Shown here: piece after piece, positions 1 through 64,000 of the stretch
Layout: the number at the start of each line of letters is the position of its first letter
Numbering within the stretch: position 1 is the first letter of the stretch
Assembly: GCF_003574315.2 (NCBI RefSeq)
Contig: NZ_AP025739.1
Coordinates: forward strand, 496,001 to 560,000
DNA length: 64,000 bases
Reading direction: 5' to 3'
From: Capsulimonas corticalis
Lineage (GTDB): Bacteria > Armatimonadota > Armatimonadia > Armatimonadales > Capsulimonadaceae
Position numbers and translations under genes: made by a program
Notes under the pieces: generated by a model
What the model saw: only the letters and a program-made list of their open reading frames with translations
What the model was told of the DNA's origin: nothing
The model's database searches: none

Positions 1-1
1 A

Positions 2-259
2 TACGCCGGGGTCGAATATTCGGTGCAGACGAAGATGTTGGAGATTGGCGACACCATTCTAATTACAACGGATGGGATTACCGAAGCCCGGCGCAATGGA
101 GACTTTCTGGATTATGAAGGCTTTATCGAGCTTGCCGAGCGTTTCCAGCATTCGCCCAAGACCAAGCAGTATGGCGAGGCAATCGTCGAAGAGGCGCGCG
201 CCTTCACGGGCGGCAAGTTTCAAGACGACGTATGCCTGCTGATCGCTCGCCGAGTCTAA
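2..259 (+). CDS. SpoIIE/PP2C-type phosphatase, C-terminal end (partial)
   Basis: The reading frame is open from the left edge of the window, so this is the 3' end of a longer gene; a GTG at 23 is internal. The remaining 85 residues read GDTILITTDGITEAR, then GFIELAERF, and end DDVCLLIARRV. This is the C-terminal half of a SpoIIE/RsbU PP2C phosphatase, where the TDG and DD aspartates bind metal. Family members dephosphorylate anti-anti-sigma or STAS proteins in partner-switching pathways. It lies 56 bp before an RsbR-like gene on the same strand, so it is probably the phosphatase input or output arm of the stressosome operon. The N-terminal sensory domain is outside the window. Confidence 0.85.
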   Translation, partial: YAGVEYSVQTKMLEIGDTILITTDGITEARRNGDFLDYEGFIELAERFQHSPKTKQYGEAIVEEARAFTGGKFQDDVCLLIARRV

Positions 260-315
260 ATCCAACCCACGGACTTTAAAATGACAATGATCGATCTGAA
301 TTTAGGAGCAACACT

Positions 316-1191
316 GTGACAATACCGGCGGGCGCAAGCCGCATCACCGAAATCCTCAACAACCACGAGAGCGAACTCTTACAGGAATGGCTCGCCGAAC
401 AGCGCCAATCCGGAGCCGCCCGCCCCGACCTGATCCCGGCGACGGAGCTTCAGGAACAGGGACGCGAATTCGTCGCGCTGCTGCGTCAGGCCGCCCAATC
501 CGGAGATTTCAGCAATATCCAGGCGCCGGCCTGGTCCGGCGTGCGGGACTTGATTACCGAGCTGTCGCGGACGCGGGCTCGGCTCGGGTTCACTCCCACC
601 GAAGTGGCGACATTCGTCTTCTCGTTCAAGCAGCCCCTGTTCTCCGCATTGCAGCGCGCGCATGGGGACGATTCGAACAGCCTGCTCGCCGATATCTGGA
701 CGGTCACGAAGCTGCTGGACAAGCTGGGCCTTCTGACGACGGAATCGTACATGAAGTCGCGCGAGGAGATTATTGCCCGGCATCAAGAGGAGATGATGGA
801 GCTTTCCACGCCGGTCGTGCAGCTCTGGCAGGGAATTGTCGCCCTTCCGATCATCGGGACGCTGGATAGCGCCCGGACCCAGATCGTGATGGAAAACTTG
901 CTCCAGGCGATCGTGGACACGGGATCGGAAACGGCGATTATCGATATCACGGGTGTCCCCACGGTAGACACCCTGGTCTCGCAGCACCTGCTCAAGACCG
1001 TCGCGGCGGCGCGGCTGATGGGCGCCGAGTGCATCATCAGCGGCATCCGGCCGCAGATCGCGCAGACCATCGTGCACCTTGGCGTGGAGCTGACGGACGT
1101 CACGACGAAGGCGACGCTCGCGTCGGCCTTCGCGCTCGCGCTGCAGCGGCGCGGAATGACGGTCGGCAAAGTCGCTCAGTTCAAGTCGTAA
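316..1191 (+). CDS. rsbR: RsbR-type stressosome protein
   Basis: A 291-residue protein with a helical N-terminal sensory region (about residues 1-150, RsbR_N/globin-like in this family) and a C-terminal STAS domain (about 165-280). The STAS part contains IDITGVPTVDT; Thr219 in VDT corresponds to a threonine that RsbT kinases phosphorylate in RsbR proteins. The GTG start at 316 has AGGAGC just upstream. In known stressosomes RsbR and RsbS form the large cytoplasmic scaffold that holds RsbT until stress is sensed. The rsbS- and rsbT-like genes follow directly, which is the classical order. The sensed signal cannot be read from the sequence. Confidence 0.9.
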   Translation: MTIPAGASRITEILNNHESELLQEWLAEQRQSGAARPDLIPATELQEQGREFVALLRQAAQSGDFSNIQAPAWSGVRDLITELSRTRARLGFTPTEVATFVFSFKQPLFSALQRAHGDDSNSLLADIWTVTKLLDKLGLLTTESYMKSREEIIARHQEEMMELSTPVVQLWQGIVALPIIGTLDSARTQIVMENLLQAIVDTGSETAIIDITGVPTVDTLVSQHLLKTVAAARLMGAECIISGIRPQIAQTIVHLGVELTDVTTKATLASAFALALQRRGMTVGKVAQFKS

Positions 1192-1201
1192 GGAGACGTT
1201 T

Positions 1202-1600
1202 TTGGAACGCATCCCAATCTTGCAAATGGGCTCTTTCTTGCTCGTGACGATCCAAGTGGACATGCACGACCGCCTCGCAATGACCCTTCAGGACGATCTG
1301 ACCACGAAAATCGTGCAAAGCGGCGCAAGCGGCGTGCTGATCGATATCTCGGCGCTGGATATTGTCGACTCGTTCATTGGGCGAATGCTGGGGAATATCT
1401 CGGCGATGTCCCGAGTGCTCGACGCCGATACCGTCGTCGTCGGCATGCAGCCGGCTGTCGCGATTACGCTGGTGGAGCTGGGCCTCTCCCTTCCGGGCGT
1501 CCGCACCGCGCTGAACGTGGAAAAAGGCATGGGAATCCTCAGAACGACGCAGACGTTATTCGGGGAGGAAGAGAGCGGCGATGGCAGTCCGGAAGAGTGA
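1202..1600 (+). CDS. rsbS: RsbS-type STAS anti-sigma factor antagonist
   Basis: A 132-residue single STAS domain. The start is TTG at 1202, chosen because MERIPILQMG is the usual RsbS beginning and AAGGAGA precedes it. DIVDSFIGRM contains Ser57, equivalent to the RsbS serine phosphorylated by RsbT. The C-terminal acidic tail (GEEESGDGSPEE) is longer than the minimal domain. The gene starts 10 bp after rsbR, and its end overlaps rsbT by 20 bp, so translation is probably coupled. The expected role is the scaffold subunit of the stressosome that binds RsbT until phosphorylated. Confidence 0.92.
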   Translation: MERIPILQMGSFLLVTIQVDMHDRLAMTLQDDLTTKIVQSGASGVLIDISALDIVDSFIGRMLGNISAMSRVLDADTVVVGMQPAVAITLVELGLSLPGVRTALNVEKGMGILRTTQTLFGEEESGDGSPEE

Positions 1601-1985
1601 GACGATGCCGATCCGCACCCAGGCGGACATCGTCCATGTCCGCCAGGCAGTCCGCGTCTGGTCTGTCGACATCGGCATGCGTCTGGTGGATCAGACAAAG
1701 ATTGTTACGGCCGCCAGCGAGCTCGCCCGTAACACGCTGGAGTACGGCGGCGGAGGCGACCTGCTGATCGAAGCGCTGTCCGAAGGGATACGCGCCGGCC
1801 TGCGCCTGACCTTCACGGACCAGGGCCCCGGCATCGCCGACATCGCGCTCGCCCTGACCGACGGCTACACCTCCGGCGGCGGTATGGGCATGGGGCTGAG
1901 CGGATCCAAACGCCTCTCCAGCGAGTTTGAGATCGAATCCCAGGTCGGCGCCGGCACGACGGTTCGAATCACGCGCTGGAAATAA
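1581..1985 (+). CDS. rsbT: RsbT-type serine/threonine kinase (GHKL)
   Basis: A 134-residue GHKL ATPase. The N box is seen in ASELARNTLEYGGGG, the G1 box in DQGPGI, and the G2 region in GGGMGMGLSGSKRL. This matches RsbT, which phosphorylates RsbR and RsbS and, once released, activates a PP2C phosphatase. Translation starts at ATG 1581 inside the rsbS end. The first eight residues may be an extension, as a second ATG lies at 1605. The partial SpoIIE phosphatase upstream of rsbR is the obvious candidate target. Confidence 0.92.
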   Translation: MAVRKSETMPIRTQADIVHVRQAVRVWSVDIGMRLVDQTKIVTAASELARNTLEYGGGGDLLIEALSEGIRAGLRLTFTDQGPGIADIALALTDGYTSGGGMGMGLSGSKRLSSEFEIESQVGAGTTVRITRWK

Positions 1986-2016
1986 GTTACGGAATTTGAG
2001 AAATTGTCATATCCTT

Positions 2017-3039
2017 ATGAACACATCCACGGCTCTGGAAATCACAGACGCCACCTTAGTCGGCGAAGCGCGCAGGCGCGTCGCCTCACTCACGCACTCC
2101 CTCGGATTCAATGAGGAAACACGCGGCCGCGTCGCTCTGATCGTCACGGAGCTGGCGACCAATATTCTCAAGCACGCCCAAACCGGCGAAATCGTCTTCC
2201 GGGAGCTGCGCGAAGGCGACGCCGCCGGCATTGAGATCCTCTCCCTCGATCGCGGCCCGGGAATCAGCAACGTCGCCCAGAGTCTCGCGGACGGTTACTC
2301 GACGGCCGGCACCCCCGGCAACGGCCTGGGCGCGGTGGTCCGTTTGTCCTCCACCTTCGATATCTATACGCAAAGCGGCGCGGGCACAGCCATCCTGTCG
2401 CGGATCTGGGATCGCCCGACATCCTTTGTCCAGCCCGGCGCGCCGCTGGAGATCGGCGTCGTATGCGTCCCCAAGCCCGGCGAAACCGAGTGCGGCGACG
2501 CGTGGTCGTCGAGCCAGTCTCCGCAGCGGTGCAGCCTGTTCGTCGCCGATGGTTTGGGGCACGGCCCGGTCGCGGCCGAAGCCTCGCGCGAAGCGGTCCG
2601 CGTCTTCGACGCGGTTGCCGAGACATCGGACTCCAAGCGCATCATCGAAGCCGCGCATCTGGCGCTGCGCAGCACGCGCGGCTCGGTCGTCGCCGTTGGA
2701 CAAATCGCGCCCGAGGATGGGATTCTGCGCTACGTGGGCGTCGGAAATATCAGCAGCACGCTGCTGACGCCCGAAGGCACGCGCAGTCTGGTGTCGCACA
2801 ACGGCACGGTCGGCCAGACGATGCGGACGCTGAATGAGTTTACCTATCCATGGCCGCGCACGGCCCTGCTGGTGATGGCGTCCGACGGCCTTCAGTCACA
2901 ATGGACGCTGGATAAGTATCCCGGCCTCGCCTCACGCCATCCTTCCCTGATCGCCGGCGTCCTGTACCGGGACTTCAACCGCCGCCGCGACGATGTGACC
3001 GTGCTTGTCGCCCGCTGGAAGGAACGCGCCACGCAATGA
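2017..3039 (+). CDS. Anti-sigma-like GHKL ATPase fused to a SpoIIE/RsbX-type phosphatase
   Basis: A 340-residue two-domain protein. Residues 1-135 are an RsbT/RsbW-like GHKL ATPase (VTELATNILKHAQTG as N box, DRGPGI as G1, GNGLGAV as G2). Residues 150-340 are a PP2C/SpoIIE phosphatase with GDAW, FVADGLGHGP and ASDGL, ending DDVTVLVARWK. RsbX is a short stand-alone phosphatase of this type that resets RsbS and RsbR; here it carries its own ATPase domain. ATG 2017 was chosen because the GHKL fold begins right after it; the frame is open further upstream but that stretch overlaps rsbT. The gene overlaps the next one by ATGA. Confidence 0.88.
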   Translation: MNTSTALEITDATLVGEARRRVASLTHSLGFNEETRGRVALIVTELATNILKHAQTGEIVFRELREGDAAGIEILSLDRGPGISNVAQSLADGYSTAGTPGNGLGAVVRLSSTFDIYTQSGAGTAILSRIWDRPTSFVQPGAPLEIGVVCVPKPGETECGDAWSSSQSPQRCSLFVADGLGHGPVAAEASREAVRVFDAVAETSDSKRIIEAAHLALRSTRGSVVAVGQIAPEDGILRYVGVGNISSTLLTPEGTRSLVSHNGTVGQTMRTLNEFTYPWPRTALLVMASDGLQSQWTLDKYPGLASRHPSLIAGVLYRDFNRRRDDVTVLVARWKERATQ

Positions 3040-4382
3040 GAAGCCGTCTGATGACCCTGGAGATTAAATACGAGCAGGACGTCGTGCATACCCGGCAGCG
3101 CGCGCGCCACATCGCCGCCCTGCTCGGGTTCGACGGTCAGGATCAGACACGCATCGCGACCGCCGTTTCGGAGATCGCGCGCAACGCTTACCAATATGGC
3201 GGCGGCGGCCACGCCGAGTTCGCCGTCGCGGTGAAGGCGCCCGCGACGCTGGAGATCCGTATTGAAGATCGCGGGCCGGGGATCAGCCGCCTCCAGGACA
3301 TCTGGGACGGCCGGTACCAGTCGTCCACGGGGATGGGAATGGGACTGATCGGCGCCCGGCGCCTGATGGATCGCTGCGATGTCGAGACAAGGCCGGGCCA
3401 GGGCGTGCGCGTGTCGATGGAAAAGCGGCTGCCGGGCAATGCGCCGGCCGTGACCGCGCAGCGGCTGCGCGAGATCTCGGAAGAGCTCACGCGCGTCGCG
3501 CCCGTCACGCCGTTCGACGAAGTGCGCCGCCAGAATCAAGAGCTGCTGCTGGCGATGGAGCAGGTGCGGGAGCGAGAAACCGAGCTGCTTCGGCTCAACA
3601 CGGAGCTGGACGAGACCAACAAAGGCGTCATCCAGCTTTACGCCGAACTCGACGACAAAGCCGATTCGCTTCAGGAGGCGTCAGAACTCAAGTCCGCATT
3701 CCTGTCCAATGTGACGCACGAGTTCCGCACGCCGCTCGGCTCTATTGTCGGCCTGTCGCAATTTCTGCTGGACCGGTTGGACGGCGATCTGACAACCGAA
3801 CAAGAAAAGCAAGTCACGTTCATCCATAAGTCCGCGCAGACTCTCATGGAGATGGTCAACGACCTGCTGGACCTGGCGAAGATCGAATCGGGAAAAACCG
3901 AGATCCGCGCCAACGCCTTCACCGTCGCCGATACGTTCGCCGCCCTGCGCGGCATGTTCCGCCCGCTCGTCATCCCTGGCGGCGTCGCCCTGGTCTTCGA
4001 GGACTGCCCCGACATTCCCAGCCTGCACACCGACGAAGGCAAAGTCTCTCAGATCCTGCGCAACCTGATCTCCAACGCCCTCAAATTCACCGAGACCGGC
4101 GAAATCCGCGTCCGCTGCGAAGTCGACCCGGGCGACCTCATTTCCTTCACCGTCTCCGACACCGGCGTCGGCATCGCCCCCGAAGACCAGGACCGCGTCT
4201 TCGAAGAGTTCAGCCAGGTCGAAGGCGCCCTCCAGCGCAAAGTCAAAGGCACCGGCCTCGGCCTCCCCCTCTCCCGAAAACTCGCCCGCCTCCTCGGCGG
4301 CGACGTCACCCTCGAAAGCGCCCCCGGCGTCGGCTCCACATTCACCGCCACAATCCCGAGGACGTATAGCGAGCCGGGTTAG
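3036..4382 (+). CDS. Histidine kinase with an N-terminal RsbT-like ATPase domain
   Basis: A 448-residue protein with three parts: an RsbT-like GHKL domain (about 1-135: VSEIARNAYQYGGGG, EDRGPGI, STGMGMGLIGARRL), a coiled coil (about 150-215), and a HisKA/HATPase_c histidine kinase (about 216-445). His228 in NVTHEFRTPL is the phosphorylated residue. ATP boxes are NLISNALKF, DTGVGI and GTGLGLPLS. It starts within the stop of the previous gene (ATGA), so it is the last gene of the stressosome operon. It could link stressosome state to a two-component pathway. No receiver domain is present and no cognate regulator is adjacent. Confidence 0.9.
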   Translation: MRSRLMTLEIKYEQDVVHTRQRARHIAALLGFDGQDQTRIATAVSEIARNAYQYGGGGHAEFAVAVKAPATLEIRIEDRGPGISRLQDIWDGRYQSSTGMGMGLIGARRLMDRCDVETRPGQGVRVSMEKRLPGNAPAVTAQRLREISEELTRVAPVTPFDEVRRQNQELLLAMEQVRERETELLRLNTELDETNKGVIQLYAELDDKADSLQEASELKSAFLSNVTHEFRTPLGSIVGLSQFLLDRLDGDLTTEQEKQVTFIHKSAQTLMEMVNDLLDLAKIESGKTEIRANAFTVADTFAALRGMFRPLVIPGGVALVFEDCPDIPSLHTDEGKVSQILRNLISNALKFTETGEIRVRCEVDPGDLISFTVSDTGVGIAPEDQDRVFEEFSQVEGALQRKVKGTGLGLPLSRKLARLLGGDVTLESAPGVGSTFTATIPRTYSEPG

Positions 4383-4796
4383 CTACCACACGCGGGTAAC
4401 GCCCCAGGGCGCGTAAGCGTCGAATGAAGTATCGGGCGACAGAACAACGAGCGGCTTGGTTGTTTCATTTCCTAGGATGCTGATTGCGGCAAGCAAGCGA
4501 TCAAAGGGATCGGGATGGGCGGGAGGAAGCAGTAAGAATTGCTGGATGCACTCTACTGTTAATGGCTGTATCTGAATACCTTCCCGAACGCAAAGAGTTG
4601 ACAGGATAGAGACACTTCCTCCTGGGAACGAGAGCTTTCCGACGGAAGTCTTCATCGCAAGCTCCCAGAATGAGACAACACTGACGACCGCTTCATTACC
4701 AGAAGTATTGATCAGGGACAAAGCCGCCAGCGATAGTTTCTCACTTTCACCGTTAGCAAACCATAACAGCGTGCAGGTATCGAAAAGATATCTCAC
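4383..4796 (-). CDS. PIN-domain toxin (VapC-like)
   Basis: A 137-residue PIN ribonuclease. Acidic residues in the expected places are Asp6 in LFDTCTLLW, Glu in FWELAMK, Asp in HPDPFDRLLAA and Asp in LSPDTSFDAY. Family toxins cleave tRNA or rRNA and are held inactive by a small DNA-binding antitoxin. The start is GTG at 4796, overlapping the antitoxin stop by one base, so the two are translationally coupled. It is convergent with the stressosome operon, with its stop one base after that operon's stop. Base composition is lower in GC than the neighbours, as for a mobile toxin-antitoxin module. Confidence 0.88.
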   Translation of the reverse strand: MRYLFDTCTLLWFANGESEKLSLAALSLINTSGNEAVVSVVSFWELAMKTSVGKLSFPGGSVSILSTLCVREGIQIQPLTVECIQQFLLLPPAHPDPFDRLLAAISILGNETTKPLVVLSPDTSFDAYAPWGVTRVW

Positions 4797-5071
4797 TACA
4801 GATAGTCTCGCATTGCTTCCGTGAGATCTACCTCCAGCAAAGCGTCCGTATCAACTCCCGCAAAGAGCGCTTTGGCAAAACCAAGGCGCGGAGGGGCCTT
4901 GAGCCCACGCAAACGGTCATATTCCTCGCGCGGGATTGCGACATATTTATCCACCGACGCGACGACGTAACGTGGTGAACCGTTACGCTCCACCGTTACC
5001 GGCTCGATATCCGCAGCGTTCCAGAGATCGCCAATCCGATTTTTCACATCCGTGGCGGACATCGTCGGCAT
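4796..5071 (-). CDS. Phd/YefM-type antitoxin
   Basis: About 91 residues starting MPTMSATDVKNRIG. The N-terminal half (SATDVKNRIGDLWNAA, then PVTVERNGSPRYVVASVDKY) is a Phd/YefM fold, which binds the operon operator as a dimer. The C-terminal part (DALLEVDLTEAMRDYL) is the likely toxin-binding tail. ATG 5071 was preferred because AAGGGG sits about 8 bp upstream. An ATG at 5077 is also possible; a longer frame to 5119 has no ribosome site. The toxin gene follows with a 1 bp overlap. Confidence 0.85.
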   Translation of the reverse strand: MPTMSATDVKNRIGDLWNAADIEPVTVERNGSPRYVVASVDKYVAIPREEYDRLRGLKAPPRLGFAKALFAGVDTDALLEVDLTEAMRDYL

Positions 5072-5138
5072 CGTCATTTCCCCTTCTAAGCTCTTATAAT
5101 TATACCGAGAATTAGACAATATCGACAGAATTAGCTAT

Positions 5139-5750
5139 CTACTCCGTCAGCCGTTTGCGCCCCACGGATAAAATCTCATCGGAGAGCGCAGGGGCGGCGT
5201 GGGCGATGGCGCGGGAGAGCACGAGGGAGCCGATCATGCTGCTGAGGGTGCTGATGGCGCGCTCGCGGACGGCGGCGGTTACCGTTTCGGGATCGGCACC
5301 GTCTTCGATCATCTCGCGTGTGAGCTGCTTCTCAAAGATCGTCACGAATCCTTCAATCCCTTTGGCGTAGGCGCACTGCACCGCGTCGCCTTGCCGCGCG
5401 GTGTCCACCACCAGCGCCGCGGCAGGGCATCCGCACGCGGGGTTATCCCGGTGATCGGCGGACAAGTATTCTTCGAGATTTTTCTGAAAGACCTTCAGAG
5501 AGCCGTCCGGATCGGCGTCGTACACTTTATTGAGACCGGCGACAGCCTGGCTGAACGCCGAATCGCAAACCTCCGCCACCAGCGCCTCCTTAGACGCAAA
5601 ATGATTGTAGAAACCGCCATGCGTGAAGCCGGCCGCCTTCATCAGATCGTTTAAGCCGACGCCGTCGATCCCCTGCTCTCGAAACATCCTCGCAGCCGCA
5701 TCGATAATCGCCTGTCGGTTCTGCGCCGCCTGCTCCTTGGTGACTTTCAT
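5139..5750 (-). CDS. TetR-family transcriptional regulator
   Basis: A 203-residue repressor. The N-terminal HTH spans about residues 8-55 (RQAIIDAAARMFREQGIDG, LMKAAGFTHGGFYNHF, SKEALV). The remainder is the helical ligand domain, including the AGxxNPACGCP segment seen in the TetR_C group of regulators for dehydrogenases and efflux genes. ATG 5750 was chosen over further upstream codons because the fold starts there and a purine-rich GGGAAAGAGA precedes it. It is divergent from a short-chain dehydrogenase, with several palindromes between them, so it very likely represses that gene and itself. The ligand is unknown. Confidence 0.9.
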   Translation of the reverse strand: MKVTKEQAAQNRQAIIDAAARMFREQGIDGVGLNDLMKAAGFTHGGFYNHFASKEALVAEVCDSAFSQAVAGLNKVYDADPDGSLKVFQKNLEEYLSADHRDNPACGCPAAALVVDTARQGDAVQCAYAKGIEGFVTIFEKQLTREMIEDGADPETVTAAVRERAISTLSSMIGSLVLSRAIAHAAPALSDEILSVGRKRLTE

Positions 5751-5814
5751 AACGTCTCTTTCCCTCCCCTCGCCTCCCATCAAACGCACCGCTGACAATG
5801 GACCGCCAGCAACA

Positions 5815-5828
5815 ATGATGGTCATCAT
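5815..5828. promoter_or_regulatory. Small palindrome near the tetR promoter
   Basis: ATGATG-GT-CATCAT is a 6-bp inverted repeat in the divergent tetR/SDR spacer. It lies on the tetR side and may be a second repressor site. Assignment is by position only. Confidence 0.45.
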
Positions 5829-5847
5829 GAAAAACTTTTGGGAACGC

Positions 5848-5876
5848 TTGACAATGATGATAGTCTACATCATAAT
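5848..5876 (+). promoter_or_regulatory. Sigma-70-type promoter of the SDR gene
   Basis: TTGACA (5848-5853) and CATAAT (5871-5876) are separated by exactly 17 bp. The spacer holds ATGAT-N7-ATCAT, a possible further operator half-pair. The expected transcription start falls inside the large palindrome that follows. Confidence 0.8.
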
Positions 5877-5877
5877 A

Positions 5878-5903
5878 TTAATAATGTCAAACGACATTAT
5901 TAA
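5878..5903. promoter_or_regulatory. Perfect 11-bp palindrome, probable TetR operator
   Basis: TTAATAATGTC-AAAC-GACATTATTAA is an 11-bp perfect inverted repeat with a 4-bp centre. It covers the expected start site of the SDR promoter and ends 25 bp before the SDR start codon. A bound repressor here would block transcription. The adjacent divergent tetR gene is the natural candidate. Confidence 0.75.
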
Positions 5904-5928
5904 AAGAGAAGATTAAGGAGACACATAG

Positions 5929-6681
5929 ATGAGTAAGCTTACAGGCAAAATCGCCCTTGTGACCGGGGCGTCCAAAGGCATCGGCGCATCCATCGCCAAA
6001 CACCTCGCCGCCGAGGGCGCGACAGTAGTCGTCAATTACGCCACCAGCCAGTCCGGCGCGGACAAGACCGTCGCCGAGATCGCCGCCGCCGGCGGAGCGG
6101 CTTTCGCCATTCAGGGAGACTTCTCGAAGCCGGAGGATATTTCGCGCGTGTTCGCCGCGATCGAAGAGAAATATCAGAAGCTCGATATTCTCGTTAACAA
6201 CGCCGGCGTCTACGGGTTTGGGCCTTTGGAGCAGATCACTCCTGAAGATTTCCAGCGTCAGTTCGGCCTCAACGTGCTCGGGCTGCTGCTTTCCACCCAG
6301 GCCGCGCTTCCCCTCTTTGGCTCTGCGGGCGGCTCCGTCATCAACATCGGCTCCGCCGTCGGCAAGATGTCTCCCGCCTACGGCTCGATTTACTCCGGCA
6401 CCAAAGGCGCGGTCGATTCCATCACCGTCTCGCTTTCCAAGGAACTGGGAGCGCGCAAGATTCGAGTCAACGCCCTCAATCCCGGGCTCGTCGAAACCGA
6501 GGGAACGACGACCGCCGGCTTTACCGACGGCGAATTCCATGACTTCGCTCTGAACACCACCCCGCTCGGCCGCATCGGCGCGCCGGAAGACATCGGCCGC
6601 GTCGCCGTCTTCCTGGCGTCCGACGACTCCTACTGGGTCAACGGCCAGCAGATCATCGTCTCCGGCGGACAGACGATGTAG
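5929..6681 (+). CDS. Short-chain dehydrogenase/reductase (SDR)
   Basis: A 250-residue classical SDR. The nucleotide-binding motif is VTGASKGIGAS (about residues 11-21), the structural NNAG is in ILVNNAGVYG, and the catalytic pair is Tyr155/Lys159 in YSGTK, with Ser in INIGSAVG. The end VSGGQTM is typical of the FabG-like group. The substrate cannot be told; members reduce carbonyls with NAD(P)H. AAGGAGA lies upstream of ATG 5929. It is controlled from a strong promoter overlapped by palindromes and is divergent from the TetR gene, suggesting induction by the compound it metabolises. Confidence 0.92.
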   Translation: MSKLTGKIALVTGASKGIGASIAKHLAAEGATVVVNYATSQSGADKTVAEIAAAGGAAFAIQGDFSKPEDISRVFAAIEEKYQKLDILVNNAGVYGFGPLEQITPEDFQRQFGLNVLGLLLSTQAALPLFGSAGGSVINIGSAVGKMSPAYGSIYSGTKGAVDSITVSLSKELGARKIRVNALNPGLVETEGTTTAGFTDGEFHDFALNTTPLGRIGAPEDIGRVAVFLASDDSYWVNGQQIIVSGGQTM

Positions 6682-6706
6682 GCGCAACAATGCTTTGCCG
6701 CAGAAC

Positions 6707-6744
6707 TCAGGCGTGGATGCGCCCATAACGCCGTCCACGCCTGA
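6707..6744. terminator. 11-bp inverted repeat between convergent genes
   Basis: TCAGGCGTGGA (6707-6717) and its exact complement (6734-6744) flank a 16-nt loop, between the ends of the SDR gene and the convergent lipoprotein gene. There is no T-run, so it may be a bidirectional stop or an RNA-stabilising hairpin. Confidence 0.5.
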
Positions 6745-6786
6745 AATGCCTTCTCCGAAGCCTGCGTATAAGGATCAGCAGTTCCA

Positions 6787-7449
6787 TCACAACGGTCTCA
6801 AACGCTGCAAATACGGCCTCGTTGTCTTCAGAATATAGGTCTTTCGCGAAGTCGACCACTTCCAGATCTGCGATGTCATCTTCTGTGCGCCGGCCTTCAT
6901 GCCCACGTCGCTGTAAATCGGCCAATAATCGGGCGTTACGACAACTTCGGGAATTGTGTCACCATCCAAATCGACAAATTCCGGACGATGTTTGTCGTTT
7001 GAGTGGGCGCAGTGAACATCAAGCACGCGCTTCCACTGATTGCCTGGAAATTGAGCAAAAATCATATACTCGCGCGAAGCTCCTGCGTTAAATCCACAGC
7101 ATACCAAAACGCCCTTCGTTTCAATGTCATCCGGACTCTCCGTATTGTCTAACGGGGCGCGCCATTCCGAAACGCTCATGATCTCTCGGCTGTCGAGGAA
7201 AATGCGATACGGCTTTCCACCTCCCTCAATGGTCAACTGATCTCCGGAAATGTCATTTGGATAAGCTCTGCACCATGTCACACGATAGTCATATAGATCG
7301 CATTGATGTGGCGCCTGCAAAACTTCCTTGGAAGTTAACACGACGCCTCGATACAAGCGCGAAGTGATATGATTGCTTGAAACGGGGACGCACGCTCCGG
7401 CTACGCTCAGCAATAGAGTGATTACGGAGATATGGAGGAGGCTTTTCAT
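6787..7449 (-). CDS. Predicted lipoprotein of unknown function
   Basis: A 220-residue protein with a lipoprotein signal (MKSLLHISVITLLLSVAGAC; lipobox AGAC with Cys20). The mature part has VDLDGDTIPEVVVTPDYWP, a calcium-binding-like segment as in FG-GAP or EF-hand-like surface proteins, and several cysteines (CCGFNAG, HCAHS). The start at 7449 was taken from the signal peptide. It ends near the convergent SDR hairpin and lies 14 bp after the stop of the large membrane protein, so the two may be co-transcribed. I do not recognise the family. Confidence 0.7.
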   Translation of the reverse strand: MKSLLHISVITLLLSVAGACVPVSSNHITSRLYRGVVLTSKEVLQAPHQCDLYDYRVTWCRAYPNDISGDQLTIEGGGKPYRIFLDSREIMSVSEWRAPLDNTESPDDIETKGVLVCCGFNAGASREYMIFAQFPGNQWKRVLDVHCAHSNDKHRPEFVDLDGDTIPEVVVTPDYWPIYSDVGMKAGAQKMTSQIWKWSTSRKTYILKTTRPYLQRLRPL

Positions 7450-7463
7450 CGAAGGCGATACTC

Positions 7464-9476
7464 CTACTGCCAGAACTGATAGACGGGTATTCGAGTGATA
7501 ATCCCCCAGATGTTCAGGATCGCCCCTGGGATGAACTGTCCCAGAATTAACCCATAGAAAAATGGCAGCGACGCCTGGTAGGCGCGGACGGTCCCGAAGC
7601 GGATGAGAAGGGATTTGCAGAGCCAGGCGAGGAAGAGCGGGAACCACATGAGGTTCATTTCCCAGGAGCCCGTGACGGCGTAGGCGAGTGGGTGGAAGGG
7701 CCACCACCAGAACCGGATGCGCATGAATTGGAGGAATCCGGCGAAGAGGAAGCCGACGATCATGGCGCCGCTGACGCGGAGGTTCGGCGCGGCGGGCGCC
7801 CGCAGCCATGTCGAGTAGCGGTCCCATGCCTCCGGGCCGAAGGTTCCGTAGATTTTCGCCGTGCCGCCGTAATAGTAGTAGCAGTGCAGCATTGCCCAAA
7901 ACGCGCAGATCATCCCGACGCCGCCGGCGAGCAGCAAGACCCAGAACCAGCGGCGGGTTTCCCGGCGCGCGGAGGTCTGATCGGCCATTGAGAAGGCTTC
8001 GAGCTGAAACGGCATCGGATGACTGCGATAGGCGCGATTGAACCAGTAGAACAGACTGAAAACGCCCAGGCCCTGCGCGCCGATCGCGCGCGGGCCGAGC
8101 AGGTCCGTAAGCGTCCAGTCCGGTCCCGTGAAGTGCAGGTCGTGGACCGGCGTGCCCAGCTCCGCGCGCATCCGGGTGATGGCGAGCGCCAGCGCCAGGT
8201 AGATGACGAAGAAGAGGATCGCCAGCCACCAGGCGAGTCCCAGGGTGACCGCGAACCCGATCAGCGCCGCCAGGCCAAGACCGATCCCCAGAAAGGCCGT
8301 GCGGTACCGCATCGGCTCGTCCGAGTCGTCAAGATCGGAAGGGCGGCCGAGCGCGCGGCGCGCGACTTGAACGAAGTAACGGCGGCTCACCCAAAGCGTC
8401 GAAACGCAGAACAGCATATAAGCGCCGAACGCCTGATAGTTGGCGTAGGGCATCCGCGAATCGGAATCCCAGGCGTTGGCGACCACCAGCACCGACTGCA
8501 TTTTCCAAAAGATATAGAAAAACCAAACGGAGAACAGGAAGTCGAGCGGCATCAGCATTCCCAGGCCGATCAGGAATGGGTAGAACGCGAGCGGCGTCCA
8601 TCCCATCGCCTTCCAGGGCTGCTGCGTGAAGTACTGCGCGAGGTCCCAGTAACTCTGTCCGGCGCCGGGCCCAAGCGCGGGGATCGCCGGAAAGTAATAG
8701 TTGAGGGAGTTGGTCCCGTCCATGGCGGCCGCGATGGCGAAGCCCAGAAGGAACAGCTTCTGCCGGATCAGCGGAACGCCCGATTGGCCGCGCCCGCCCG
8801 GCTGGGCGTCGGTAAGCTCCAGCGGAATCTTGGTCAGCGGGAAACCCAGACGCTCGTTGTCCGCCCACTGCTTTCGGATCAGCACGTTGACACACTGCAT
8901 CACGAAGAGCAGCACGACCACGAAGGTCGTCCACACAACCATGGGAAGAAGCCAGGCGTGCAGGTGCTGCGGCGTGTAAAGGCTGTCGTTTCCCTCCCAA
9001 AATCCCTTGGCGGCGCCGCTGTCGGCCATCATCGCCCATCGCGGCAAGTGCGGCCAGAGCAGCAGCTGGTAGTTGTTGGCCGCGGTCGCCTGCGAGAACG
9101 GCCAGCTCAGCGATGGGATCAGCACCTGGATGAAATCGTGGCTCGCCATACAGGAGCCTATATTCACCATGGCGTAGATCAGCAGCAGCTCTCCCTGACG
9201 CAGCGCCCACTTTTTTCCCAGGAAACGCGCCACAGCACTATTGATCCCGACCAAAAAAACCAATATAAATACCGTGTTGAAGAACAGCGATACGGTTGTC
9301 GGATGCGCGGAGTAACGAACGCGCTCCATCAAAATCAGCCAAAAGGCGTTGACTGGCAATAACGCCAATCCGATCAGAACGGCCCGAAGCGTCACGCTTC
9401 GATACCCCTGCGATCCCGAGTCCGCCGCCACCGCCGGAGCGCCTTCGCCCGGCGCCTCCGCCTCGTTCTTATTCAT
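7464..9476 (-). CDS. Large multi-pass membrane protein (DUF6785/DUF6784-like)
   Basis: About 670 residues with roughly a dozen hydrophobic helices spread over the whole length (VTLRAVLIGLALLPVNAFW near residue 30, LFFNTVFILVFLVG, several near 330-450 and 560-660). Conserved-looking aromatic stretches are SLNYYFPAIP and WTPLAFYPFLIGLGMLMPLDF. This resembles the DUF6785/DUF6784 family common in Armatimonadota and Planctomycetota, whose transport role is unproven. The start at 9476 (MNKNEAEAPG) gives a short acidic cytoplasmic tail; no clear ribosome site is visible, and an upstream start at 9539 remains possible. Confidence 0.7.
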   Translation of the reverse strand: MNKNEAEAPGEGAPAVAADSGSQGYRSVTLRAVLIGLALLPVNAFWLILMERVRYSAHPTTVSLFFNTVFILVFLVGINSAVARFLGKKWALRQGELLLIYAMVNIGSCMASHDFIQVLIPSLSWPFSQATAANNYQLLLWPHLPRWAMMADSGAAKGFWEGNDSLYTPQHLHAWLLPMVVWTTFVVVLLFVMQCVNVLIRKQWADNERLGFPLTKIPLELTDAQPGGRGQSGVPLIRQKLFLLGFAIAAAMDGTNSLNYYFPAIPALGPGAGQSYWDLAQYFTQQPWKAMGWTPLAFYPFLIGLGMLMPLDFLFSVWFFYIFWKMQSVLVVANAWDSDSRMPYANYQAFGAYMLFCVSTLWVSRRYFVQVARRALGRPSDLDDSDEPMRYRTAFLGIGLGLAALIGFAVTLGLAWWLAILFFVIYLALALAITRMRAELGTPVHDLHFTGPDWTLTDLLGPRAIGAQGLGVFSLFYWFNRAYRSHPMPFQLEAFSMADQTSARRETRRWFWVLLLAGGVGMICAFWAMLHCYYYYGGTAKIYGTFGPEAWDRYSTWLRAPAAPNLRVSGAMIVGFLFAGFLQFMRIRFWWWPFHPLAYAVTGSWEMNLMWFPLFLAWLCKSLLIRFGTVRAYQASLPFFYGLILGQFIPGAILNIWGIITRIPVYQFWQ

Positions 9477-9773
9477 GTCATGGAAGTTAGACACGCTCGC
9501 TCCGAACTCCTGCCACCGGGCGAAGCTCCGTGCAAGCAAACATACTTAGTAATACGAAAAACAGAAATAATGAAGCAAGTAATCACAATATTAAGAAAAA
9601 ATAAATATAAAATTTTTGCATTCAGATTCGAAAATTTGCCGGAATCCATGTTATTGTATGTATGGGCGCCAAGCTTTAATATCAGAGCAGAAGCCGCAGT
9701 ATCATCTTCCAACCTTCTGTCAGCTCTTTTCAACCTCAATCGTAAGAATCTCTCGCCGAAGGAAGTGATACCT
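9477..9773. other. AT-rich divergent spacer
   Basis: About 300 bp between divergent genes. Bases 9541-9665 are strikingly AT-rich against the surroundings, with several A-tracts (AAGAAAAAATAAATATAAAATTTTT). This is presumably the promoter region of the S53 peptidase gene and of the membrane protein, possibly intrinsically bent DNA. I could not fix a promoter with confidence. The peptidase frame stays open across it, but that stretch has no coding character. Confidence 0.5.
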
Positions 9774-12245
9774 GTGAAAATCCGAGCATTTGCACGCCAA
9801 ATCGCCGGCGCGATCGCCGCGCTATGTGTAATATCCCATCCGGCAGACGCCGCTCAAGCCAGGATTACTCTGGCCGGCCACCTTCCCGTTGCCGCCCTTG
9901 CAAACGCGCAAGCGGTCGATCAGGTCCCGGATAGCGATCCGATTCCGCTCGCTTTGACACTGCCGCTCCGCAACACCGCGGAGCTTACCGATTTGATCAA
10001 TCGGCTCCAGGATCCCTCCGATCCTCTGTACGGGAAGTACCTTAAGCCCAGCGAATTCACGCAGCGATTTTCTCCGACGCCGGAGCAGTATCAAAACGCA
10101 ATCTCGTTCGCCCGCGCCAACGGCTTCACGATCACCAAACAGCATGCAAACCGATTGCTGCTGGATGTGTCGGCTCCGGCGAAGGCGACGGAAAACGCGT
10201 TTGCCGTGCGTCTCAACCGCTACCTCGGGTCCAATGGGCATGCGTTTTACGCCCCGGACCGTGAACCTTCCCTGCCGGCGTCGATGCAAGGCGTCATCGC
10301 CAACATCGTCGGTCTCGACAACTCCACGGTCTGGCGGCCGCACAACTCCCTGGTGACGCCCGCCAACATCGCGCAAAATCCCAATCAGATCGGCACTGGC
10401 CCCGGCGCCGGCATGACGCCCAACGATATCCGCGCGGCGTACGGCCTGACCGGCGTCACGCCGACCGGCGCCGGGCAAACGCTGGGCTTGTTTCAGCTGG
10501 ACGGCTATTCCCCGACCGACATCACGTCGTACCAGACCAAATACGGCCTGCCGAATATCCCGATTCAGAATGTTTATGTCGGCGGCCTGACGGGGCCGAC
10601 CGGCGATGTGGGGGGCACGGGCGAAGCGACTCTGGATATCGAGCTTCAGATGGCGCTGGCTCCCGGAGCCAGCAAGATCGTCGTCTATCAAGCTCCCAAT
10701 ACCGGGGCGGGCATCCTGGCCTGCTACAATCAGATCGCCAACGACGATCTCGCCACTTCCGTCAGCACGTCCTGGGGAACTCCCGAAGGGAATATTCCTT
10801 ACAACGTGCTCGACTCCGAGAACGCGATCTTCCAGCAGATGGCGGCGCAGGGGCAGACGATGTTCGCCGCATCGGGCGACAACGGCGCCTATGACGACGG
10901 CGCCACGCTCAGCGTCGACGACCCGGCGGCGCAGCCCTACGTCACCGGGGTCGGCGGCACAACGCTTGCGACAACGAAGGCCGGAGGAACGTGGGTCTCG
11001 GAAAAGCCCTGGGCCAACGCCGCCGACAAATCACGCAGCCGCCTTGGCTCCGGAAGCGGAGGCGGGTTCAGCTCCTACTGGCCTTTGCCTTCGTATCAAT
11101 CGGGCTTTATCTCGGTGGCGTCGCAGGGCTCTCTCATCTCGCGAAACGTACCGGATGTCGCGCTGGCCGGGGATACCTCCACAGGCTACTCGATCTTCTT
11201 CAAAGGCGGCTGGTACATCTTCGGCGGCACGAGCTGCGCGGCGCCGGTGTGGTCGGCGTTCGCCGCGCTCGTCAACGAGCAGCGCGCCACGGCGGGGCTG
11301 TCCCCCCTGGGCTTCGCCAACCCCGCGCTTTACAACCTTGCCAAAACCGCCAGCTACGCGACGGACTTCCACGATTCCACCACCGGAACGAACCTGTTTT
11401 ACCCGGCGGTCACGAAATACGACCTGGCGACCGGGCTTGGCTCCTTCAATGGAATCAACCTGCTCAGCGACCTTGCGCCGCTTCCCGTTGTCACTAACCC
11501 CACGCCCCCGAAATCTCCGACGGGCGTGACGGCCGCCGCCGGCAGCACGCAGATCTTCCTGTCCTGGTCCGCTGTCAGCGGCGCGACCAGCTACAACATC
11601 TACCGTGGGACAAAAGCGGGCGCAGAAGCGACGACCGCCGTCAAAACCGGCGTGACGTCTCCCTCGATTGCCGACACGGGGCTGACTAACGGAACCACTT
11701 ACTACTACAAAGTGACCGCCGTGAGCGGCGGAGGCGAAAGCGCCCAATCCGCGGAAGTCAGCGCGAAGCCGTCGAGTACCGCATTCGTGCAGATCCTGGG
11801 CGATCCCGGATTTGAAAGCGGATCATCCTCAACGCCATGGGTCGCCTCCAGCGGCGTCATCAGCCCCAACGCGGCGTACAGCGGCGCATGGAAGGCGGCG
11901 ATCTGCGGGACTGTCAATGTCTCGGATTACCTGTACCAGCAGGCGACAATCCCGGCGACCGCCATCTCAGCGAAACTCTCCTTCGCCCTGAAGATCACCA
12001 CGACGGACTCACTCACCGTGCGCCACGATTATGTCTACATTCAAGTTCGGGACGCCGCCACGGGAGCCGTCCTTGGAAATCTCGGCTACTTCTCGAACAT
12101 GAGCGCATCATCGTCGTATTCGACGAAGAGTTACAGTCTGACCGCGTACAAAGGCAAATCGATCCAGATTTGGCTTTACGACAGCCAGGACGCCACGCTG
12201 CCGACAACCTTCTACGTCGACAACTTCGCGCTCAACGTCCAATAA
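9774..12245 (+). CDS. Secreted S53 (sedolisin/kumamolisin) peptidase with FN3 and C-terminal beta domain
   Basis: An 823-residue exported serine-carboxyl peptidase. A signal peptide (about 1-28, ending PADAAQA) is followed by a pro-kumamolisin activation domain (about 40-190), the S53 catalytic domain (about 215-565), a fibronectin type III domain (about 580-665) and a C-terminal jelly-roll-like domain (about 670-823). Catalytic residues are Glu284 and Asp288 (EATLD), the oxyanion Asp369 (SGDNG) and Ser487 (GTSCAAP). GTG 9774 was chosen because GAAGGAAG precedes it and the signal peptide starts there. Members are active at acid pH and degrade proteins outside the cell. Confidence 0.92.
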   Translation: MKIRAFARQIAGAIAALCVISHPADAAQARITLAGHLPVAALANAQAVDQVPDSDPIPLALTLPLRNTAELTDLINRLQDPSDPLYGKYLKPSEFTQRFSPTPEQYQNAISFARANGFTITKQHANRLLLDVSAPAKATENAFAVRLNRYLGSNGHAFYAPDREPSLPASMQGVIANIVGLDNSTVWRPHNSLVTPANIAQNPNQIGTGPGAGMTPNDIRAAYGLTGVTPTGAGQTLGLFQLDGYSPTDITSYQTKYGLPNIPIQNVYVGGLTGPTGDVGGTGEATLDIELQMALAPGASKIVVYQAPNTGAGILACYNQIANDDLATSVSTSWGTPEGNIPYNVLDSENAIFQQMAAQGQTMFAASGDNGAYDDGATLSVDDPAAQPYVTGVGGTTLATTKAGGTWVSEKPWANAADKSRSRLGSGSGGGFSSYWPLPSYQSGFISVASQGSLISRNVPDVALAGDTSTGYSIFFKGGWYIFGGTSCAAPVWSAFAALVNEQRATAGLSPLGFANPALYNLAKTASYATDFHDSTTGTNLFYPAVTKYDLATGLGSFNGINLLSDLAPLPVVTNPTPPKSPTGVTAAAGSTQIFLSWSAVSGATSYNIYRGTKAGAEATTAVKTGVTSPSIADTGLTNGTTYYYKVTAVSGGGESAQSAEVSAKPSSTAFVQILGDPGFESGSSSTPWVASSGVISPNAAYSGAWKAAICGTVNVSDYLYQQATIPATAISAKLSFALKITTTDSLTVRHDYVYIQVRDAATGAVLGNLGYFSNMSASSSYSTKSYSLTAYKGKSIQIWLYDSQDATLPTTFYVDNFALNVQ

Positions 12246-12253
12246 AAGCGGCA

Positions 12254-12307
12254 AGACAAAGCTTACCCGGCGGCGATCGTACAATCGCCGCCGGGTAAGC
12301 TTTGTCT
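12254..12307. terminator. 24-bp perfect hairpin between convergent genes
   Basis: A 24-bp arm (12254-12277) and its exact complement (12284-12307) enclose CGTACA. It sits 9 bp after the peptidase stop and 20 bp before the stop of the convergent polymerase gene. It probably ends both transcripts, although no long T-run follows on either strand. Confidence 0.75.
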
Positions 12308-12326
12308 ACATTTCCGTGCGGATGCA

Positions 12327-15300
12327 TCACGCGCTCCGGCGAGGCTCCAGCCCAACGAACAGGCGACTGTCGGTTTCCGTGAGCGGATCGGTTTCTCCGG
12401 CGGCCGCCGCGCGGGCGAAGACCGCTCCTGGATACTGAGCGCGCATCGCGCGCGCCAGCACATGACGGCCGCCGATCGAAACCGGCTGCGGGGCGTCCAG
12501 GGTCATCTCTCGCCGCACTTCCCGATACCAGGATTGCCGCAATCCCAGCGCCAGAAGCGTCGACTCCTGCGGGGTCAGCCCCTCGACCAATCCGCGGCGA
12601 ATGACGGCCGTGTCACCGTGGATATCCTTCACGCTTCCCCACCCGATGACGTAGTAAAGCAGCAGCCGGATCACGCCGCGCGCGCCGCTCATGATGGAAA
12701 GCCGCGCGGGGTCGAGATCGTTATCCTCGAAGGTCTCCTGACGCGTGAGCATATCCGTCAGCTCCTCGGCGTATCGAGGCCATTTCTCAAGCCACTCCCC
12801 GACGCCGGGCTTCGGCGGCAGATCCAGCGTGCGCCCGAGAAACGGCCCGATGGACCACCCGGACCGTTTCGCCGCCTCGAAGCCTCGCCGGCGCAGACGC
12901 TCGGCGGCGCCAATCGCCGCCAAGAGACCCTCGCGCTCGAAGATACGCATTAAGGCGTTCGTCACCTCTCCCTTTGTCAGCAGTCCAGCCGGCGGCGGAT
13001 CGATCCCCAGAGCGATCAGCTCCGCGCGGCCATTATCGCTAAGGCTGAGCTGGGCGAGGCCCCAGTGCGCGTCCTGAGACGGACGCACATTCTCCAGCAG
13101 ACGAGGGTTGCGCGCCAGAAAGGCGTTCAGCGTCAGCAGAGCGCCGGCTTCGCGCTGCCCCGCCTCCGTGACCGGAAGGAACACCGCCCCCAAATCTCCG
13201 TCGAAATCCGCATTCATCAGCGATGTGATCGCTGCGGGAATCCGAATGACGCTTCCCTGGTCCCGCCGTGGACGCAGCGCCAGCAGCGGCGTATGCACAT
13301 GCTCCGGCTGGGAATAAAGCGTCGGTGACGAAAGCAGCACCCACGAACGCTCCATCAGAGCATCGAGCGCCCTCGCCGCTTCGGGCGTTCTCTGAACGAT
13401 CGCGTCCGGGTGAGGATAGTCACGCATCAGCATGGGGGCGAACAGCGCCCAGGCCATCTCGTCCGGCAGTGAGATCTGATCGAGCGCCAGAGCGTGATCT
13501 GGAGACAGCACGGCACGGCCGCTGAAGACGACGCTTTCGCTCCAGCGCAGATCCTCCGGACTGACCAGCGCTTCGAAGTAGGAGCCCACGTTTGTTTCGA
13601 GCGCCGCGACGCCTTTCCGGACCAGCGTCTCCGGAGCGCCGGAGCGTATCAGACGCTCCACCTGCGCGTTCACCTTGACGACGGCCTCATATTCCGCGAC
13701 ATCCGTACGAACGCCGATTGATGCGACGTATGTCCCGCGAAGCCAGGGATGCGCCACGGGCCGCGCAAGCTCCAAACCGCCGTCGGGAGACTGCAATGCA
13801 AATTCGATTCCGGCGTCCACCCGCTCGGCTTTGATCCCGGCGGCGGCCAGGCGCGAGGTGAGATTTGCAAATGCGGGCGAGGGAGACGGCGACTGTTCGA
13901 CCGGGCCCTGAGCGATGCGCGCCGCCAGCGTGGACACTTCCGGGTTTCGCGTGGAGCGCGTCTGATACAGTTCCCGGATGGTCTCGTACGCGCCGATCTC
14001 GCGCAGCGCCGCGTATTCCAAGTGGCGCAGGGTTTGACCGGAATACGCTGTCCCATCCGCATCACTCCCAGCTCCCCCACCGGCCCCCGTGGTATAAGAA
14101 ATCTTCGTAATCGCTTCAAAATCCAGACGCCCCCAGTAGACCCAACCCACGCAGCTCGTCCTGTCCAGCGCGGGGCCGTCCTTGCCGAGTGTTAAGAGAT
14201 CCAGACCGTCTTCGGGTAATCCCAAATCCTTCAGCAGGGCGCGCAGATCTTCCTGGGACGGCCCGCGAAACGGCGGCGCGAGAAACGGTTCTCCGGTAAG
14301 ATGCGCGATGCGTCCGGCGGCGGCTTCCCATAGCTGCCCCAGGTTGAGCCGCGTGATGACGCCGGAGGGCGAGTAGACCAGATCGACGGGCGCGCCATTC
14401 AGATGCGGCATCTCGTCGTCCGGCAGAATGCGGCTCACCGTACACTTTGCCCCATGCCGGTTCGAGAGGCGGTCCCCGGCTTGAAGCGGCGTATACGCCT
14501 CTCGGTAAGACTGAGTCGGAGCGGGTTCCGTGGAAAAACGGCGGGCGCACGATTCACTGATCACAACGGCGTCTTCAAACGTATCCGCCCCCCAGGGCGC
14601 ATACGCCGTCAGCAGGCTCCGTCCGCACCAAAAACCGGGAGTATCCGGCTCGTACCCCGTCTGCACGATGGCCGGCTCCGGCTTTGCCGTCGGCAGCCAT
14701 TGGCGCATCATATTGCAGCTCATGATCAGCCGGGCGTCGGCGCTGTGCTCGATAAATGGAATCATCATCGCGGGCAGCCCGAAGCCCGCTTCCGGAGAAT
14801 CGTCCACAATCACGAGCTTGCCGTCTCGGATCACCGCCCCCATCGCCACAGAGCAGATCTTATTGACGTTTCCCCCTTCAGGAGTCTCCAGCGGACTGAC
14901 ACGGCCGATGTTCGCGAAGGTGAGAGCGCCAGTGGCGCTTGGGATCACGAGCCGGCGCGCGTGGATCTTACGCGCAAGCCAGTTCGTTTTGTCCAGCCAC
15001 TGCGCGTAGACGGACGAAAGCGATGTGGGAGGATCGTGGTAAAACGAATCGAACCACGTGTCGATCGGAAGCCAGGAGCGCAGAAGCGCTTCGTCCCAGG
15101 ACAATCCCGCGGGCGCTTCGCCCAGACGCGCTTCGACATAGTCGTAAAGATGCTCGCCAATGCACTTGATATTGGCCGCCTCCAGGTCTTCCTGATCGGC
15201 GTAAGGCAGCACGATCCGCGGATGCGCCCAGGCCGGGCCGCCGAGCGCCGAGCCGTTGTCGCCGCCAAGCCAGAGCATCCCTTCTCGATCGGGGCGATGG

Positions 15301-15494
15301 AGTCCATCAAAGGTCGCCGAGATCTCGCTGCCTGACCCGAGCACGGAAACCGTGACCCGCGCGGTCGTCTCCGAGGGAAACTCCGCTGAGTATCCCGCGA
15401 GCGGAAGACGCTCGGAAAGCAATTCGGGAAGTCTTTCCTGGAGGAAGCGGTCATAAGACTCTTGGTGCCATGTCGTTTCCGTCATCTGGATCAT
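12327..15494 (-). CDS. Single-chain RNA polymerase: fused beta/beta-prime catalytic cores
   Basis: 1,055 residues carrying RpoB hallmarks first and RpoC hallmarks second. RpoB part: fork/rifampicin region QWLDKTN..IHARRL (165-182), SPLETPEGGN (200-209), TFEDAVVISE (E307/D308), GDRLSNRHGAKC (340-351), Arg382 in GVITRLNLGQL, and the C-terminal SGQTLRHLEYAALREIGAY from about 485. RpoC part: LELARPVAHPW (E575), clamp-helix segment about 598-641 with GAPETLVRK, FSGRAVL (S658), SPTLY (722-727), the metal site NADFDGD (D763, D765, D767), SGARG (936-940) and EGLTP (971-975, bridge-helix start). ATG 15494 overlaps the sigma stop (ATGA) and has GGGAGG 7 bp upstream. Standard beta plus beta-prime exceed 2,400 residues, so this is a reduced core. 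The related known single-chain enzymes are phage YonO and crAss-like phage polymerases; no phage gene is near. Confidence 0.93.
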   Translation of the reverse strand: MIQMTETTWHQESYDRFLQERLPELLSERLPLAGYSAEFPSETTARVTVSVLGSGSEISATFDGLHRPDREGMLWLGGDNGSALGGPAWAHPRIVLPYADQEDLEAANIKCIGEHLYDYVEARLGEAPAGLSWDEALLRSWLPIDTWFDSFYHDPPTSLSSVYAQWLDKTNWLARKIHARRLVIPSATGALTFANIGRVSPLETPEGGNVNKICSVAMGAVIRDGKLVIVDDSPEAGFGLPAMMIPFIEHSADARLIMSCNMMRQWLPTAKPEPAIVQTGYEPDTPGFWCGRSLLTAYAPWGADTFEDAVVISESCARRFSTEPAPTQSYREAYTPLQAGDRLSNRHGAKCTVSRILPDDEMPHLNGAPVDLVYSPSGVITRLNLGQLWEAAAGRIAHLTGEPFLAPPFRGPSQEDLRALLKDLGLPEDGLDLLTLGKDGPALDRTSCVGWVYWGRLDFEAITKISYTTGAGGGAGSDADGTAYSGQTLRHLEYAALREIGAYETIRELYQTRSTRNPEVSTLAARIAQGPVEQSPSPSPAFANLTSRLAAAGIKAERVDAGIEFALQSPDGGLELARPVAHPWLRGTYVASIGVRTDVAEYEAVVKVNAQVERLIRSGAPETLVRKGVAALETNVGSYFEALVSPEDLRWSESVVFSGRAVLSPDHALALDQISLPDEMAWALFAPMLMRDYPHPDAIVQRTPEAARALDALMERSWVLLSSPTLYSQPEHVHTPLLALRPRRDQGSVIRIPAAITSLMNADFDGDLGAVFLPVTEAGQREAGALLTLNAFLARNPRLLENVRPSQDAHWGLAQLSLSDNGRAELIALGIDPPPAGLLTKGEVTNALMRIFEREGLLAAIGAAERLRRRGFEAAKRSGWSIGPFLGRTLDLPPKPGVGEWLEKWPRYAEELTDMLTRQETFEDNDLDPARLSIMSGARGVIRLLLYYVIGWGSVKDIHGDTAVIRRGLVEGLTPQESTLLALGLRQSWYREVRREMTLDAPQPVSIGGRHVLARAMRAQYPGAVFARAAAAGETDPLTETDSRLFVGLEPRRSA

Positions 15495-16096
15495 TCGATG
15501 TCCTCCCATTCCTTCACCAACTCATTCCATTCCCGAGCCAGCTGCTGACGCGCGTGATAGAGCCGTGATTTGACCGTTCCGGTCGGGATGCCGAGCTTTT
15601 CCGCCGCTCCCGCCATCCCCATCTCGTCCTCATACACCAGCGTCCAGACCTCACGCTTCTCCTCGGACAACTGATCGACCATTCCGTAAAGACGCCGAAC
15701 GCTCTCCGCGCGCTGCACCGCCTCATCGGGCGTTTCGGCGGCGTCCGCCACCCAGTCGGCGGGCCGACCCCGGTCGTCGTCGGCTGTGGGCGGCGGTTCG
15801 AGCGTCGTCTCGCGGCGGCGGCGTACCGATCGGAGCTGATTGAGGGCAAGGTTCGTCGCCATCCGAAACAGCCATGGCTTGACGCCCCCGCGCCCGTCCC
15901 ACTGGTCCGCCCGGGTCCAAATCCGCAGGAATACCTCCTGAAGAAGATCCCCGGCGGCGTCTTCATCCCGGACGGTGCGCAGCAGATGCCGGCGCAGGGC
16001 GTCTTGATAGCGCTGGACGATTTGATCGAACGCCGCCTCATCCCGCTCCTGAATGCGCTCCATCAATTTGTCGTCACTGTTGGTCATCGGGTTCAC
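15491..16096 (-). CDS. ECF-family sigma factor paired with the single-chain polymerase
   Basis: A 201-residue sigma-70 family protein with only regions 2 and 4. Region 2 covers about residues 25-95 (AAGDLLQEVFLRIWTRADQW, GGVKPWLFRMATNLALNQLR). Region 4 covers about 135-190 (LSEEKREVWTLVYEDEMGM, then GIPTGTVKSRLYHARQQLA). An acidic linker (PPPTADDDRGRPADWVADAAETPDEA) joins them. The start is either GTG 16096 or ATG 16087; neither has a strong ribosome site. No anti-sigma gene adjoins. Its stop overlaps the polymerase start, so both proteins are made together. It most likely directs that polymerase to its promoters, though binding to the normal core cannot be excluded. Confidence 0.92.
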   Translation of the reverse strand: MNPMTNSDDKLMERIQERDEAAFDQIVQRYQDALRRHLLRTVRDEDAAGDLLQEVFLRIWTRADQWDGRGGVKPWLFRMATNLALNQLRSVRRRRETTLEPPPTADDDRGRPADWVADAAETPDEAVQRAESVRRLYGMVDQLSEEKREVWTLVYEDEMGMAGAAEKLGIPTGTVKSRLYHARQQLAREWNELVKEWEDIE

Positions 16097-16172
16097 TCAC
16101 AGTACCAAAGACACCGGCGGACGAGTGCGGGTTCAACGCGGGAGAAAATTGGGATCCAGGCGAAAAGCAAAG

Positions 16173-16196
16173 GGCCTATCCAATGGCGGATAGGCC
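16173..16196 (-). terminator. Rho-independent terminator of the GGDEF/EAL gene
   Basis: GGCCTATCC and its complement pair around a 6-nt loop. On the minus strand the hairpin is followed by CTTTGCTTTTC. It lies between the GGDEF/EAL stop (16273) and the sigma start, and so separates the sigma-polymerase operon from the upstream gene. Confidence 0.75.
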
Positions 16197-16272
16197 GGAA
16201 CGTCGTGAGTTTGCGATGGGAGCATTGTCCAAGATGATACTCGGAATCACTCGATTTCCGCCCCTCTGGAAA

Positions 16273-18450
16273 TTACGGAGTTACGGGGACGCCTTGACGG
16301 AGCGTCTGGGCGACGGCCGTTGGCGGCAGTGGTTTCGCGATCAGGTAACCCTGGACAAAATCGACATCCAGCTTCCGCAGCATCGCCAGCTGCGCCTCCG
16401 TCTCCACCCCTTCGCAGGTGACCTCCATCCCCAGCGAGCGCGCCATTCCCACGATGGACCGGATGACGACTTCGTCCTCCCGCTGCCTGCCGATCTGGCT
16501 GATGAAGAACCGATCGATCTTTACGGTATTGACGGGCAGGCGCAGCAAATACGCGATGGACGAGTAGCCGGTCCCAAAATCGTCAATCGCCAGCCTCACC
16601 CCGAGATGCTTGAGCGCCGCGAACTTTTCAATCATCGCCTCGGCGTCGAACATCATCACGGTTTCCGTGATTTCGATCTTGACATGCCGGGGCTCCGTGC
16701 CGGTTTCGTGGAGGATCGCGCTGATTTGGCTGACGAAGTTCGGCTGGCGAAGCTGGGTAAGTGAGACATTGACGGCGATCATCAGATCGGGGTTCGCGCC
16801 GGCGTCCGCGATCCAGCGCCGGCGCTCCGCGCAGGCTTCCCGCAGCACCCAGAGCCCCAAGGGAATGATGAGACCGGTCTCTTCGGCGATGGGGATGAAC
16901 TTTGTGGGCGGCACGAGGCCGAGGCGCGGATGGCTCCAGCGGGCAAGCGCCTCAAACTCGGTGATTTCTCCGTTCCGGGCGCGAACGATCGGCTGATAAT
17001 CGAGGGTAAGCTCGCCGTTCGAAATCGCTTTGCGCAGATCGCCTTCGAGCTCCAGCCGCTCGACCGCCTGCGCGTTCATGGAGGGGTCAAATAACGCAAA
17101 GCCCGCCTTGCCGGCCGTCTTCGCCTGGTACATGGCCGTATCGGCGTTCCGGATCAGCTCCTCGGACAGCTCATTTTCACTGTGTCCGATCGCGACTCCC
17201 ATACTGACGGTCGGGGTGACATCGCGGCCGGAGATACAGAGCGGATGCTTGAAGCTCTCCAGAATGCGCTCCGCCACGAACAGGGCGTCCGTGGAGTGGT
17301 TAAGATCCTCCAGCAGCACGGTAAACTCATCACCGCCAAACCGGGCCACGGTGTCGCCGGGGCGGACACAGGTCAGCAGCCGCTCCGTGATCGCGATCAA
17401 AAGCCGGTCGCCGGCGCCGTGCCCCATGGCGTCGTTGACGACTTTAAAGTTGTCGACATCCAGCATGATCACCGCATTCGGCCGGCTCGTCCGGCGCATA
17501 TTCGCCAGCGCCCGGTTCACCCGGTCCATAAACAGCACTCGGTTAGGCAGCGAGGTGAGCGTATCGTGGAGCGCTTGATGCGCGAGCTCGTGTTCGAGCC
17601 GCTTGCGATCGGTGATGTCCGTGGCGATCCCCAGCGTGTAATGCCTGCCGGTCAGCGCGGAATAGATCGGCTTCTTGACGGTCTGGAGCCAGCGCACGCG
17701 TCCGCTCTGGTCGATGATGCGGGCATCGAAGACGCCGCTGGCGCGCCCCGGCGCGGCGGCGTCCAAATGGGACAGGACGCCGTAATCCCCGGAAGGATCC
17801 AGATCGCACGCGCGCTGGCCGATAAACGTATCGGCGTCCGCTCCGCACAGAGCGGACGCCGCGCGGTTCACCAGACAAAATGCGTCATGCTCATCCGTGA
17901 CAAAGATCGCATTGGGATCGGTGTCGATGATGTCGCGCAGAAACGCATGCTCCAGCGTGAGCGCCTCTTCCGCGCGCCGGCGGCCCGTCGCATCGCACAG
18001 AACGCCGACCAGCGCCCAGCCTTCGGCCCCCTCCATCAAACGCGCCCGGACTTCCACCGTGCGGGGATCGCCGTCTTTGGTCCGGATGTTCAGCTCGCGG
18101 CCCTCACACTTCTGGCCGCGCAAAGCGCGCGTGAAGATCTCGAAACTCGACGCCCGATCACTCTCCTCCACGACCTCCAGGAAGCTGCGGCCGAGGCTCT
18201 CGTCCACCCCATAACCGGTCAGCCGCGTCCAGGCGGAGTTGAGAAAGACCCACCGCCCCTGAGAGTCCAATTGGAAGATCACATCGGTCGCCTGCTCGGC
18301 GATATGCTGATAGCGCTCCTCCAGATCACGCAGAGTCTCTTTGAGCTGGCGCACCACCTCGGTCACTTGTTTGACGATGTGCTGATAGCGGTCCTCGGTA
18401 TCGCGAAGGGTGTGCTTGAGGCGGTCGAAACTGTCGTTGATCGTGGGCAT
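16273..18450 (-). CDS. PAS-PAS-GGDEF-EAL c-di-GMP turnover protein
   Basis: A 725-residue cytoplasmic protein. It has a coiled-coil start with an internal duplication (LRDTEDRYQHI and LRDLEERYQHI, about 35 residues apart), two PAS domains (about 50-165 and 175-300), a GGDEF domain (about 305-465) with intact RFGGDEF and an RPGD inhibitory site, and an EAL domain (about 475-720) with FEALARW and DDFGTGYSS. It could both make and degrade c-di-GMP. ATG 18450 was chosen from GGGAG 7 bp upstream. It is transcribed toward, but terminated before, the sigma-polymerase operon. Confidence 0.92.
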   Translation of the reverse strand: MPTINDSFDRLKHTLRDTEDRYQHIVKQVTEVVRQLKETLRDLEERYQHIAEQATDVIFQLDSQGRWVFLNSAWTRLTGYGVDESLGRSFLEVVEESDRASSFEIFTRALRGQKCEGRELNIRTKDGDPRTVEVRARLMEGAEGWALVGVLCDATGRRRAEEALTLEHAFLRDIIDTDPNAIFVTDEHDAFCLVNRAASALCGADADTFIGQRACDLDPSGDYGVLSHLDAAAPGRASGVFDARIIDQSGRVRWLQTVKKPIYSALTGRHYTLGIATDITDRKRLEHELAHQALHDTLTSLPNRVLFMDRVNRALANMRRTSRPNAVIMLDVDNFKVVNDAMGHGAGDRLLIAITERLLTCVRPGDTVARFGGDEFTVLLEDLNHSTDALFVAERILESFKHPLCISGRDVTPTVSMGVAIGHSENELSEELIRNADTAMYQAKTAGKAGFALFDPSMNAQAVERLELEGDLRKAISNGELTLDYQPIVRARNGEITEFEALARWSHPRLGLVPPTKFIPIAEETGLIIPLGLWVLREACAERRRWIADAGANPDLMIAVNVSLTQLRQPNFVSQISAILHETGTEPRHVKIEITETVMMFDAEAMIEKFAALKHLGVRLAIDDFGTGYSSIAYLLRLPVNTVKIDRFFISQIGRQREDEVVIRSIVGMARSLGMEVTCEGVETEAQLAMLRKLDVDFVQGYLIAKPLPPTAVAQTLRQGVPVTP

Positions 18451-18824
18451 GGTGAAACTCCCTGAAACGATCGCGCTGGAGATGGCTCGGCAATACAATC
18501 ATAAAGCGCCTGATGGATACAAGCGAGCTGGCTGCGATCACAGTAAGATTATGCGTGTTTTCCCGAAACAGCGCATCGCCCCTTAGGGTGAGATCCACGG
18601 AAGCGCGGGGTGATTTTCCTGGTAAGAAAACGGATAGGATTTCGAGGATTTCACGTCGAATAATCCCGTATCGATCTCTTATGTCTGGAAATACTCATCT
18701 TTTTTGCCCGATCGCCGATGAGATCACGCAACTGCCCGTCGCGACGACGTCCTGAGATAGCCCACCCCATGATGCTGAAAACACCATCCGCCGCTCCGCC
18801 GCAGCACGCAACCAGGAGAAGGCG
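18451..18824. other. Divergent intergenic region
   Basis: 374 bp between the GGDEF/EAL gene and the divergent REC-TPR-LuxR gene. It should hold both promoters. I see no -35/-10 pair good enough to call, no RNA gene and no strong repeat. Confidence 0.4.
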
Positions 18825-20918
18825 ATGAAAAAGGGCATGATCCTGGCGGCCGACGATACCGGGGAATCCCTGCGCCTGCTGACGCAGGTCCTGAACAAGG
18901 AAGGTTACCTCGTACACCCGGCAAGCAGCGGAGAGCTCGCGCTTGCGTCCGCCAGGGCGAACCCTCCGGAGCTCATTCTGCTGGATATCCACATGGCGGG
19001 CATGAATGGGTTCGACGTCTGCCGCCGTCTGAAGATCCAGCCCGAGACGCGCAACGTGCCGGTGGTCTTCCTGAGCGCGACAACGGATATCGAGGAGCGC
19101 GTGGAGGGGCTTCGCCTGGGCGCCGTCGACTTCGTCTCCAAGCCGTTCCGCACGGAAGAATTGCTGGCGCGAGTCGAGACGCATCTGGAGCTTGGCAGGC
19201 TGCGCGCGAATCTGGAAAAGGTCGTGAACGAGCGCACCATGAAGCTTCAGGTGGTGACCGAGATGATCTCCATTCCGGTCAAGCAGGCGATCGAATCTCA
19301 GGATTGGAGTCTGGTCCTGCGGCTCTTCGAGCCGACCGCGTTCGTGATGCTGCTTTGGGAGGAAGAATCGCGGGAGTGGCTGCTCAATCTCCCCCAGGCC
19401 GCTATCGACGCCGAGCCGGGGCTGGCGTTCTGGCGCTCCTACGTTCTGCTGGGATTCGGCAGAGTCGGCGCGGCGGAAGCCATCGCGGAGCAGGCGGACA
19501 TTCAATGTGAACGCTCGGACCGTTCGCGGGACCAGTGGCGGATTCGGTCCGTGCGCGCAAAAGCCGCCGAGCTGCGCGGCGACGGCCCCAGCGCGGTCAG
19601 TCTGGCGGGCGAAGGACTGGAGCTCGCCGCCCGCCTTGGCTTTGAAGAACGTCCGCTTGGTTATTTGTGGCTGGGAAGCGCCTATTGCATGTCGGGCCAG
19701 CCGATGCGCGGCGAGGAGATGTTTCGCACCGCGTGCTCGATGTGCGAGCGGCTGGAAGGCTCGCGCCGCTGGCTCACCCCCGTTTGTTACAGTTGGTACG
19801 GTCGCTCTCTCTACCTTCAGGGACGCTTGAACGACGCCCTCGCGGTCTGCCGCCAGTCGTTTTCGCTGGAGCGTCAGTACGGCGGACCGACCGTCGCGAT
19901 CAGCTACATGCTGGAAGCGGATATCCTGATCGGCCGAAATCTCCTGGATGTGGCGCAGCAGTCGCTGGAAAAAGCCCTGGATGTGAATGGGTCGCTCGAC
20001 CAGTGGTTCTCGCAGCCGAACTCATGGCTGACCGCCGCCGTCTTCCGTTATGCGCGCGGAGACGTTCGCCAAGGCGACCACGTGGTCGACGATCTCGTGG
20101 AGTGGGCGCGCCGAAACAACGCGCCGGCCGTCAAGGAGAAAGCGGAGGCGATCCGCGTTAATTACTGGCTCAAAGAAGGACAGATCGAACGCGCCTGGCT
20201 GTGGTCCATCGAACGCAAATTGACGGCGGAGAACGATTTTGCATACGCGCAGGAGCCGACTTATCTGGCGCTCGCGCGCCTGTACGCGCATCGCGGCGCG
20301 AATACGGGAGACGCAAGCCTCCTCGACCGCGCGATCTCCCTGCTCGGCCGATTGCGCCGGAGCGCCGAGACGGACGGGCGCATGGGGCACGCCCTGTCGG
20401 CGCTGATCGTGGAGACGCTCGCCATCGCGCAGTCCGGTCGCCTGGACGACGCGCTAGCTTCCTTGGAGCGCTGCCTGACCATGGCGATCCCGGAAAGCGC
20501 ATTCCGGGCGTTTCTGGATGAAGGGCCGATGATGTTCGATCTTCTCCAAACCGCCGCCGCGCGCGGCGTGCTGCGGGAGACGACCACGGGGCTCAGCGCG
20601 ATGTTCCAAAGCCCCCTCGCGAGCGCCCGGCCCTCCGGCGCGTTCGGATATCGCCCTTCGCCCTCCCAGCCGCAATCCGCGAAATCCAGCCTCGACCTGG
20701 ACCGAACGCTCCAGCTGATCAATCCATTGACCGACCGGGAGTTCGAGCTGCTCAATCTCATCGCCGCCGGCCTCACCAACGCCAGCCTCGCCGATTCGCT
20801 TTTTATCTCGAACAACACCGTCAAAACCCACGTCAAGCACCTGTATCAAAAGCTCAACGCCTCCACGCGCACCGAAGCCGTCGCGCGCGCGCGGTCGCTG
20901 GGCCTCCTCGCCAACTAA
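18825..20918 (+). CDS. Response regulator with REC, TPR-like and LuxR-type HTH domains
   Basis: A 697-residue protein. A receiver domain (about 1-120) has Asp54 (LILLDIHM) and Lys in VSKPF. A helical TPR/MalT-like region (about 130-600) follows, and a C-terminal GerE/LuxR HTH (about 630-695: LTDREFELLNLIAAGLTNA, ISNNTVKTHVKHLYQKL). The middle resembles the MalT/LAL helical repeats that bind ligand or partner. AGGAG lies upstream of ATG 18825. It is convergent with a hybrid kinase gene 19 bp away. The whole layout is shared with the protein encoded at 24803-26851, so the two are paralogues. Confidence 0.9.
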   Translation: MKKGMILAADDTGESLRLLTQVLNKEGYLVHPASSGELALASARANPPELILLDIHMAGMNGFDVCRRLKIQPETRNVPVVFLSATTDIEERVEGLRLGAVDFVSKPFRTEELLARVETHLELGRLRANLEKVVNERTMKLQVVTEMISIPVKQAIESQDWSLVLRLFEPTAFVMLLWEEESREWLLNLPQAAIDAEPGLAFWRSYVLLGFGRVGAAEAIAEQADIQCERSDRSRDQWRIRSVRAKAAELRGDGPSAVSLAGEGLELAARLGFEERPLGYLWLGSAYCMSGQPMRGEEMFRTACSMCERLEGSRRWLTPVCYSWYGRSLYLQGRLNDALAVCRQSFSLERQYGGPTVAISYMLEADILIGRNLLDVAQQSLEKALDVNGSLDQWFSQPNSWLTAAVFRYARGDVRQGDHVVDDLVEWARRNNAPAVKEKAEAIRVNYWLKEGQIERAWLWSIERKLTAENDFAYAQEPTYLALARLYAHRGANTGDASLLDRAISLLGRLRRSAETDGRMGHALSALIVETLAIAQSGRLDDALASLERCLTMAIPESAFRAFLDEGPMMFDLLQTAAARGVLRETTTGLSAMFQSPLASARPSGAFGYRPSPSQPQSAKSSLDLDRTLQLINPLTDREFELLNLIAAGLTNASLADSLFISNNTVKTHVKHLYQKLNASTRTEAVARARSLGLLAN

Positions 20919-20937
20919 CGTCTCGGGTTCCCGCCGT

Positions 20938-23760
20938 TCACCCCTCGGCTCCGTCCTGCAGCGCCTGAAGCATCGACGTGTAAGCGAACGCTTCGGCGTG
21001 CTCGCTCAGAGTCTTCCCGACGGCGGGATTCCGTTCGGAGATCTGCTGGATGATCGCGGAAATCTGGCGCGTGTCGAGCGCCAGAATCGCGTCTTTGAGT
21101 TCTTCCTTCAATTCCGCAGGGAGGGCCGCGATCGCGTCCACGGAAAGCAGCCCATGACCGGCTGGCTCCGTCGCGATCTCTTCGTATTTATATTGGACGC
21201 CGAGCAGGCGGGACATACACTCAAAGATCTCACTCGGTCGAAACGGCTTGCCGATACAATCGTCCATCCCCGCCGCAAGCACTTCGTCCTGCTCGCTGGA
21301 AAAGGCGGAAGCGGTCAGGCCGGCGATCCGGACTTCTCGTCCGCCTTCCATCGCCCGAATGCGTTGGGTCGCCTCAATCCCATCCATCACTGGCATGCGC
21401 CGGTCCATCCAGATAAAGTCCGGGCGCCAGCTTTGAAATTGCTCGACCGCCTTCGCGCCGTCGTCCACAACCCGGGTCTGGAAACCGATCCCCTCCAGCA
21501 GCAAATGCAGCAGGGTCGAGTTTTCGATCTGGTCTTCGACGATCAGCACTTTGTAGCTCGGCTGACCGGGCGCAAGCCCGATCACGCGCCCGCGATCGAT
21601 TTCCGCCGGCTTGACCGCGGAGCTTTCCCCCAATTGCGCGGGGATGGTCACCCGGAAACACGATCCCGCGCCGACGACGCTTTTCACGCGGATGGTTCCG
21701 CCCATGAGCTCCACGAACTGCTTCGTAATGGTGAGACCCAGGCCGGTTCCCTTTTGCTCGGTGGGAACGCCGGCTTGAAAGAACGGCTCAAAGATGTGCG
21801 CCTGATCTTCCGGGGAGATGCCAAATCCCGTATCCTCCACTTCGAAGATCAGATCCAGACGATCGGATTCGCCTGGGGCCGATTCGATTCGCAGAGTGAC
21901 GCCGCCATATTCGGAAAACTTGACCGCGTTGCCGAGCAGATTGATCAGGATGTGCCGCAGTTTCGCCTGATCGGCGCGCACCAGGCGCGGCAGCTGCGTG
22001 GATTGCTCCACGATCAGCGGCAGCCGCTTTTGCTGCGCGCGTCCCCGCATCATATCCGTGACATCCTGTATCGTGCGGATCAGGTCGAAGTCGGTCGGCT
22101 TCACGACTTCGCGCCCCGCTTCGATCCTGGCGACGTCCAGCACATCGTTGATCAGGCGCAGCAAATGGTCCCCGCTTCGGTTGATAATGTCCAGAGTCTT
22201 ATGCTGGTCCGGCGACAGGTCCGGCGACGTCAGCATCAAATAGGAAAATCCCAGAACGGCGTTCAGCGGAGTTCGCAGTTCATGGCTCATGTTCGCCAGG
22301 AATACGCTTTTGGCGAGATTGGCGGCGTCCGCCTGGTTTCGGGCCACGGTGAGCTCCACCGTTCGCTGCTGCACAAGGTCCTCTAGATGCTCCTGGTACT
22401 GCTGGAGAGTGCGCTCCGACTGCATCCGCTCGGTCATATCTCGAAACGTGCCTTCAACGGCTGCCGGCTGCCCTTGATCGTCGTAAACAAAATGGATATT
22501 GCAGTCGGCGTAGATCACGACTCCGTCTTTTCGCCGAAATTTCAGCGGGTAACTGTTGACCGCGCCGGCGCTTTTCAAAAGCGCAATCACCGCGCTGCGC
22601 TCGTCCGGGTCGATATAAATGTCGCGGCTCGTATTGAGCCCGATGATCTCTTCCGGCGATCCGTATCCCAGTAATTTTACCAAGGCCGGGTTGACGGAAA
22701 TAACGGTTCCCCCGATGCTCGCCATCATGTAGGAGTCTTCGATCGTTTCGAAAATCCTGCGGAATTTTTCTTCGCTGTCACGCACCGCGTTTTCCGCCTG
22801 CTTCCGGTCGGTGATATCCTGCGTCAGCACCATGCCGCATATGACTTGGCCGGAGCCGTCCCGGATCGGCGCCGCATGGACCGAGTACAGGCGATCGGCG
22901 AATGGGACTTCTTCAATGACGGAATCGCCCGCGAGCGCGGCGCGATACATCGGCTCCACAAGCCGGCAGGTATCAGGGGGCAGGGCTTCCCACAGCGTCT
23001 TTCCTTCCAGACCGGACTTCGATAGCCCGACTTCGCTCAGGCCGGTTCCCCCCGCCAGCGTGTAGCGCAGGTCCGCGTTGAACAGCATCACGGCGCCGTT
23101 GGGCAAGTTCTGCGCCAGCGCCCGATACCGCTCTTCGCTCTGCGCCAGCGCGAGCTCCGATGCGCGGCGCTGCTCGATCTCTTGATGGGCGCGCGCCAGC
23201 GCCTCCTGAATGCTCCTGAGCGCGATCGCCATGAGCACCGCCATCATCACGAATATGACGGAATAGCTTCCGGCCAGAGTAACCGGCGTGTGAACGACGC
23301 CCGTATCCATCAATCGCCCATGGATCTCCGCGAAGGCCAGGATCACGCTGCTGAGAATACTGATCGTCGTAAAAAAGACGAGAAAACGCCAACCTGACAG
23401 CAGGCCTGCGGAGGCGATCACGAGCATATACGCAGCCAGCGCGGGAGCGTGGACGCCATGCCCGGTAAATGCGCCCACCGTGAGCCAGAGCCACAGCAAG
23501 CTCAGAAAGATGAGCGTGGCGGATTCCAAATGACCGCGCCGATTCATCAAGAGGATGATGGACAAGATCGAGATCGCGCTGCCGTCCAGCCATACCCGGC
23601 GCCCGATCCCTCCCGCGAACAATGGCGTCAGGGTTCCCAGGAACAGCAGGGCAATGATGCTGACAAGCATCATATTCAGCATTTTGGAGCGGCGCGATTT
23701 TTCTTCGTCTTCAAATATAGGAGTATTCAAAAATCTATTCATTCCAGCCGTTCCGTCCAT
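20938..23760 (-). CDS. Membrane hybrid histidine kinase (TM-PAS-PAS-HisKA-HATPase-REC)
   Basis: 940 residues. An N-terminal membrane module of about six helices (about 25-185) is followed by two PAS domains (about 205-325, 330-450), a coiled coil, HisKA with His493 (NMSHELRTPLNAVLG), HATPase_c (LLGNAVKF, DTGFGI, GTGLGLTI) and a receiver with Asp786 (IWMDRRMP). A C-terminal tail of about 90 residues resembles a small helical Hpt-like or dimer segment but has no clear phospho-His. Starts at 23760 or 23742 are both possible. It lies downstream of a REC-ATPase gene on the same strand (15 bp gap), suggesting one operon from 29474 down to 20938. Confidence 0.9.
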   Translation of the reverse strand: MDGTAGMNRFLNTPIFEDEEKSRRSKMLNMMLVSIIALLFLGTLTPLFAGGIGRRVWLDGSAISILSIILLMNRRGHLESATLIFLSLLWLWLTVGAFTGHGVHAPALAAYMLVIASAGLLSGWRFLVFFTTISILSSVILAFAEIHGRLMDTGVVHTPVTLAGSYSVIFVMMAVLMAIALRSIQEALARAHQEIEQRRASELALAQSEERYRALAQNLPNGAVMLFNADLRYTLAGGTGLSEVGLSKSGLEGKTLWEALPPDTCRLVEPMYRAALAGDSVIEEVPFADRLYSVHAAPIRDGSGQVICGMVLTQDITDRKQAENAVRDSEEKFRRIFETIEDSYMMASIGGTVISVNPALVKLLGYGSPEEIIGLNTSRDIYIDPDERSAVIALLKSAGAVNSYPLKFRRKDGVVIYADCNIHFVYDDQGQPAAVEGTFRDMTERMQSERTLQQYQEHLEDLVQQRTVELTVARNQADAANLAKSVFLANMSHELRTPLNAVLGFSYLMLTSPDLSPDQHKTLDIINRSGDHLLRLINDVLDVARIEAGREVVKPTDFDLIRTIQDVTDMMRGRAQQKRLPLIVEQSTQLPRLVRADQAKLRHILINLLGNAVKFSEYGGVTLRIESAPGESDRLDLIFEVEDTGFGISPEDQAHIFEPFFQAGVPTEQKGTGLGLTITKQFVELMGGTIRVKSVVGAGSCFRVTIPAQLGESSAVKPAEIDRGRVIGLAPGQPSYKVLIVEDQIENSTLLHLLLEGIGFQTRVVDDGAKAVEQFQSWRPDFIWMDRRMPVMDGIEATQRIRAMEGGREVRIAGLTASAFSSEQDEVLAAGMDDCIGKPFRPSEIFECMSRLLGVQYKYEEIATEPAGHGLLSVDAIAALPAELKEELKDAILALDTRQISAIIQQISERNPAVGKTLSEHAEAFAYTSMLQALQDGAEG

Positions 23761-23775
23761 GCCGGCCTGCGGCGC

Positions 23776-24750
23776 CTACCGAAACATATCGGCGGGTTTT
23801 TCCGTATTTTGCTCCAGGACGACCGTCGTTCCCGTGGGACCGGTCCGGAGGAAAACGCGATCCGCCATGGACAGCATCATCTTCATGCCGTGGCCGAGCG
23901 TTCCCGCCGTCGTAAACCCTTTTTGCAGAGTCGCCTGCGGAAGGTTATCCAGGGAGATCCCCGGGCCGGAGTCATCGATTCGCACCTGGATCTTGTCGAT
24001 ATGATCCGCCGTGAAGATTCGGGCCACGCCGTTACCGGCGTGGACGACGGAATTCATTCCCGCCTCATGGGCTGCGGTCACGAGGTCGACGCCGCGCTCG
24101 TACGACAGACCGATATGACTGGCCGCTTCACGCGTTCGAATGCGCAGAGACCGGAGCCCGATCGTCGCCGACAGCGAGATCGGCTCTCCATACAGCGACA
24201 GCGGGCGCGGCAGATCCTCATCGCCCTGACAGAGCACCAGGGCGCCGCCCGTGACGCTCGACAGCATATCCCGTAAAAATCGCCGCTGCTGATGCGCGGT
24301 CAGACGAAGCTGTTCATTGGCCTCATGCAGCTCGGCGGTGCGTTCGGCGACAAGCTGCTCCAGCCGGGAGCGAAGCCGAGACAGCTCCAGATGGGTTTCG
24401 ACGCGCGCGCAGAGCTCCTCTCGCTGATACGGTTTCATAATGAAGTCCACCGCGCCCAGTCTCAGTCCCTCCACCCGCTCCTCTACCTCCGGGGTGGCGC
24501 TGATGAAGATGATCGGAATATCCCGCGTCGCCGCCGAAGCCTTGATCTGACGGCAGACCTCAAACCCGTCCATGCCCGGCATGCGGATATCCAGCAATAT
24601 CAATTCCGGAGAACGCACCGCGATGGATCCCAGCGCCAATTGCCCGCTGTCGGCGGGCCGCACATCGTATCCTTCCGCCATGAGTATGCTGGTCAACAGC
24701 TTTAAGGACTCCATCGTATCGTCGACCACTAAGATAGCGCCTCTGCTCAT
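23776..24750 (-). CDS. Response regulator fused to an RsbW-like ATPase
   Basis: 324 residues: a receiver domain (about 1-120; Asp in LILLDIRMPGMDG, Lys in IMKPY), a coiled coil (about 120-165), and a C-terminal GHKL domain (about 190-315) with EAGMNSVVHAG as N box, DDSGPGI as G1 and LGHGMKMM as G2. The ATPase is of the anti-sigma/RsbT type rather than a histidine kinase, so phosphorylation could control partner switching. GGAGAA precedes ATG 24750. It sits between two sensor-kinase sets. No STAS partner is adjacent; the stressosome operon at the start of the window is one candidate. Confidence 0.85.
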   Translation of the reverse strand: MSRGAILVVDDTMESLKLLTSILMAEGYDVRPADSGQLALGSIAVRSPELILLDIRMPGMDGFEVCRQIKASAATRDIPIIFISATPEVEERVEGLRLGAVDFIMKPYQREELCARVETHLELSRLRSRLEQLVAERTAELHEANEQLRLTAHQQRRFLRDMLSSVTGGALVLCQGDEDLPRPLSLYGEPISLSATIGLRSLRIRTREAASHIGLSYERGVDLVTAAHEAGMNSVVHAGNGVARIFTADHIDKIQVRIDDSGPGISLDNLPQATLQKGFTTAGTLGHGMKMMLSMADRVFLRTGPTGTTVVLEQNTEKPADMFR

Positions 24751-24802
24751 TCTCTATTCTCCACGCGGGAAAGGCTCACCCATCAAAAATTCCAAGATGA
24801 CT

Positions 24803-26851
24803 TTATGCGATGATGCCGAAATCTCTCGCGCGCGCCAGAGCTTGGGTTCGATTTCTGGCGTTGAGCTTGAGATAAAGGTTTTTTATGTGTGTTTTTACCG
24901 TGTTATGCGAGATGAATAACGAGTCGGAAATTTCCGCGTTGGAATAACCGGCGTGGATCAATTTCAAAAGGTCCAGTTCGCGCTCCGTCAGGATCCCGCT
25001 GAGCGGCTCGTGCGTAGCCATTGAAGACGCCGCCTCCGATTGCGAGGAGACGCCGCTGGGGGCCGGATCGAACATGGCGGATAAACTGGAGGTCGTTTCC
25101 GGCAGCAGGCCCCGCCGCGATACGGCCTGGAGCAGCCGCTGCATTGGAGCGCCTTGGTCGAGCAGGACTCGGAACGAGCTTTCGGAAATGATCAGGGACA
25201 GCGCCTTTTCCAAAGCCTTATAGGACGCGTCGAGATCGCCGACCTGGTCGAACGCCAGCGCTTCGAGCACCAGGCATTGCAGGGCGTCTCCCATTCGGCA
25301 GTCTCGCTCGGCGGCCGACCTCAGACGGCCCAGAAGACGGATCGCGTGGCCGACGGACGCTGGATCCTTGGCTCGCCGGTCCCTTTCCAGACGCAGCTGG
25401 GCGACGGCCAAATAAAGGCGTTCGCGAGAATACTCAATCTCATCGTCGACGCCCAACTCTCGTTCTGCGGCCCACATGGCGGCGCGCTCCAGCTGGCCGT
25501 CCTTGAGCCAGTACTGAGCTCTCACCGCCTCCGCCAGGTTCTGAAAGTGAACGCCGCCATTTCTTTTCGCCCACGCGCACAGATTCTCAACAATGTAATC
25601 GCCCGCTTCCGAATCGCCTTCGGCGTAACGCACTTGCGCCGCGCTCACCCAGGCCGAAGGCTCGGCGTTCCACTGATCGACCGGGCCGGACAGGTCGAGG
25701 CTTTTGCCGAGAAGCTGGCTGGCCGCGTCCATCAGGTTGCGCTCGATGTGGATATCGCACTCAAAGAGAATGTTGGGCGAATAAAGAACGCCGCCGTATT
25801 GACGGTCCAGCGAAGACGCCTGACGGCACACGGCGAGCGCGGTGTTGCAGCGCCCCTGTAGAAAGAGCGCGCGGCCGTACCAGGCGAACGAAATGGGAAT
25901 GAGCCAGCGCTGGGCGCCTTCCAAGCGCTCGCTCAGGGCGTTCGCCTCCAGAAACTCCTCCTCCGCAAGGATCGGCAAGCCTGAGACGCAATAAGCGCAG
26001 CCAAGCCAGTGATGCGCCAGGGCGCGCGAAAGATACGAGTCGGCGGGGATAAGCCCAAGCGCTTCCTTGGACAGCAGGACGCTTCGCGCCCCCTCGCCGC
26101 GCGACGCCGCAACGCTCGCCATCATGGCCCGGACGGAGATTTGGCCGAGGAGATCTCCTTCGCGCGCGCATCCCCGCTCCGCGATGCGCAGCGCATCCTC
26201 CGCCGCGCTCAGCTTTCCCGTTCCGAGCAGTACGAACGCGCGCCAGTACGCCAGCTTGGGCTGCGCCTCCAGAGCCGTCGCGGGCAAGCCCAGCAGCCAC
26301 TGCCGAATTTCCTCGCTCTGGGCAATGATCGGAAACGCGTTGGCCTCCATCAGACGGACGGCCAGTCCCCAATCGTGCTGCTCCATCGCGCTCTTGACCG
26401 CCTGATCGAGCACCCCTTTCGAAATTCGCAGCTCCGCCGTGCGCTCCATCACCAATTTCTCCAGGTCCAGCCGCATCCGGCTTTGCGTCAAATGGTTATG
26501 CACGCGCGCAAGCAGCTCCGCGCGCTGATAGGGCTTGGAGATGAAGTCCACGGCGCCGAGTTTCAGGCCCTCCACGCGCTCGTCAATCGCGTTCATCGCG
26601 CTGATAAAGATGACGGGGATATCGCGCGTCTCCACCCGCGTCTTTAGGCGGCGGCAGACCTCAAACCCATCGATCTTCGGCATGCGGATATCGAGCAGGA
26701 TCAGTTCCGGAGGATTCGTGGCGGCGGACGCCAGCGCCAGTTCACCGCTATCGGCGGGGCGAACCGTGTATCCCTCGGCCAGGAGGATCTCTGCTAACAA
26801 CCGCAAGGAATCGGTGGTGTCGTCAACAATCAGAATCGTTCCCTTACTCAT
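24803..26851 (-). CDS. Response regulator with REC, TPR-like and LuxR-type HTH domains (paralogue)
   Basis: 682 residues with the same layout as the protein at 18825-20918: receiver (LILLDIRMPKIDG, ISKPY), helical repeat region, and GerE HTH (LTERELDLLKLIHAGYSNA, ISHNTVKTHIKNLYLKL). ATG 26851 was chosen because the receiver starts there; it overlaps the end of the upstream hybrid kinase gene by 8 bp, so the two are coupled. The pairing suggests that the kinase at 26844-29474 phosphorylates this regulator. Confidence 0.9.
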   Translation of the reverse strand: MSKGTILIVDDTTDSLRLLAEILLAEGYTVRPADSGELALASAATNPPELILLDIRMPKIDGFEVCRRLKTRVETRDIPVIFISAMNAIDERVEGLKLGAVDFISKPYQRAELLARVHNHLTQSRMRLDLEKLVMERTAELRISKGVLDQAVKSAMEQHDWGLAVRLMEANAFPIIAQSEEIRQWLLGLPATALEAQPKLAYWRAFVLLGTGKLSAAEDALRIAERGCAREGDLLGQISVRAMMASVAASRGEGARSVLLSKEALGLIPADSYLSRALAHHWLGCAYCVSGLPILAEEEFLEANALSERLEGAQRWLIPISFAWYGRALFLQGRCNTALAVCRQASSLDRQYGGVLYSPNILFECDIHIERNLMDAASQLLGKSLDLSGPVDQWNAEPSAWVSAAQVRYAEGDSEAGDYIVENLCAWAKRNGGVHFQNLAEAVRAQYWLKDGQLERAAMWAAERELGVDDEIEYSRERLYLAVAQLRLERDRRAKDPASVGHAIRLLGRLRSAAERDCRMGDALQCLVLEALAFDQVGDLDASYKALEKALSLIISESSFRVLLDQGAPMQRLLQAVSRRGLLPETTSSLSAMFDPAPSGVSSQSEAASSMATHEPLSGILTERELDLLKLIHAGYSNAEISDSLFISHNTVKTHIKNLYLKLNARNRTQALARARDFGIIA

Positions 26852-29474
26852 GTGATCGTCCTTGGATGGCGCCCTGCTCGCATTGCTGGAGGGATTGCAG
26901 GATCGGCGTGTATGAGAGCGTTTCCGCATGAAACGCGAGCGCGCGGCCAATCGCGGCGTCCTGCTGGGAGATCCGGCTGATGGCTTCGGCGACATACGCG
27001 ATATCGAGCTGCAGGAGAGCGTCCATCAAGTCTTTGCGCAAAAGCGGCGGTAAGGCCGAGAGCTCCTGCGCCGTGGGGCACGCGAGGGAAAGCACGGCCG
27101 GCGGGGTGTCTTGATAAGTATACATGACATTGAGCTGACGCGCCAGGCAATCGTAAATCTCCTCGGGCCGATAGGGCTTGCTCACGAAATCGTCCATGCC
27201 GGCGGTCAGCGCCTCCTGACGCTGGTCCGTAAAGGCGGACGCGGAAAGACCGGCGATCTTGACGTGCTCGCCGCCCTCCATCGCCCGGATGCGCAGTGTC
27301 GCCTCGATACCGTCCATGACGGGCATTCGGCGGTCCATCCAGATGAAGTGCGGATTCCACAGCCGAAACATCTCCACGCCCGCCATACCGTTTTCCGCGA
27401 CTCGGACCCGAAAGCCGACATCGGCAAGCAGTCGTTCCAGAAGCAGCGAATTTTCGATCTGGTCCTCGACGATCAGCACCCGATACTCCCTCTGATCGGG
27501 AACGAGTCCGACGACCCTGCCGCGATCGATATCCGCCCGCAAGATCTCGGATTCCTCGGCTAAGCCCACCATTACCGTGACATGAAAACGGGAGCCCTTC
27601 CCCACTTCGCTGTCCACCCCCATGCGGCCGCCCATCAGCTCCACATATTGTTTGGTGATCGTCAGTCCCAGGCCGGTGCCCTTGGTTTCCGTGGACTCCC
27701 CGAGCTGGACAAACGGTTCGAAGATACGGTCCCGATCCCCCCTGGCGATCCCGATCCCGGTATCGGCAATCTCGAATGTCAGTTTGACCCGGTCCGGGAC
27801 ATCGGCCGGCGCGGCGTCAAGCCGCACCGTCACGGCGCCGTGCTGCGTATATTTGATGGCGTTATTGATCAAATTGATCAATATTTGGCGCAGCTTGGCG
27901 GCGTCGGAGCGAACAAAGCGCGGAAAAAGCGAGGACTGATCGTAAATCAACAACAAGCCCTTTTCTTCGGCGCGCAGCCGCATCATGTCGGTCAGGTCGC
28001 GCAGCATCGCGCCCATATCAAATGGAGTGGATTCCATGACAATCCGCCCCGCCTCGATCCGGGCGACATCGAGCACGTCGTTGATCAATCCCAGCAGGTG
28101 TTCGCCGCTGCGGTTGATGATATGAAGGGTCTTACGATTATCCTCGGAGATATTCGCGTCGTGCACGAGCAAATTGGAAAACCCGAGCACCGCATTCAGT
28201 GGGGTGCGCAGTTCATGGCTCATGTTGGCGAGGAACACGCTTTTCGCTTTATTGGCGCCCTCCGCCACGTTCCGGGCGTCCGTGAGCTCGGTGGTGCGGT
28301 TCTGGACCAGATCCTCCAAGTCGGCGGCCAAGCGCCCAATCTCGTCCGGGCGATGGAATGTCGCCGTTTTATCAAAATCCCCGTGCGCAATCCGCTGGAC
28401 GGTATCGAGCAAACGGTCGATCCCTTCGACCGCCCCGACATAAAATCCGGAAAGCAGATATACCGCGAAGGTCAACGAAACCGCGGCGAGCCATACCACC
28501 AGCTCTTTTCTGTGAGTATATAAACGCAGCCGGTGATTGAGCAGAGGGGTCAGGGTAGAGATCACCGCGCCATGATACTCCAGGGCGGCTTCCTGGAGGT
28601 CGTTTCCCGCCAGGATGACATTCGAGGGTGAGACGGTGGGTTTACCCGAGGCGAGCACTCCGGACGAGATGAGCTCCTGAAACCGATCTCCCGACGTCAA
28701 TAAGCTTTGCGTTCCGCCCTCCAGGCTCTGCTTGAGCGTGGGATCGGCGGCATAGACATGGTTGAGGTTCGTCCGGATATTCGCAAACTGTGTGGAAATC
28801 TGGGCGTCGCCGGCAATTAGCTGCCGCAGATCGCCCAGCGTCGCGGTTTTGCGCGACGCGACTTCCACTCCCGCCAGCCGCGCTCGCCCGAGGTTGACCA
28901 GGACATGAGGAATGCAGTCCACGGCCGTATCGATCATGTAATAGCTATCGGCGTTTGGATCGAGAATGAGATTGGAGTCGGTGCTGAAATCTCCGATCAT
29001 GATCGCGATTTCATTGAGAAGCGTGGAGTGGCGCTCCAGGCTTTTCTCCGGCCATTCCATGCCATATCCGCTTTTCAGGAGATTCCAGTCGTTCTTGATC
29101 TTCCCCCAATTGGCGCCCAGAATCGACACATTGGGAAAGACGCGCGCGACGGCGTCGATATTGGCAATATCGGAATCGATCTTCCCGTCGAGCTGCGAGA
29201 GCGAGGCCGTATCTTTTTGAATCCCCAGCCTTCGAAGATCGACCAATTGCTGACGCTGTAAAATATCACCGTAAAGCTGAACGACAGGAGTGTCCAGCGC
29301 AACGCCTTCCATCTCAAGATTGACGAAGTTGATTCGGGCGTTGATTTCCGTCAGGAAATAAAACATCACGACCAGCAACGGTAGCAAAAACAACAGACCA
29401 ATGAGAGCAAATTTCACCGGATACCGCAGTCTGTTCATCACGACAGCGGCAGGGCGCAGCAGCAGCTTCAGCAT
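26844..29474 (-). CDS. Membrane hybrid histidine kinase (sensor-HAMP-HisKA-HATPase-REC)
   Basis: 876 residues. One membrane helix (about 15-40: FALIGLLFLLPLLVVMFYFL), a long periplasmic sensor (about 42-330), a second helix (about 333-350), HAMP (about 352-405), HisKA (MSHELRTPLNAVLGFS), HATPase_c (NLINNAIKY, DTGIGI, GTGLGLTI) and a receiver (IWMDRRMP), then a C-terminal helical tail like that of the kinase at 20938-23760. The periplasmic part has no motif I can name. ATG 29474 was chosen from AGAGG 6 bp upstream. Its stop lies inside the following response regulator gene. Confidence 0.9.
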   Translation of the reverse strand: MLKLLLRPAAVVMNRLRYPVKFALIGLLFLLPLLVVMFYFLTEINARINFVNLEMEGVALDTPVVQLYGDILQRQQLVDLRRLGIQKDTASLSQLDGKIDSDIANIDAVARVFPNVSILGANWGKIKNDWNLLKSGYGMEWPEKSLERHSTLLNEIAIMIGDFSTDSNLILDPNADSYYMIDTAVDCIPHVLVNLGRARLAGVEVASRKTATLGDLRQLIAGDAQISTQFANIRTNLNHVYAADPTLKQSLEGGTQSLLTSGDRFQELISSGVLASGKPTVSPSNVILAGNDLQEAALEYHGAVISTLTPLLNHRLRLYTHRKELVVWLAAVSLTFAVYLLSGFYVGAVEGIDRLLDTVQRIAHGDFDKTATFHRPDEIGRLAADLEDLVQNRTTELTDARNVAEGANKAKSVFLANMSHELRTPLNAVLGFSNLLVHDANISEDNRKTLHIINRSGEHLLGLINDVLDVARIEAGRIVMESTPFDMGAMLRDLTDMMRLRAEEKGLLLIYDQSSLFPRFVRSDAAKLRQILINLINNAIKYTQHGAVTVRLDAAPADVPDRVKLTFEIADTGIGIARGDRDRIFEPFVQLGESTETKGTGLGLTITKQYVELMGGRMGVDSEVGKGSRFHVTVMVGLAEESEILRADIDRGRVVGLVPDQREYRVLIVEDQIENSLLLERLLADVGFRVRVAENGMAGVEMFRLWNPHFIWMDRRMPVMDGIEATLRIRAMEGGEHVKIAGLSASAFTDQRQEALTAGMDDFVSKPYRPEEIYDCLARQLNVMYTYQDTPPAVLSLACPTAQELSALPPLLRKDLMDALLQLDIAYVAEAISRISQQDAAIGRALAFHAETLSYTPILQSLQQCEQGAIQGRSHE

Positions 29475-29653
29475 TGTGAGCCTCTGAGATGTCGGCAAAC
29501 AAACGGGAACTCGATCACATCGTGCGTCATTGCGAATAATTCGTCGCGGGAGCGGAATTATCCTGTTATTACAAACAATGGGATTTGCAGTTTATGAAGC
29601 AGGCTTAGTATTCAGAAAGTGGTTCTTGGAGAGCATCCGTGGATCTAGAGCAA

Positions 29654-29697
29654 CGCCGTTCCAAGTGAGATAAGTTGCGCTTCGTTTTGGAACGGCG
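29654..29697 (-). terminator. Inverted repeat after the cytochrome b gene
   Basis: CGCCGTTCCAA (29654-29664) and its exact complement (29687-29697) flank a 22-nt loop, 23 bp beyond the cytochrome b stop. It is a plausible transcript end, but there is no T-run. Confidence 0.45.
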
Positions 29698-29720
29698 GCT
29701 ATCGCGGAGGAACGTGAGTC

Positions 29721-30581
29721 TTATTTCTTGCGAGAGTTTTTCGGAGCAGAATGGTCCGAAAGCGCGGCGTGCGGCGTTCTCACGCTCCAGCCCACCACCA
29801 TCGATCGCAGGGTATCCCACCCGTCGACGAGCACCAAAACAACGTGCGGGATAACGAAGGCCGCGAAGTACCACATCAACCAGAAGTGCCAGACGCGGGC
29901 AAGGTCGTAGCCGCCGAAGAGGCCCTGAAGCCAGCCGAGCTGCTGGGGTTTGTGGATCGCCCACCCTGTCAGCACCGAAAGCGTGGCCGCCACCGGCATG
30001 CTGGCGTAAGCGCCGCGCTGCAAGGCGTTGTATTTGGAGGTAATGACGGGATGCTTCCAGGGCTTGCGCAGCAGCTTCGCGGGAACCAGACCCAGATAGA
30101 AGCGAATCATGGCGAAGGCCTGCGCGGGATCGGTTCGGCGCGGCAGCAGCGCTTTGTACCCGCCGCCCATGGAAAGGCCGATCAAATACAGAATCCCATT
30201 CGCCATGAAGAGATAGGCGAACAGCCAGTGCAGATTTAAGGCGTTCGCCAGCAGTCCCGTGCCCAGGCTAAAGTGGTTGTAGATCCAGTCGTTCGCCGCC
30301 GGGCGCGGATCTCCTTCGGGCGCTCCAGGCAGCGCATAGCCGTGGATGTGCGCGTGCGTGACGATCCATCGACCAAGATCCGCGACATAGTCGTCGCTCG
30401 CCGTCGCCTCGTGATACGCGTGCTTGTAGACGGGCGCCGCCCAGTAAATCGACATGCCGCTCAGCCCCAGCCCCAGCAGCAGCGGGATATTCAGCCAGTG
30501 CGAGATGCGAACCAGAATATGATGCTTGGGAACAACCGCAACCGTCTCCGGCGCGGCGGGTATCGCATGAGCGACCGCCAT
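29721..30581 (-). CDS. Membrane cytochrome b (thiosulfate reductase / formate dehydrogenase gamma-like)
   Basis: A 286-residue integral membrane protein with about four to five helices and paired histidines suited to b-haem ligation (RISHWLNIPLL, LHWLFAYLF, RVWHFWLMWYF, IPHVVLVLVDGW). Such cytochromes pass electrons between the quinone pool and a periplasmic oxidoreductase. GAGGAG lies upstream of ATG 30581. No catalytic subunit is next to it; a sulfite-oxidase-like molybdopterin protein is encoded 29 kb away (59717-60619) and is a possible partner. The C-terminal tail is basic and cytoplasmic. Confidence 0.85.
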   Translation of the reverse strand: MAVAHAIPAAPETVAVVPKHHILVRISHWLNIPLLLGLGLSGMSIYWAAPVYKHAYHEATASDDYVADLGRWIVTHAHIHGYALPGAPEGDPRPAANDWIYNHFSLGTGLLANALNLHWLFAYLFMANGILYLIGLSMGGGYKALLPRRTDPAQAFAMIRFYLGLVPAKLLRKPWKHPVITSKYNALQRGAYASMPVAATLSVLTGWAIHKPQQLGWLQGLFGGYDLARVWHFWLMWYFAAFVIPHVVLVLVDGWDTLRSMVVGWSVRTPHAALSDHSAPKNSRKK

Positions 30582-30665
30582 GACGTTTTCTCCTCTTCGC
30601 CACGGTGTCCGCAGCGCTTCTGCTGGAAGGAACGGACGAGACGCGCGAAAAGTTCGATGTGAGGG

Positions 30666-33329
30666 TTAATCTCCGCTCTGCTCGATCAGTTTCGCCACCA
30701 GTCCCGTCCATCCCGTCTGGTGGCTGGCGCCGATGCCGGCGCCGTTGTCGCCGTGGAAGTATTCGTAGAAGAGGATCAGGTCCTTCCAATAGGGGTCGGT
30801 TTGGAATTTTTCGGAGCCGCCGAAGACGGGGCGGCGGCCGTCGGCGCCTCGGGTGAAGGTGCGGGTCAGGCGGCGGCTGAGCTCTGCCGCGATTTCGCCC
30901 AGCGAGAGCTGCTGGTCGGAGCCGGTCGGAAAGGTCACCGGGAAGTCCGGGCCGAGGTAGTAGTCGTACTTTTGGAGCGCTTCGATCAGGAGGTAGTTGA
31001 GCGGGAACCAGATCGGGCCGCGCCAGTTGGAGTTGCCGCCGAAGAGGCCGGTGCTGGATTCGGCCGGCTCGTAATCCACGCGGTACTCGACGCCGTCAAC
31101 CTGCATCTTGACGGGATGCTGGCGGTGATACTGGGACAGCGCGCGCAGGCCGGTGGGCGCCAGGAACTCGGTCTCATCGAGCATCTTTTCCAGAATCACG
31201 CGCAGGCGGCTGGGGTCCACAATGGAAAGCAGGCGGCGGTCGTGGTCGCCGATGGAGTGCAGGTCGGCGACATTCTGGCACAGGTCGGGCCGGTTGTTCA
31301 CGAACCATTCGACTCGGGCCTTGAAATCCTTGAGCGTCTCGTACTGGGATTCTTCGATGGTCTCGACGGCGAGCAATGGGATCAGGCCGACCATGGAGCG
31401 GACGCGCATGAACTCGTGCGAGCCGTCGGGGCGATGCAGCACATCGTAGTAGAATCCGTCGGTCTCGTCCCACAGATCTTCATCGCATTCGCCGAAGTTG
31501 TTCATGGCGTGGGCGATATAGACAAAGTGCTCGAAGAACTTGGTAGCCATGTCTTCATAGGACAGGTCTTCCCGGCAGAGCTCCAGAGCGATCGTCAGCA
31601 TGTTCAGGCAGTACATCGCCATCCAGCTTGTGCCGTCGGACTGCTCCAGATAGCCGCCGGTCGGCAGCGGCTGGCTTCGGTCGAACATCCCGATGTTGTC
31701 CAGGCCCAGGAAGCCGCCCTGGAAGACGTTCTTTCCCTCCAAGTCCTTGCGGTTGACCCACCAGGTGAAGTTCAGCAGAAGCTTTTGGAAGATCTTCTTG
31801 AGGAAGAGGGTGTCGCCGGGGACGCCAAGCACACGCCGCTCGATCTGATAGACTCGCCACGCGGCCCAGGCGTGGACCGGCGGGTTGACGTCGCCAAACG
31901 CCCATTCATAGGCGGGCAATTGGCCGTTTGGATGCTGATACCACTCGTGCGTCAGCGCCAGCAGCTGCTGCTTGGCGAAGTGCGGGTCGATCACCGCCAG
32001 CGGAATGCAGTGGAACGCGAGGTCCCAGGCGGCGAACCATGGGTACTCCCAGGCGTCCGGCATGGAGAGGACATCGGCGCCGTTGACATGCCGCCAGTCG
32101 TGGTTTCGGCCGTTCTCGCGGATTTCCGGAGGCGGAGGCTGGGTCGGATCGCCGTCTAGCCAGCGCTGGACATTGTACCGGTAGTACTGTTTCGACCAGA
32201 GCATGCCCGCGAAGGCCTGCCGCTGGACATTGCGCGAATCGGCGCTCAGCTCCGGCGAGCCAACCGCATCGTAAAACACATCGGCTTCCTGAATGCGCGC
32301 TTCAAAGAGGCTGTCGAAGCCCGGTCCCAGCAGTTCGGCGCTGGGGCGGCGCGGCGTCAGCCGCAGCCGAATACAATGTTCGCCGCCCGCCTCAACCTCC
32401 ACCTTATACCGCACCGCCGCCTTCGTCCCTGTATGCGCGGGGTTTACGGCCTCCTGCTTCCCATGGACGATGTACTCATGGAAGGCGTCTTTCACATAAA
32501 GGTTCTTGCCGGCGGTCGTTCCATAAAGCTTGGCGCTGTTCGTCTCGTTCTCGGTGAACAGCATCTCCGGCGTGTCCAGGCAGAGCAGGCGACGCAGCCC
32601 CATCTCGGGATGGTGCGCCTCAATGGCGCACACGCCCTCCGCGCCGGCGGACGCCGACACCGTTCCCTTGGGGCTGAGATACCCCCAGTCCCATGTGTTG
32701 CGGAACCAGAGGGTCGGCAGGATATCCAGCGTCGCCGTCTCCGGCCCCCGGTTATGGACCGTGATCTTGATCAAGATATCTTCGGGCGTGGCCTTGGCGT
32801 ACTCAACAAAAACATCCCAGTAACGGTTGTCGTCGAAGACGCCCGTATCCAGCAGCTCATACTCCGTATCGAGCTTGCCGCGCTCGGCGTTGGTCTGGAC
32901 AAGGTCTTGATAGGGAAACGCCGCCTGCGGATACTTGTAGAGGAACTTCATGTAGGAGTGCGTCGGCGTGCTGTCCAGGTAGAAGTAATACTCCTTGACA
33001 TCCTCGCCATGGTTCCCCTCCGGCCCGGAAAGGCCGAACAGGCGCTCCTTCAGTATGGGATCCTTGCCGTTCCAGAGCGCCAATGCAAAGCACAGCTTCT
33101 GATTGTCGTCGCAGATACCGCCCAGTCCGTCCTCGCCCCACCGGTACGCCTTGGACCGGGCTTCGTCATGGGGAAAGTACGTCCACGCCGAACCATCGGC
33201 GCTATAGTCCTCCCGCACCGTCCCCCAGGAGCGCTCGCTCAGATAAGGCCCCCACCGCTTCCACTCCACCTGCGCCGGACCCGGCGCGCACTCTTCCACT
33301 CGACGACGCTCATTATCCAAAATTGCCAT
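30666..33329 (-). CDS. GH63/MGH-like glycoside hydrolase
   Basis: 887 residues, a full-length cytoplasmic GH63-like (alpha,alpha)6-barrel enzyme. The N-terminal region has the family hallmarks [41 protein letters not shown] and [15 protein letters not shown]. The catalytic half includes [35 protein letters not shown] and [10 protein letters not shown]. Relatives hydrolyse alpha-glucosides or mannosylglycerate. There is no signal peptide. ATG 33329 is the natural start but has only a weak ribosome site. It is divergent from the secreted thioredoxin-tipped protein gene. Confidence 0.9.
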
Positions 33330-33458
33330 GCGCCACTATTCGGGACTGAACGCCCGGTGTCCTGCGTGGGATTGATGCGATCCCGCGAAACAAAATCGCC
33401 AGGAAATTCGTTATGTAGGGAAGAATACTCACCCAATGAGAAAACGGGAGGCGGTTTC

Positions 33459-35963
33459 ATGAACTTATTCGCCCGATGTACGGCATTCGCGGTTCTTCTT
33501 TCGGCGGCGACGCCCGGTCACGCGCTCCCGCGTGAGCAGACGAAGCCGTTTCATATCCACGGGAAGGCGCTGACGCCGGACGGCAAGCCGGTGGCTGGAG
33601 CGACGGCAATGTTTTTAGCCACGAATTTCTCCGGCGGCAAGCCCATTGCGTCGCAAACCACGCGGACGGATGCGGATGGCGGATTCGATTTTACGGCCCC
33701 AGCCGATTCGCCACACTATCAAGTCGGCCTCTTATATATCACCTCGGCCGAAGGGGTTGGCCTGGCGATGGCCGGTGAAAACAGTCGAATTATCCTTCAG
33801 CCGCGCACAAGCGTCCGCGTGCGGTTGGTGGATGAGAAGGGAACCCCAGAGCCGAACACCGCCCTCCATCCGCAATATTTCTCATGGCGTCATAACAACG
33901 AGGATATCTTTGTTTACTGGGACAAAACCCTCTCGGCGTTATGGAATGTTCGGACGGATGCTCAGGGGTTTGCAACGCTCAACGGACTGCCTCAAGATTA
34001 TGGAGTGAGGCTATTCGTCGAAGACGATCGCTTTGCGGATCTCGGCTGGCGCAGCGAGGTCAAGCTCGCGAAATCGGCCAAGACCGGCGACGCCATCCTG
34101 CATTTGCAGCATGCAGGCGCCATCAAAGGCCTCGCCGTTTATGGCGATACGCATCGTCCTGCCGCCGGCGTGTTTGTGGATGCGATGGGGATTGGCGACG
34201 ACGACGCACAAGGGGTCGCGACGACCGACAAAAACGGCCGCTACACGATCCCACGCTTGAAGCCCGGATCCTACGATGTGTCGCTGTCATTTCCGCCAAA
34301 TGAAGCCAACGAATGGACAGCCGTCGCACATCCCGCCGTCGCGATTGCCGCCAGCAAGCAGACTGAGGGTGTCAACTTCACGCTGATTCACGGAGGCGTG
34401 ATCACCGGGCATGTGACGGACCCCGTGACGGGCAAGCCCGTCGCGAACGCGAGTGTCAGCGTAACCGGACCTGCGCACCCGTCCACCTCACGCGGCAGCT
34501 TAAGCGTGCAGACCGATAATAATGGGATGTACAAAATCCATGCGCCGGCCGGAGCGCAGACCGTTTCCGTCTACACCTACGGCTCCAACAGTTATGTTGA
34601 GCCGCAAACGATAAAGATCGCCGACGGTGAAACGAAGACTCTTGACTGGAAGATCGCGCCGCCCAAGGAGGTGCGGGCAATTCACGGCGTAGTTGTCGGT
34701 CCCGACGGCGCCCCCGTCGCGGAAGCGGAGGTGCTGCTTCAGGATCCATTCAGTGGATTTCCGAGCAAGACGACGGACGAGCAAGGGCGCTTCACCTTCA
34801 ATCCCAGTCTGTTCGGAGATGACGCCCGCCTCTTCGCGCGTTCCGGGAATCTGGCGACACTCGCGGGCGTGGCGCCGCCTGCGGATGATTCTTCCATCAC
34901 GCTGCATCTCACGGCCAATGCGCTCAGTGTCTTCTCCGGGCAGATCAACGATCAGGATGGTAAACCGCTTCCGCATGCAAAAGTGGCGCTCGTGCGCTGG
35001 ACGAAGAGAAACGGGGGGATGGATGTCGACAGCGTCAACACTGATGACGCAGGGCGCTATACATTCCCAGCAACGTACACCGATGTCGAGTACAGCGTAC
35101 GCGCGGAGGCGCCGGGGTACGCAAGCAACTACTCCACACAGATCCCCGCCGCCGCAGGCAAAACGCTCGCAATGGGGTCGGTTGCTCTGACCAAAGCAGA
35201 CAGCTTCATCGGCGGCGTCATCGTCGATCCCAAAGGCAAGCCTGTCGCCGGGGCCAAGGTCACCGTCTCCGCGATCTCACAAGGAGAAGCGGTGACGGAT
35301 AAAACCGGGCGATTTCATATCAGTGGGGCTCCCCGAGACAAAACCTTTCTCCAAGTGGAAGCGCCGGAAGAACGGCAGGCGTCGGTGCAGGTCACGTCTG
35401 GACGAGATGACAATGAAATCACGGTCAAGTCGCGCGCCGAGATAGAGGAAGAAAGCAAACGGTTCGTCGCGGCTCTTGACGCCGATACGACGAACCACGG
35501 GGACGGCAGCGATGCGCAGACGCTCCTCAAGACGGCGGAGAGCAAAGCGGCCGGCGGCGGCAAGAGCGTCCTGCTCGTCTTTCACGCCTCCTGGTGCGGT
35601 CCCTGCTTCATGCTGCATCGCTTCCTGGAGGACCCAAAAATCGCGCCGACCCTGGAAAAGCATTTCGTGATTCAGGACCTCGATATCTGGGAGCACGACG
35701 ACAAGAAAAAGTGGGAGAATCCTGGGGGAACGGATATTTACAAGCAGTACGGCGGCCCAAACAGTGTCCCCTTTTACGTCGTTCTCGATGCAAACGGCAA
35801 GAAGCTCGGCGATTCGATCCATAATGGCGAGAACATGGGCATGCCGACGCAAGCCGGCGACGTTCAATTCTTTCTGGACACGCTCAAGCAAGCCCAGCCG
35901 ACTTTGACGGATTCCGAGAGCGCAACGCTCAAGGAGGGATTGAAGCAGCACGCATCGTTATGA
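33459..35963 (+). CDS. Secreted carboxypeptidase-regulatory-like repeat protein with C-terminal thioredoxin domain
   Basis: 834 residues. A signal peptide (ending ATPGHALP) is followed by at least five repeated beta-sandwich units of the carboxypeptidase regulatory/SdrB-like type (DGKPVAGATAMFLATN; TGKPVANASVSVTG; DGAPVAEAEVLLQDP; DGKPLPHAKVALV; KGKPVAGAKVTVSA), each with a DKNGRYTI- or DEQGRFTF-like end. From about residue 690 there is a thioredoxin-like domain with WCGPC (FHASWCGPCFML) and cis-proline SVPFYVV. It is probably an exported, surface-bound disulfide or redox protein. ATG 33459 has GGGAGG 7 bp upstream. The next gene overlaps by ATGA. Confidence 0.85.
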   Translation: MNLFARCTAFAVLLSAATPGHALPREQTKPFHIHGKALTPDGKPVAGATAMFLATNFSGGKPIASQTTRTDADGGFDFTAPADSPHYQVGLLYITSAEGVGLAMAGENSRIILQPRTSVRVRLVDEKGTPEPNTALHPQYFSWRHNNEDIFVYWDKTLSALWNVRTDAQGFATLNGLPQDYGVRLFVEDDRFADLGWRSEVKLAKSAKTGDAILHLQHAGAIKGLAVYGDTHRPAAGVFVDAMGIGDDDAQGVATTDKNGRYTIPRLKPGSYDVSLSFPPNEANEWTAVAHPAVAIAASKQTEGVNFTLIHGGVITGHVTDPVTGKPVANASVSVTGPAHPSTSRGSLSVQTDNNGMYKIHAPAGAQTVSVYTYGSNSYVEPQTIKIADGETKTLDWKIAPPKEVRAIHGVVVGPDGAPVAEAEVLLQDPFSGFPSKTTDEQGRFTFNPSLFGDDARLFARSGNLATLAGVAPPADDSSITLHLTANALSVFSGQINDQDGKPLPHAKVALVRWTKRNGGMDVDSVNTDDAGRYTFPATYTDVEYSVRAEAPGYASNYSTQIPAAAGKTLAMGSVALTKADSFIGGVIVDPKGKPVAGAKVTVSAISQGEAVTDKTGRFHISGAPRDKTFLQVEAPEERQASVQVTSGRDDNEITVKSRAEIEEESKRFVAALDADTTNHGDGSDAQTLLKTAESKAAGGGKSVLLVFHASWCGPCFMLHRFLEDPKIAPTLEKHFVIQDLDIWEHDDKKKWENPGGTDIYKQYGGPNSVPFYVVLDANGKKLGDSIHNGENMGMPTQAGDVQFFLDTLKQAQPTLTDSESATLKEGLKQHASL

Positions 35964-36376
35964 ACTACTACAGCGCATTCATTCACATCGCGACGGACAG
36001 CACGGCCGTCGCGGCGAAGATCCCGGCCAGCAAGGGCGAGGCCAAAACGATTCCCGCTCTGGAGTATGAATTGCTGACGGAGCGTCCGTACTTCTATACG
36101 CAGGAAGAACTGCTGTTTGAAGTGCATTTGCGGCGCAGCAGCGTTTCCGAGGAGGAGCGCCGCGCAAGACGCGACGCGCTTTGGGCGGAGTTCTTTTCGC
36201 GCCCCCACGCGTGCCTCCGGGCATCGGGGCTCGCGAAGACTCACGGCTGGGGCATTCACTTCGACGGCGAGGGGAAAATCGGCCTCGTCGCCGTCGAAAG
36301 TCCGGAGTATGAACGGTATGCGGGCAGCCCCAATCTTCAGCAGGTCCCCGCAATGCGCGGCAAGCGGCTAAAGTAA
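35960..36376 (+). CDS. DUF6157-like protein
   Basis: 138 residues starting MNYYSAFIHIATDSTAV, with IPALEYELLTERPYFYTQEELLFEVHLRR and a C-terminal HGWGIHFDGEGKIGLV. This fits the small DUF6157 family, whose function is unknown. It overlaps the previous gene by ATGA, so it is translated with the thioredoxin-tipped protein although it has no signal peptide. Its end overlaps the convergent protease gene by 9 bp. Confidence 0.75.
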   Translation: MNYYSAFIHIATDSTAVAAKIPASKGEAKTIPALEYELLTERPYFYTQEELLFEVHLRRSSVSEEERRARRDALWAEFFSRPHACLRASGLAKTHGWGIHFDGEGKIGLVAVESPEYERYAGSPNLQQVPAMRGKRLK

Positions 36377-37582
36377 CTCGCGCAGGGTCAGTGTGATATC
36401 GCGAGTTGCCTTGTCCGGGGCGCGCAGCTTGAGTCGCACGTTCTCGCCGGGCGCGCCACGAACGGCGTCTCGGAGCTGGCGGATCCCGCCGTCATCCATC
36501 GGGACGCCGTTGATTTCCACGATCTGGTCGCCGGCTCTCACGCCGACCTGCTCGGCCGGGCTGCCGGCGATCACGTCCGTGACCGTGGGGACGCCGCCGC
36601 TCAGCGAGTATCCAACCCCGGAGCGATTGTAGGGGAACGACTGATCCCCCAGGCCGGCGTCCTCCAAGACGATCTTCGCGGATTGATAATCCAGGGTCAC
36701 TTTGAAGCGTGACAGCACGCCGTATCCCAGCGATCCGGAAACATCGGAGGCGGCGAAGGCGCCCTGCTTTTGCAGCGACAGATCGGCGATGGGGTTGGCG
36801 ATTGTCACGGAGCCGATCTTTAACGATCCGATCCGAACGATGCTGCTGCGCTCCTCGCCGCCGACTCCCAGCCCCGTGATCATATCCATGCGTTTGGGAT
36901 ACTTGTCCCGCAGATGGTCGCGCGTCACAAAGGGCGTGTTGACGTCGATTGCGCCGGCGTCGCCTGTATCGATCTGAAAGCGCCCCCGTTTGCCGTCCAG
37001 CTCCGCCTCGATCCCCGGGACGTTCCCGGTGAGTACGAAGGGCAGCGCGGCGGCGCCATCGGCGGACGGCGGGGCCGCGTCGCGGAACGTCACGGTTCGC
37101 GCCTGATAGTCGATGGTGGTGACAAAGCGATGCAGAAACTCATATCCCAGCAGCACATCGGCTTTGAGAATCGGCGGCAGATCCAGCAAGAACACCGGAG
37201 ATTGGCGCAGAACGGCCCCGCCCGCCTTGAGCGTCTCCAGATGCGCCAGCCAGGTCTGCTGATGGCCGCCCGCCCCGGTAGCCACCAGCGGCTTCTTGGG
37301 ATCGCTCGCGATCACGCCGAGCCGTTTTGCCGCAGTGACCGAAAGAACATCCGCGCCCGCGGCGGTGTCCAGCACGAACACCGCCGGCTTCCCATTCACC
37401 TCCACTGCGGCAAAGATATGCCCCTGATCGATCGTGATGGGAACCGTCGAGAGATGTCCTTCGAGAGAAACGTCCGGTTCGGATGGCGTTCCTACGGCGC
37501 GTCCGCCGCAAGACGCCAGGCTGCACAGGGCAACGGCGCCAATCGCGCAAAGGCGTACGCGTCGCCGCGAAAAATCGATCAT
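36368..37582 (-). CDS. Retropepsin-like aspartyl protease lipoprotein with C-terminal PDZ domain
   Basis: 404 residues. A lipoprotein signal with LASC precedes two retropepsin-like units (about 50-180 and 190-310) and a PDZ domain (about 315-400: GSPAEQVGVRAGDQIVEINGVP). The second unit has an intact IDTGDAG; the first reads LDTAAGA, with the usual Gly replaced by Ala, so activity may be weakened. ATG 37582 has GGGG upstream. It is followed on the other side by a related protease gene 46 bp away, so the pair arose by duplication and may be one operon. The target is unknown. Confidence 0.85.
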   Translation of the reverse strand: MIDFSRRRVRLCAIGAVALCSLASCGGRAVGTPSEPDVSLEGHLSTVPITIDQGHIFAAVEVNGKPAVFVLDTAAGADVLSVTAAKRLGVIASDPKKPLVATGAGGHQQTWLAHLETLKAGGAVLRQSPVFLLDLPPILKADVLLGYEFLHRFVTTIDYQARTVTFRDAAPPSADGAAALPFVLTGNVPGIEAELDGKRGRFQIDTGDAGAIDVNTPFVTRDHLRDKYPKRMDMITGLGVGGEERSSIVRIGSLKIGSVTIANPIADLSLQKQGAFAASDVSGSLGYGVLSRFKVTLDYQSAKIVLEDAGLGDQSFPYNRSGVGYSLSGGVPTVTDVIAGSPAEQVGVRAGDQIVEINGVPMDDGGIRQLRDAVRGAPGENVRLKLRAPDKATRDITLTLRELL

Positions 37583-37628
37583 GGGTATCCCCGTTCTTAT
37601 CGCAAGCAAAACGGCCGTCGCTGGCGCA

Positions 37629-38561
37629 TTACGGACGCGCGCCGCTCCCGGCCAGGATCATCCGGCCGCCGGGATAGTCCAGCGTGACCAGATAACGGTC
37701 CAGCACTTCGATACCGATGGTTCCGGCGACGCCGGAAGCCGCGAACGCTCCCTGAGTCTGGCGGGTCAGCTCGGCGAGGATCCCATCCACGGGGACTCTC
37801 CCCAGCTGAAAGCTATCCAGCTGGACCAGATCGCTCTGGGTGCGCCCGCCGATGCCCCGCCCGGCCACCATTCGCCCATCCTGGGCGTACCGATCGCGCA
37901 GATGGTATTTGGCGACAAACGGCGCGTTCAAAACCACCGTGCCGCCGTAGCCCGTGTCGATCAGGAAGCGCCCCGGCCACCCGCCCGCTTCGCCCACGAC
38001 GCTCGGAACGCCGCCGCTCAGGACAAACGGGATGACGCACTGGCCCGGGAGCGCCGCGCCGGGACGCCGGAGGATCATGACATGACGCTGAAAGTCAAAT
38101 GTCACCAGATACCTTCGCAGAAACTCATAACCCAGCAGCCCATCGCACCGCACGCTCTGCGCCACATGCAGCAGATACGCCGGCGATTTTGCAATCTGAA
38201 CGCTCCCCAACTGGATCCGGGCAATGGTGGCGAAATAGGCGCGCGCCGTGCCGCCGGTCCCGGTCACGACCGCGCTGTCTCCCTGCGGCGACGCCGAGAT
38301 TCCCAAACGGGCCGCCGACTCGCTCTCAACGACATCCACCCCGGAGCCGGTGTCGATCACGAAGCTCGCCGGCCGACCGTTGACCAGCGGCGCAACAAAG
38401 ATGTGTCCGCTGTCGACCGTGAACGGAATGACGGCGAGGATTCCCGAAGACGCCCGCTGTCCCTGCGCCATCGCGGGTAACGCATTCAGCGCGAGCGCCA
38501 GCGCGCCGGCAACGCATCCTCGGCGAAGCGCGCCGCCGAATGTCAGAAAATCTCGTCTCAT
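37629..38561 (-). CDS. Secreted retropepsin-like aspartyl protease
   Basis: 310 residues with a signal peptide that has an RR-D-F start (MRRDFLTFGGALRRG) and ends AMAQG. It has two retropepsin-like units, with IDTGSGVDVV (about residue 69) and IDTGYGGTVV (about 197). Both aspartates are intact, so it could act as a two-lobed monomer. It lacks the PDZ domain of its neighbour at 36368-37582. It is the first gene of the pair, with the tRNA gene divergent upstream. Confidence 0.88.
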   Translation of the reverse strand: MRRDFLTFGGALRRGCVAGALALALNALPAMAQGQRASSGILAVIPFTVDSGHIFVAPLVNGRPASFVIDTGSGVDVVESESAARLGISASPQGDSAVVTGTGGTARAYFATIARIQLGSVQIAKSPAYLLHVAQSVRCDGLLGYEFLRRYLVTFDFQRHVMILRRPGAALPGQCVIPFVLSGGVPSVVGEAGGWPGRFLIDTGYGGTVVLNAPFVAKYHLRDRYAQDGRMVAGRGIGGRTQSDLVQLDSFQLGRVPVDGILAELTRQTQGAFAASGVAGTIGIEVLDRYLVTLDYPGGRMILAGSGARP

Positions 38562-38654
38562 AAGGTACGGGCCTCTCGCTTCACCCCCATTGGGAGAGAA
38601 GTTATTCGGGAAGAAATTGCCGGGAATTCGGGTCTCTTTGGACCGGGCGCTCGG

Positions 38655-38684
38655 TTGCGCGCGCGGCGTCCGTTATGCTATAAT
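38655..38684 (+). promoter_or_regulatory. Promoter of the tRNA gene
   Basis: TTGCGC (38655-38660) and a perfect TATAAT (38679-38684) are 18 bp apart. The start would fall about 7 bp before the mature tRNA. Confidence 0.7.
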
Positions 38685-38697
38685 AACGCGACGTTGA

Positions 38698-38770
38698 GGG
38701 CTCATAGCTCAACGGTTAGAGCAGCCGGCTCATAACTGGTTGGTTGGGGGTTCGAATCCCTCTGGGCCCA
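38698..38770 (+). tRNA. tRNA with CAT anticodon (Met, elongator type)
   Basis: A complete cloverleaf: acceptor GGGCTCA pairs with TGGGCCC, D arm GCTC/GAGC, anticodon arm GCCGG/CTGGT with loop CTCATAA (anticodon CAT), and T arm GGGGG/CCCTC with TTCGAAT. The discriminator is A and CCA is not encoded. The G1-C72 pair and the absence of GGG/CCC in the anticodon stem exclude an initiator tRNA. An isoleucine-2 tRNA, whose C34 is modified to lysidine, has the same anticodon and cannot be fully excluded. Confidence 0.93.
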
Positions 38771-38811
38771 CTGTTTCCCTCCTCCAATTTTACCCGAACG
38801 GTCACGCTTGC

Positions 38812-39498
38812 ATGCTCACCAATCCCCAACTGCTCGCCTCGGATATCGTCGCCAATCGCACGATGAACCGGGGGCGCGTCCTTTCCGGCGTCAATTCCTA
38901 CGAGCGCGAGCTGGGATTCTCCCCGCTGGAGCGGCTCCGCGAGCGGCGGCGCGCCCACGGGACCGCCGTGTGGGTGGACGCCTGCTGCGGCGAAGGCCGC
39001 GCGCTTCTCCACGCCGCCGCGCTTTTGCGAGAATTGGAGCTTTCTGACACGATCTCCCTGATCGGCGTCGATCTCATCAACACGTTCCCCTCCCACGACT
39101 TCCCCAACCTCACCTTTGTCGAGACGGACGTCACTCGGTATCAGCCGCCCTCAGGAGCGGACCTGATCACCTGTATTCATGGGCTGCACTATCTGGGGGA
39201 TAAGCTGGGATTTTTGGAGAATAGCTACTCGGCTCTCGCCGAGGACGGGGTCTTCGCGGGGCAGCTCGATCCGGCGAATGTCCGGTCGCGGGAGGAAAAA
39301 TGGACGTGGAGCGCGATGCTCCGGCGGGCAAAACGCGGCGGGGCGGACGTGACGCTCCGGAAAAACCTGCTGCAAATGCGCGGGACCGGAGCGTCCCTGT
39401 CGTTTGGTCTGCGCTACGAAGGCGCGAAGCCGTCGGAGACGCCGAATTACACCGGCATCACGGTCATCGACTCCTGGTACGCCTCCGCGCCGCTTTAG
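38812..39498 (+). CDS. Class I SAM-dependent methyltransferase
   Basis: 228 residues. Motif I is VDACCGEGRALL (about residues 54-65), the acidic residue ending strand 2 is in IGVDLIN, and motif IV is seen in ADLITCIHGLHYL. The fold matches class I methyltransferases; the substrate is unknown. ATG 38812 starts 42 bp after the tRNA and has no obvious ribosome site. It probably shares the tRNA promoter or has its own in the short spacer. Confidence 0.8.
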   Translation: MLTNPQLLASDIVANRTMNRGRVLSGVNSYERELGFSPLERLRERRRAHGTAVWVDACCGEGRALLHAAALLRELELSDTISLIGVDLINTFPSHDFPNLTFVETDVTRYQPPSGADLITCIHGLHYLGDKLGFLENSYSALAEDGVFAGQLDPANVRSREEKWTWSAMLRRAKRGGADVTLRKNLLQMRGTGASLSFGLRYEGAKPSETPNYTGITVIDSWYASAPL

Positions 39499-39523
39499 CT
39501 GCGGCGCGAAGGCGCGGAGAAGA

Positions 39524-40192
39524 TTACGCGCCGGGTTTGGCCGGAACGGCTTCCAGACTGATCGTGACATCGACATCGCTTCCGATCGCGCTGTCGCCGC
39601 TGAACAAGCTTGTCGAGCCCACGCCGTAGCTGTGGCGGTCCAGATGAGTCTGCGTCTCCAGTCCAAAGCGCGCCGATCCCATCGGATCCTTGATCGGTCC
39701 GCTGATCTGGAAGGGCAGCACGATCGGTTTGGTGACGCCGTGCATGGTCAGATTGCCCGCGACCAGGTATCCGCCGCCCTTGGTCTTGGTCACTCGGGTG
39801 CTCTGGAACGTAATCTGCGGATACTTGGCGACATCCAAGAACGCGGCGCTGCGCACATGGTCGTCGCGCATCGGCATATCGGTGTTGATGCTCTTGGTCT
39901 GGATCGTAAAGTTCACCGAAGACTTCTCCGGATGCGCCGCATTGGCGACGATGGTTCCGGCGATGTCGCTAAACCGGCCGCGCACGCTGCTGATCCCCAT
40001 ATGCCGGATCGCGAAGCCGACATTCGTATGCACCGCGTCCACACTCCACGCTCCCGTCAGCGGGACAGCGGCCGCCTTGGCGGCCGGCGGCGCGGCGTGC
40101 GTCCCCGCACTCATCCCATCCGCCATCATCGTGAATCCCAACGCCATCGCCAGCCCGGCGGCGCCAAATTTTCTGCTATTTCGCATCATCAT
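39524..40192 (-). CDS. YceI-family periplasmic protein
   Basis: 222 residues. A signal peptide (about 1-33) precedes a YceI lipocalin-like barrel: WSVDAVHTNVGFAIRHMGISSVRG, the SSVNFTIQTKSINT strand, DDHVRSAAFLDVAKYP and LTMHGVTKPIVLP. Members bind polyisoprenoid lipids in the periplasm. GAGGG lies upstream of ATG 40192. It has a clear sigma-70 promoter and is the last gene before the convergent methyltransferase. Confidence 0.92.
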   Translation of the reverse strand: MMMRNSRKFGAAGLAMALGFTMMADGMSAGTHAAPPAAKAAAVPLTGAWSVDAVHTNVGFAIRHMGISSVRGRFSDIAGTIVANAAHPEKSSVNFTIQTKSINTDMPMRDDHVRSAAFLDVAKYPQITFQSTRVTKTKGGGYLVAGNLTMHGVTKPIVLPFQISGPIKDPMGSARFGLETQTHLDRHSYGVGSTSLFSGDSAIGSDVDVTISLEAVPAKPGA

Positions 40193-40231
40193 ATTCCCTC
40201 TTCCGTCGTCGACAAAGTAACGATATGAAGA

Positions 40232-40260
40232 ATTATGAACACTATACTTTATTTTGTCAA
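40232..40260 (-). promoter_or_regulatory. Sigma-70-type promoter of the yceI-like gene
   Basis: On the minus strand TTGACA (40255-40260) and CATAAT (40232-40237) are 17 bp apart, about 40 bp before the start codon. An AT-rich palindrome (ATATATTTTATAT) lies just upstream. Confidence 0.78.
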
Positions 40261-40321
40261 GCGCAATATAAAATATATCACAAAATAATTCATCGCGCTT
40301 TAGATATCGACACGCGCAAGA

Positions 40322-41392
40322 TTACTCGGCTTTGGATAAAGTCAGGAACGCCCGATACTTTTCGGCGGCGATAAGAACGGTTTCGCCTTGTGTTTCGGTC
40401 CAGGGCGCGAACGGCGCGGTCTCAATCGCAACGCTCTTTCGATCGATCTTGCGGCTCCAGGTCCCGGTCGCGCGGCCGCCGTGCGCGACCAATGGGCTGA
40501 AGATCCCATTCTTCGGCGTCAGCGCTTTGATCTGATCGTCTGGGATGACGGCGCCGCGGTCGGCGTAGCCGAGCAGGTGCTCGTCGAACCCCGGCAAAAG
40601 ATGCGCCTCGGAATCCCGGCCAGCGTCGATCGCGATGGCTGGCGGCATCCAGTATGTGATCCCGTCCAGCGCCACGCTTTCTAACTCATCCTGCACCAAA
40701 CGCAAAGCCGCTCTGGACTCCGTGAGCGACTGACCCGACCACCACGCGAAGTCCAGAACGGCGGCGGGGCCGTGACTGTGAAAATAACGGCGCGCTAGCT
40801 CCGCCGCCGCCTGCTCGCCTTCAAACGCGCAGCCGCCCGGCGACCATTCGTCGAGCAGCGCGAACGTAAACTCCTTGCCGCGCCGGGCGCCCTGACAAAT
40901 CACCCCGTCCAGCGCCGCCCAGTATAACAGATAGTTCGGGCGTCCTCCCGCCGTCGAGACGCCGCCGTCCGAAACCGCCCGCAGCAGCTCCGCGCGCGAC
41001 AGCAGGCGGCCGCCCTCTAATGCGCGCGCCATCGCCGCCGTGCTCCGGGCGAAGTCGTCCTCCGTGAGTCCGGCGGCCCGCGAAGGCCCGGCAAAGCGCG
41101 CGATCACGCGCGGCGCGACCAGCTTAAGAATCCAGCGCACATCGGCGGCCGCCAGAAAATGCAGCGTGCCGCGCAGTGACGTCGTGCGGACAATCTCCCT
41201 TGCGGCGATTGCCCGCTCGATATCGGCGTCGGTCGCGCCGGGAAGGCGCAGGCCGAGCGACCATTTGGCCCCCGCATAATCCTGCGCCTGCGTGGCGCCC
41301 ATCCACGCGGCGACCTCCCCAGCGCTCTGGAAGTCGTGACGAGTAATCTGCTGCTGCGCGAGTCTTCGGCTGAGGAGATGCTGTCGTGTCAT
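40322..41392 (-). CDS. Winged-helix DNA-binding domain protein (HTH_42/YcaQ-like)
   Basis: 356 residues. It begins LLSRRLAQQQITRHDFQSA and contains MGATQAQDYAGAKWSLGLRLPG, TTSLRGTLHFLAAADVRW, HLLPGFDEHLLGYADR and VAHGGRATGTWSRK. These are the recognisable blocks of the AlkZ/YcaQ-like HTH_42 family, some of which are DNA glycosylases for crosslinked or alkylated bases. It follows the DinB-like gene by 16 bp on the same strand, so both probably belong to one operon and may relate to DNA damage or bacillithiol-type chemistry. The specific role is unproven. Confidence 0.8.
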   Translation of the reverse strand: MTRQHLLSRRLAQQQITRHDFQSAGEVAAWMGATQAQDYAGAKWSLGLRLPGATDADIERAIAAREIVRTTSLRGTLHFLAAADVRWILKLVAPRVIARFAGPSRAAGLTEDDFARSTAAMARALEGGRLLSRAELLRAVSDGGVSTAGGRPNYLLYWAALDGVICQGARRGKEFTFALLDEWSPGGCAFEGEQAAAELARRYFHSHGPAAVLDFAWWSGQSLTESRAALRLVQDELESVALDGITYWMPPAIAIDAGRDSEAHLLPGFDEHLLGYADRGAVIPDDQIKALTPKNGIFSPLVAHGGRATGTWSRKIDRKSVAIETAPFAPWTETQGETVLIAAEKYRAFLTLSKAE

Positions 41393-41408
41393 GGAGCCTC
41401 ACAGGATA

Positions 41409-41879
41409 TTACGCTTCATTGAGACGATCTAGGATCGACGCGATATAGTTGATCTGCCCTTCATGATACGACATATTCCAGTAGGGATAGGAGATCGTAT
41501 GCGTCATCGTGAACTTGCCGAACGGCATCGTGATTTCGTCGCCGAGAACGTCATCGGGCAGATCGCGGACGCACGCCGTGAACCGCTCCGTGTTTTTGCG
41601 CAGCAGCGCTTCCAGGGTCGCCCAATCGCCGTTCATCAGGTCGGTTTGCTCCTGGAAATACTCCTCCATCGTTCCGGCGGTCCACTGCCGGGTCTCAATC
41701 ATATCCACCGTGTAGCTGTTGTTGAGCGCGCACTCCGCCACCAGGCTGAGCGCGGGGCGCGCCGTGGGAGAGGGCGCCCAGAGGCGCTTGTCTTCCGGCA
41801 GTCGAAGGAGGGCGGCGATCAGGTTCTCCGCGGCCTTGGGCGTGAATTCGGCGAGGAAGTTCTGGATGGTGGTCGGCAT
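41409..41879 (-). CDS. DinB-family protein
   Basis: 156 residues, a four-helix bundle of the DinB/YfiT type. The family's metal histidines are suggested in SYPYWNMSYHEGQINYIASILDRL at the C-terminus; the first two are less clear. ATG 41879 has AGGAGAG just upstream, and the frame further upstream looks non-coding. It is divergent from a WYL regulator with shared operator sequences. Members are thiol-dependent transferases or hydrolases of unknown substrate. Confidence 0.8.
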   Translation of the reverse strand: MPTTIQNFLAEFTPKAAENLIAALLRLPEDKRLWAPSPTARPALSLVAECALNNSYTVDMIETRQWTAGTMEEYFQEQTDLMNGDWATLEALLRKNTERFTACVRDLPDDVLGDEITMPFGKFTMTHTISYPYWNMSYHEGQINYIASILDRLNEA

Positions 41880-41920
41880 GGCGTCTCTCCTGTTGTTCGG
41901 AAATTGTGTCGGCTTTCGTG

Positions 41921-41959
41921 TGTCCGATACTTGACTATATCTCCGATACAGGACATAAT
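41921..41959 (+). promoter_or_regulatory. Promoter and operator between dinB-like and WYL genes
   Basis: TTGACT (41931-41936) and CATAAT (41954-41959) are 17 bp apart and read toward the WYL gene. TCCGATAC occurs twice (41923-41930, 41942-41949), 19 bp apart, and TGTCC (41921-41925) is mirrored by GGACA (41951-41955). This looks like a two-turn operator overlapping the promoter, probably for the WYL regulator itself. Confidence 0.65.
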
Positions 41960-42004
41960 TCGCCCTAATTAAAACACTCAAAAAAATCATTCAAAAAGGG
42001 CGTC

Positions 42005-42985
42005 ATGTATTATCCCACCACGCGCGTATTGACGGTGCTGGAGATGCTGCAATCGCATCAGTCGATCACCGGCGCGGAGATCGCGGAGCGCCTCGAGGTG
42101 GATATCCGCACGGCGCGTCGCTATATCGCGATGCTGGAGGAGCTGGGGATCCCCGTGATGGCCGACCGGGGCCGTCACGGCGGGTATCGATTGATGCCCG
42201 GCTTCAAGCTGCCGCCCTTGATGCTCAACACGGATGAAGCCCTGAGCATCATGCTCGGACTGCTCGCGGCCCGCAAACTGGGCTTGGCCGCCCACGCGCC
42301 GGGCGTGGAGGGCGCGCTCGCCAAGGTAGGTCGCGTGCTGCCGGACACTGTGCGCGACCGGGTGCGCGCCGTGGAGGAGTCGCTGATCTGGGACCTGGGC
42401 GAACGCTCGAACGGCGGCCTGGGAACGTCGGTGGTGCTGGCGCTGAGTCTGGCCGCGCGGGAGCACCGGCAAGTGGCGCTTTGCTATCGCCGCCCGGACG
42501 GGGAAACCACGGAGCGCGTCTTCGACCCGTATGGCCTGGTCTGCCGCTACGGACGGTGGTACGCGACCGGGCATTGCCACCTGCGCCAGGATCTGCGCCT
42601 GTTCCGATTGGACCGCGTGCTGGACGCCAAGGAGCTGGCCTCCGGATTTGAGCGCCCTAAAAACTTCGATGTCCTCGCCGCCGTCTTAACGGCGCTCGGA
42701 AGCGTCCCCAAGCACTTCGCGCTGGAAGTCGTAATCCACACCAGTTTGGAGCACGCACGCTGGGTCATCAGCGCCGGTGTGGCCGTATTGGAGGAATGCG
42801 AGGAGGGCGTACTGCTGCGCGGTTATACTGAAAACCTGGACTGGATCGCCCAGCTATTGCCGAGTCTCGGCTGCCGACTCGATATCCGCCATCCTCCCGA
42901 ACTGCGCGACGCTCTTCGCCGGCACGCCGATCAAATCCACGAATGGCTGGAGACGCCCAAGGAGCCGGGCAGTTCGCGGGAGTAA
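42005..42985 (+). CDS. WYL-domain transcriptional regulator with DeoR-like HTH
   Basis: 326 residues. The N-terminal HTH (about 1-60: TRVLTVLEMLQSHQSITGAEIA, then RTARRYIAMLEELGIPV) is followed by a WYL domain (about 140-225: YRRPDGETTERVFDPYGLVCRYGRWYATGHC) and a C-terminal WCX extension. WYL domains bind ligands or nucleic acid and control the attached HTH. ATG 42005 lies about 35 bp after the predicted start site. It is divergent from the DinB-like gene, which it likely regulates. Confidence 0.88.
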   Translation: MYYPTTRVLTVLEMLQSHQSITGAEIAERLEVDIRTARRYIAMLEELGIPVMADRGRHGGYRLMPGFKLPPLMLNTDEALSIMLGLLAARKLGLAAHAPGVEGALAKVGRVLPDTVRDRVRAVEESLIWDLGERSNGGLGTSVVLALSLAAREHRQVALCYRRPDGETTERVFDPYGLVCRYGRWYATGHCHLRQDLRLFRLDRVLDAKELASGFERPKNFDVLAAVLTALGSVPKHFALEVVIHTSLEHARWVISAGVAVLEECEEGVLLRGYTENLDWIAQLLPSLGCRLDIRHPPELRDALRRHADQIHEWLETPKEPGSSRE

Positions 42986-43006
42986 TTCAATGATCGCGGC
43001 TTACGG

Positions 43007-43012
43007 TATAAT
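43007..43012 (+). promoter_or_regulatory. -10 element before the small conserved gene
   Basis: A perfect TATAAT about 70 bp before the ATG at 43085. No good -35 is visible at the right distance. Confidence 0.5.
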
Positions 43013-43084
43013 AGCCGGGCGGCGATTCGCCGGCGACGACGAGATTGCCCGCCAGAACCCAAAACCATTGAAGAAACGAAATCC

Positions 43085-43507
43085 ATGCCCAAGCTATTAC
43101 TATTCACGCCCTGCCTCAAAGCGATCGCCGGCGACGACGGCCTGCTGACCATCGTGTCCATCCTGGAGTTTGTCGGCGTCAACTCCCCGAGCGGCGAAAC
43201 GTTTGAGGAAAACTCGATCGTGCGGCTGCCCTGGCAGATGGTGTCCGTTTGGTATAAAGAAGCCGGCGATGAGAAGAAAAAGTTCGAGCAGACGTTGGAG
43301 TTCCTGCTGCCCAGCGGCCAGTCCGTGTACTCGAACGCATATCCGCTGAACCTCGTCGAGCGCACGACAAAGATCCGTATCGACGGCGACACCTTCCCGG
43401 TCGGACTGCCCGGCGAAGTGATCGTGCAGGTCGGCCTTCGGGAAGCAGGATCCACGGACACGCGGATCGTCGCGGAGTACCCGGTCCTCGTCCGCCATAA
43501 CTCTTAA
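43085..43507 (+). CDS. Small conserved protein (DUF6941-like)
   Basis: 140 residues with no signal peptide: CLKAIAGDDGLLTIVSILEF at the start, then alternating beta strands (NSIVRLPWQMVSVWYKE; TLEFLLPSGQSV; GEVIVQVGLRE) ending AEYPVLVRHNS. It looks like an all-beta domain similar to the DUF6941 group, whose function is unknown; the match is from memory and loose. A TATAAT precedes it and an 18-bp hairpin ends it. Confidence 0.65.
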   Translation: MPKLLLFTPCLKAIAGDDGLLTIVSILEFVGVNSPSGETFEENSIVRLPWQMVSVWYKEAGDEKKKFEQTLEFLLPSGQSVYSNAYPLNLVERTTKIRIDGDTFPVGLPGEVIVQVGLREAGSTDTRIVAEYPVLVRHNS

Positions 43508-43514
43508 AATCACG

Positions 43515-43557
43515 CATTCGATGGGCATGGACGGCGATTGTCCATGCCCATCGAATG
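43515..43557. terminator. 18-bp perfect hairpin between convergent genes
   Basis: CATTCGATGGGCATGGAC (43515-43532) and its exact complement (43540-43557) enclose a 7-nt loop, between the small conserved gene and the convergent GspE/PilB gene. It probably acts on both strands. Confidence 0.75.
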
Positions 43558-43561
43558 TTCG

Positions 43562-45028
43562 TCAGGCGACCGTGAAGATGACTCGCTGGAGTTCGTCCAC
43601 CGTCGTCTCGCCGGCGACGGCTTTTCGCAGGCCGTCGGCCCAGAAGGTTCGCATGCCGTATTCGAGCGCGACTTCGGAGATTTCTTCTTCGTCGGCGCCT
43701 CGGGTGATCGCGGCCGCCAGCGGTTCGCTCATCTCGATGATCTCGAAAATGCCCAGCCGCCCCCGATATCCCCGACCTCCGCAGTTTTCGCACCCTTTGC
43801 CGTGATAGAATTTGGCGTCGTCGGGCAGCTCGTAGCCGCCTTCGGCGGCGAGGCGGCGCCAGGTGTCGAACTGGACCATCTGCGAGAGATCGGCTTCCTC
43901 GCGGCAATTCGGGCAGATCCGTCGCGCGAGCCGCTGCGCGATCACCCCGGTCAGACTGAGCGTCAAGACGTGGCCGGCGACGCCCATATTCAGGAGTCGG
44001 CTGATGGCGGAGGGAGCGTCGGTCGCATGGAGCGTCGTCACCACCAGATGACCGGTCAGCGACGCTTCCAGCTCCAGCTTCAGAATTTCGTCGTCCCTGG
44101 TCTCGCCGGCGAAGATCACGTCCGGGTCCTGGCGCATAATGGACCGCAGACCCGCGGCGAAGGTCAGCCCGGCGCGCGGGTTCATCTGGATCTGCGTGGT
44201 GTAGTTCAGCTGGCATTCGACAGGATCTTCGATCGTGATCGTTTTGCGCTCGGGACCGGAGCCTTGCAGCAGACAGCTGTAGGCCGTTGTCGTCTTGCCG
44301 CTGCCGGTAGGGCCGGCGATCACGATAAGCCCATTGGGCTGGCGGGTCAAGCGCAAGATCTGCTCCAGGCTGTCGTGGGTCAGCCCAAGCTTGTCCAATC
44401 CCAGCAGCACCGAAGATCTATCGAGAATACGGATAGTCGCGGCTTCGCCGAAGACGACCGGCGTGATCGCCACGCGAAGATCGAAATCCTTGCCGGCGTG
44501 CTTGAGGGGAATACGGCCATCCTGGGGTACGTTCTTGAGACCGACATTCATATCCGCCATGATCTTCCAGCGAGCGATCATCGCATCCTCCATCTCTCCC
44601 GGGATCCGCCGGATCTCCTGCAAAACCCCATCGATCCGATAGCGCAGTAAAATCACGGGCGCGCCGTCCAGCACGCAGGCTTCAAAGTGGATATCGCTCG
44701 CCTTGCGGGCGATCGCGTCGGCCATGATGTTTTCAATCACTTCCATGATCTTCTCCTCCGCCGTGCTTGCCTTTGATGGGCGACCGGTCAGCCCGGTAAA
44801 AAACGCCAGCTCGCTATCCAGCTCCGGGCTGGACGCGATCGCCGCGGCGACCGGGCCGCGATCCATATACAGATGAAGGTCGCTGCGTCGAAAGCGCCAT
44901 TGCTTGCCGACCTTCAGTCCGCGCATGTCGCCGGAACTGAGCAATCGATACAATGTGGGCCGGCTGGTCCCCAGCACTTGCAGCGCTTCATCAAACGTCA
45001 GCAAGTCATTTTGTTCGTCGTCGTTCAT
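43562..45028 (-). CDS. GspE/PilB-type ATPase with an N-terminal excisionase-type HTH
   Basis: 488 residues. Residues about 8-58 are a MerR/excisionase-type DNA-binding domain (LTFDEALQVLGTSRPTLYRLL, GLKVGKQWRFRRSDLHLYM). The rest is a type II secretion/type IV pilus assembly ATPase: Walker A GPTGSGKTTT with Lys245, Asp box, Walker B (DPDVIFAGETRD), His box (VVTTLHATDA) and a CPNC...CENC zinc site. ATG 45028 has AAGGAGG 6 bp upstream. A normal PilB has an N1E/MshEN domain here instead. It could couple DNA binding to assembly, but no pilus genes adjoin; the prepilin-like gene is at 58.8 kb. Confidence 0.88.
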   Translation of the reverse strand: MNDDEQNDLLTFDEALQVLGTSRPTLYRLLSSGDMRGLKVGKQWRFRRSDLHLYMDRGPVAAAIASSPELDSELAFFTGLTGRPSKASTAEEKIMEVIENIMADAIARKASDIHFEACVLDGAPVILLRYRIDGVLQEIRRIPGEMEDAMIARWKIMADMNVGLKNVPQDGRIPLKHAGKDFDLRVAITPVVFGEAATIRILDRSSVLLGLDKLGLTHDSLEQILRLTRQPNGLIVIAGPTGSGKTTTAYSCLLQGSGPERKTITIEDPVECQLNYTTQIQMNPRAGLTFAAGLRSIMRQDPDVIFAGETRDDEILKLELEASLTGHLVVTTLHATDAPSAISRLLNMGVAGHVLTLSLTGVIAQRLARRICPNCREEADLSQMVQFDTWRRLAAEGGYELPDDAKFYHGKGCENCGGRGYRGRLGIFEIIEMSEPLAAAITRGADEEEISEVALEYGMRTFWADGLRKAVAGETTVDELQRVIFTVA

Positions 45029-45062
45029 CGCGCCCTCCTTGTCTCTCTTCGGCTGATATCCA

Positions 45063-45091
45063 AATATAACACACAATGAGAAATGAGTCAA
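45063..45091 (-). promoter_or_regulatory. Promoter of the GspE/PilB-like gene
   Basis: On the minus strand TTGACT (45086-45091) and TATATT (45063-45068) are 17 bp apart, about 35 bp before the start codon. Confidence 0.7.
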
Positions 45092-45134
45092 TAAGCAATT
45101 TTTACGCATATGATTCTTAATGAGACAGATAAAA

Positions 45135-45178
45135 GTCAAAGAAAACGGCCCCGCGATCGCGAGGCCGTTTTCTTTGAC
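45135..45178 (-). terminator. Rho-independent terminator of the second GGDEF/EAL gene
   Basis: 16-bp perfect arms (45135-45150 and 45163-45178) enclose the self-complementary CGCGATCGCG. On the minus strand CTTTTATC follows. It begins 3 bp after the gene's stop codon. Confidence 0.85.
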
Positions 45179-45181
45179 TCG

Positions 45182-47032
45182 TTAGTGACGGCGGGTGTTG
45201 GGGATGGTGTCCAGGAAGATATCGACCTCTTCGACGCTGAGGGCGGGACTGAAGAGAAAGCCCTGCATGACGTCGCAGCCCAGGTCGAAGAGGGTGTTGC
45301 GCTGGGCGACATTCTCCACGCCTTCGGCGATGACGACCAGGCCCAGCGCGTGCGCGAGATCGATCAGGGCGCGCACGACGGCCTGATCGCGCGCGTCTTC
45401 GGCGAGGCCGGTGACGAACGAGCGGTCGATCTTCAGCACATCCAGCGGAAAGCGCCGCAGATAAGAAAGCGAGGAATACCCGGTGCCGAAGTCATCGATG
45501 CAGATCCGGACGCCCAGTTCTCTGAGCGTCCCCAGCGTCTCGGCGGCGTTGTCCTTGTTCTGGATAATCGTGCTCTCGGTCAGCTCCAGATCGAGCAGCT
45601 CGGCCGGGAACCCGGAATCCTGCAATGCGCTCTGCACCATCTCCACCAGGCCGGCTTGTTCGAACTGGCGCGCGGAGAGGTTGATCGCGATCCGAATGCT
45701 GCGTCCCTGCTCGCGCCACAGCGCGCCCTGGCGGCACGCCTCGCGCAGCACCCATTCGCCCAGCGGGACGATCAGGCCGATCTCTTCGGCGAGCGGGATA
45801 AACTGGCCGGGCAGCAGCAGCCCGAGGGTGGGATGGCGCCACCGGATCAGCGCTTCGACGCTTCCGATGCTCCACGTGTTCATCTCGATCTGCGGCTGAT
45901 AGTAAAGGCTGAACTCGCCCCGCCCCAGCCCTTTGTAGAGACTGTGCTCCAGCAGCAGACGGCCGAGCGCGTCGGCGTTCATCGTCTCCGTGAAGAGTTG
46001 GTAGCCATTGCGCCCCTGCGACTTCGCGCGGTACATCGCCTGGTCGGCGTGGCGCAGCAGAGTCTGATCTTCCTCGCCGTCGTGCGGGAAGATGCTGATG
46101 CCGATGCTGGCGGTGACAAACAGCTCGTGTCCGTCCACGATGACCGGCCGGCGCAGGTTCTCGATCAGCTTCTGCGCCACATGGGCGGCGTCCTGCGCGT
46201 CCTTGAGGCTGGGCATCATCAGCGTGAACTCGTCGCCGCCCATGCGCGCCAGGGTATCCTCGGCGCGCAGGGAGATGCGCAGGCGCTCCGCCACTTCCTG
46301 CAAAAGCGCATCGCCGGCCGCATGGCCCAGCGTGTCGTTGACGTCTTTGAAGCGGTCGATATCGAGGATCAGAACGGCGGCCTGTTCGCGCTTGCGTCCC
46401 GCGATCGCGAGCGCCTGGCGCAGACGATCGAGGAACAGCGTCCGGTTGGGGAGTCCGGTCAGCGAGTCATGAAAGGCCTGCCAGCGAATGATCTCGCTCG
46501 CTTCCTTGCGCTCGGTGATGTCCCGGCAGGCGCCGACCCATTCGCGCACGGAGCCGCTGGGCTCCAGCACCGGAACGGAGCGGATGAAGAAGTCACGGTA
46601 AACGCCGTCATGACGGCGCAGACGGCACTCGGAGTCGAACATGATATGCTGGGCGACACACTGGCGCCACAGCTTCGTCACGGCCTCCCGCTCTTCGGGC
46701 GAGACTGCCGAGAGCCACCCCCGCTCCTTGAGATGATCTTCCGGCATCCCAAGAAAGTCGCTGAGCGCCGGCTGCACGGAGGTCAAATCCCCATCGGGGC
46801 CGGCGGTCCAGATCATTTGGGTCGTCGCGAGGACAAGCGCGCGGTACCGGGCTTCGCTTCGGCGCAGATCGTCGTCGGACGGCGACATCGATTCGAGGAA
46901 AAAGGGGGAGTTATCCTGCCCTCCCGGCAGCGGGATTGGAACCTGAGAGGACGTGGAGCCGGCTTGGGCAGGCGAATTCCCTTCCGGGAATTGCGCGCCA
47001 TGCGTGGAAGATATGGGGTCTTGGGTCGGCAT
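45182..47032 (-). CDS. PAS-GGDEF-EAL c-di-GMP turnover protein
   Basis: About 616 residues: a disordered Pro/Ser/Gln-rich start, PAS (about 55-180), GGDEF (about 185-345) with MGGDEF and RAED inhibitory site, and EAL (about 360-605) with VEALIRW and DDFGTGYSS. All key catalytic residues for both activities are present. The start is uncertain: ATG 47032 has a poor ribosome site, an ATG at 46891 would begin nearer the PAS domain, and a TTG at 47152 is also open. There are no membrane segments, so it is cytoplasmic. Confidence 0.88.
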   Translation of the reverse strand: MPTQDPISSTHGAQFPEGNSPAQAGSTSSQVPIPLPGGQDNSPFFLESMSPSDDDLRRSEARYRALVLATTQMIWTAGPDGDLTSVQPALSDFLGMPEDHLKERGWLSAVSPEEREAVTKLWRQCVAQHIMFDSECRLRRHDGVYRDFFIRSVPVLEPSGSVREWVGACRDITERKEASEIIRWQAFHDSLTGLPNRTLFLDRLRQALAIAGRKREQAAVLILDIDRFKDVNDTLGHAAGDALLQEVAERLRISLRAEDTLARMGGDEFTLMMPSLKDAQDAAHVAQKLIENLRRPVIVDGHELFVTASIGISIFPHDGEEDQTLLRHADQAMYRAKSQGRNGYQLFTETMNADALGRLLLEHSLYKGLGRGEFSLYYQPQIEMNTWSIGSVEALIRWRHPTLGLLLPGQFIPLAEEIGLIVPLGEWVLREACRQGALWREQGRSIRIAINLSARQFEQAGLVEMVQSALQDSGFPAELLDLELTESTIIQNKDNAAETLGTLRELGVRICIDDFGTGYSSLSYLRRFPLDVLKIDRSFVTGLAEDARDQAVVRALIDLAHALGLVVIAEGVENVAQRNTLFDLGCDVMQGFLFSPALSVEEVDIFLDTIPNTRRH

Positions 47033-47178
47033 TGTGGGTATATATGGCGTACGGACATCGGGTATGGATGTGCTTGTCCGTCTTTCTGAAGCAAGCCTTC
47101 TCTTTGAGCATTCCCATTTCCTGCTGAGAAATATACCAGAATTCACCCACAATCACCGACCGAAGATGAATTTTTATA

Positions 47179-47451
47179 TTAAACAGCCGTGAATCCGGAA
47201 TATCCGCCGACGGGTTCGCCCCAGGCGGTCGTCACGGAGTCCACATGGGCCGTATGCGGCCCCCGTTCCAGCGCGGATACGAACTGGCTCAGAACCCCTT
47301 CTTCGCCTTCGGCGTTCGCCTCGACTCCCCCATCGGGCGTGTTGCGCACGGCCCCGACGACCCCGAGTTCATTTGCCACATGCACCGCGTAGTAGCGAAA
47401 ACCGACACCCTGCACTTGCCCGCTGACATGGGCCTGAACGCTTTTGACCAT
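47179..47451 (-). CDS. acyP: Acylphosphatase
   Basis: 90 residues. It contains the acylphosphatase signature GQVQGVGFRYYAV with the phosphate-binding Arg, and the catalytic Asn in VRNTPDGGVE. It hydrolyses acyl phosphates such as 1,3-bisphosphoglycerate or carbamoyl phosphate. ATG 47451 has GGAGAG upstream. It is a single gene between the GGDEF/EAL gene and a repeat element. Confidence 0.92.
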   Translation of the reverse strand: MVKSVQAHVSGQVQGVGFRYYAVHVANELGVVGAVRNTPDGGVEANAEGEEGVLSQFVSALERGPHTAHVDSVTTAWGEPVGGYSGFTAV

Positions 47452-47590
47452 CGTTGCTCTCCTTCGCTCGTACAAATGGCATTTCTCCCAATGAGAAACG
47501 CCCCCGTCCGCGCCCGAGGCGCGCTGTCGTCCGAAATTGTTAGCTTATCGTCACTTCTGGACAAACCCACCCCGGCGCTTCGCGCTACCC

Positions 47591-47755
47591 CTCCGGGGCA
47601 AACCCACCCCCGGCCTTCGGCCGACCCCTCCCGTCGCCGGGAAGGGTGATTACAGAGCGTGTTTTCGCAGGCAGCTTCTGTAAGAGGCAATCCTACCAAC
47701 CCTTCCCGTCGGCGGGAGGGGTCGGCCGAAGGCCGGGGGTGGGTTTGCCCCGGAG
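47591..47755. repeat. REPIN-like 57-bp inverted repeat pair
   Basis: Arms 47591-47647 and 47699-47755 are inverted copies differing at only 2 of 57 positions, around a 51-bp centre. Each arm contains its own small hairpin (GGCCTTCGGCC). A third, degenerate unit lies at 47563-47600 (CAAACCCACCCC..CTTCG..ACCCCTCC). The element fills most of the 332-bp gap between the acylphosphatase and cyclophilin genes and looks like a non-coding mobile REP/MITE-type repeat. No transposase is in the window. Confidence 0.8.
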
Positions 47756-47783
47756 CGCCCGAAGCGACGTAGGGATTACTTCC

Positions 47784-48335
47784 CTACTTCTCCACCGTCA
47801 CCTTCGTCATCTTATCGCCCTGTTCGATCTTAGCCGCGACGTCCAGCCCCTTGATCACCTGGCCGAAGACCGCGTAGTTGCCGTCCAGGAAGTGCACGGG
47901 GTTGACGCAGATATAGAACTGCGATCCCGCCGAATCGGGCTCGCCGGTGCGGGCCATCGCCACGGCGCCGGCGACGTGCTTGAGCGGGTTGTTCACGTGG
48001 TTGCTGGTGAACTCGCCCTTGATCGTATAGCCCGGGCCGCCCGAGCCGTTGCCGGCGGGGTCGCCGCCCTGGACGATTTTGGAGGGGTTGCTCGGGTCGA
48101 GATCGGCGATGCGATGGAATGTCAGTCCGTTATAAAAGCCTTTGTTGACCAGTTTGAGGAAGTTGGCCGTGGAGATCGGCGCTTCCTTCGGGAACAGCTT
48201 GATCAGGATCGTACCCTTGACCGTTTCCATGCGTACGACCGGCGCGGCCTCCGCCTTTTTGGCCTGAGCCGCCTGCGGGGCGACCGTTGCGCCGAGAGTC
48301 GCCAGCGCAATTGCGGCGAGGGTGAATGTCTTCAT
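47784..48335 (-). CDS. Secreted cyclophilin-type peptidylprolyl isomerase
   Basis: 183 residues: a signal peptide (about 1-25, ending AQA) and a compact bacterial cyclophilin. Active-site-type segments are TFHRI, GGDPAGNGSGGPGY, AVAMARTGEPDSAGSQFYIC and YAVFGQVIKG; the Arg of FHRI and the AMAR..GSQFYI block are intact. It catalyses proline isomerisation in the folding of exported proteins. ATG 48335 has GGAGG 8 bp upstream. Confidence 0.93.
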   Translation of the reverse strand: MKTFTLAAIALATLGATVAPQAAQAKKAEAAPVVRMETVKGTILIKLFPKEAPISTANFLKLVNKGFYNGLTFHRIADLDPSNPSKIVQGGDPAGNGSGGPGYTIKGEFTSNHVNNPLKHVAGAVAMARTGEPDSAGSQFYICVNPVHFLDGNYAVFGQVIKGLDVAAKIEQGDKMTKVTVEK

Positions 48336-48410
48336 CGAAAAAACCTCCGGGTAAACCAAGCGTGATATGAGATTCTAACACTTCGTTCCGCGCGCGTCAA
48401 GCGCGGAATT

Positions 48411-49193
48411 TCAACTTTGCTTCTCCTGACAGAAGCGACGGATGATCCGCGCGAAGCCTTCCGGATCGTGATCCATGGGCGAATGGTCGGCGCCGGGCAT
48501 CGCATGCAGCGTCCAGTGCGGCAGTTCGCGGACGATCTCGCGGGCATGGGTGATCGGGATCGTCAGATCGCGCACCCCATGGATCCACAGCACCGGCGCC
48601 GCAATCGCCGAAAGATCTTCGGCGGGCAGGGGATTCTCGCACAGCCAGCGCATTTGCTGCTGAAGATCGATATCCCGGTTCTTATCCAGATACAGCCGCG
48701 TGCGGCGCGCCAGCGCCAGCAGCGGGCCGCCCTGGTGGTCGTCGGGCGTCCGGCGTCCCAGCGCCGCGATCGGCTCGGAGGCCAGCCGCGCGAGTTTGAG
48801 CGCGTGCATGCCATAGTGCGGCGACAGCGACCAGAAGGCGCGCTTGGGAAGAGAAGCCGTGTCCAGCGCGGCGTCCACCAGAACGAGGCGGCGCACGATT
48901 CTCGGATGGTCCAAGGCGACCTGCGCCGCGAGATTGCCGCCAAGCGAGTGTCCCACCAGTGTGACGGATTTCAGCCCCAGCCGCGCGCACATGTCGGCGA
49001 CCCAGCGGGCCATATCCGCCATGGAGCTGGGCTCCTCAGCCGCCGGCGTCTCGCCCGTTCCCGGCAGATCCAGCGCGACCCCATACGACCAGCCGGACAT
49101 CTCCCGCAGCGAGCTCCACCAGAGCTCCTTACTGCCGGCCCACCCATGCAGATACAGCAGGGCCTCCGAACTCTCCGGAGACCCCGCCGCCAT
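48411..49193 (-). CDS. Alpha/beta hydrolase
   Basis: 260 residues. It has LYLHGWAGSKELWW as oxyanion loop, the nucleophile elbow GHSLGG (Ser about 98), Asp in HGVRDLTIP and His in PGADHSPMDH. The triad is complete. There is no signal peptide. ATG 49193 is 28 bp after the TPM-domain gene and has GGGGAG upstream, so it is probably co-transcribed with that gene. The substrate is unknown. Confidence 0.88.
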   Translation of the reverse strand: MAAGSPESSEALLYLHGWAGSKELWWSSLREMSGWSYGVALDLPGTGETPAAEEPSSMADMARWVADMCARLGLKSVTLVGHSLGGNLAAQVALDHPRIVRRLVLVDAALDTASLPKRAFWSLSPHYGMHALKLARLASEPIAALGRRTPDDHQGGPLLALARRTRLYLDKNRDIDLQQQMRWLCENPLPAEDLSAIAAPVLWIHGVRDLTIPITHAREIVRELPHWTLHAMPGADHSPMDHDPEGFARIIRRFCQEKQS

Positions 49194-49221
49194 CGCGCCC
49201 GCTCCCCCCAAGGGGAGCTCC

Positions 49222-50925
49222 TTAGGAGTCCGAGCCGCCAAAGTCAGACCCACCGCCGGAATCCCCGCCTCCGAAGTCGGAGCCGCCCCCGAAATCAGAT
49301 CCGCCAAAATCCGTGCTTCCAAAATCAGTACTTCCGAAATCCGAGCCCCCACCGCCAAAATCGTCAGACCCGCTGGAATCGAAGCCGCCATAATTTCCGC
49401 CGGAGGAAGCGTCATTCATAAAGTCCGCATTGCCAACGTCGTTATAGTTCCCTCCGGAGTCTCCGCCGAAACCGGAGTTCATAAAGTCGGCGTTGCCAAC
49501 ATTGCTGTAATCCGCTCCCACGTTCCCATAGTCGGCTCCAACATTACCGTAATCCCCGCCCCGATCCATGGCGTCGTTGTATCCTTGATAGTACGCGTTG
49601 TCCGTGGAGTAAGCGTAGGGCGAGTAACCGAAGCCGCCGCCATAGTGCGGAGCAAACAGGCTATCAACGAGCTCCGCGCCGACCCACCCCGCGAGCAGTC
49701 CGCTCCCAAAGCCGCCCCAGCCGGAGTTTTGATAGTTCCAGTAATCTCGATACGGATCGTACTGCTCATAGGCATACCAGGGGACCTGCTGGCCGTTGAC
49801 ATTGAACGCGCGCACCTGCGGCATTCGCCCGCGCCGTAACTCATCGGCCTCTTCGGGCGTCGCCAAGACCTGACGACTTTGCCCGTTCACAGTGATCGTT
49901 ACCGGCACGAGAGTGCCAAGCGGAGCCGGCTGCGATGAGAAGAAGGACACGCCCCGCTGGTTCTGAGGGATAGCGTCCACTTCCGGCTGAGACTCCGGCA
50001 GCGGATCAGGACGCATCGCGTCATCGCCGGGGATACTGCCGGTTCCGCCGGTCGCGCGGTCCAGCGCACGCCGGCCCTGTTCGATATCCGCCTGTGCGCG
50101 ATCCAGCAATCCCTGCGCTCGGTTAATGTCGCTCACTTCCGTAGCGGTTGTCAGGATCTTGCCGGCTTGATCGTACTTATTGGACGCCGCCTGACGAAAT
50201 GCGCGCACTTGATCGGAGTCTGGATTGTTCTTGGGCAGTACGTCCGCGTAGTTATCCAGATACTCAATGCCCTGTAACACATTGTTACGCAGAGCCTCCA
50301 CAGGCTGGCGAGCGGCGTTGATCGCCTGCTTCTTTTTGCGCAGCGCGAAGACGATCAGCGCAACCACGGCGATGACAACAATTAAAAACACAATCCATAA
50401 TCCTATTGAGCTTTGATACTCTTTACCGTTAATCTTCGATGCGACGCTTTGCGTCAATGTGGCAATGCCCTGAGTTTCGTCCTGCTTGATCCCAGCCAAG
50501 GCGTTCTTTGCCAGCTGCGTCTTTGCATCTGCGGAAAGCCCGTCGGATGCTACGGAGACACCACTTCCATTACCTTGAAATACGACGACGATCAGACCGT
50601 TTTTGCCAAGATTGAGGTTATCGTGCAGTTTAACCGTATATTCTCCGCGACTGCGATAACCGCTGGGCAGCGTCCCAAGCGCTGCGATCTTCACAAGCGT
50701 ATGAGGATCCTCACGCCCCTGCTTCGACGCTTCCTCCAGCGCTCCTTGGTTGATGTGCTTCAGACGCGGGTCGACATAGACATTCCCGGTCAGTAGTGTT
50801 TGAAACGCCGGATCGGGCGTCGTACTCCGTATTGCTCCGCCTTGTTGCGCATGGGCCACGCCCACGGGTATCGTCAGCAGCGTCAATGCCGGCAGAACCT
50901 GGCTAAGACGCATCTTACTTCTCAT
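49222..50925 (-). CDS. TPM-domain (YgcG-like) membrane protein with Gly/Asp/Ser-rich repeat tail
   Basis: 567 residues. A signal peptide (ending AHAQ), a TPM domain (about 35-165: VDPRLKHINQGALEEA, GLIVVVFQGNGSGVSVASDG), one membrane helix (about 175-197: SIGLWIVFLIVVIAVVALIVF), a coiled coil (about 200-290), a proline-rich linker, a Tyr/Trp/Gly-rich part and a tail of short repeats (ADYGNVG, NADFMN, SDFGGG, STDFG). TPM proteins act at the membrane in photosystem repair and other processes. The tail is longer and more repetitive than usual and looks intrinsically disordered. ATG 50925 follows AGGAG. Confidence 0.82.
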   Translation of the reverse strand: MRSKMRLSQVLPALTLLTIPVGVAHAQQGGAIRSTTPDPAFQTLLTGNVYVDPRLKHINQGALEEASKQGREDPHTLVKIAALGTLPSGYRSRGEYTVKLHDNLNLGKNGLIVVVFQGNGSGVSVASDGLSADAKTQLAKNALAGIKQDETQGIATLTQSVASKINGKEYQSSIGLWIVFLIVVIAVVALIVFALRKKKQAINAARQPVEALRNNVLQGIEYLDNYADVLPKNNPDSDQVRAFRQAASNKYDQAGKILTTATEVSDINRAQGLLDRAQADIEQGRRALDRATGGTGSIPGDDAMRPDPLPESQPEVDAIPQNQRGVSFFSSQPAPLGTLVPVTITVNGQSRQVLATPEEADELRRGRMPQVRAFNVNGQQVPWYAYEQYDPYRDYWNYQNSGWGGFGSGLLAGWVGAELVDSLFAPHYGGGFGYSPYAYSTDNAYYQGYNDAMDRGGDYGNVGADYGNVGADYSNVGNADFMNSGFGGDSGGNYNDVGNADFMNDASSGGNYGGFDSSGSDDFGGGGSDFGSTDFGSTDFGGSDFGGGSDFGGGDSGGGSDFGGSDS

Positions 50926-50990
50926 TTGAGGAGTTCTCCTACTTCCACTTACGTACTCAAGCAATCAAATCGTTCGCAGTTGCGTGCAGG

Positions 50991-50996
50991 TATAAT
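50991..50996 (+). promoter_or_regulatory. -10 element giving a leaderless start
   Basis: A perfect TATAAT only 6 bp before the ATG at 51003. A start at the normal distance would put +1 on or next to the A of the start codon. No Shine-Dalgarno can fit in the gap. Confidence 0.7.
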
Positions 50997-51002
50997 ACCC
51001 AC

Positions 51003-51785
51003 ATGGTCACTCTTCACGAAGCATTGGCGTTTCTGCGCGGGCTCGCGCCCGAGGAGAGCGCTCTGGACAACGATCCGGTCGGACTTCTGATTACCTCGCC
51101 GGACGCCCAGGATGTGGCGCGGATCGGCGTCTGTCTGGATCTCACGCCGGCCGCCGCGCGCCGCGCGGCGGAGGCGCGGGTCGATTTGGTCATCGCTCAC
51201 CATCCTTTGCTCTACCATCCCCTGAAACGCATCGATCCGGGCGCCGATCCCATCTCCGCCGCCGCCGTCACGCTCGTCAAACACAACATCGCGCTGTACG
51301 CGATGCATACGAACTGGGACCGCGCCGCCGATGGGATCAACGACACCCTCGCCCATGCGCTCGAATTGCGCAATATCATGCCCCTTGGGCACGACGGCGC
51401 GAAGTCCCTGCCGCGCCTGGGAGATCTGCCAAGTCCCATGGACCTGGATGCGTTTTTTGCCTGGGTCGCAGCGCGCCTCGACGGCGCGGGAACGAACGCC
51501 CTGCGCATCAATAGACCCGACGGCGCCGCAAAAGTTGCGCGGGTGGCGGTGTGCGGCGGAGCTGGAGCGTTCCTCACGTCGGATGTCCTGGCGGCGGGCG
51601 CGGACGCGTATGTCACCAGCGATGTCCGCCATCATGAGTTCCTCGACGCCGCCGCGCGGGGTCTCGCGCTGCTGGACGCCGGGCATGACGGCACGGAAAC
51701 CCCGGGAATGCGCCGGATGGCCGAAATTCTGACAAAGCAGTTCCCAAATGTGGAGACGATTTGGCTCGGAAATCCAAAAAACTAG
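51003..51785 (+). CDS. Nif3-like dinuclear metal centre protein (YbgI/GTP cyclohydrolase I type 2-like)
   Basis: 260 residues. Metal-binding type motifs are VIAHHPLLYH, AMHTNWDRAADGIN and DVRHHEFLDAAARG, then GHDGTETPGM. Family members form a toroidal hexamer with two metals per subunit; the enzymatic role is unsettled. The ATG lies 6 bp after a TATAAT, so the transcript is probably leaderless. It is divergent from the TPM-domain gene. Confidence 0.92.
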   Translation: MVTLHEALAFLRGLAPEESALDNDPVGLLITSPDAQDVARIGVCLDLTPAAARRAAEARVDLVIAHHPLLYHPLKRIDPGADPISAAAVTLVKHNIALYAMHTNWDRAADGINDTLAHALELRNIMPLGHDGAKSLPRLGDLPSPMDLDAFFAWVAARLDGAGTNALRINRPDGAAKVARVAVCGGAGAFLTSDVLAAGADAYVTSDVRHHEFLDAAARGLALLDAGHDGTETPGMRRMAEILTKQFPNVETIWLGNPKN

Positions 51786-51898
51786 GAAAAATGAACAGGA
51801 ATACAAAAAATATTGTTCCCCCGGGCCAATTTTCTAGTATATCTACCGGCGCGGCGCCCTACAGATCAAGGGTAAATTATATGCGGAGGGCTTTTTCT

Positions 51899-52114
51899 AT
51901 GGCGACCCACAAAGAACGACCAACCCATTGCCGCACTTCGGCCTCTCACCACGATGACGCAGGCTCTGCGTTACCGGCGTCCGCCGACGGTTCCGCGATG
52001 ATGTCCGCAGGCTGGGAGATGGATCCGAGCGAACAGATCATCGCGGCGCTGCGGTCCTATTTTCTGACGCACACGCTCGATTTCCTGACCGGCGAAGTCT
52101 ATACTGTCCATTGA
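51899..52114 (+). CDS. Small protein of unknown function
   Basis: 71 residues beginning MATHKERPTHCRTSASHHDD and ending DPSEQIIAALRSYFLTHTLDFLTGEVYTVH. ATG 51899 was chosen because GGAGGG lies 9 bp upstream. The gene ends in a strong terminator. The C-terminal half looks like a short amphipathic helix pair; the N-terminal half is low-complexity. I do not recognise it. Confidence 0.6.
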   Translation: MATHKERPTHCRTSASHHDDAGSALPASADGSAMMSAGWEMDPSEQIIAALRSYFLTHTLDFLTGEVYTVH

Positions 52115-52200
52115 CGCGATTGCCCGATCACTGTCCGCCTGTCTCCGCCAAAGCGCATCACGAACATCCCCCGCTCTTATTCACTGTCATTCGGCGCTCC

Positions 52201-52246
52201 AATCGCCACTCGAAATACGATCCCCGTCGTATTTCGAGTGGCGATT
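52201..52246 (+). terminator. Rho-independent terminator with 20-bp perfect stem
   Basis: Arms 52201-52220 and 52227-52246 are exact complements around TCCCCG and are followed by TTTCATTT. It closes the small gene at 51899-52114. Confidence 0.85.
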
Positions 52247-52310
52247 TTTCATTTCTCCCACGCACCCCCATGATCCAATCCCTCGCCGATTGGGTATCAT
52301 TCGTCCAATT

Positions 52311-52700
52311 ATGGATAGTGAGATCGATTTTTCTTCCCTGGGCGTCGCCGGCGCCCTTTCCCAGATGTACCGTCAGGACACGCAAGGCTTCCTGCCGCTG
52401 ATCGCTGTGTTTCTGGAAGGCGCGCTGCCCGCCGAAACACGCGTGGAGCGCGCCGGGGGCCTGTTCCGGAAGACGAAGCCCGTGGTGCGAGTCACGACGA
52501 CCATCGGGGAAAATATTTACGTCATCGAAGACAGCCGGGGCGCGCTCGCGACCCGGCGCGAAAAGGTCGTGCGCGGCATCCGATTGAAGTCCGAAGAGCT
52601 CGCGATCCATCAATGGCTCGGAGCGCTTTCCGAAGACGTCGCGGAGCGCGCCGCCTCCGACGAAGCCGCCATGGCCGCCATGCGCCGCCTGCTGGAGTAA
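52311..52700 (+). CDS. Conserved hypothetical protein
   Basis: 129 residues beginning MDSEIDFSSLGVAGALSQMY. A strand-rich middle (RVTTTIGENIYVIED) is followed by a helical end (LAIHQWLGALSEDVAERAA). There is no signal peptide or membrane helix. ATG 52311 has no ribosome site, and a TATCAT lies at 52295-52300, so the leader is very short or absent. The family is unknown to me. Confidence 0.65.
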   Translation: MDSEIDFSSLGVAGALSQMYRQDTQGFLPLIAVFLEGALPAETRVERAGGLFRKTKPVVRVTTTIGENIYVIEDSRGALATRREKVVRGIRLKSEELAIHQWLGALSEDVAERAASDEAAMAAMRRLLE

Positions 52701-52786
52701 CGCATTTTGAAGTAACGCTTTCCCACAAACCGATTCTCTAGACCGAATCCCCTTATTTTCCGACACGCCGAAGAAGGAGAGATCTC

Positions 52787-53617
52787 ATGCCCGATCGATA
52801 CACGCCCGGTTCCCAGGAAGGACTGCCCGCTAACGCCAAGAACCGGCTTGCCGCCATGCTGCCCGGGGCGAACAAAAAGGGGCTGTTCACGAGCGATCTT
52901 TCCATCAACGAATTCCTTCTCGTCAAAGAAGCGGGCTTCGATCCCGTGGGGCTCGTGGTGGGGTCGTCGATCTATCATATCGGCTGGCAGAAGCCCGCGC
53001 TCAATCAAAGCGTCGAACTGGACACATTGACCCAGGCGATGTACCACGCGCGGGACCTGGCGATGACGCGCATGGAGGAAGAGGCCGATATGCTCGGAGC
53101 CGACGGGATCGTCGGCATCCGTCTGGAGATCGGACGACAGGAGTGGGGCGAGAACCTCGCCGAGTTTATCGCCGTCGGCACGGCGGTCAAGTCGCGCACG
53201 GGCGGCAACTTCCGGACGCCCAGCGGTCGCCCATTTACCTCGGACTTATCCGGACAGGACTTCTGGACGCTGGCGAAGGCCGGCTATCGTCCCCTCTCGT
53301 TCGTCATGGGCAACTGCGTCTACCATGTCGGATACCAGGGAGTGAAGGCGTGGTTCTCACAGGTCGGCCAGAATGTCGAGATGCCTACCTACACCCAGGC
53401 GATCTATGACGCCCGCGAGCTGGCGCTCGGCCGTATGCAAAGCGAGGCGGAGCAGATCGGGGCGGACGGCATTGTCGGCGCGTCCGTTCAGGAGAATTCG
53501 CACGGCTGGGGCAGCCACATTATCGAGTACTTCGCCGTCGGCACGAGCGTCATCGCCATCGGACCGGAGCACGCGGTCCCCACGCCCAGCCTCGTGCTGC
53601 CCCTGATCGATCGATAA
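52787..53617 (+). CDS. Tandem YbjQ-like (heavy-metal-binding fold) protein
   Basis: 276 residues made of two related domains (about 30-135 and 150-260). Each has FTSDLS, a region VG..IYHIGWQ / GNCVYHVGYQ, a helix AR.LAL.RM..EAE.LGADGIVG and a final FIAVGT / YFAVGTSV strand. This is the YbjQ/DUF74-type fold, here duplicated in one chain. The role is unproven. GAAGGAGAG precedes ATG 52787. It is the second of three genes in one direction. Confidence 0.8.
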   Translation: MPDRYTPGSQEGLPANAKNRLAAMLPGANKKGLFTSDLSINEFLLVKEAGFDPVGLVVGSSIYHIGWQKPALNQSVELDTLTQAMYHARDLAMTRMEEEADMLGADGIVGIRLEIGRQEWGENLAEFIAVGTAVKSRTGGNFRTPSGRPFTSDLSGQDFWTLAKAGYRPLSFVMGNCVYHVGYQGVKAWFSQVGQNVEMPTYTQAIYDARELALGRMQSEAEQIGADGIVGASVQENSHGWGSHIIEYFAVGTSVIAIGPEHAVPTPSLVLPLIDR

Positions 53618-53707
53618 GCAGGACTTTTCTCGCAAATCCTCGAACAACGTGGTGGACGCGCGCCAGCTCTCGGGCGTCCACCGACCAATGTTGGAGGAGC
53701 GTCAATT

Positions 53708-54718
53708 TTGTCCACTCAAACCATAAAAGTTATCCCCGCTTGTTCCCTGGCGCTGATCGCCGCCGCCCTGATTCCCGTCCCCAGCCATGCCGACGTGCGC
53801 TATACGATGGAGATGAAGATGGGCGGAGACAAATCCGGCCAGGATGACGGCGCCGCGGCGATGGGCGGCTCCATCCGCACCACCACGTTTTTGAAAGACA
53901 TGCGCCAGCGCGACGAAACGGCGACGGATTTCGGCCCTATCAAAATGACGACCGTGACGATTACACAGTGCGACAAGCATCGTGAGGTCAAGCTCGATCC
54001 CGATTTGAAGATTTACACGGTCTCCGCCATTGGCGCATTCCTGCCCGCGAAGCAGATGTCGAAAAGTCCGATGATGACCTCCAAAGCGGATGACCAGGGC
54101 GCCGGCGGAACCGGCAAGGAAGTCGTGACGTTTACGGCCAAAAACCTGGGAACGGAAAAAGTTGCCGACATCCAGGCGCGGCACGCTATGCTCACCTTCC
54201 GAACGCAGTCCTCGGGATGCGCCGGAGCTTCGGACACGACGATGAAGATGGAGCTCTGGACGGCGCCGATCAAGGCGGCGCTGAATTGCCCGGAACGGTA
54301 TTCCGCCTCACGCGTGATCCCCAACGAAAAGGGCTGCCCGATCACCTATGAGATGAAGGGCGATCTGGCCGGCCTGCGCGATATTTTTGGCGAGATGGCC
54401 GTGAAGCAAGTCTTCTACGACGCCAACGATAAGCCTCTCTTCACCCGCGATCTGCGCGAGCATTCGACGGCCGCGCTCGACGATTCCCTTTTTGATGTGC
54501 CCTCGGACTACAAGGAAGTCAGCGACGACGAATTCCAAAAACAAGAGCGGGACAAGATGATGCACAGCTTTATGCCCGGCGGCAAAATGCCCGGCGCCGG
54601 CGCCGATGAAACGCCGGCCACTCCCGAAGGCGATACGGCCGACGGCCCCGCGCCCACTCCCGATCCGAAGCCTGAGAAGCCGAAGCACAAATTCAAAGTC
54701 CCGGGACTTCCCTTCTAA
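53708..54718 (+). CDS. Secreted protein of unknown function
   Basis: 336 residues starting with TTG at 53708 (GGAGGAG about 10 bp upstream). The signal peptide ends PSHAD. The mature part begins VRYTMEMKMGGDKSGQ and is strand-rich with lipocalin/DUF4412-like character; Cys residues occur in ITQCDKHRE, SSGCAGAS and KGCPITYE. The C-terminus is a disordered Pro/Glu/Lys tail (GDTADGPAPTPDPKPEKPKHKFK). I do not recognise the family. Confidence 0.7.
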   Translation: MSTQTIKVIPACSLALIAAALIPVPSHADVRYTMEMKMGGDKSGQDDGAAAMGGSIRTTTFLKDMRQRDETATDFGPIKMTTVTITQCDKHREVKLDPDLKIYTVSAIGAFLPAKQMSKSPMMTSKADDQGAGGTGKEVVTFTAKNLGTEKVADIQARHAMLTFRTQSSGCAGASDTTMKMELWTAPIKAALNCPERYSASRVIPNEKGCPITYEMKGDLAGLRDIFGEMAVKQVFYDANDKPLFTRDLREHSTAALDDSLFDVPSDYKEVSDDEFQKQERDKMMHSFMPGGKMPGAGADETPATPEGDTADGPAPTPDPKPEKPKHKFKVPGLPF

Positions 54719-54922
54719 AATCCACGTTCTCACGGAACGCCAATCGAAACGCAGCGGGCTCTCTCAAGGAATTTGGGAGGGCCCGTCGTGCGTCCGGACC
54801 ACCCCAAAAGAGGCAAAAATAGTTCGGAAGATTCGACGAAAAACATGGGATAATTTCGTGATCGCGAGAAATGAAGACATTATTAGGGCTTCCGACTCGA
54901 GAAAAGGATCACGGCTGATTTG

Positions 54923-56827
54923 ATGCAGATCGTTTCCAGATTCCAGAAACACTCGCCTTCTTCGGGAGATCATGTGACAGTGCGTCAAGTAATTATGGAC
55001 GCTGATGGACGCGGCCCTGAGACATCGGACGAGCCGCCGGTTTCCCGCAGACAGCGGCCCGGCGCGAACCGCCCGATGTGGATCCTGTGCGGAGTTGTCT
55101 TTCTGGGATTGGTGCTTTCGGCGCTCCAATACGACCATATCGTGTCCGACGAATCGCGGCGCGTGGTGTTCGTGCTGTTCGCGGCCATGAGCATCCTTTC
55201 CATCGCCCTGCCGGCCAGCGGGCCGCGCGGCCAGCGGGTGGTCATGCTTCCCGGCATCGGCCTGGGCGCCATGCTGCTGCTGCCGCCGATCACCGCCGTC
55301 ATTCCCCTGCTGCTCGCGAACGCCATTTACGCCGCCACCCGCGAGATCTCTTCCGCGCGGCGCGGCGCGCTGGACCGCGGCGCCTGGCTCGGCCTCGCCA
55401 CGCTGGTCAGCGGCTTTTTCTTCCATGCGCTGGAGGGCGACCTGGCGAAGGCGCATCCCGGCCTGGCGGCTCCGCCCTATCCCACCGCGCCGCCTTACGT
55501 TCCGCATGTGGTGTTCGCGTGCCTGCTTTATGGCGCGATCTATGTGCTGGGACGCCAAATCAACCTGCCCTTCGCGCAGCCGGCCCAGCAGGCGACACGG
55601 TCGCGGACGGCGACCGACTGGCGCCTCGAAGCCCTCGCGCTGACCGCCTGCGCGCCGGTGGCGCTCCTGATGGCGCTGACCTATCCGACCGGCCACGACG
55701 CCGGCGTGGCGCTGTGCGCCTGTCTGATGATCCTGCTCGCGCTTATCGCCCATTACGGCTTCGAAGTCGCCATGCTGCGCGAGCAAGTCGACGCCATGGA
55801 GAAGCTGAGCGCGGTCACGCTGTCCCAGACAAATCCGCACCGCCTGGTCGAGCGCTTCCTCCAGCTCTCCGCCCGATTGATCGCCTGCGACCGCGCGACA
55901 TTGTGGCTGACCGACGAGACGCAGCCGCGCCTGGAGCGCGTGACGCGCCAGAGCGCGTCGCCCGGCTCCGTTCCGAACGCCTGCCGTCTTTCCCAATCCG
56001 TGAGCACCATCCGATTCGGCGAGGGCCTGATCGGCAAGGCCGCCGACCGGCAGTCGCCGCTGATCGTCCGCGAAGGAGCGCGCGGCGGCGGCCGGGACGA
56101 ATCGGCGTTTTGCCTGCTGCTCGTCCCGCTCGTCGTGGGCGGCGAGACAATCGGCGTCGCCCAGTTCGAGCGCGACGCGCCGCAGTCTTACACCCTTCAC
56201 GATATCGCGCGCGTCCGCTCCCTGGCGACTCAGACCGCGACGACGCTGGCGAACATCCGAATGCATCAGGATGTCTACAATCAGTCGGTGACGGATGAGC
56301 TGACGGGCCTGTACAACCGCCGCCATATCACCTCGGTGCTGCTGAGCGAACACCGCCGGGCCGAGCGTTACGGACACTCCATTTCGATGATCCTGTTGGA
56401 CGTCGACGGCTTCAAGATCTACAACGACACCTACGGCCACCCGCAGGGCGATGTCCTCCTGAAGCGCCTCTCCGCGCTGCTGCGCGAAAATGTCCGCAGC
56501 GTGGATATCGTGGGACGCTGGGGCGGCGAGGAGTTTATCATCGTGATGCCGGAAACGACCAAGGAAGAAGCCTGGCGCACCGCCGAACGCCTGCGCATCG
56601 CGGTCGCCTCCGCCGTCTTCCCCGGCCACGCCGATGACGAAGACGCCCAGGTCTACAAAACAATCAGCCTCGGTGTCGCCACCTTCCCGAACGACACCCG
56701 CGATATGCAGACACTGATTGCGATGGCCGACCAGGCCCTCTACCGCGCCAAACACGGCGGACGCAACCAGATCGTCGTCGCCGGCAGCCAGTCGTCATCC
56801 CAGCACTCGGAGCACGCGGCGGCTTAG
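54923..56827 (+). CDS. Membrane diguanylate cyclase (TM-GAF-GGDEF)
   Basis: 634 residues: a short N-terminus, a membrane module of about six to eight helices (about 50-285), a GAF domain (about 305-455) and a GGDEF domain (about 460-625) with RWGGEEF and RSVD inhibitory site. There is no EAL domain, so it makes c-di-GMP only. The start is uncertain; ATG 54923 was chosen, but GTG 54974 or ATG 54995 are possible. It is the third GGDEF protein in the window. Confidence 0.9.
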   Translation: MQIVSRFQKHSPSSGDHVTVRQVIMDADGRGPETSDEPPVSRRQRPGANRPMWILCGVVFLGLVLSALQYDHIVSDESRRVVFVLFAAMSILSIALPASGPRGQRVVMLPGIGLGAMLLLPPITAVIPLLLANAIYAATREISSARRGALDRGAWLGLATLVSGFFFHALEGDLAKAHPGLAAPPYPTAPPYVPHVVFACLLYGAIYVLGRQINLPFAQPAQQATRSRTATDWRLEALALTACAPVALLMALTYPTGHDAGVALCACLMILLALIAHYGFEVAMLREQVDAMEKLSAVTLSQTNPHRLVERFLQLSARLIACDRATLWLTDETQPRLERVTRQSASPGSVPNACRLSQSVSTIRFGEGLIGKAADRQSPLIVREGARGGGRDESAFCLLLVPLVVGGETIGVAQFERDAPQSYTLHDIARVRSLATQTATTLANIRMHQDVYNQSVTDELTGLYNRRHITSVLLSEHRRAERYGHSISMILLDVDGFKIYNDTYGHPQGDVLLKRLSALLRENVRSVDIVGRWGGEEFIIVMPETTKEEAWRTAERLRIAVASAVFPGHADDEDAQVYKTISLGVATFPNDTRDMQTLIAMADQALYRAKHGGRNQIVVAGSQSSSQHSEHAAA

Positions 56828-56840
56828 AGAGCGGCCCGGA

Positions 56841-56992
56841 GGCCCTCACCCGGCCCTCCGGGCCACCCTCGCCCAGACCTTTGGGAGAGGGTTAAGATTT
56901 AAGATCAGGATTTTGGATCTTTGATCCAAATCAAGAATCCCTCTGACTCCCCCTCTCCCAATTTTGGGAGAGGGGGCCGGGGGGTGAGGGCC
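56841..56992. repeat. Second REP-like inverted repeat
   Basis: GGCCCTCACCC (56841-56851) is mirrored by GGGTGAGGGCC (56982-56992). Between them lie further hairpins (CTCTCCCAATTTTGGGAGAG; GATCTTTGATC) and copies of TTGGGAGAGGG. This fills most of the 244-bp gap before the next gene. It is a different family from the repeat at 47.6 kb but has the same architecture. Confidence 0.65.
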
Positions 56993-57071
56993 TCTTCTCC
57001 CAACAGGGAACAAATACCGCCCCGTTTGCGCTATTATAGTAGTATCAACGTTTTCTCCCTACAGGTGCTCT

Positions 57072-58130
57072 ATGTCTAAGTCACGAACACTCCCGACTCT
57101 CGCAGCGGCCCTCTGTCTTGCCGCGCTTCCCTTGAGCGCGGTCCACGCGAAGACCGCGCATTCGCAGGGCGCGCATGGCGACGCCCAGTTTGAGTACCAT
57201 GGCCAGGCGTTCACGCAGTTCCTGGTCGACTCGTACACCGAAAACAACCAGACGAATCCCCGCCAGTTTTACGCGTGGTTCGATCAGGCGACCAAGCCGT
57301 TTCTCGGAAGCAGCGCGACGCTGGAAGCCGCGCTGAACGAGAAGCGCGCCGAACTGGCGCGCGTCTCCGATCCGCAGGCAAAGGCCGCCAAGGAGATGGA
57401 GATCGGCGCGTGGACACACAAGCTGGTCAAGAAGTCGATCCCGAAGTTCAGCCTGGACCGCGGCTATGATTTCACCAACACCGTCGCGCACGGCGAGCGC
57501 CAGTGCTTCCTGCAATCGGTCCTGATCTCCAGCATGCTGCAAAAGATGGGGATGGACGCCGGAGTCGTGATGGTCGCCCGCAACATGGCCGGCGCGACCA
57601 CGAACAACGGGCACGCCTCCGCAATCCTGCGCCTTTCCAACGGCAAGGATATCCTGGTGGACGCCTCCGAACCCGAGCCCTTCGCCCGGCATCAGGGCTT
57701 GTTCGCGTTCAATACCCAAAAAGCCGGTTCGCAGTATATCAACCCGGTCTTTGAAGGCGACACCGGCGTCATTCTTTATTACCAGGGACAGCCCACCAAT
57801 GCGAAAGTGGCGACCGCGCAGGTCCGAACGCTCAGCATTCCCTTCCTGCGCTCCCAGTTCGAGTACTATCGCGGCGAGCGCACCATCGGCGGCTTGATCC
57901 TGACGCCGCTTACCCCCAAGGGGATCGCCACCGAGGAAGCGCGCCTGCAAAAGAGCGTGCGCCTCTGCCCGCAGAACCCGCTGGCGGTTTATATGCTGGG
58001 ACGCGTTTCCATGCGAATGGGCAAAAAAGACGCCGCCAAATCGCAGCTCACCGCCGCCAACGCGCTCTACTCGCACGCCGGCTGGGTGCCCGAAGGCATG
58101 ACCGAAGCCTTCCGCGAAGCCCATCGCTAA
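57072..58130 (+). CDS. Secreted transglutaminase-like protein
   Basis: 352 residues with a signal peptide (ending VHAKT). A possible Cys-His-Asp triad appears as Cys in GERQCFLQSVLISSML, His in NGHASAIL and Asp in ILVDASEP, the order and spacing of transglutaminase-like cysteine enzymes. A C-terminal helical part (RLCPQNPLAVYMLGRVSMRMGKK) resembles one TPR unit. The family is not one I can name. ATG 57072 follows AGGTG. The gene has a strong terminator. Confidence 0.65.
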   Translation: MSKSRTLPTLAAALCLAALPLSAVHAKTAHSQGAHGDAQFEYHGQAFTQFLVDSYTENNQTNPRQFYAWFDQATKPFLGSSATLEAALNEKRAELARVSDPQAKAAKEMEIGAWTHKLVKKSIPKFSLDRGYDFTNTVAHGERQCFLQSVLISSMLQKMGMDAGVVMVARNMAGATTNNGHASAILRLSNGKDILVDASEPEPFARHQGLFAFNTQKAGSQYINPVFEGDTGVILYYQGQPTNAKVATAQVRTLSIPFLRSQFEYYRGERTIGGLILTPLTPKGIATEEARLQKSVRLCPQNPLAVYMLGRVSMRMGKKDAAKSQLTAANALYSHAGWVPEGMTEAFREAHR

Positions 58131-58141
58131 TCCGCGATCGA

Positions 58142-58180
58142 AACGCCCCGTAGACGACGCCGTCTTCGGGGCGTTTTTTT
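58142..58180 (+). terminator. Rho-independent terminator
   Basis: AACGCCCCG pairs with CGGGGCGTT; the stem is extended by AGACG/CGTCT and a run of seven T follows (58174-58180). It closes the transglutaminase-like gene. Confidence 0.92.
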
Positions 58181-58204
58181 GTGTGTCCGCATGCAAAAAA
58201 ATGC

Positions 58205-58233
58205 TTGACATTGGCTTGAGAAAGCGGCATAAT
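58205..58233 (+). promoter_or_regulatory. Sigma-70-type promoter of the YezD-like gene
   Basis: TTGACA (58205-58210) and CATAAT (58228-58233) are 17 bp apart, giving a leader of about 80 nt before the GTG start. Confidence 0.82.
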
Positions 58234-58317
58234 ATCTCAACAATAAGTTTTGCAATAATATTACTAGTATTTAACTTCGCTTCCTGAGTGACGGCGGAGG
58301 ATGAAAGGAGCACAGCG

Positions 58318-58500
58318 GTGCAGCAGCAAAAACCAGTGATTCAAAACGGCAAAGCGCCGCAGGCGGCATCGACGGTGGAAATTCCTCTTCAGAAGATCCA
58401 GGAAGCGGTCGCCAGCATTCGATTTGGATCCGTCCAAATCATCATTCAGGACGGTCGCGTGGTGCAGATCGACAAGACCGAAAAAATTCGTCTTGTTTAA
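58318..58500 (+). CDS. YezD/DUF2292-family small protein
   Basis: 60 residues starting with GTG at 58318, chosen because AAGGAG sits 7 bp upstream. An upstream GTG at 58288 has no such site. The core EIPLQKIQEAVASIRFGSV, then IIIQDGRVVQIDKTEKIRL, is the DUF2292 signature. The function is unknown; in many genomes it sits beside sulfur-assimilation genes, which are not seen here. It has its own promoter. Confidence 0.88.
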   Translation: MQQQKPVIQNGKAPQAASTVEIPLQKIQEAVASIRFGSVQIIIQDGRVVQIDKTEKIRLV

Positions 58501-58531
58501 TCTTCAAATAGACTAGTAAATCGCTGTCATT

Positions 58532-58769
58532 AGTGGTATAATCCACTCAAGCAAGCGGACAACGGTCCGCAGACAACCTAATGATGTGGCTGACTCGTCA
58601 ACGAGAGGCCCCACGACCGCCAGGCGTATTATTATTCGTTCGCCATGGCTCGTGGGGCCTTGTCGCGTCTCAAAGCCTCCCAGTGATCTTCACATCTCGC
58701 TGGGAGGCCGGGTCCGACAAGAACGCATGGCCCTCATTCATTCGTACGTTAAACACAAGGAGATCACTC
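58532..58769 (+). promoter_or_regulatory. Promoter and structured leader of the prepilin-like gene
   Basis: TATAAT (58537-58542) is embedded in the palindrome AGTGG-TATAAT-CCACT. After it about 220 nt of leader holds three hairpins: GCGGAC/GTCCGC (about 58554-58570), AGGCCCCACGA (58606-58616) with TCGTGGGGCCT (58650-58660), and GCCTCCCAG (58675-58683) with CTGGGAGGC (58700-58708). AAGGAG follows just before the ATG. It may be a cis-regulatory RNA. It does not match the c-di-GMP-I consensus. Confidence 0.55.
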
Positions 58770-59612
58770 ATGTCCAGCATCGCATCGGTTCGCAAAGGGT
58801 TTACCCTCATTGAATTGCTCGTCGTCATAGCCATTATCGCGATTCTCGCCGCCATCTTGTTCCCGGTCTTCGCACAAGCTCGTGAGAAAGCCCGCTCCGC
58901 CGCCGACGTCAGCAATATCAAGCAGATTGGCCTCGCCACACTTCAGTATCTGCAAGACAATGACGAGCGTTTCTTCCCGACCGTCACCGAGCGCGAAGCT
59001 CCGGCGGGCGTGATTAACGACCCCGTTTCCGCCGCCGTCTACAGCATCCGCGGCCGCCTGGAGCCGTACATCAAGGGCGGCCTGAAGACCAGCCAGGGCG
59101 ACAATATCTGGCATGATCCTTCCGCGACCGTCGCTTGGCCATCCCCGCAGCCGCTGTCCGGCCCGACCAGCTCCAATGTCTACTGGCCCAATGACTACGG
59201 CTTCAATATCAATGAAGGCAACACGGCCGTGGACAGCACGCCCGGCGCCAGCTCCGGCCCGGTCGCATATTTCAATACCCAGCATGGTTTGAATATCGGC
59301 GTCAACAAAGATACGACGCTCGCCGCGATTAACAGCCCGTCGAACCTGATCCTGATCGGCGACACCCAGCGCGCGGACGGCACTGTTTCGCGTGGCTCAC
59401 TGACCCCGCAGTGGACCAAGCCTGGCAGCACGACACCGATTGCTCTGGATAACGGCGCGAACCCCTGGACGGCTCTTGGTTCACAGGCCGGTCTGAACTC
59501 ACGGCACCAGGGCCGCGCCAATGTCGGTTTTGCAGACGGTCACGTGAAGTCGGTTATCCCCGTCCAGACGTACATCGACGACACGCACAACAACTGGGAC
59601 CGCACTCTCTAA
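58770..59612 (+). CDS. Prepilin-like protein (DUF1559/H-X9-DG type)
   Basis: 280 residues. A type IV prepilin-like signal ([19 protein letters not shown] with Glu5 of the mature form) is followed by [11 protein letters not shown], a stretch typical of Armatimonadota and Planctomycetota. The C-terminus has [18 protein letters not shown], the H-X9-DG motif. These are pseudopilin-like exported proteins, present in many copies per genome; the exact job is unknown. ATG 58770 has AAGGAG upstream. It is controlled by the long leader and closed by a strong hairpin. Confidence 0.93.
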
Positions 59613-59646
59613 TGTGAGAGCACCTCTCATTTGACCCCTGACACGA

Positions 59647-59691
59647 TTTCGGCCCGCCGTTTCTCCCTTCCCCGGAGACGGCGGGCCGAAA
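59647..59691 (+). terminator. Rho-independent terminator with 14-bp stem
   Basis: TTTCGGCCCGCCGT (59647-59660) and its exact complement (59678-59691) are followed by ATTATT. The inner TCTCC/GGAGA can extend the stem. Confidence 0.8.
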
Positions 59692-59716
59692 ATTATTCGA
59701 GGCTTGGGCGTGTCGA

Positions 59717-60619
59717 TCACACCCCGTCGTACTTCGAGTATCCCCGCTCGTTCCAATAATCCGCCGGCTCCTTCACCGTGTAGGTGATATGGGTCAGGGC
59801 CTTGATATTCTTCAGACCCAGCTTCATCGGCGCGATCAAGCGCATGGGCGCGCCGTGCTCCACGCCCAGCGGCTTGCCTTCTTGATGAGTCGCCAGCAGC
59901 GTCTGCGGGTGGCGCGCCGTGCCCAGATCGATGGAGACATAGTAGGGATCGGAGTTGCCGTCGCTGTCCACATTGACCGCCGATTCCATGTTCGCCCAGC
60001 GCGCGCCCGGCATCGGCGGGAAGGCGCGCAGTAGATCCGCGAAGCGCAGGCCGCCCCACCAGGCGATGGCGCTCCACCCCTCCACACAAACCAGCCGTGT
60101 GATCTCCTCATGGTGACCGAAGCGCGTGCTCAGATCGTGCAGGCTCAGCTTACGCTGTTTGCCGTCCGCGAGACCATCCAGCGTCAGCGTCCAGTCGTCG
60201 ATATAATCCGGATCGGGCGTCCCGCCCCCATAGTTGTTGCGCAGGTTGGGCGTGATCTGGGACTTGGCGTAGGTCGGCACGATGCGATTGGGTGAATAAA
60301 GCGCCTCCGCGACATCGTCGTCAAACGTCAGCGTCCGCCCCAACAGCGTCTCCTTGCGCCCTCCCGTCAGCCCCACGCGCGCCTCCAGCGAATCCAAACG
60401 CGCCGCCTGCCCCGGCGTCAGCACCCGGCTATGCGTATCGCCCGGCAGCAGCCACCAGAACCCGCCCGCCACCGCCGCCGCGCCCACCCCATAAAGCAAA
60501 AAATCCCGCCTCGACTGCATCTGCAGCCGCCGCCGAGGCACAAGAATCGGCGACGGCTCTTCCTCCGCCAGCCGGGATTTATGGTGTTCTCCCTGTTCCT
60601 TCGCCTTATCGTCAGCCAT
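59717..60619 (-). CDS. Tat-exported molybdopterin-dependent oxidoreductase (sulfite oxidase-like)
   Basis: 300 residues. A twin-arginine signal (SRRDFLLYG) precedes a membrane anchor and a sulfite-oxidase-type molybdopterin domain. LVCVEGWSAIAWWGG contains the Cys that ligates molybdenum; LATHQEGKPLGVEHGAPMRLIAP is a second family block. It resembles YedY/MsrP-type and related reductases. There is no haem domain, so electrons must come from a partner; the b-type cytochrome at 29721-30581 is a candidate. ATG 60619 follows GAGAGG. Confidence 0.9.
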   Translation of the reverse strand: MADDKAKEQGEHHKSRLAEEEPSPILVPRRRLQMQSRRDFLLYGVGAAAVAGGFWWLLPGDTHSRVLTPGQAARLDSLEARVGLTGGRKETLLGRTLTFDDDVAEALYSPNRIVPTYAKSQITPNLRNNYGGGTPDPDYIDDWTLTLDGLADGKQRKLSLHDLSTRFGHHEEITRLVCVEGWSAIAWWGGLRFADLLRAFPPMPGARWANMESAVNVDSDGNSDPYYVSIDLGTARHPQTLLATHQEGKPLGVEHGAPMRLIAPMKLGLKNIKALTHITYTVKEPADYWNERGYSKYDGV

Positions 60620-60693
60620 AACATTGATCCTCTCACACCCCGCGTACGGCGCCTCGCCATTAATACAAACGAAACGCCCGGGAAGTTCCGTCT

Positions 60694-61386
60694 TTACTGG
60701 ATTGATAGACTTCGATTAAGGCGCGCGACGACGATTTTGATATAGACGTTCTGGGCAACTTCTACCAGGAAGTAAACCGCCATCGCGTAGACATGGCCGC
60801 AGATCGCCGCCGCTGCGATCAAAGCAAGGCAACAGATATAAAGATAAGATCCAAAACTGAAAGCGCTCGTAGATTTCCGAATCCCAGACGTGCTAAGATA
60901 ACGCTGGATCTCCTCTGTGCGCAGGCGCTGCCGCGCGATAATTCTTGGCGGAACCGCACTCCGGCGGAACTCTTCCACCAAGACGAACAGCAGGGCCACA
61001 ATAACTCCCCCAATACGCCAGCGCCAGTTTGACGCCATTCCCAATGACTGCTGAGCAACAAACCATATCGCAATAAATTGCACAATGCTTCCCAAACGCA
61101 AAATCCAATACGCTTTGAGCTGTGCGGAGTATGGAGCAAGACGGCGCGCAAGATTCTCTCCGACGTTATCGGCAGAGCCAAATCGGTCGAGAGCCATCTC
61201 CACGGCTCGCTCGACAGGATAGCCTTCACGCACATATTCATCGCAGCCAGCACGCAAATGTTGACGGATCTCTTCAAGAGTCTCGTCGATTGCGTGGCGG
61301 TCCGCTCCGTAAAGATGTCCTGACAAACGCCTCAAATAGTGTTCAATGCGCTGGTCGATCAGATCATTTTTTAGTGGGCTGTCCAT
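60694..61386 (-). CDS. HAAS/permease-prefix-type membrane protein, third copy
   Basis: 230 residues. The N-terminal helical domain (about 1-85: HYLRRLSGHLYGADRHAI, TLEEIRQHL, AVEMALDRFGSADNVGENLAR) is of the HAAS/DUF1700-like type; about four membrane helices follow. It is the last of three paralogues in tandem, with a 12-bp gap and GAGAG before the ATG. These proteins are usually encoded next to a PadR regulator, as here, and may act as membrane sensors or stabilisers. The function is unproven. Confidence 0.8.
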   Translation of the reverse strand: MDSPLKNDLIDQRIEHYLRRLSGHLYGADRHAIDETLEEIRQHLRAGCDEYVREGYPVERAVEMALDRFGSADNVGENLARRLAPYSAQLKAYWILRLGSIVQFIAIWFVAQQSLGMASNWRWRIGGVIVALLFVLVEEFRRSAVPPRIIARQRLRTEEIQRYLSTSGIRKSTSAFSFGSYLYICCLALIAAAAICGHVYAMAVYFLVEVAQNVYIKIVVARLNRSLSIQ

Positions 61387-61398
61387 AAAGGGCTCTCG

Positions 61399-62085
61399 CT
61401 ACACCGATGCGCTCCCGCTCAGTCGCCTGATTGCTGTTCTAACGAAAGTAAACTCGATGACTTCTAAGAAGGTAAGGGCGCCGAGGCTATTAATATGCCA
61501 CGAGAAGTTAACGCCACCCCACGCCAACAAGAACGCAATATAAGCGTAGCGAAAAACACCTGTGGGAGTGGCCGTGCTAGTAATACTCAGCATTTTCGAT
61601 CCTTGGGATGTTCTTTTGATAAACGAGCGCTGTTTGCGAGCAGACTGAGAATTGATGACTGTGAATGCTTCAATAAGCTGGAGCAGCGTTATGCATATCA
61701 CGAGGCCCAGACCGAACGGTATAAACTTAGTGATAAACGGCGAAAAATGCAATGTATGCCGCGTGGGCAGAAAGATCGCCAAAAACTTTAGCATGCGGCA
61801 AGTCGTCAGCCCGCAAAACAGTTGAATCTGAAATGCGCTCGAACCCAGTTGCCGGGCCAAACTCCAGCCAATTTTGTTTGGGGATCCAAAGCGCTCAATG
61901 GCTATTCGCACCGCTTCCTTGTCAGAAAGGCCATTTTGGATCAGTTCCTCGCAACGTAAGTTAAGATGCTGCCGAATCTCTTCAAGCGTGTCGTCGACTA
62001 CCTGCGCATCCGCCCCGTGAAGATAGTCCGCCACACGACTTAAGTATTGATCGATTTGCTCGCTGGATTCAAAGGATTCATTCAT
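61399..62085 (-). CDS. HAAS/permease-prefix-type membrane protein, second copy
   Basis: 228 residues. The N-terminal domain (YLSRVADYLHGADAQVV, TLEEIRQHLNLRCEE, AVRIAIERFGSPNKIG) is close to the copies on both sides; membrane helices lie at about 95-130 and 175-225. ATG 62085 was chosen by homology and a GAGAGAG site. A longer frame extends to 62499 but overlaps the previous gene. It has more AT-rich, divergent membrane parts than the other two copies. Confidence 0.78.
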   Translation of the reverse strand: MNESFESSEQIDQYLSRVADYLHGADAQVVDDTLEEIRQHLNLRCEELIQNGLSDKEAVRIAIERFGSPNKIGWSLARQLGSSAFQIQLFCGLTTCRMLKFLAIFLPTRHTLHFSPFITKFIPFGLGLVICITLLQLIEAFTVINSQSARKQRSFIKRTSQGSKMLSITSTATPTGVFRYAYIAFLLAWGGVNFSWHINSLGALTFLEVIEFTFVRTAIRRLSGSASV

Positions 62086-62099
62086 GGAAAACTCTCTCG

Positions 62100-62786
62100 C
62101 TACGCCGAAATATTCGCGCCAATCCGCGACGCGGTTCTTCGAATAAGAACAAACTCGATGACGCTCGCGACGAATAATCCGAGGAGACCGTAGGCATGTT
62201 CGTGAATATATCCGATGCTCATCAACGCCAATGTCATGAGACACTGGAAACGCCGAGAACCGGAGAGATTCACTATTCTCGCGATATTCGCTCTCTGCAT
62301 CTCTCGCTGGATTCTTCCGATATGTCGATAGAATTCGGCGATGGATTTCGACCGAACCGTAAACCGCCGATCCTCTTCCAAGACGAGAACGAGCGTGTAT
62401 ATGCACATGACGATAGCAGCCGCAGCCCAGAGAGGCAAAGCGAAAAATTGATGCATTCCGAGCACGCATGCGGCATATTGCATGAATTGGCAAACCCATA
62501 ACGCCTGATACACCCTGACCGGAAAGGCATAGGGCGTCAGATGGCGAGCGAGGCTCGCGCCGATCTTGTCCGAAGAACCAAAGCGCTGGATGGCGCTTTG
62601 CGCGGCTTGATCGGCGGAAAGGCCCGCGCGAATCCGCTCCTCGCTGCCCGTAAAGAGATGCTGGCGGATCTCTTCCAGGTTATCTTCGACAGCCTGACGG
62701 CTCGCTCCGTACAAGTAGCTGGCGACGCGCGTCAAATATTGCTCGATTTGATGGTCCAGTATCTCTTTGTCAGGTCGGCTGTCCAT
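62100..62786 (-). CDS. HAAS/permease-prefix-type membrane protein, first copy
   Basis: 228 residues, the same length as the next copy. The N-terminal domain is YLTRVASYLYGASRQAV, NLEEIRQHL, AIQRFGSSDKIGASLAR; four membrane helices follow. ATG 62786 has GGAGG 8 bp upstream and lies 17 bp inside the end of the padR gene, so the two are translationally coupled. Confidence 0.8.
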   Translation of the reverse strand: MDSRPDKEILDHQIEQYLTRVASYLYGASRQAVEDNLEEIRQHLFTGSEERIRAGLSADQAAQSAIQRFGSSDKIGASLARHLTPYAFPVRVYQALWVCQFMQYAACVLGMHQFFALPLWAAAAIVMCIYTLVLVLEEDRRFTVRSKSIAEFYRHIGRIQREMQRANIARIVNLSGSRRFQCLMTLALMSIGYIHEHAYGLLGLFVASVIEFVLIRRTASRIGANISA

Positions 62787-63117
62787 GGGGGGCGCCTCCG
62801 ATGACGCTGTTGACGGCGTCGGAGAACTTTTGCCAGGCGCTGCGCTGCCGGGCGAGTTCCCCATGTCCCTTTCCCGTCAAGGTATACACTTTGCGGGCGG
62901 GGCCGCTGATTTGCACTTCCCAGGCGCTGGAGATAAAACCGTCGGTTTCCAGGGCGCGCAGGGCGGGATAAAGAGCGCCTTCCCCCATCTTGAGCGCGGA
63001 GGCGCTGCGGCGCTCGATTTCGCGGGCGATGGCGTAGCCGTGCGAAGGCGAGTCGGAAAGCACGGCCAGAATCAATGTCTGCGTGCTTCCCTTCTTCAGT
63101 TCGTTTTGCTCTTTCAT
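62770..63117 (-). CDS. PadR-family transcriptional regulator
   Basis: 115 residues, a small PadR protein: TLILAVLSDSPSHGYAIAREIE, MGEGALYPALRALETDGFI and RKVYTLTGKGHGELA form the winged helix, with a short C-terminal dimer helix. It heads an operon with three HAAS-type membrane proteins. ATG 63117 was preferred over TTG or ATG codons upstream; GAGG lies about 9 bp before it. The promoter overlaps an ATACAT/ATGTAT palindrome, so it is probably autoregulated. Confidence 0.92.
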   Translation of the reverse strand: MKEQNELKKGSTQTLILAVLSDSPSHGYAIAREIERRSASALKMGEGALYPALRALETDGFISSAWEVQISGPARKVYTLTGKGHGELARQRSAWQKFSDAVNSVIGGAPHGQPT

Positions 63118-63149
63118 GGAAAGGTCCTCACAATACAACTCACGAATAT

Positions 63150-63178
63150 ATTATACATGAGATTCTGATGTATGTAAA
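63150..63178 (-). promoter_or_regulatory. padR promoter with overlapping operator
   Basis: On the minus strand TTTACA (63173-63178) and a perfect TATAAT (63150-63155) are 17 bp apart. ATACAT (63153-63158) and ATGTAT (63168-63173) form an inverted repeat with 9-bp spacing across the spacer, as expected for PadR proteins. Confidence 0.75.
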
Positions 63179-63189
63179 GATAGTCAGCG

Positions 63190-64000
63190 CTAAGGCCGCG
63201 CGGAGGCGTCGATTTCCTTTGCCAGATGCGCCGGAAGTTTGCTGGGAACCCGGTCGTGGCGGAAGATCGACCGGAATCGCGTGTCGTGGAAGAGCTTGGC
63301 GGTTGCGGGCATGGCGTGTCGATAAAGACCGAAGCGACGCGGCAGAACGGCAAGGAGGGAGCCGAGGCATGGCGCGAGCCAGTAGACCCAGCCAAGCCGC
63401 CAGTCGTCGGCGATTGCGGCGGGACCGAACCAACGGGCGGGGTTCATGCCCGCTCCGGAGACGGCGCCGTCCAGACATACCAGGACGCCGGACACCAGCA
63501 TCATGATCGCAGGGGTAAAACGCGCGACCCTGGGATGACTGACGCAGCAAAACAGGACCGACGCGAGTGCGAACGTGGCGGCCACCTCCGCGGTAAATGC
63601 GCCGCCGGCGCTGAGCCCCGCCGCTGGCGACAGAACGGCGCGGTGGATTTCGCGCGCCCAGCGGCCGAACGCCGCAATCCCGAGCGCGGCGCCCAGAAGC
63701 GCGCCGGCCATCTGCGCGGCGGCGTATCCCGCAAGATCATTGGCATGCATCTTTCCAAGCAGCCAGAAGCCCAGCGAGACCGCCGGATTGATATGGGCGC
63801 CGCTCAGCCGCCCCGGCGGTGAAATGGCGACCAGCCCTCCCGCGCCGCCGATCAGCAAACCGGCGCACAGAAGCCTCAGAGAGGACGATGGAAGTAGCGC
63901 GGGCATCGGCGATCCGGACGCAAACATCAGCGAGACGAATGCGACCACGCAGAACACAAGAAACGCCGCGCCCGCAAACTCGCTCGCGTACTCTTCCAGG
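63190..64000 (-). CDS. Aquaporin/MIP-family channel (partial, 5' end outside window)
   Basis: The frame is open to the right edge (minus strand), reading EEYASEFAGAAFLVF at its start, so the true start lies outside. Two NPA motifs are present: SGAHINPAVSLGF and SGAGMNPARWFGPA. There are six membrane helices and an extended polar C-terminus. It conducts water or small solutes such as glycerol; the selectivity cannot be told. It is followed by the padR promoter on the same strand, so the padR operon is independent. Confidence 0.88.
   Translation of the reverse strand, partial: LEEYASEFAGAAFLVFCVVAFVSLMFASGSPMPALLPSSSLRLLCAGLLIGGAGGLVAISPPGRLSGAHINPAVSLGFWLLGKMHANDLAGYAAAQMAGALLGAALGIAAFGRWAREIHRAVLSPAAGLSAGGAFTAEVAATFALASVLFCCVSHPRVARFTPAIMMLVSGVLVCLDGAVSGAGMNPARWFGPAAIADDWRLGWVYWLAPCLGSLLAVLPRRFGLYRHAMPATAKLFHDTRFRSIFRHDRVPSKLPAHLAKEIDASARP

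Follow-up and report, generated by a model that had tools for sequence, protein, structure and literature searches.

The window analysed here, a stretch of 64,000 nucleotides from the Capsulimonas corticalis genome, carries a large reading frame on its minus strand that encodes a single-chain RNA polymerase, and a sigma factor gene lies immediately upstream of it. The features of this locus, in window coordinates, are as follows.

12327..15494, minus strand: single-chain (fused beta/beta-prime) RNA polymerase, 1,055 aa (Pfam, PDB profile, AlphaFold2 model)
12354..12431, minus strand: C-terminal helix-loop-helix (residues 1022-1047), tentatively a minimal trigger loop (AlphaFold2 helices; alignment by eye)
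12501..12572, minus strand: bridge helix (residues 975-998; AlphaFold2 helix 975-998, hhalign to canonical beta-prime)
13194..13208, minus strand: catalytic DFDGD (residues 763-767) of the beta-prime-type barrel (DxDGD in 40 of 41 members)
13566..13697, minus strand: clamp helices (residues 600-643; AlphaFold2 helices 600-617 and 622-643, block pLDDT 90-97; alignment to E. coli beta-prime 269-302)
14121..14486, minus strand: beta double-psi-barrel half (residues 337-458, with GDRLSNRHGAK; Rpb2_6)
15491..15494, minus strand: ATGA overlap (4 bp) of sigma stop and polymerase start, read at the junction
15501..15507, minus strand: Shine-Dalgarno-like GGGAGGA within the last sigma codons, 6 nt ahead of the polymerase start (junction sequence)
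15491..16096, minus strand: partner ECF sigma factor, 201 aa, GTG at 16096 with a possible in-frame ATG at 16087 (Sigma70_r2 1.3e-15, Sigma70_r4_2 3.1e-11)
16110..16135, minus strand: ECF-type promoter-like element TGAACCCGCACTCGTCCGCCGGTGTC, with -35 TGAACC and -10 CGGTGTC, about 14 nt before the sigma GTG (conserved over loci)
16173..16196, minus strand: hairpin GGCCTATCC-GCCATT-GGATAGGCC followed by a T-rich run (read by eye)

The genome is a single 7.6-Mb contig. Canonical rpoB and rpoC are present in it as separate genes at about 3.98 Mb, and a second copy of the compact polymerase was not found. The flanking genes encode a kumamolisin-type peptidase, a PAS-GGDEF-EAL protein, LuxR/MalT-type regulators and a hybrid kinase, and no mobile-element genes were seen among the neighbours scanned around the polymerase. 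Codon use of the polymerase gene agrees with that of its neighbours (RSCU correlation 0.935, GC3 0.74). The initial annotation of this DNA, which had described a chromosomal gene with neighbour-like codon use, is borne out on both points. The nearest named relative is found in the congener Capsulimonas bin L041 (74% identity), and comparison of the two copies gave a dN of 0.17, a dS of 1.2 and an omega of about 0.14. The polymerase is under purifying selection.

The polymerase frame starts with ATG at 15494, and the plus strand over the same span holds 9 stops. The landmarks of the beta and then the beta-prime subunit follow one another along the 1,055-aa chain: the Q..D..TN..IHARR fork, SPLETPEG, FED, GDRLSNRHGAK, SGQTLRHLEYAALREIGAY, ELARPVAH, FSGRAVL, NADFDGD, SGARG and EGLTP. 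All landmarks named in the initial annotation, which gave the same frame and order and left the strand unstated, were recovered. Its further claim that this is not a random resemblance agrees with the Pfam matches (Rpb2_6 4.6e-26 at residues 337-458, Rpb1_2 4.3e-12), with a single-sequence search of the PDB in which the polymerase alone matched a beta chain at 7e-34, and with a profile of 41 family sequences that matched solved beta and beta-prime chains at 1e-86 and 1.5e-58, respectively. The NCBIfam cut-offs for the canonical subunits are not reached (125 vs 801 bits for TIGR02013, rpoB; 44.5 vs 963.5 bits for TIGR02386, rpoC). By these searches, the resemblance to RNA polymerase beta and beta-prime is far beyond chance, and the sequence case for the 1,055-aa chain as an RNA polymerase is strong. 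An AlphaFold2 model built with the 41 sequences reached a pLDDT of 89.7 and a pTM of 0.89. The closest PDB structures to the model were RNA polymerase beta chains (E 5e-22), with TM-scores that are modest (0.3-0.4), as would be expected when a single PDB chain spans just part of the query.

The chain retains the catalytic motifs. Loss of the DFDGD triad in close relatives, which the initial annotation had named, in combination with a lack of nucleotide polymerisation, as evidence that would count against a polymerase, was looked for, and DxDGD is kept in 40 of the 41. Basic residues of the second barrel are present as R342 and K350 of GDRLSNRHGAK, and R346, H347 and G348 are invariant among relatives. 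In the family profile a beta N-terminal motif opens the chain and a beta C-terminal anchor closes the beta part; the beta-prime part, judged by eye, opens at ELARPVAH, a HIELASP-like motif, so the stretch that bears the zinc-binding domain in canonical beta-prime is absent. The beta flap is also missing, with a FED-to-GDK distance of 23-37 residues in the family vs about 250 in E. coli, and comparison with E. coli shows that the rudder/switch stretch before SGRAV is missing as well. The same comparison, the AlphaFold2 model and hhalign indicate that three elements have been retained, namely the clamp helices, SGARG loop and bridge helix, and the region from SGARG to the bridge helix aligned with canonical beta-prime at a probability of 97.5 (E 5e-12). 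Trigger-loop homology of the C-terminal helix-loop-helix rests on an alignment by eye, as hhalign of this segment to canonical beta-prime gave nothing significant. In canonical RNA polymerase the best known role of the clamp helices is to dock sigma region 2, and in known holoenzymes the beta flap holds sigma region 4. Alignment to E. coli shows that the polymerase does not conserve the equivalents of beta-prime R275 and E295, residues we take to be important in the binding of sigma70.

The partner sigma has the ECF layout, about 200 aa with Sigma70 regions 2 and 4 only. In all 41 full-length relatives from eight phyla such a sigma gene precedes the polymerase gene on the same strand, mostly overlapping or abutting it. 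A sigma gene of this kind is also upstream in 15 of 15 other Armatimonadota loci read in detail, a set that overlaps with the 41. Scans of Latescibacterota, Poribacteria and Chloroflexota found the sigma gene wherever the polymerase was complete and the flank long enough. Most relatives overlap at the junction in a similar way (ATGA, TGATG or TAATG) and most junctions share a GGAGG-like sequence, which suggests that sigma and polymerase are translationally coupled. No other neighbour is conserved beside the pair among the relatives' loci. At three loci of one Latescibacterota clade (L066, L067 and L071) a gene is inserted between the two, an ABC transporter gene in two cases and a 391-aa TPR-like frame in one. 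The partner sigmas of the eight phyla group together, separately from the 20 other ECF sigmas of the Capsulimonas genome (support 87/74), and the operon's own sigma scores 279 bits compared with 149 bits for the next. Sigma and polymerase distances are correlated in a mirror-tree comparison (r 0.84; r 0.76 after dereplication, p 2e-4), and the region 2.2 motif DLxQExFLRxW is kept in 39 of 42 sigmas. Residue covariation between the two proteins carried little information at an Neff of 36, and pairs between the clamp and sigma region 2 were not enriched in it.

The promoter-like element TGAACC-N13-CGGTGTC was positive at 42 of 45 loci. Its strict form occurs at 32 of the 45. A matrix derived from the strict sites, 22 after dereplication, was used to score the remaining 13 loci, and 10 of them surpass the 95% level obtained from shuffles of the same locus. 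By this scoring L085 was borderline and no element was detected at L068 and L070. A simpler form of the pattern matched shuffled sequences at a rate of 1.2%. The exact motif has 5 matches in the Capsulimonas genome, and the operon's own is the only one outside any ORF of at least 100 aa; matches with one mismatch lie mostly within ORFs. Across the 45 member genomes the strict motif was found zero to four times per genome, often as the operon's own copy, and no regulon carrying it was found in these genomes or in that of Capsulimonas. At loci where a gap separates sigma and polymerase, the motif does not recur in front of the polymerase. The hairpin upstream of the promoter-like element is possibly a terminator that insulates the operon against read-through, and the congener's hairpin arms (CCCATCC/GGATGGG) differ from those of C. 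corticalis by a compensatory change.

A scan of named genomes found the 41 full-length relatives in Armatimonadota, Poribacteria, Hydrogenedentota, Latescibacterota, Chloroflexota, Gemmatimonadota, Myxococcota and Planctomycetota. Relatives that match the whole chain or most of it are present in 17 of 201 Armatimonadota genomes, the window genome included, and further phylum scans found genomes with relatives in Latescibacterota (22/64), Poribacteria (11/85) and Chloroflexota (5/400). Most relatives come from metagenome bins, and assemblies at chromosome level (OX638377, OX638329 and OY282377) contain several copies. A few copies carry stops. One compact polymerase (L064:2235-5360) has YFDGD instead of the DxDGD triad and RHGSR for RHGxK and is possibly inactive or repurposed; its genome also encodes one of the alpha-beta-beta-prime fusions (L113) described below. 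The eight-phylum spread, like the overlapping sigma gene and the conserved promoter-like element, did not figure in the initial annotation.

The initial annotation had proposed a tree with phage and cellular polymerases as a check. In that tree (444 shared columns, unrooted and without an archaeal outgroup) the compact polymerases form one clade with support of 100/100, apart from canonical RNA polymerases, viral fused RNA polymerases of about 2,000 aa and alpha-beta-beta-prime fusions. Clustering by phylum was also seen in a tree. Origin of the polymerase by a recent joining of the host rpoB and rpoC genes was rejected, as the host enzyme lies deep within the canonical clade. Other candidate identities were rejected as well: no full-length relative was found in 50,697 phage and 72,556 plasmid records, and PADLOC models of known defence proteins gave no match.

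The best reading of these sequence data is that the polymerase is a second, compact transcription machine beside the normal RNA polymerase. The model favoured here, to which we assign a probability of roughly 0.6, is a self-contained and autoregulated cassette of two genes on bacterial chromosomes. In this model the polymerase would be a single chain in which both catalytic cores, beta and beta-prime, survive along with the bridge helix and clamp helices. Its partner would be the ECF sigma whose gene directly precedes that of the polymerase, with translation of the two coupled. The sigma would recognise TGAACC-N13-CGGTGTC, dock through region 2 on the clamp helices of the polymerase and bring the single chain to the promoter in a complex of roughly 140 kDa that needs no alpha or omega. 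Since the promoter-like element precedes its own operon and is seldom found in other places, the cassette would activate its own expression, and its other targets would probably be few or condition-specific. Catalytic activity of the single chain, sigma binding and autoregulation are all things we infer, and the use of the adjacent sigma by the polymerase has this status because the flap that would hold sigma region 4 is missing. The retained clamp helices, the ever-present dedicated sigma and the conserved promoter argue for the cassette, although co-inheritance and a conserved promoter would also be expected if the sigma used the host RNA polymerase.

Given the missing flap, sigma region 4 may be held in another way, or the sigma may serve the host core. 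The main rival explanation builds on the latter and holds that the sigma acts with the host RNA polymerase to switch the operon on, while the single chain transcribes other templates sigma-free, as YonO-type enzymes may. ECF sigmas commonly activate their own operons, and the ordinary ECF type of the promoter, the flapless polymerase and a region 2.2 core-binding motif that would fit the host core too also speak for this rival. Against it stand a dedicated sigma subfamily co-inherited over eight phyla, the lack of any third gene conserved with the pair and clamp helices that were retained though much else was lost, and on balance it is considered rather unlikely. The sigma gene always found alongside, the strong profile match to cellular DNA-dependent RNA polymerase along the chain and the absence of a defence-model match also weigh against an enzyme that makes RNA but is not a promoter-dependent transcriptase, such as an RNA-dependent RNA polymerase or one for primer synthesis, repair or defence. 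That idea gains something from the lack of a regulon with the strict motif and from the two-barrel superfamily, which takes in RNA-dependent RNA polymerases and a DNA polymerase (PMC7824862, PMC10770324), but it appears improbable.

The patchy distribution over four phyla, the stops in some copies and the existence of fused phage RNA polymerases would fit a domesticated or decaying enzyme of phage or mobile-element origin that has no cellular role of its own. However, the phage and plasmid records gave no full-length relative, the viral scan yielded fused enzymes of about 2,000 aa from another clade, the scanned neighbours include no mobile-element genes, omega is low and the tree clusters by phylum, so that such an origin is judged very improbable.

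The two-gene cassette, if extended to the whole family, leads to a broader proposal, for which the odds are considered about even: at least eight phyla would own a second, orthogonal machine of two proteins, a one-chain RNA polymerase of bacterial type and a dedicated ECF sigma, with a promoter shared across phyla and self-driven expression. Such a machine would be the cellular equivalent of the autogenes of phages, and its RNA polymerase would be the smallest that depends on a sigma. No description of a sigma-paired chromosomal single-chain RNA polymerase was found in the open literature, though the polymerase itself may have been noticed earlier. If the proposal is true, some bacteria own a dedicated second RNA polymerase, against the rule that one core serves all bacterial promoters, and the minimal parts for sigma-dependent initiation would include no flap, alpha or omega. 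It would also bear on whether single-chain RNA polymerases are relics or reductions, and the two proteins would provide a compact orthogonal system for expression. With its conserved promoter, the idea of a sigma/single-chain cassette is directly testable.

Among known systems, YonO of SPbeta and YonO-like proteins are likewise single-chain two-barrel RNA polymerases of about 100 kDa, and the activity of YonO has been demonstrated (PMC5467207). The initial annotation had regarded single-chain relatives as confined to phages, which does not hold, as Firmicutes and cyanobacteria are reported to carry YonO-like genes in their main genomes (PMC5467207). YonO itself, a late-gene RNA polymerase of a phage, has no known sigma, whereas the compact polymerase is encoded next to one. 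A YonO-like identity was rejected after comparison with phi3T_60, the larger part of a split phi3T homologue, as no relation beyond DGD was detected (hhalign probability 0.3, E 0.19; BLASTP E 0.37). By sequence, the compact family is near bacterial RNA polymerase and unlike YonO. The crAss-like phage gp66, P23-45 gp64/gp96 and QDE-1 are also single-chain two-barrel polymerases, described as having diverged too far for a sequence-based phylogeny that spans families (PMC10770324), and they are absent from the best structural matches of the compact polymerase model. Derivatives of multisubunit RNA polymerases with fused barrels have been mentioned as well (PMC10770324).

The fused RNA polymerases of IMG/VR Caudovirales (compare mReC, PMC7481178) share the single chain with beta before beta-prime but are mostly about 2,000-2,100 aa long, lie on viral contigs and form a separate clade, and no partner-type sigma was found beside the polymerase at any of the 80 loci. 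Nearly all of these loci (L119-L198) encode beta and beta-prime in one chain, up to 3,000 aa, in a clade apart from cellular RNA polymerases. One of them (L154, 4216-10806) branches beside the canonical and alpha-fused enzymes and away from the other viral ones (92/91).

The alpha-beta-beta-prime fusions (L094:5369-12073, L113:635-6574 and L090:4784-11434) are, like the compact polymerase, cellular second RNA polymerases in one chain, and some have an ECF-like sigma gene nearby, directly downstream of the L090 fusion and divergent upstream of the L094 fusion. They lie at chromosome-like loci of Poribacteria and Latescibacterota whose genomes also have canonical rpoC. They differ in length (1,979-2,234 aa), in the alpha N-terminal domains at their start and in branching beside canonical RNA polymerases. 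With canonical RpoB/RpoC and an ECF sigma, the compact system shares catalytic motifs and their order, fold blocks, clamp helices, the ECF sigma and the -35/-10 layout. The canonical enzyme spreads roughly 2,250-2,900 aa over two subunits, whereas the compact polymerase is one chain of about 1,050 aa that lacks the flap, the zinc-binding domain and the rudder stretch, is encoded together with its own sigma and is present in addition to the normal rpoBC.
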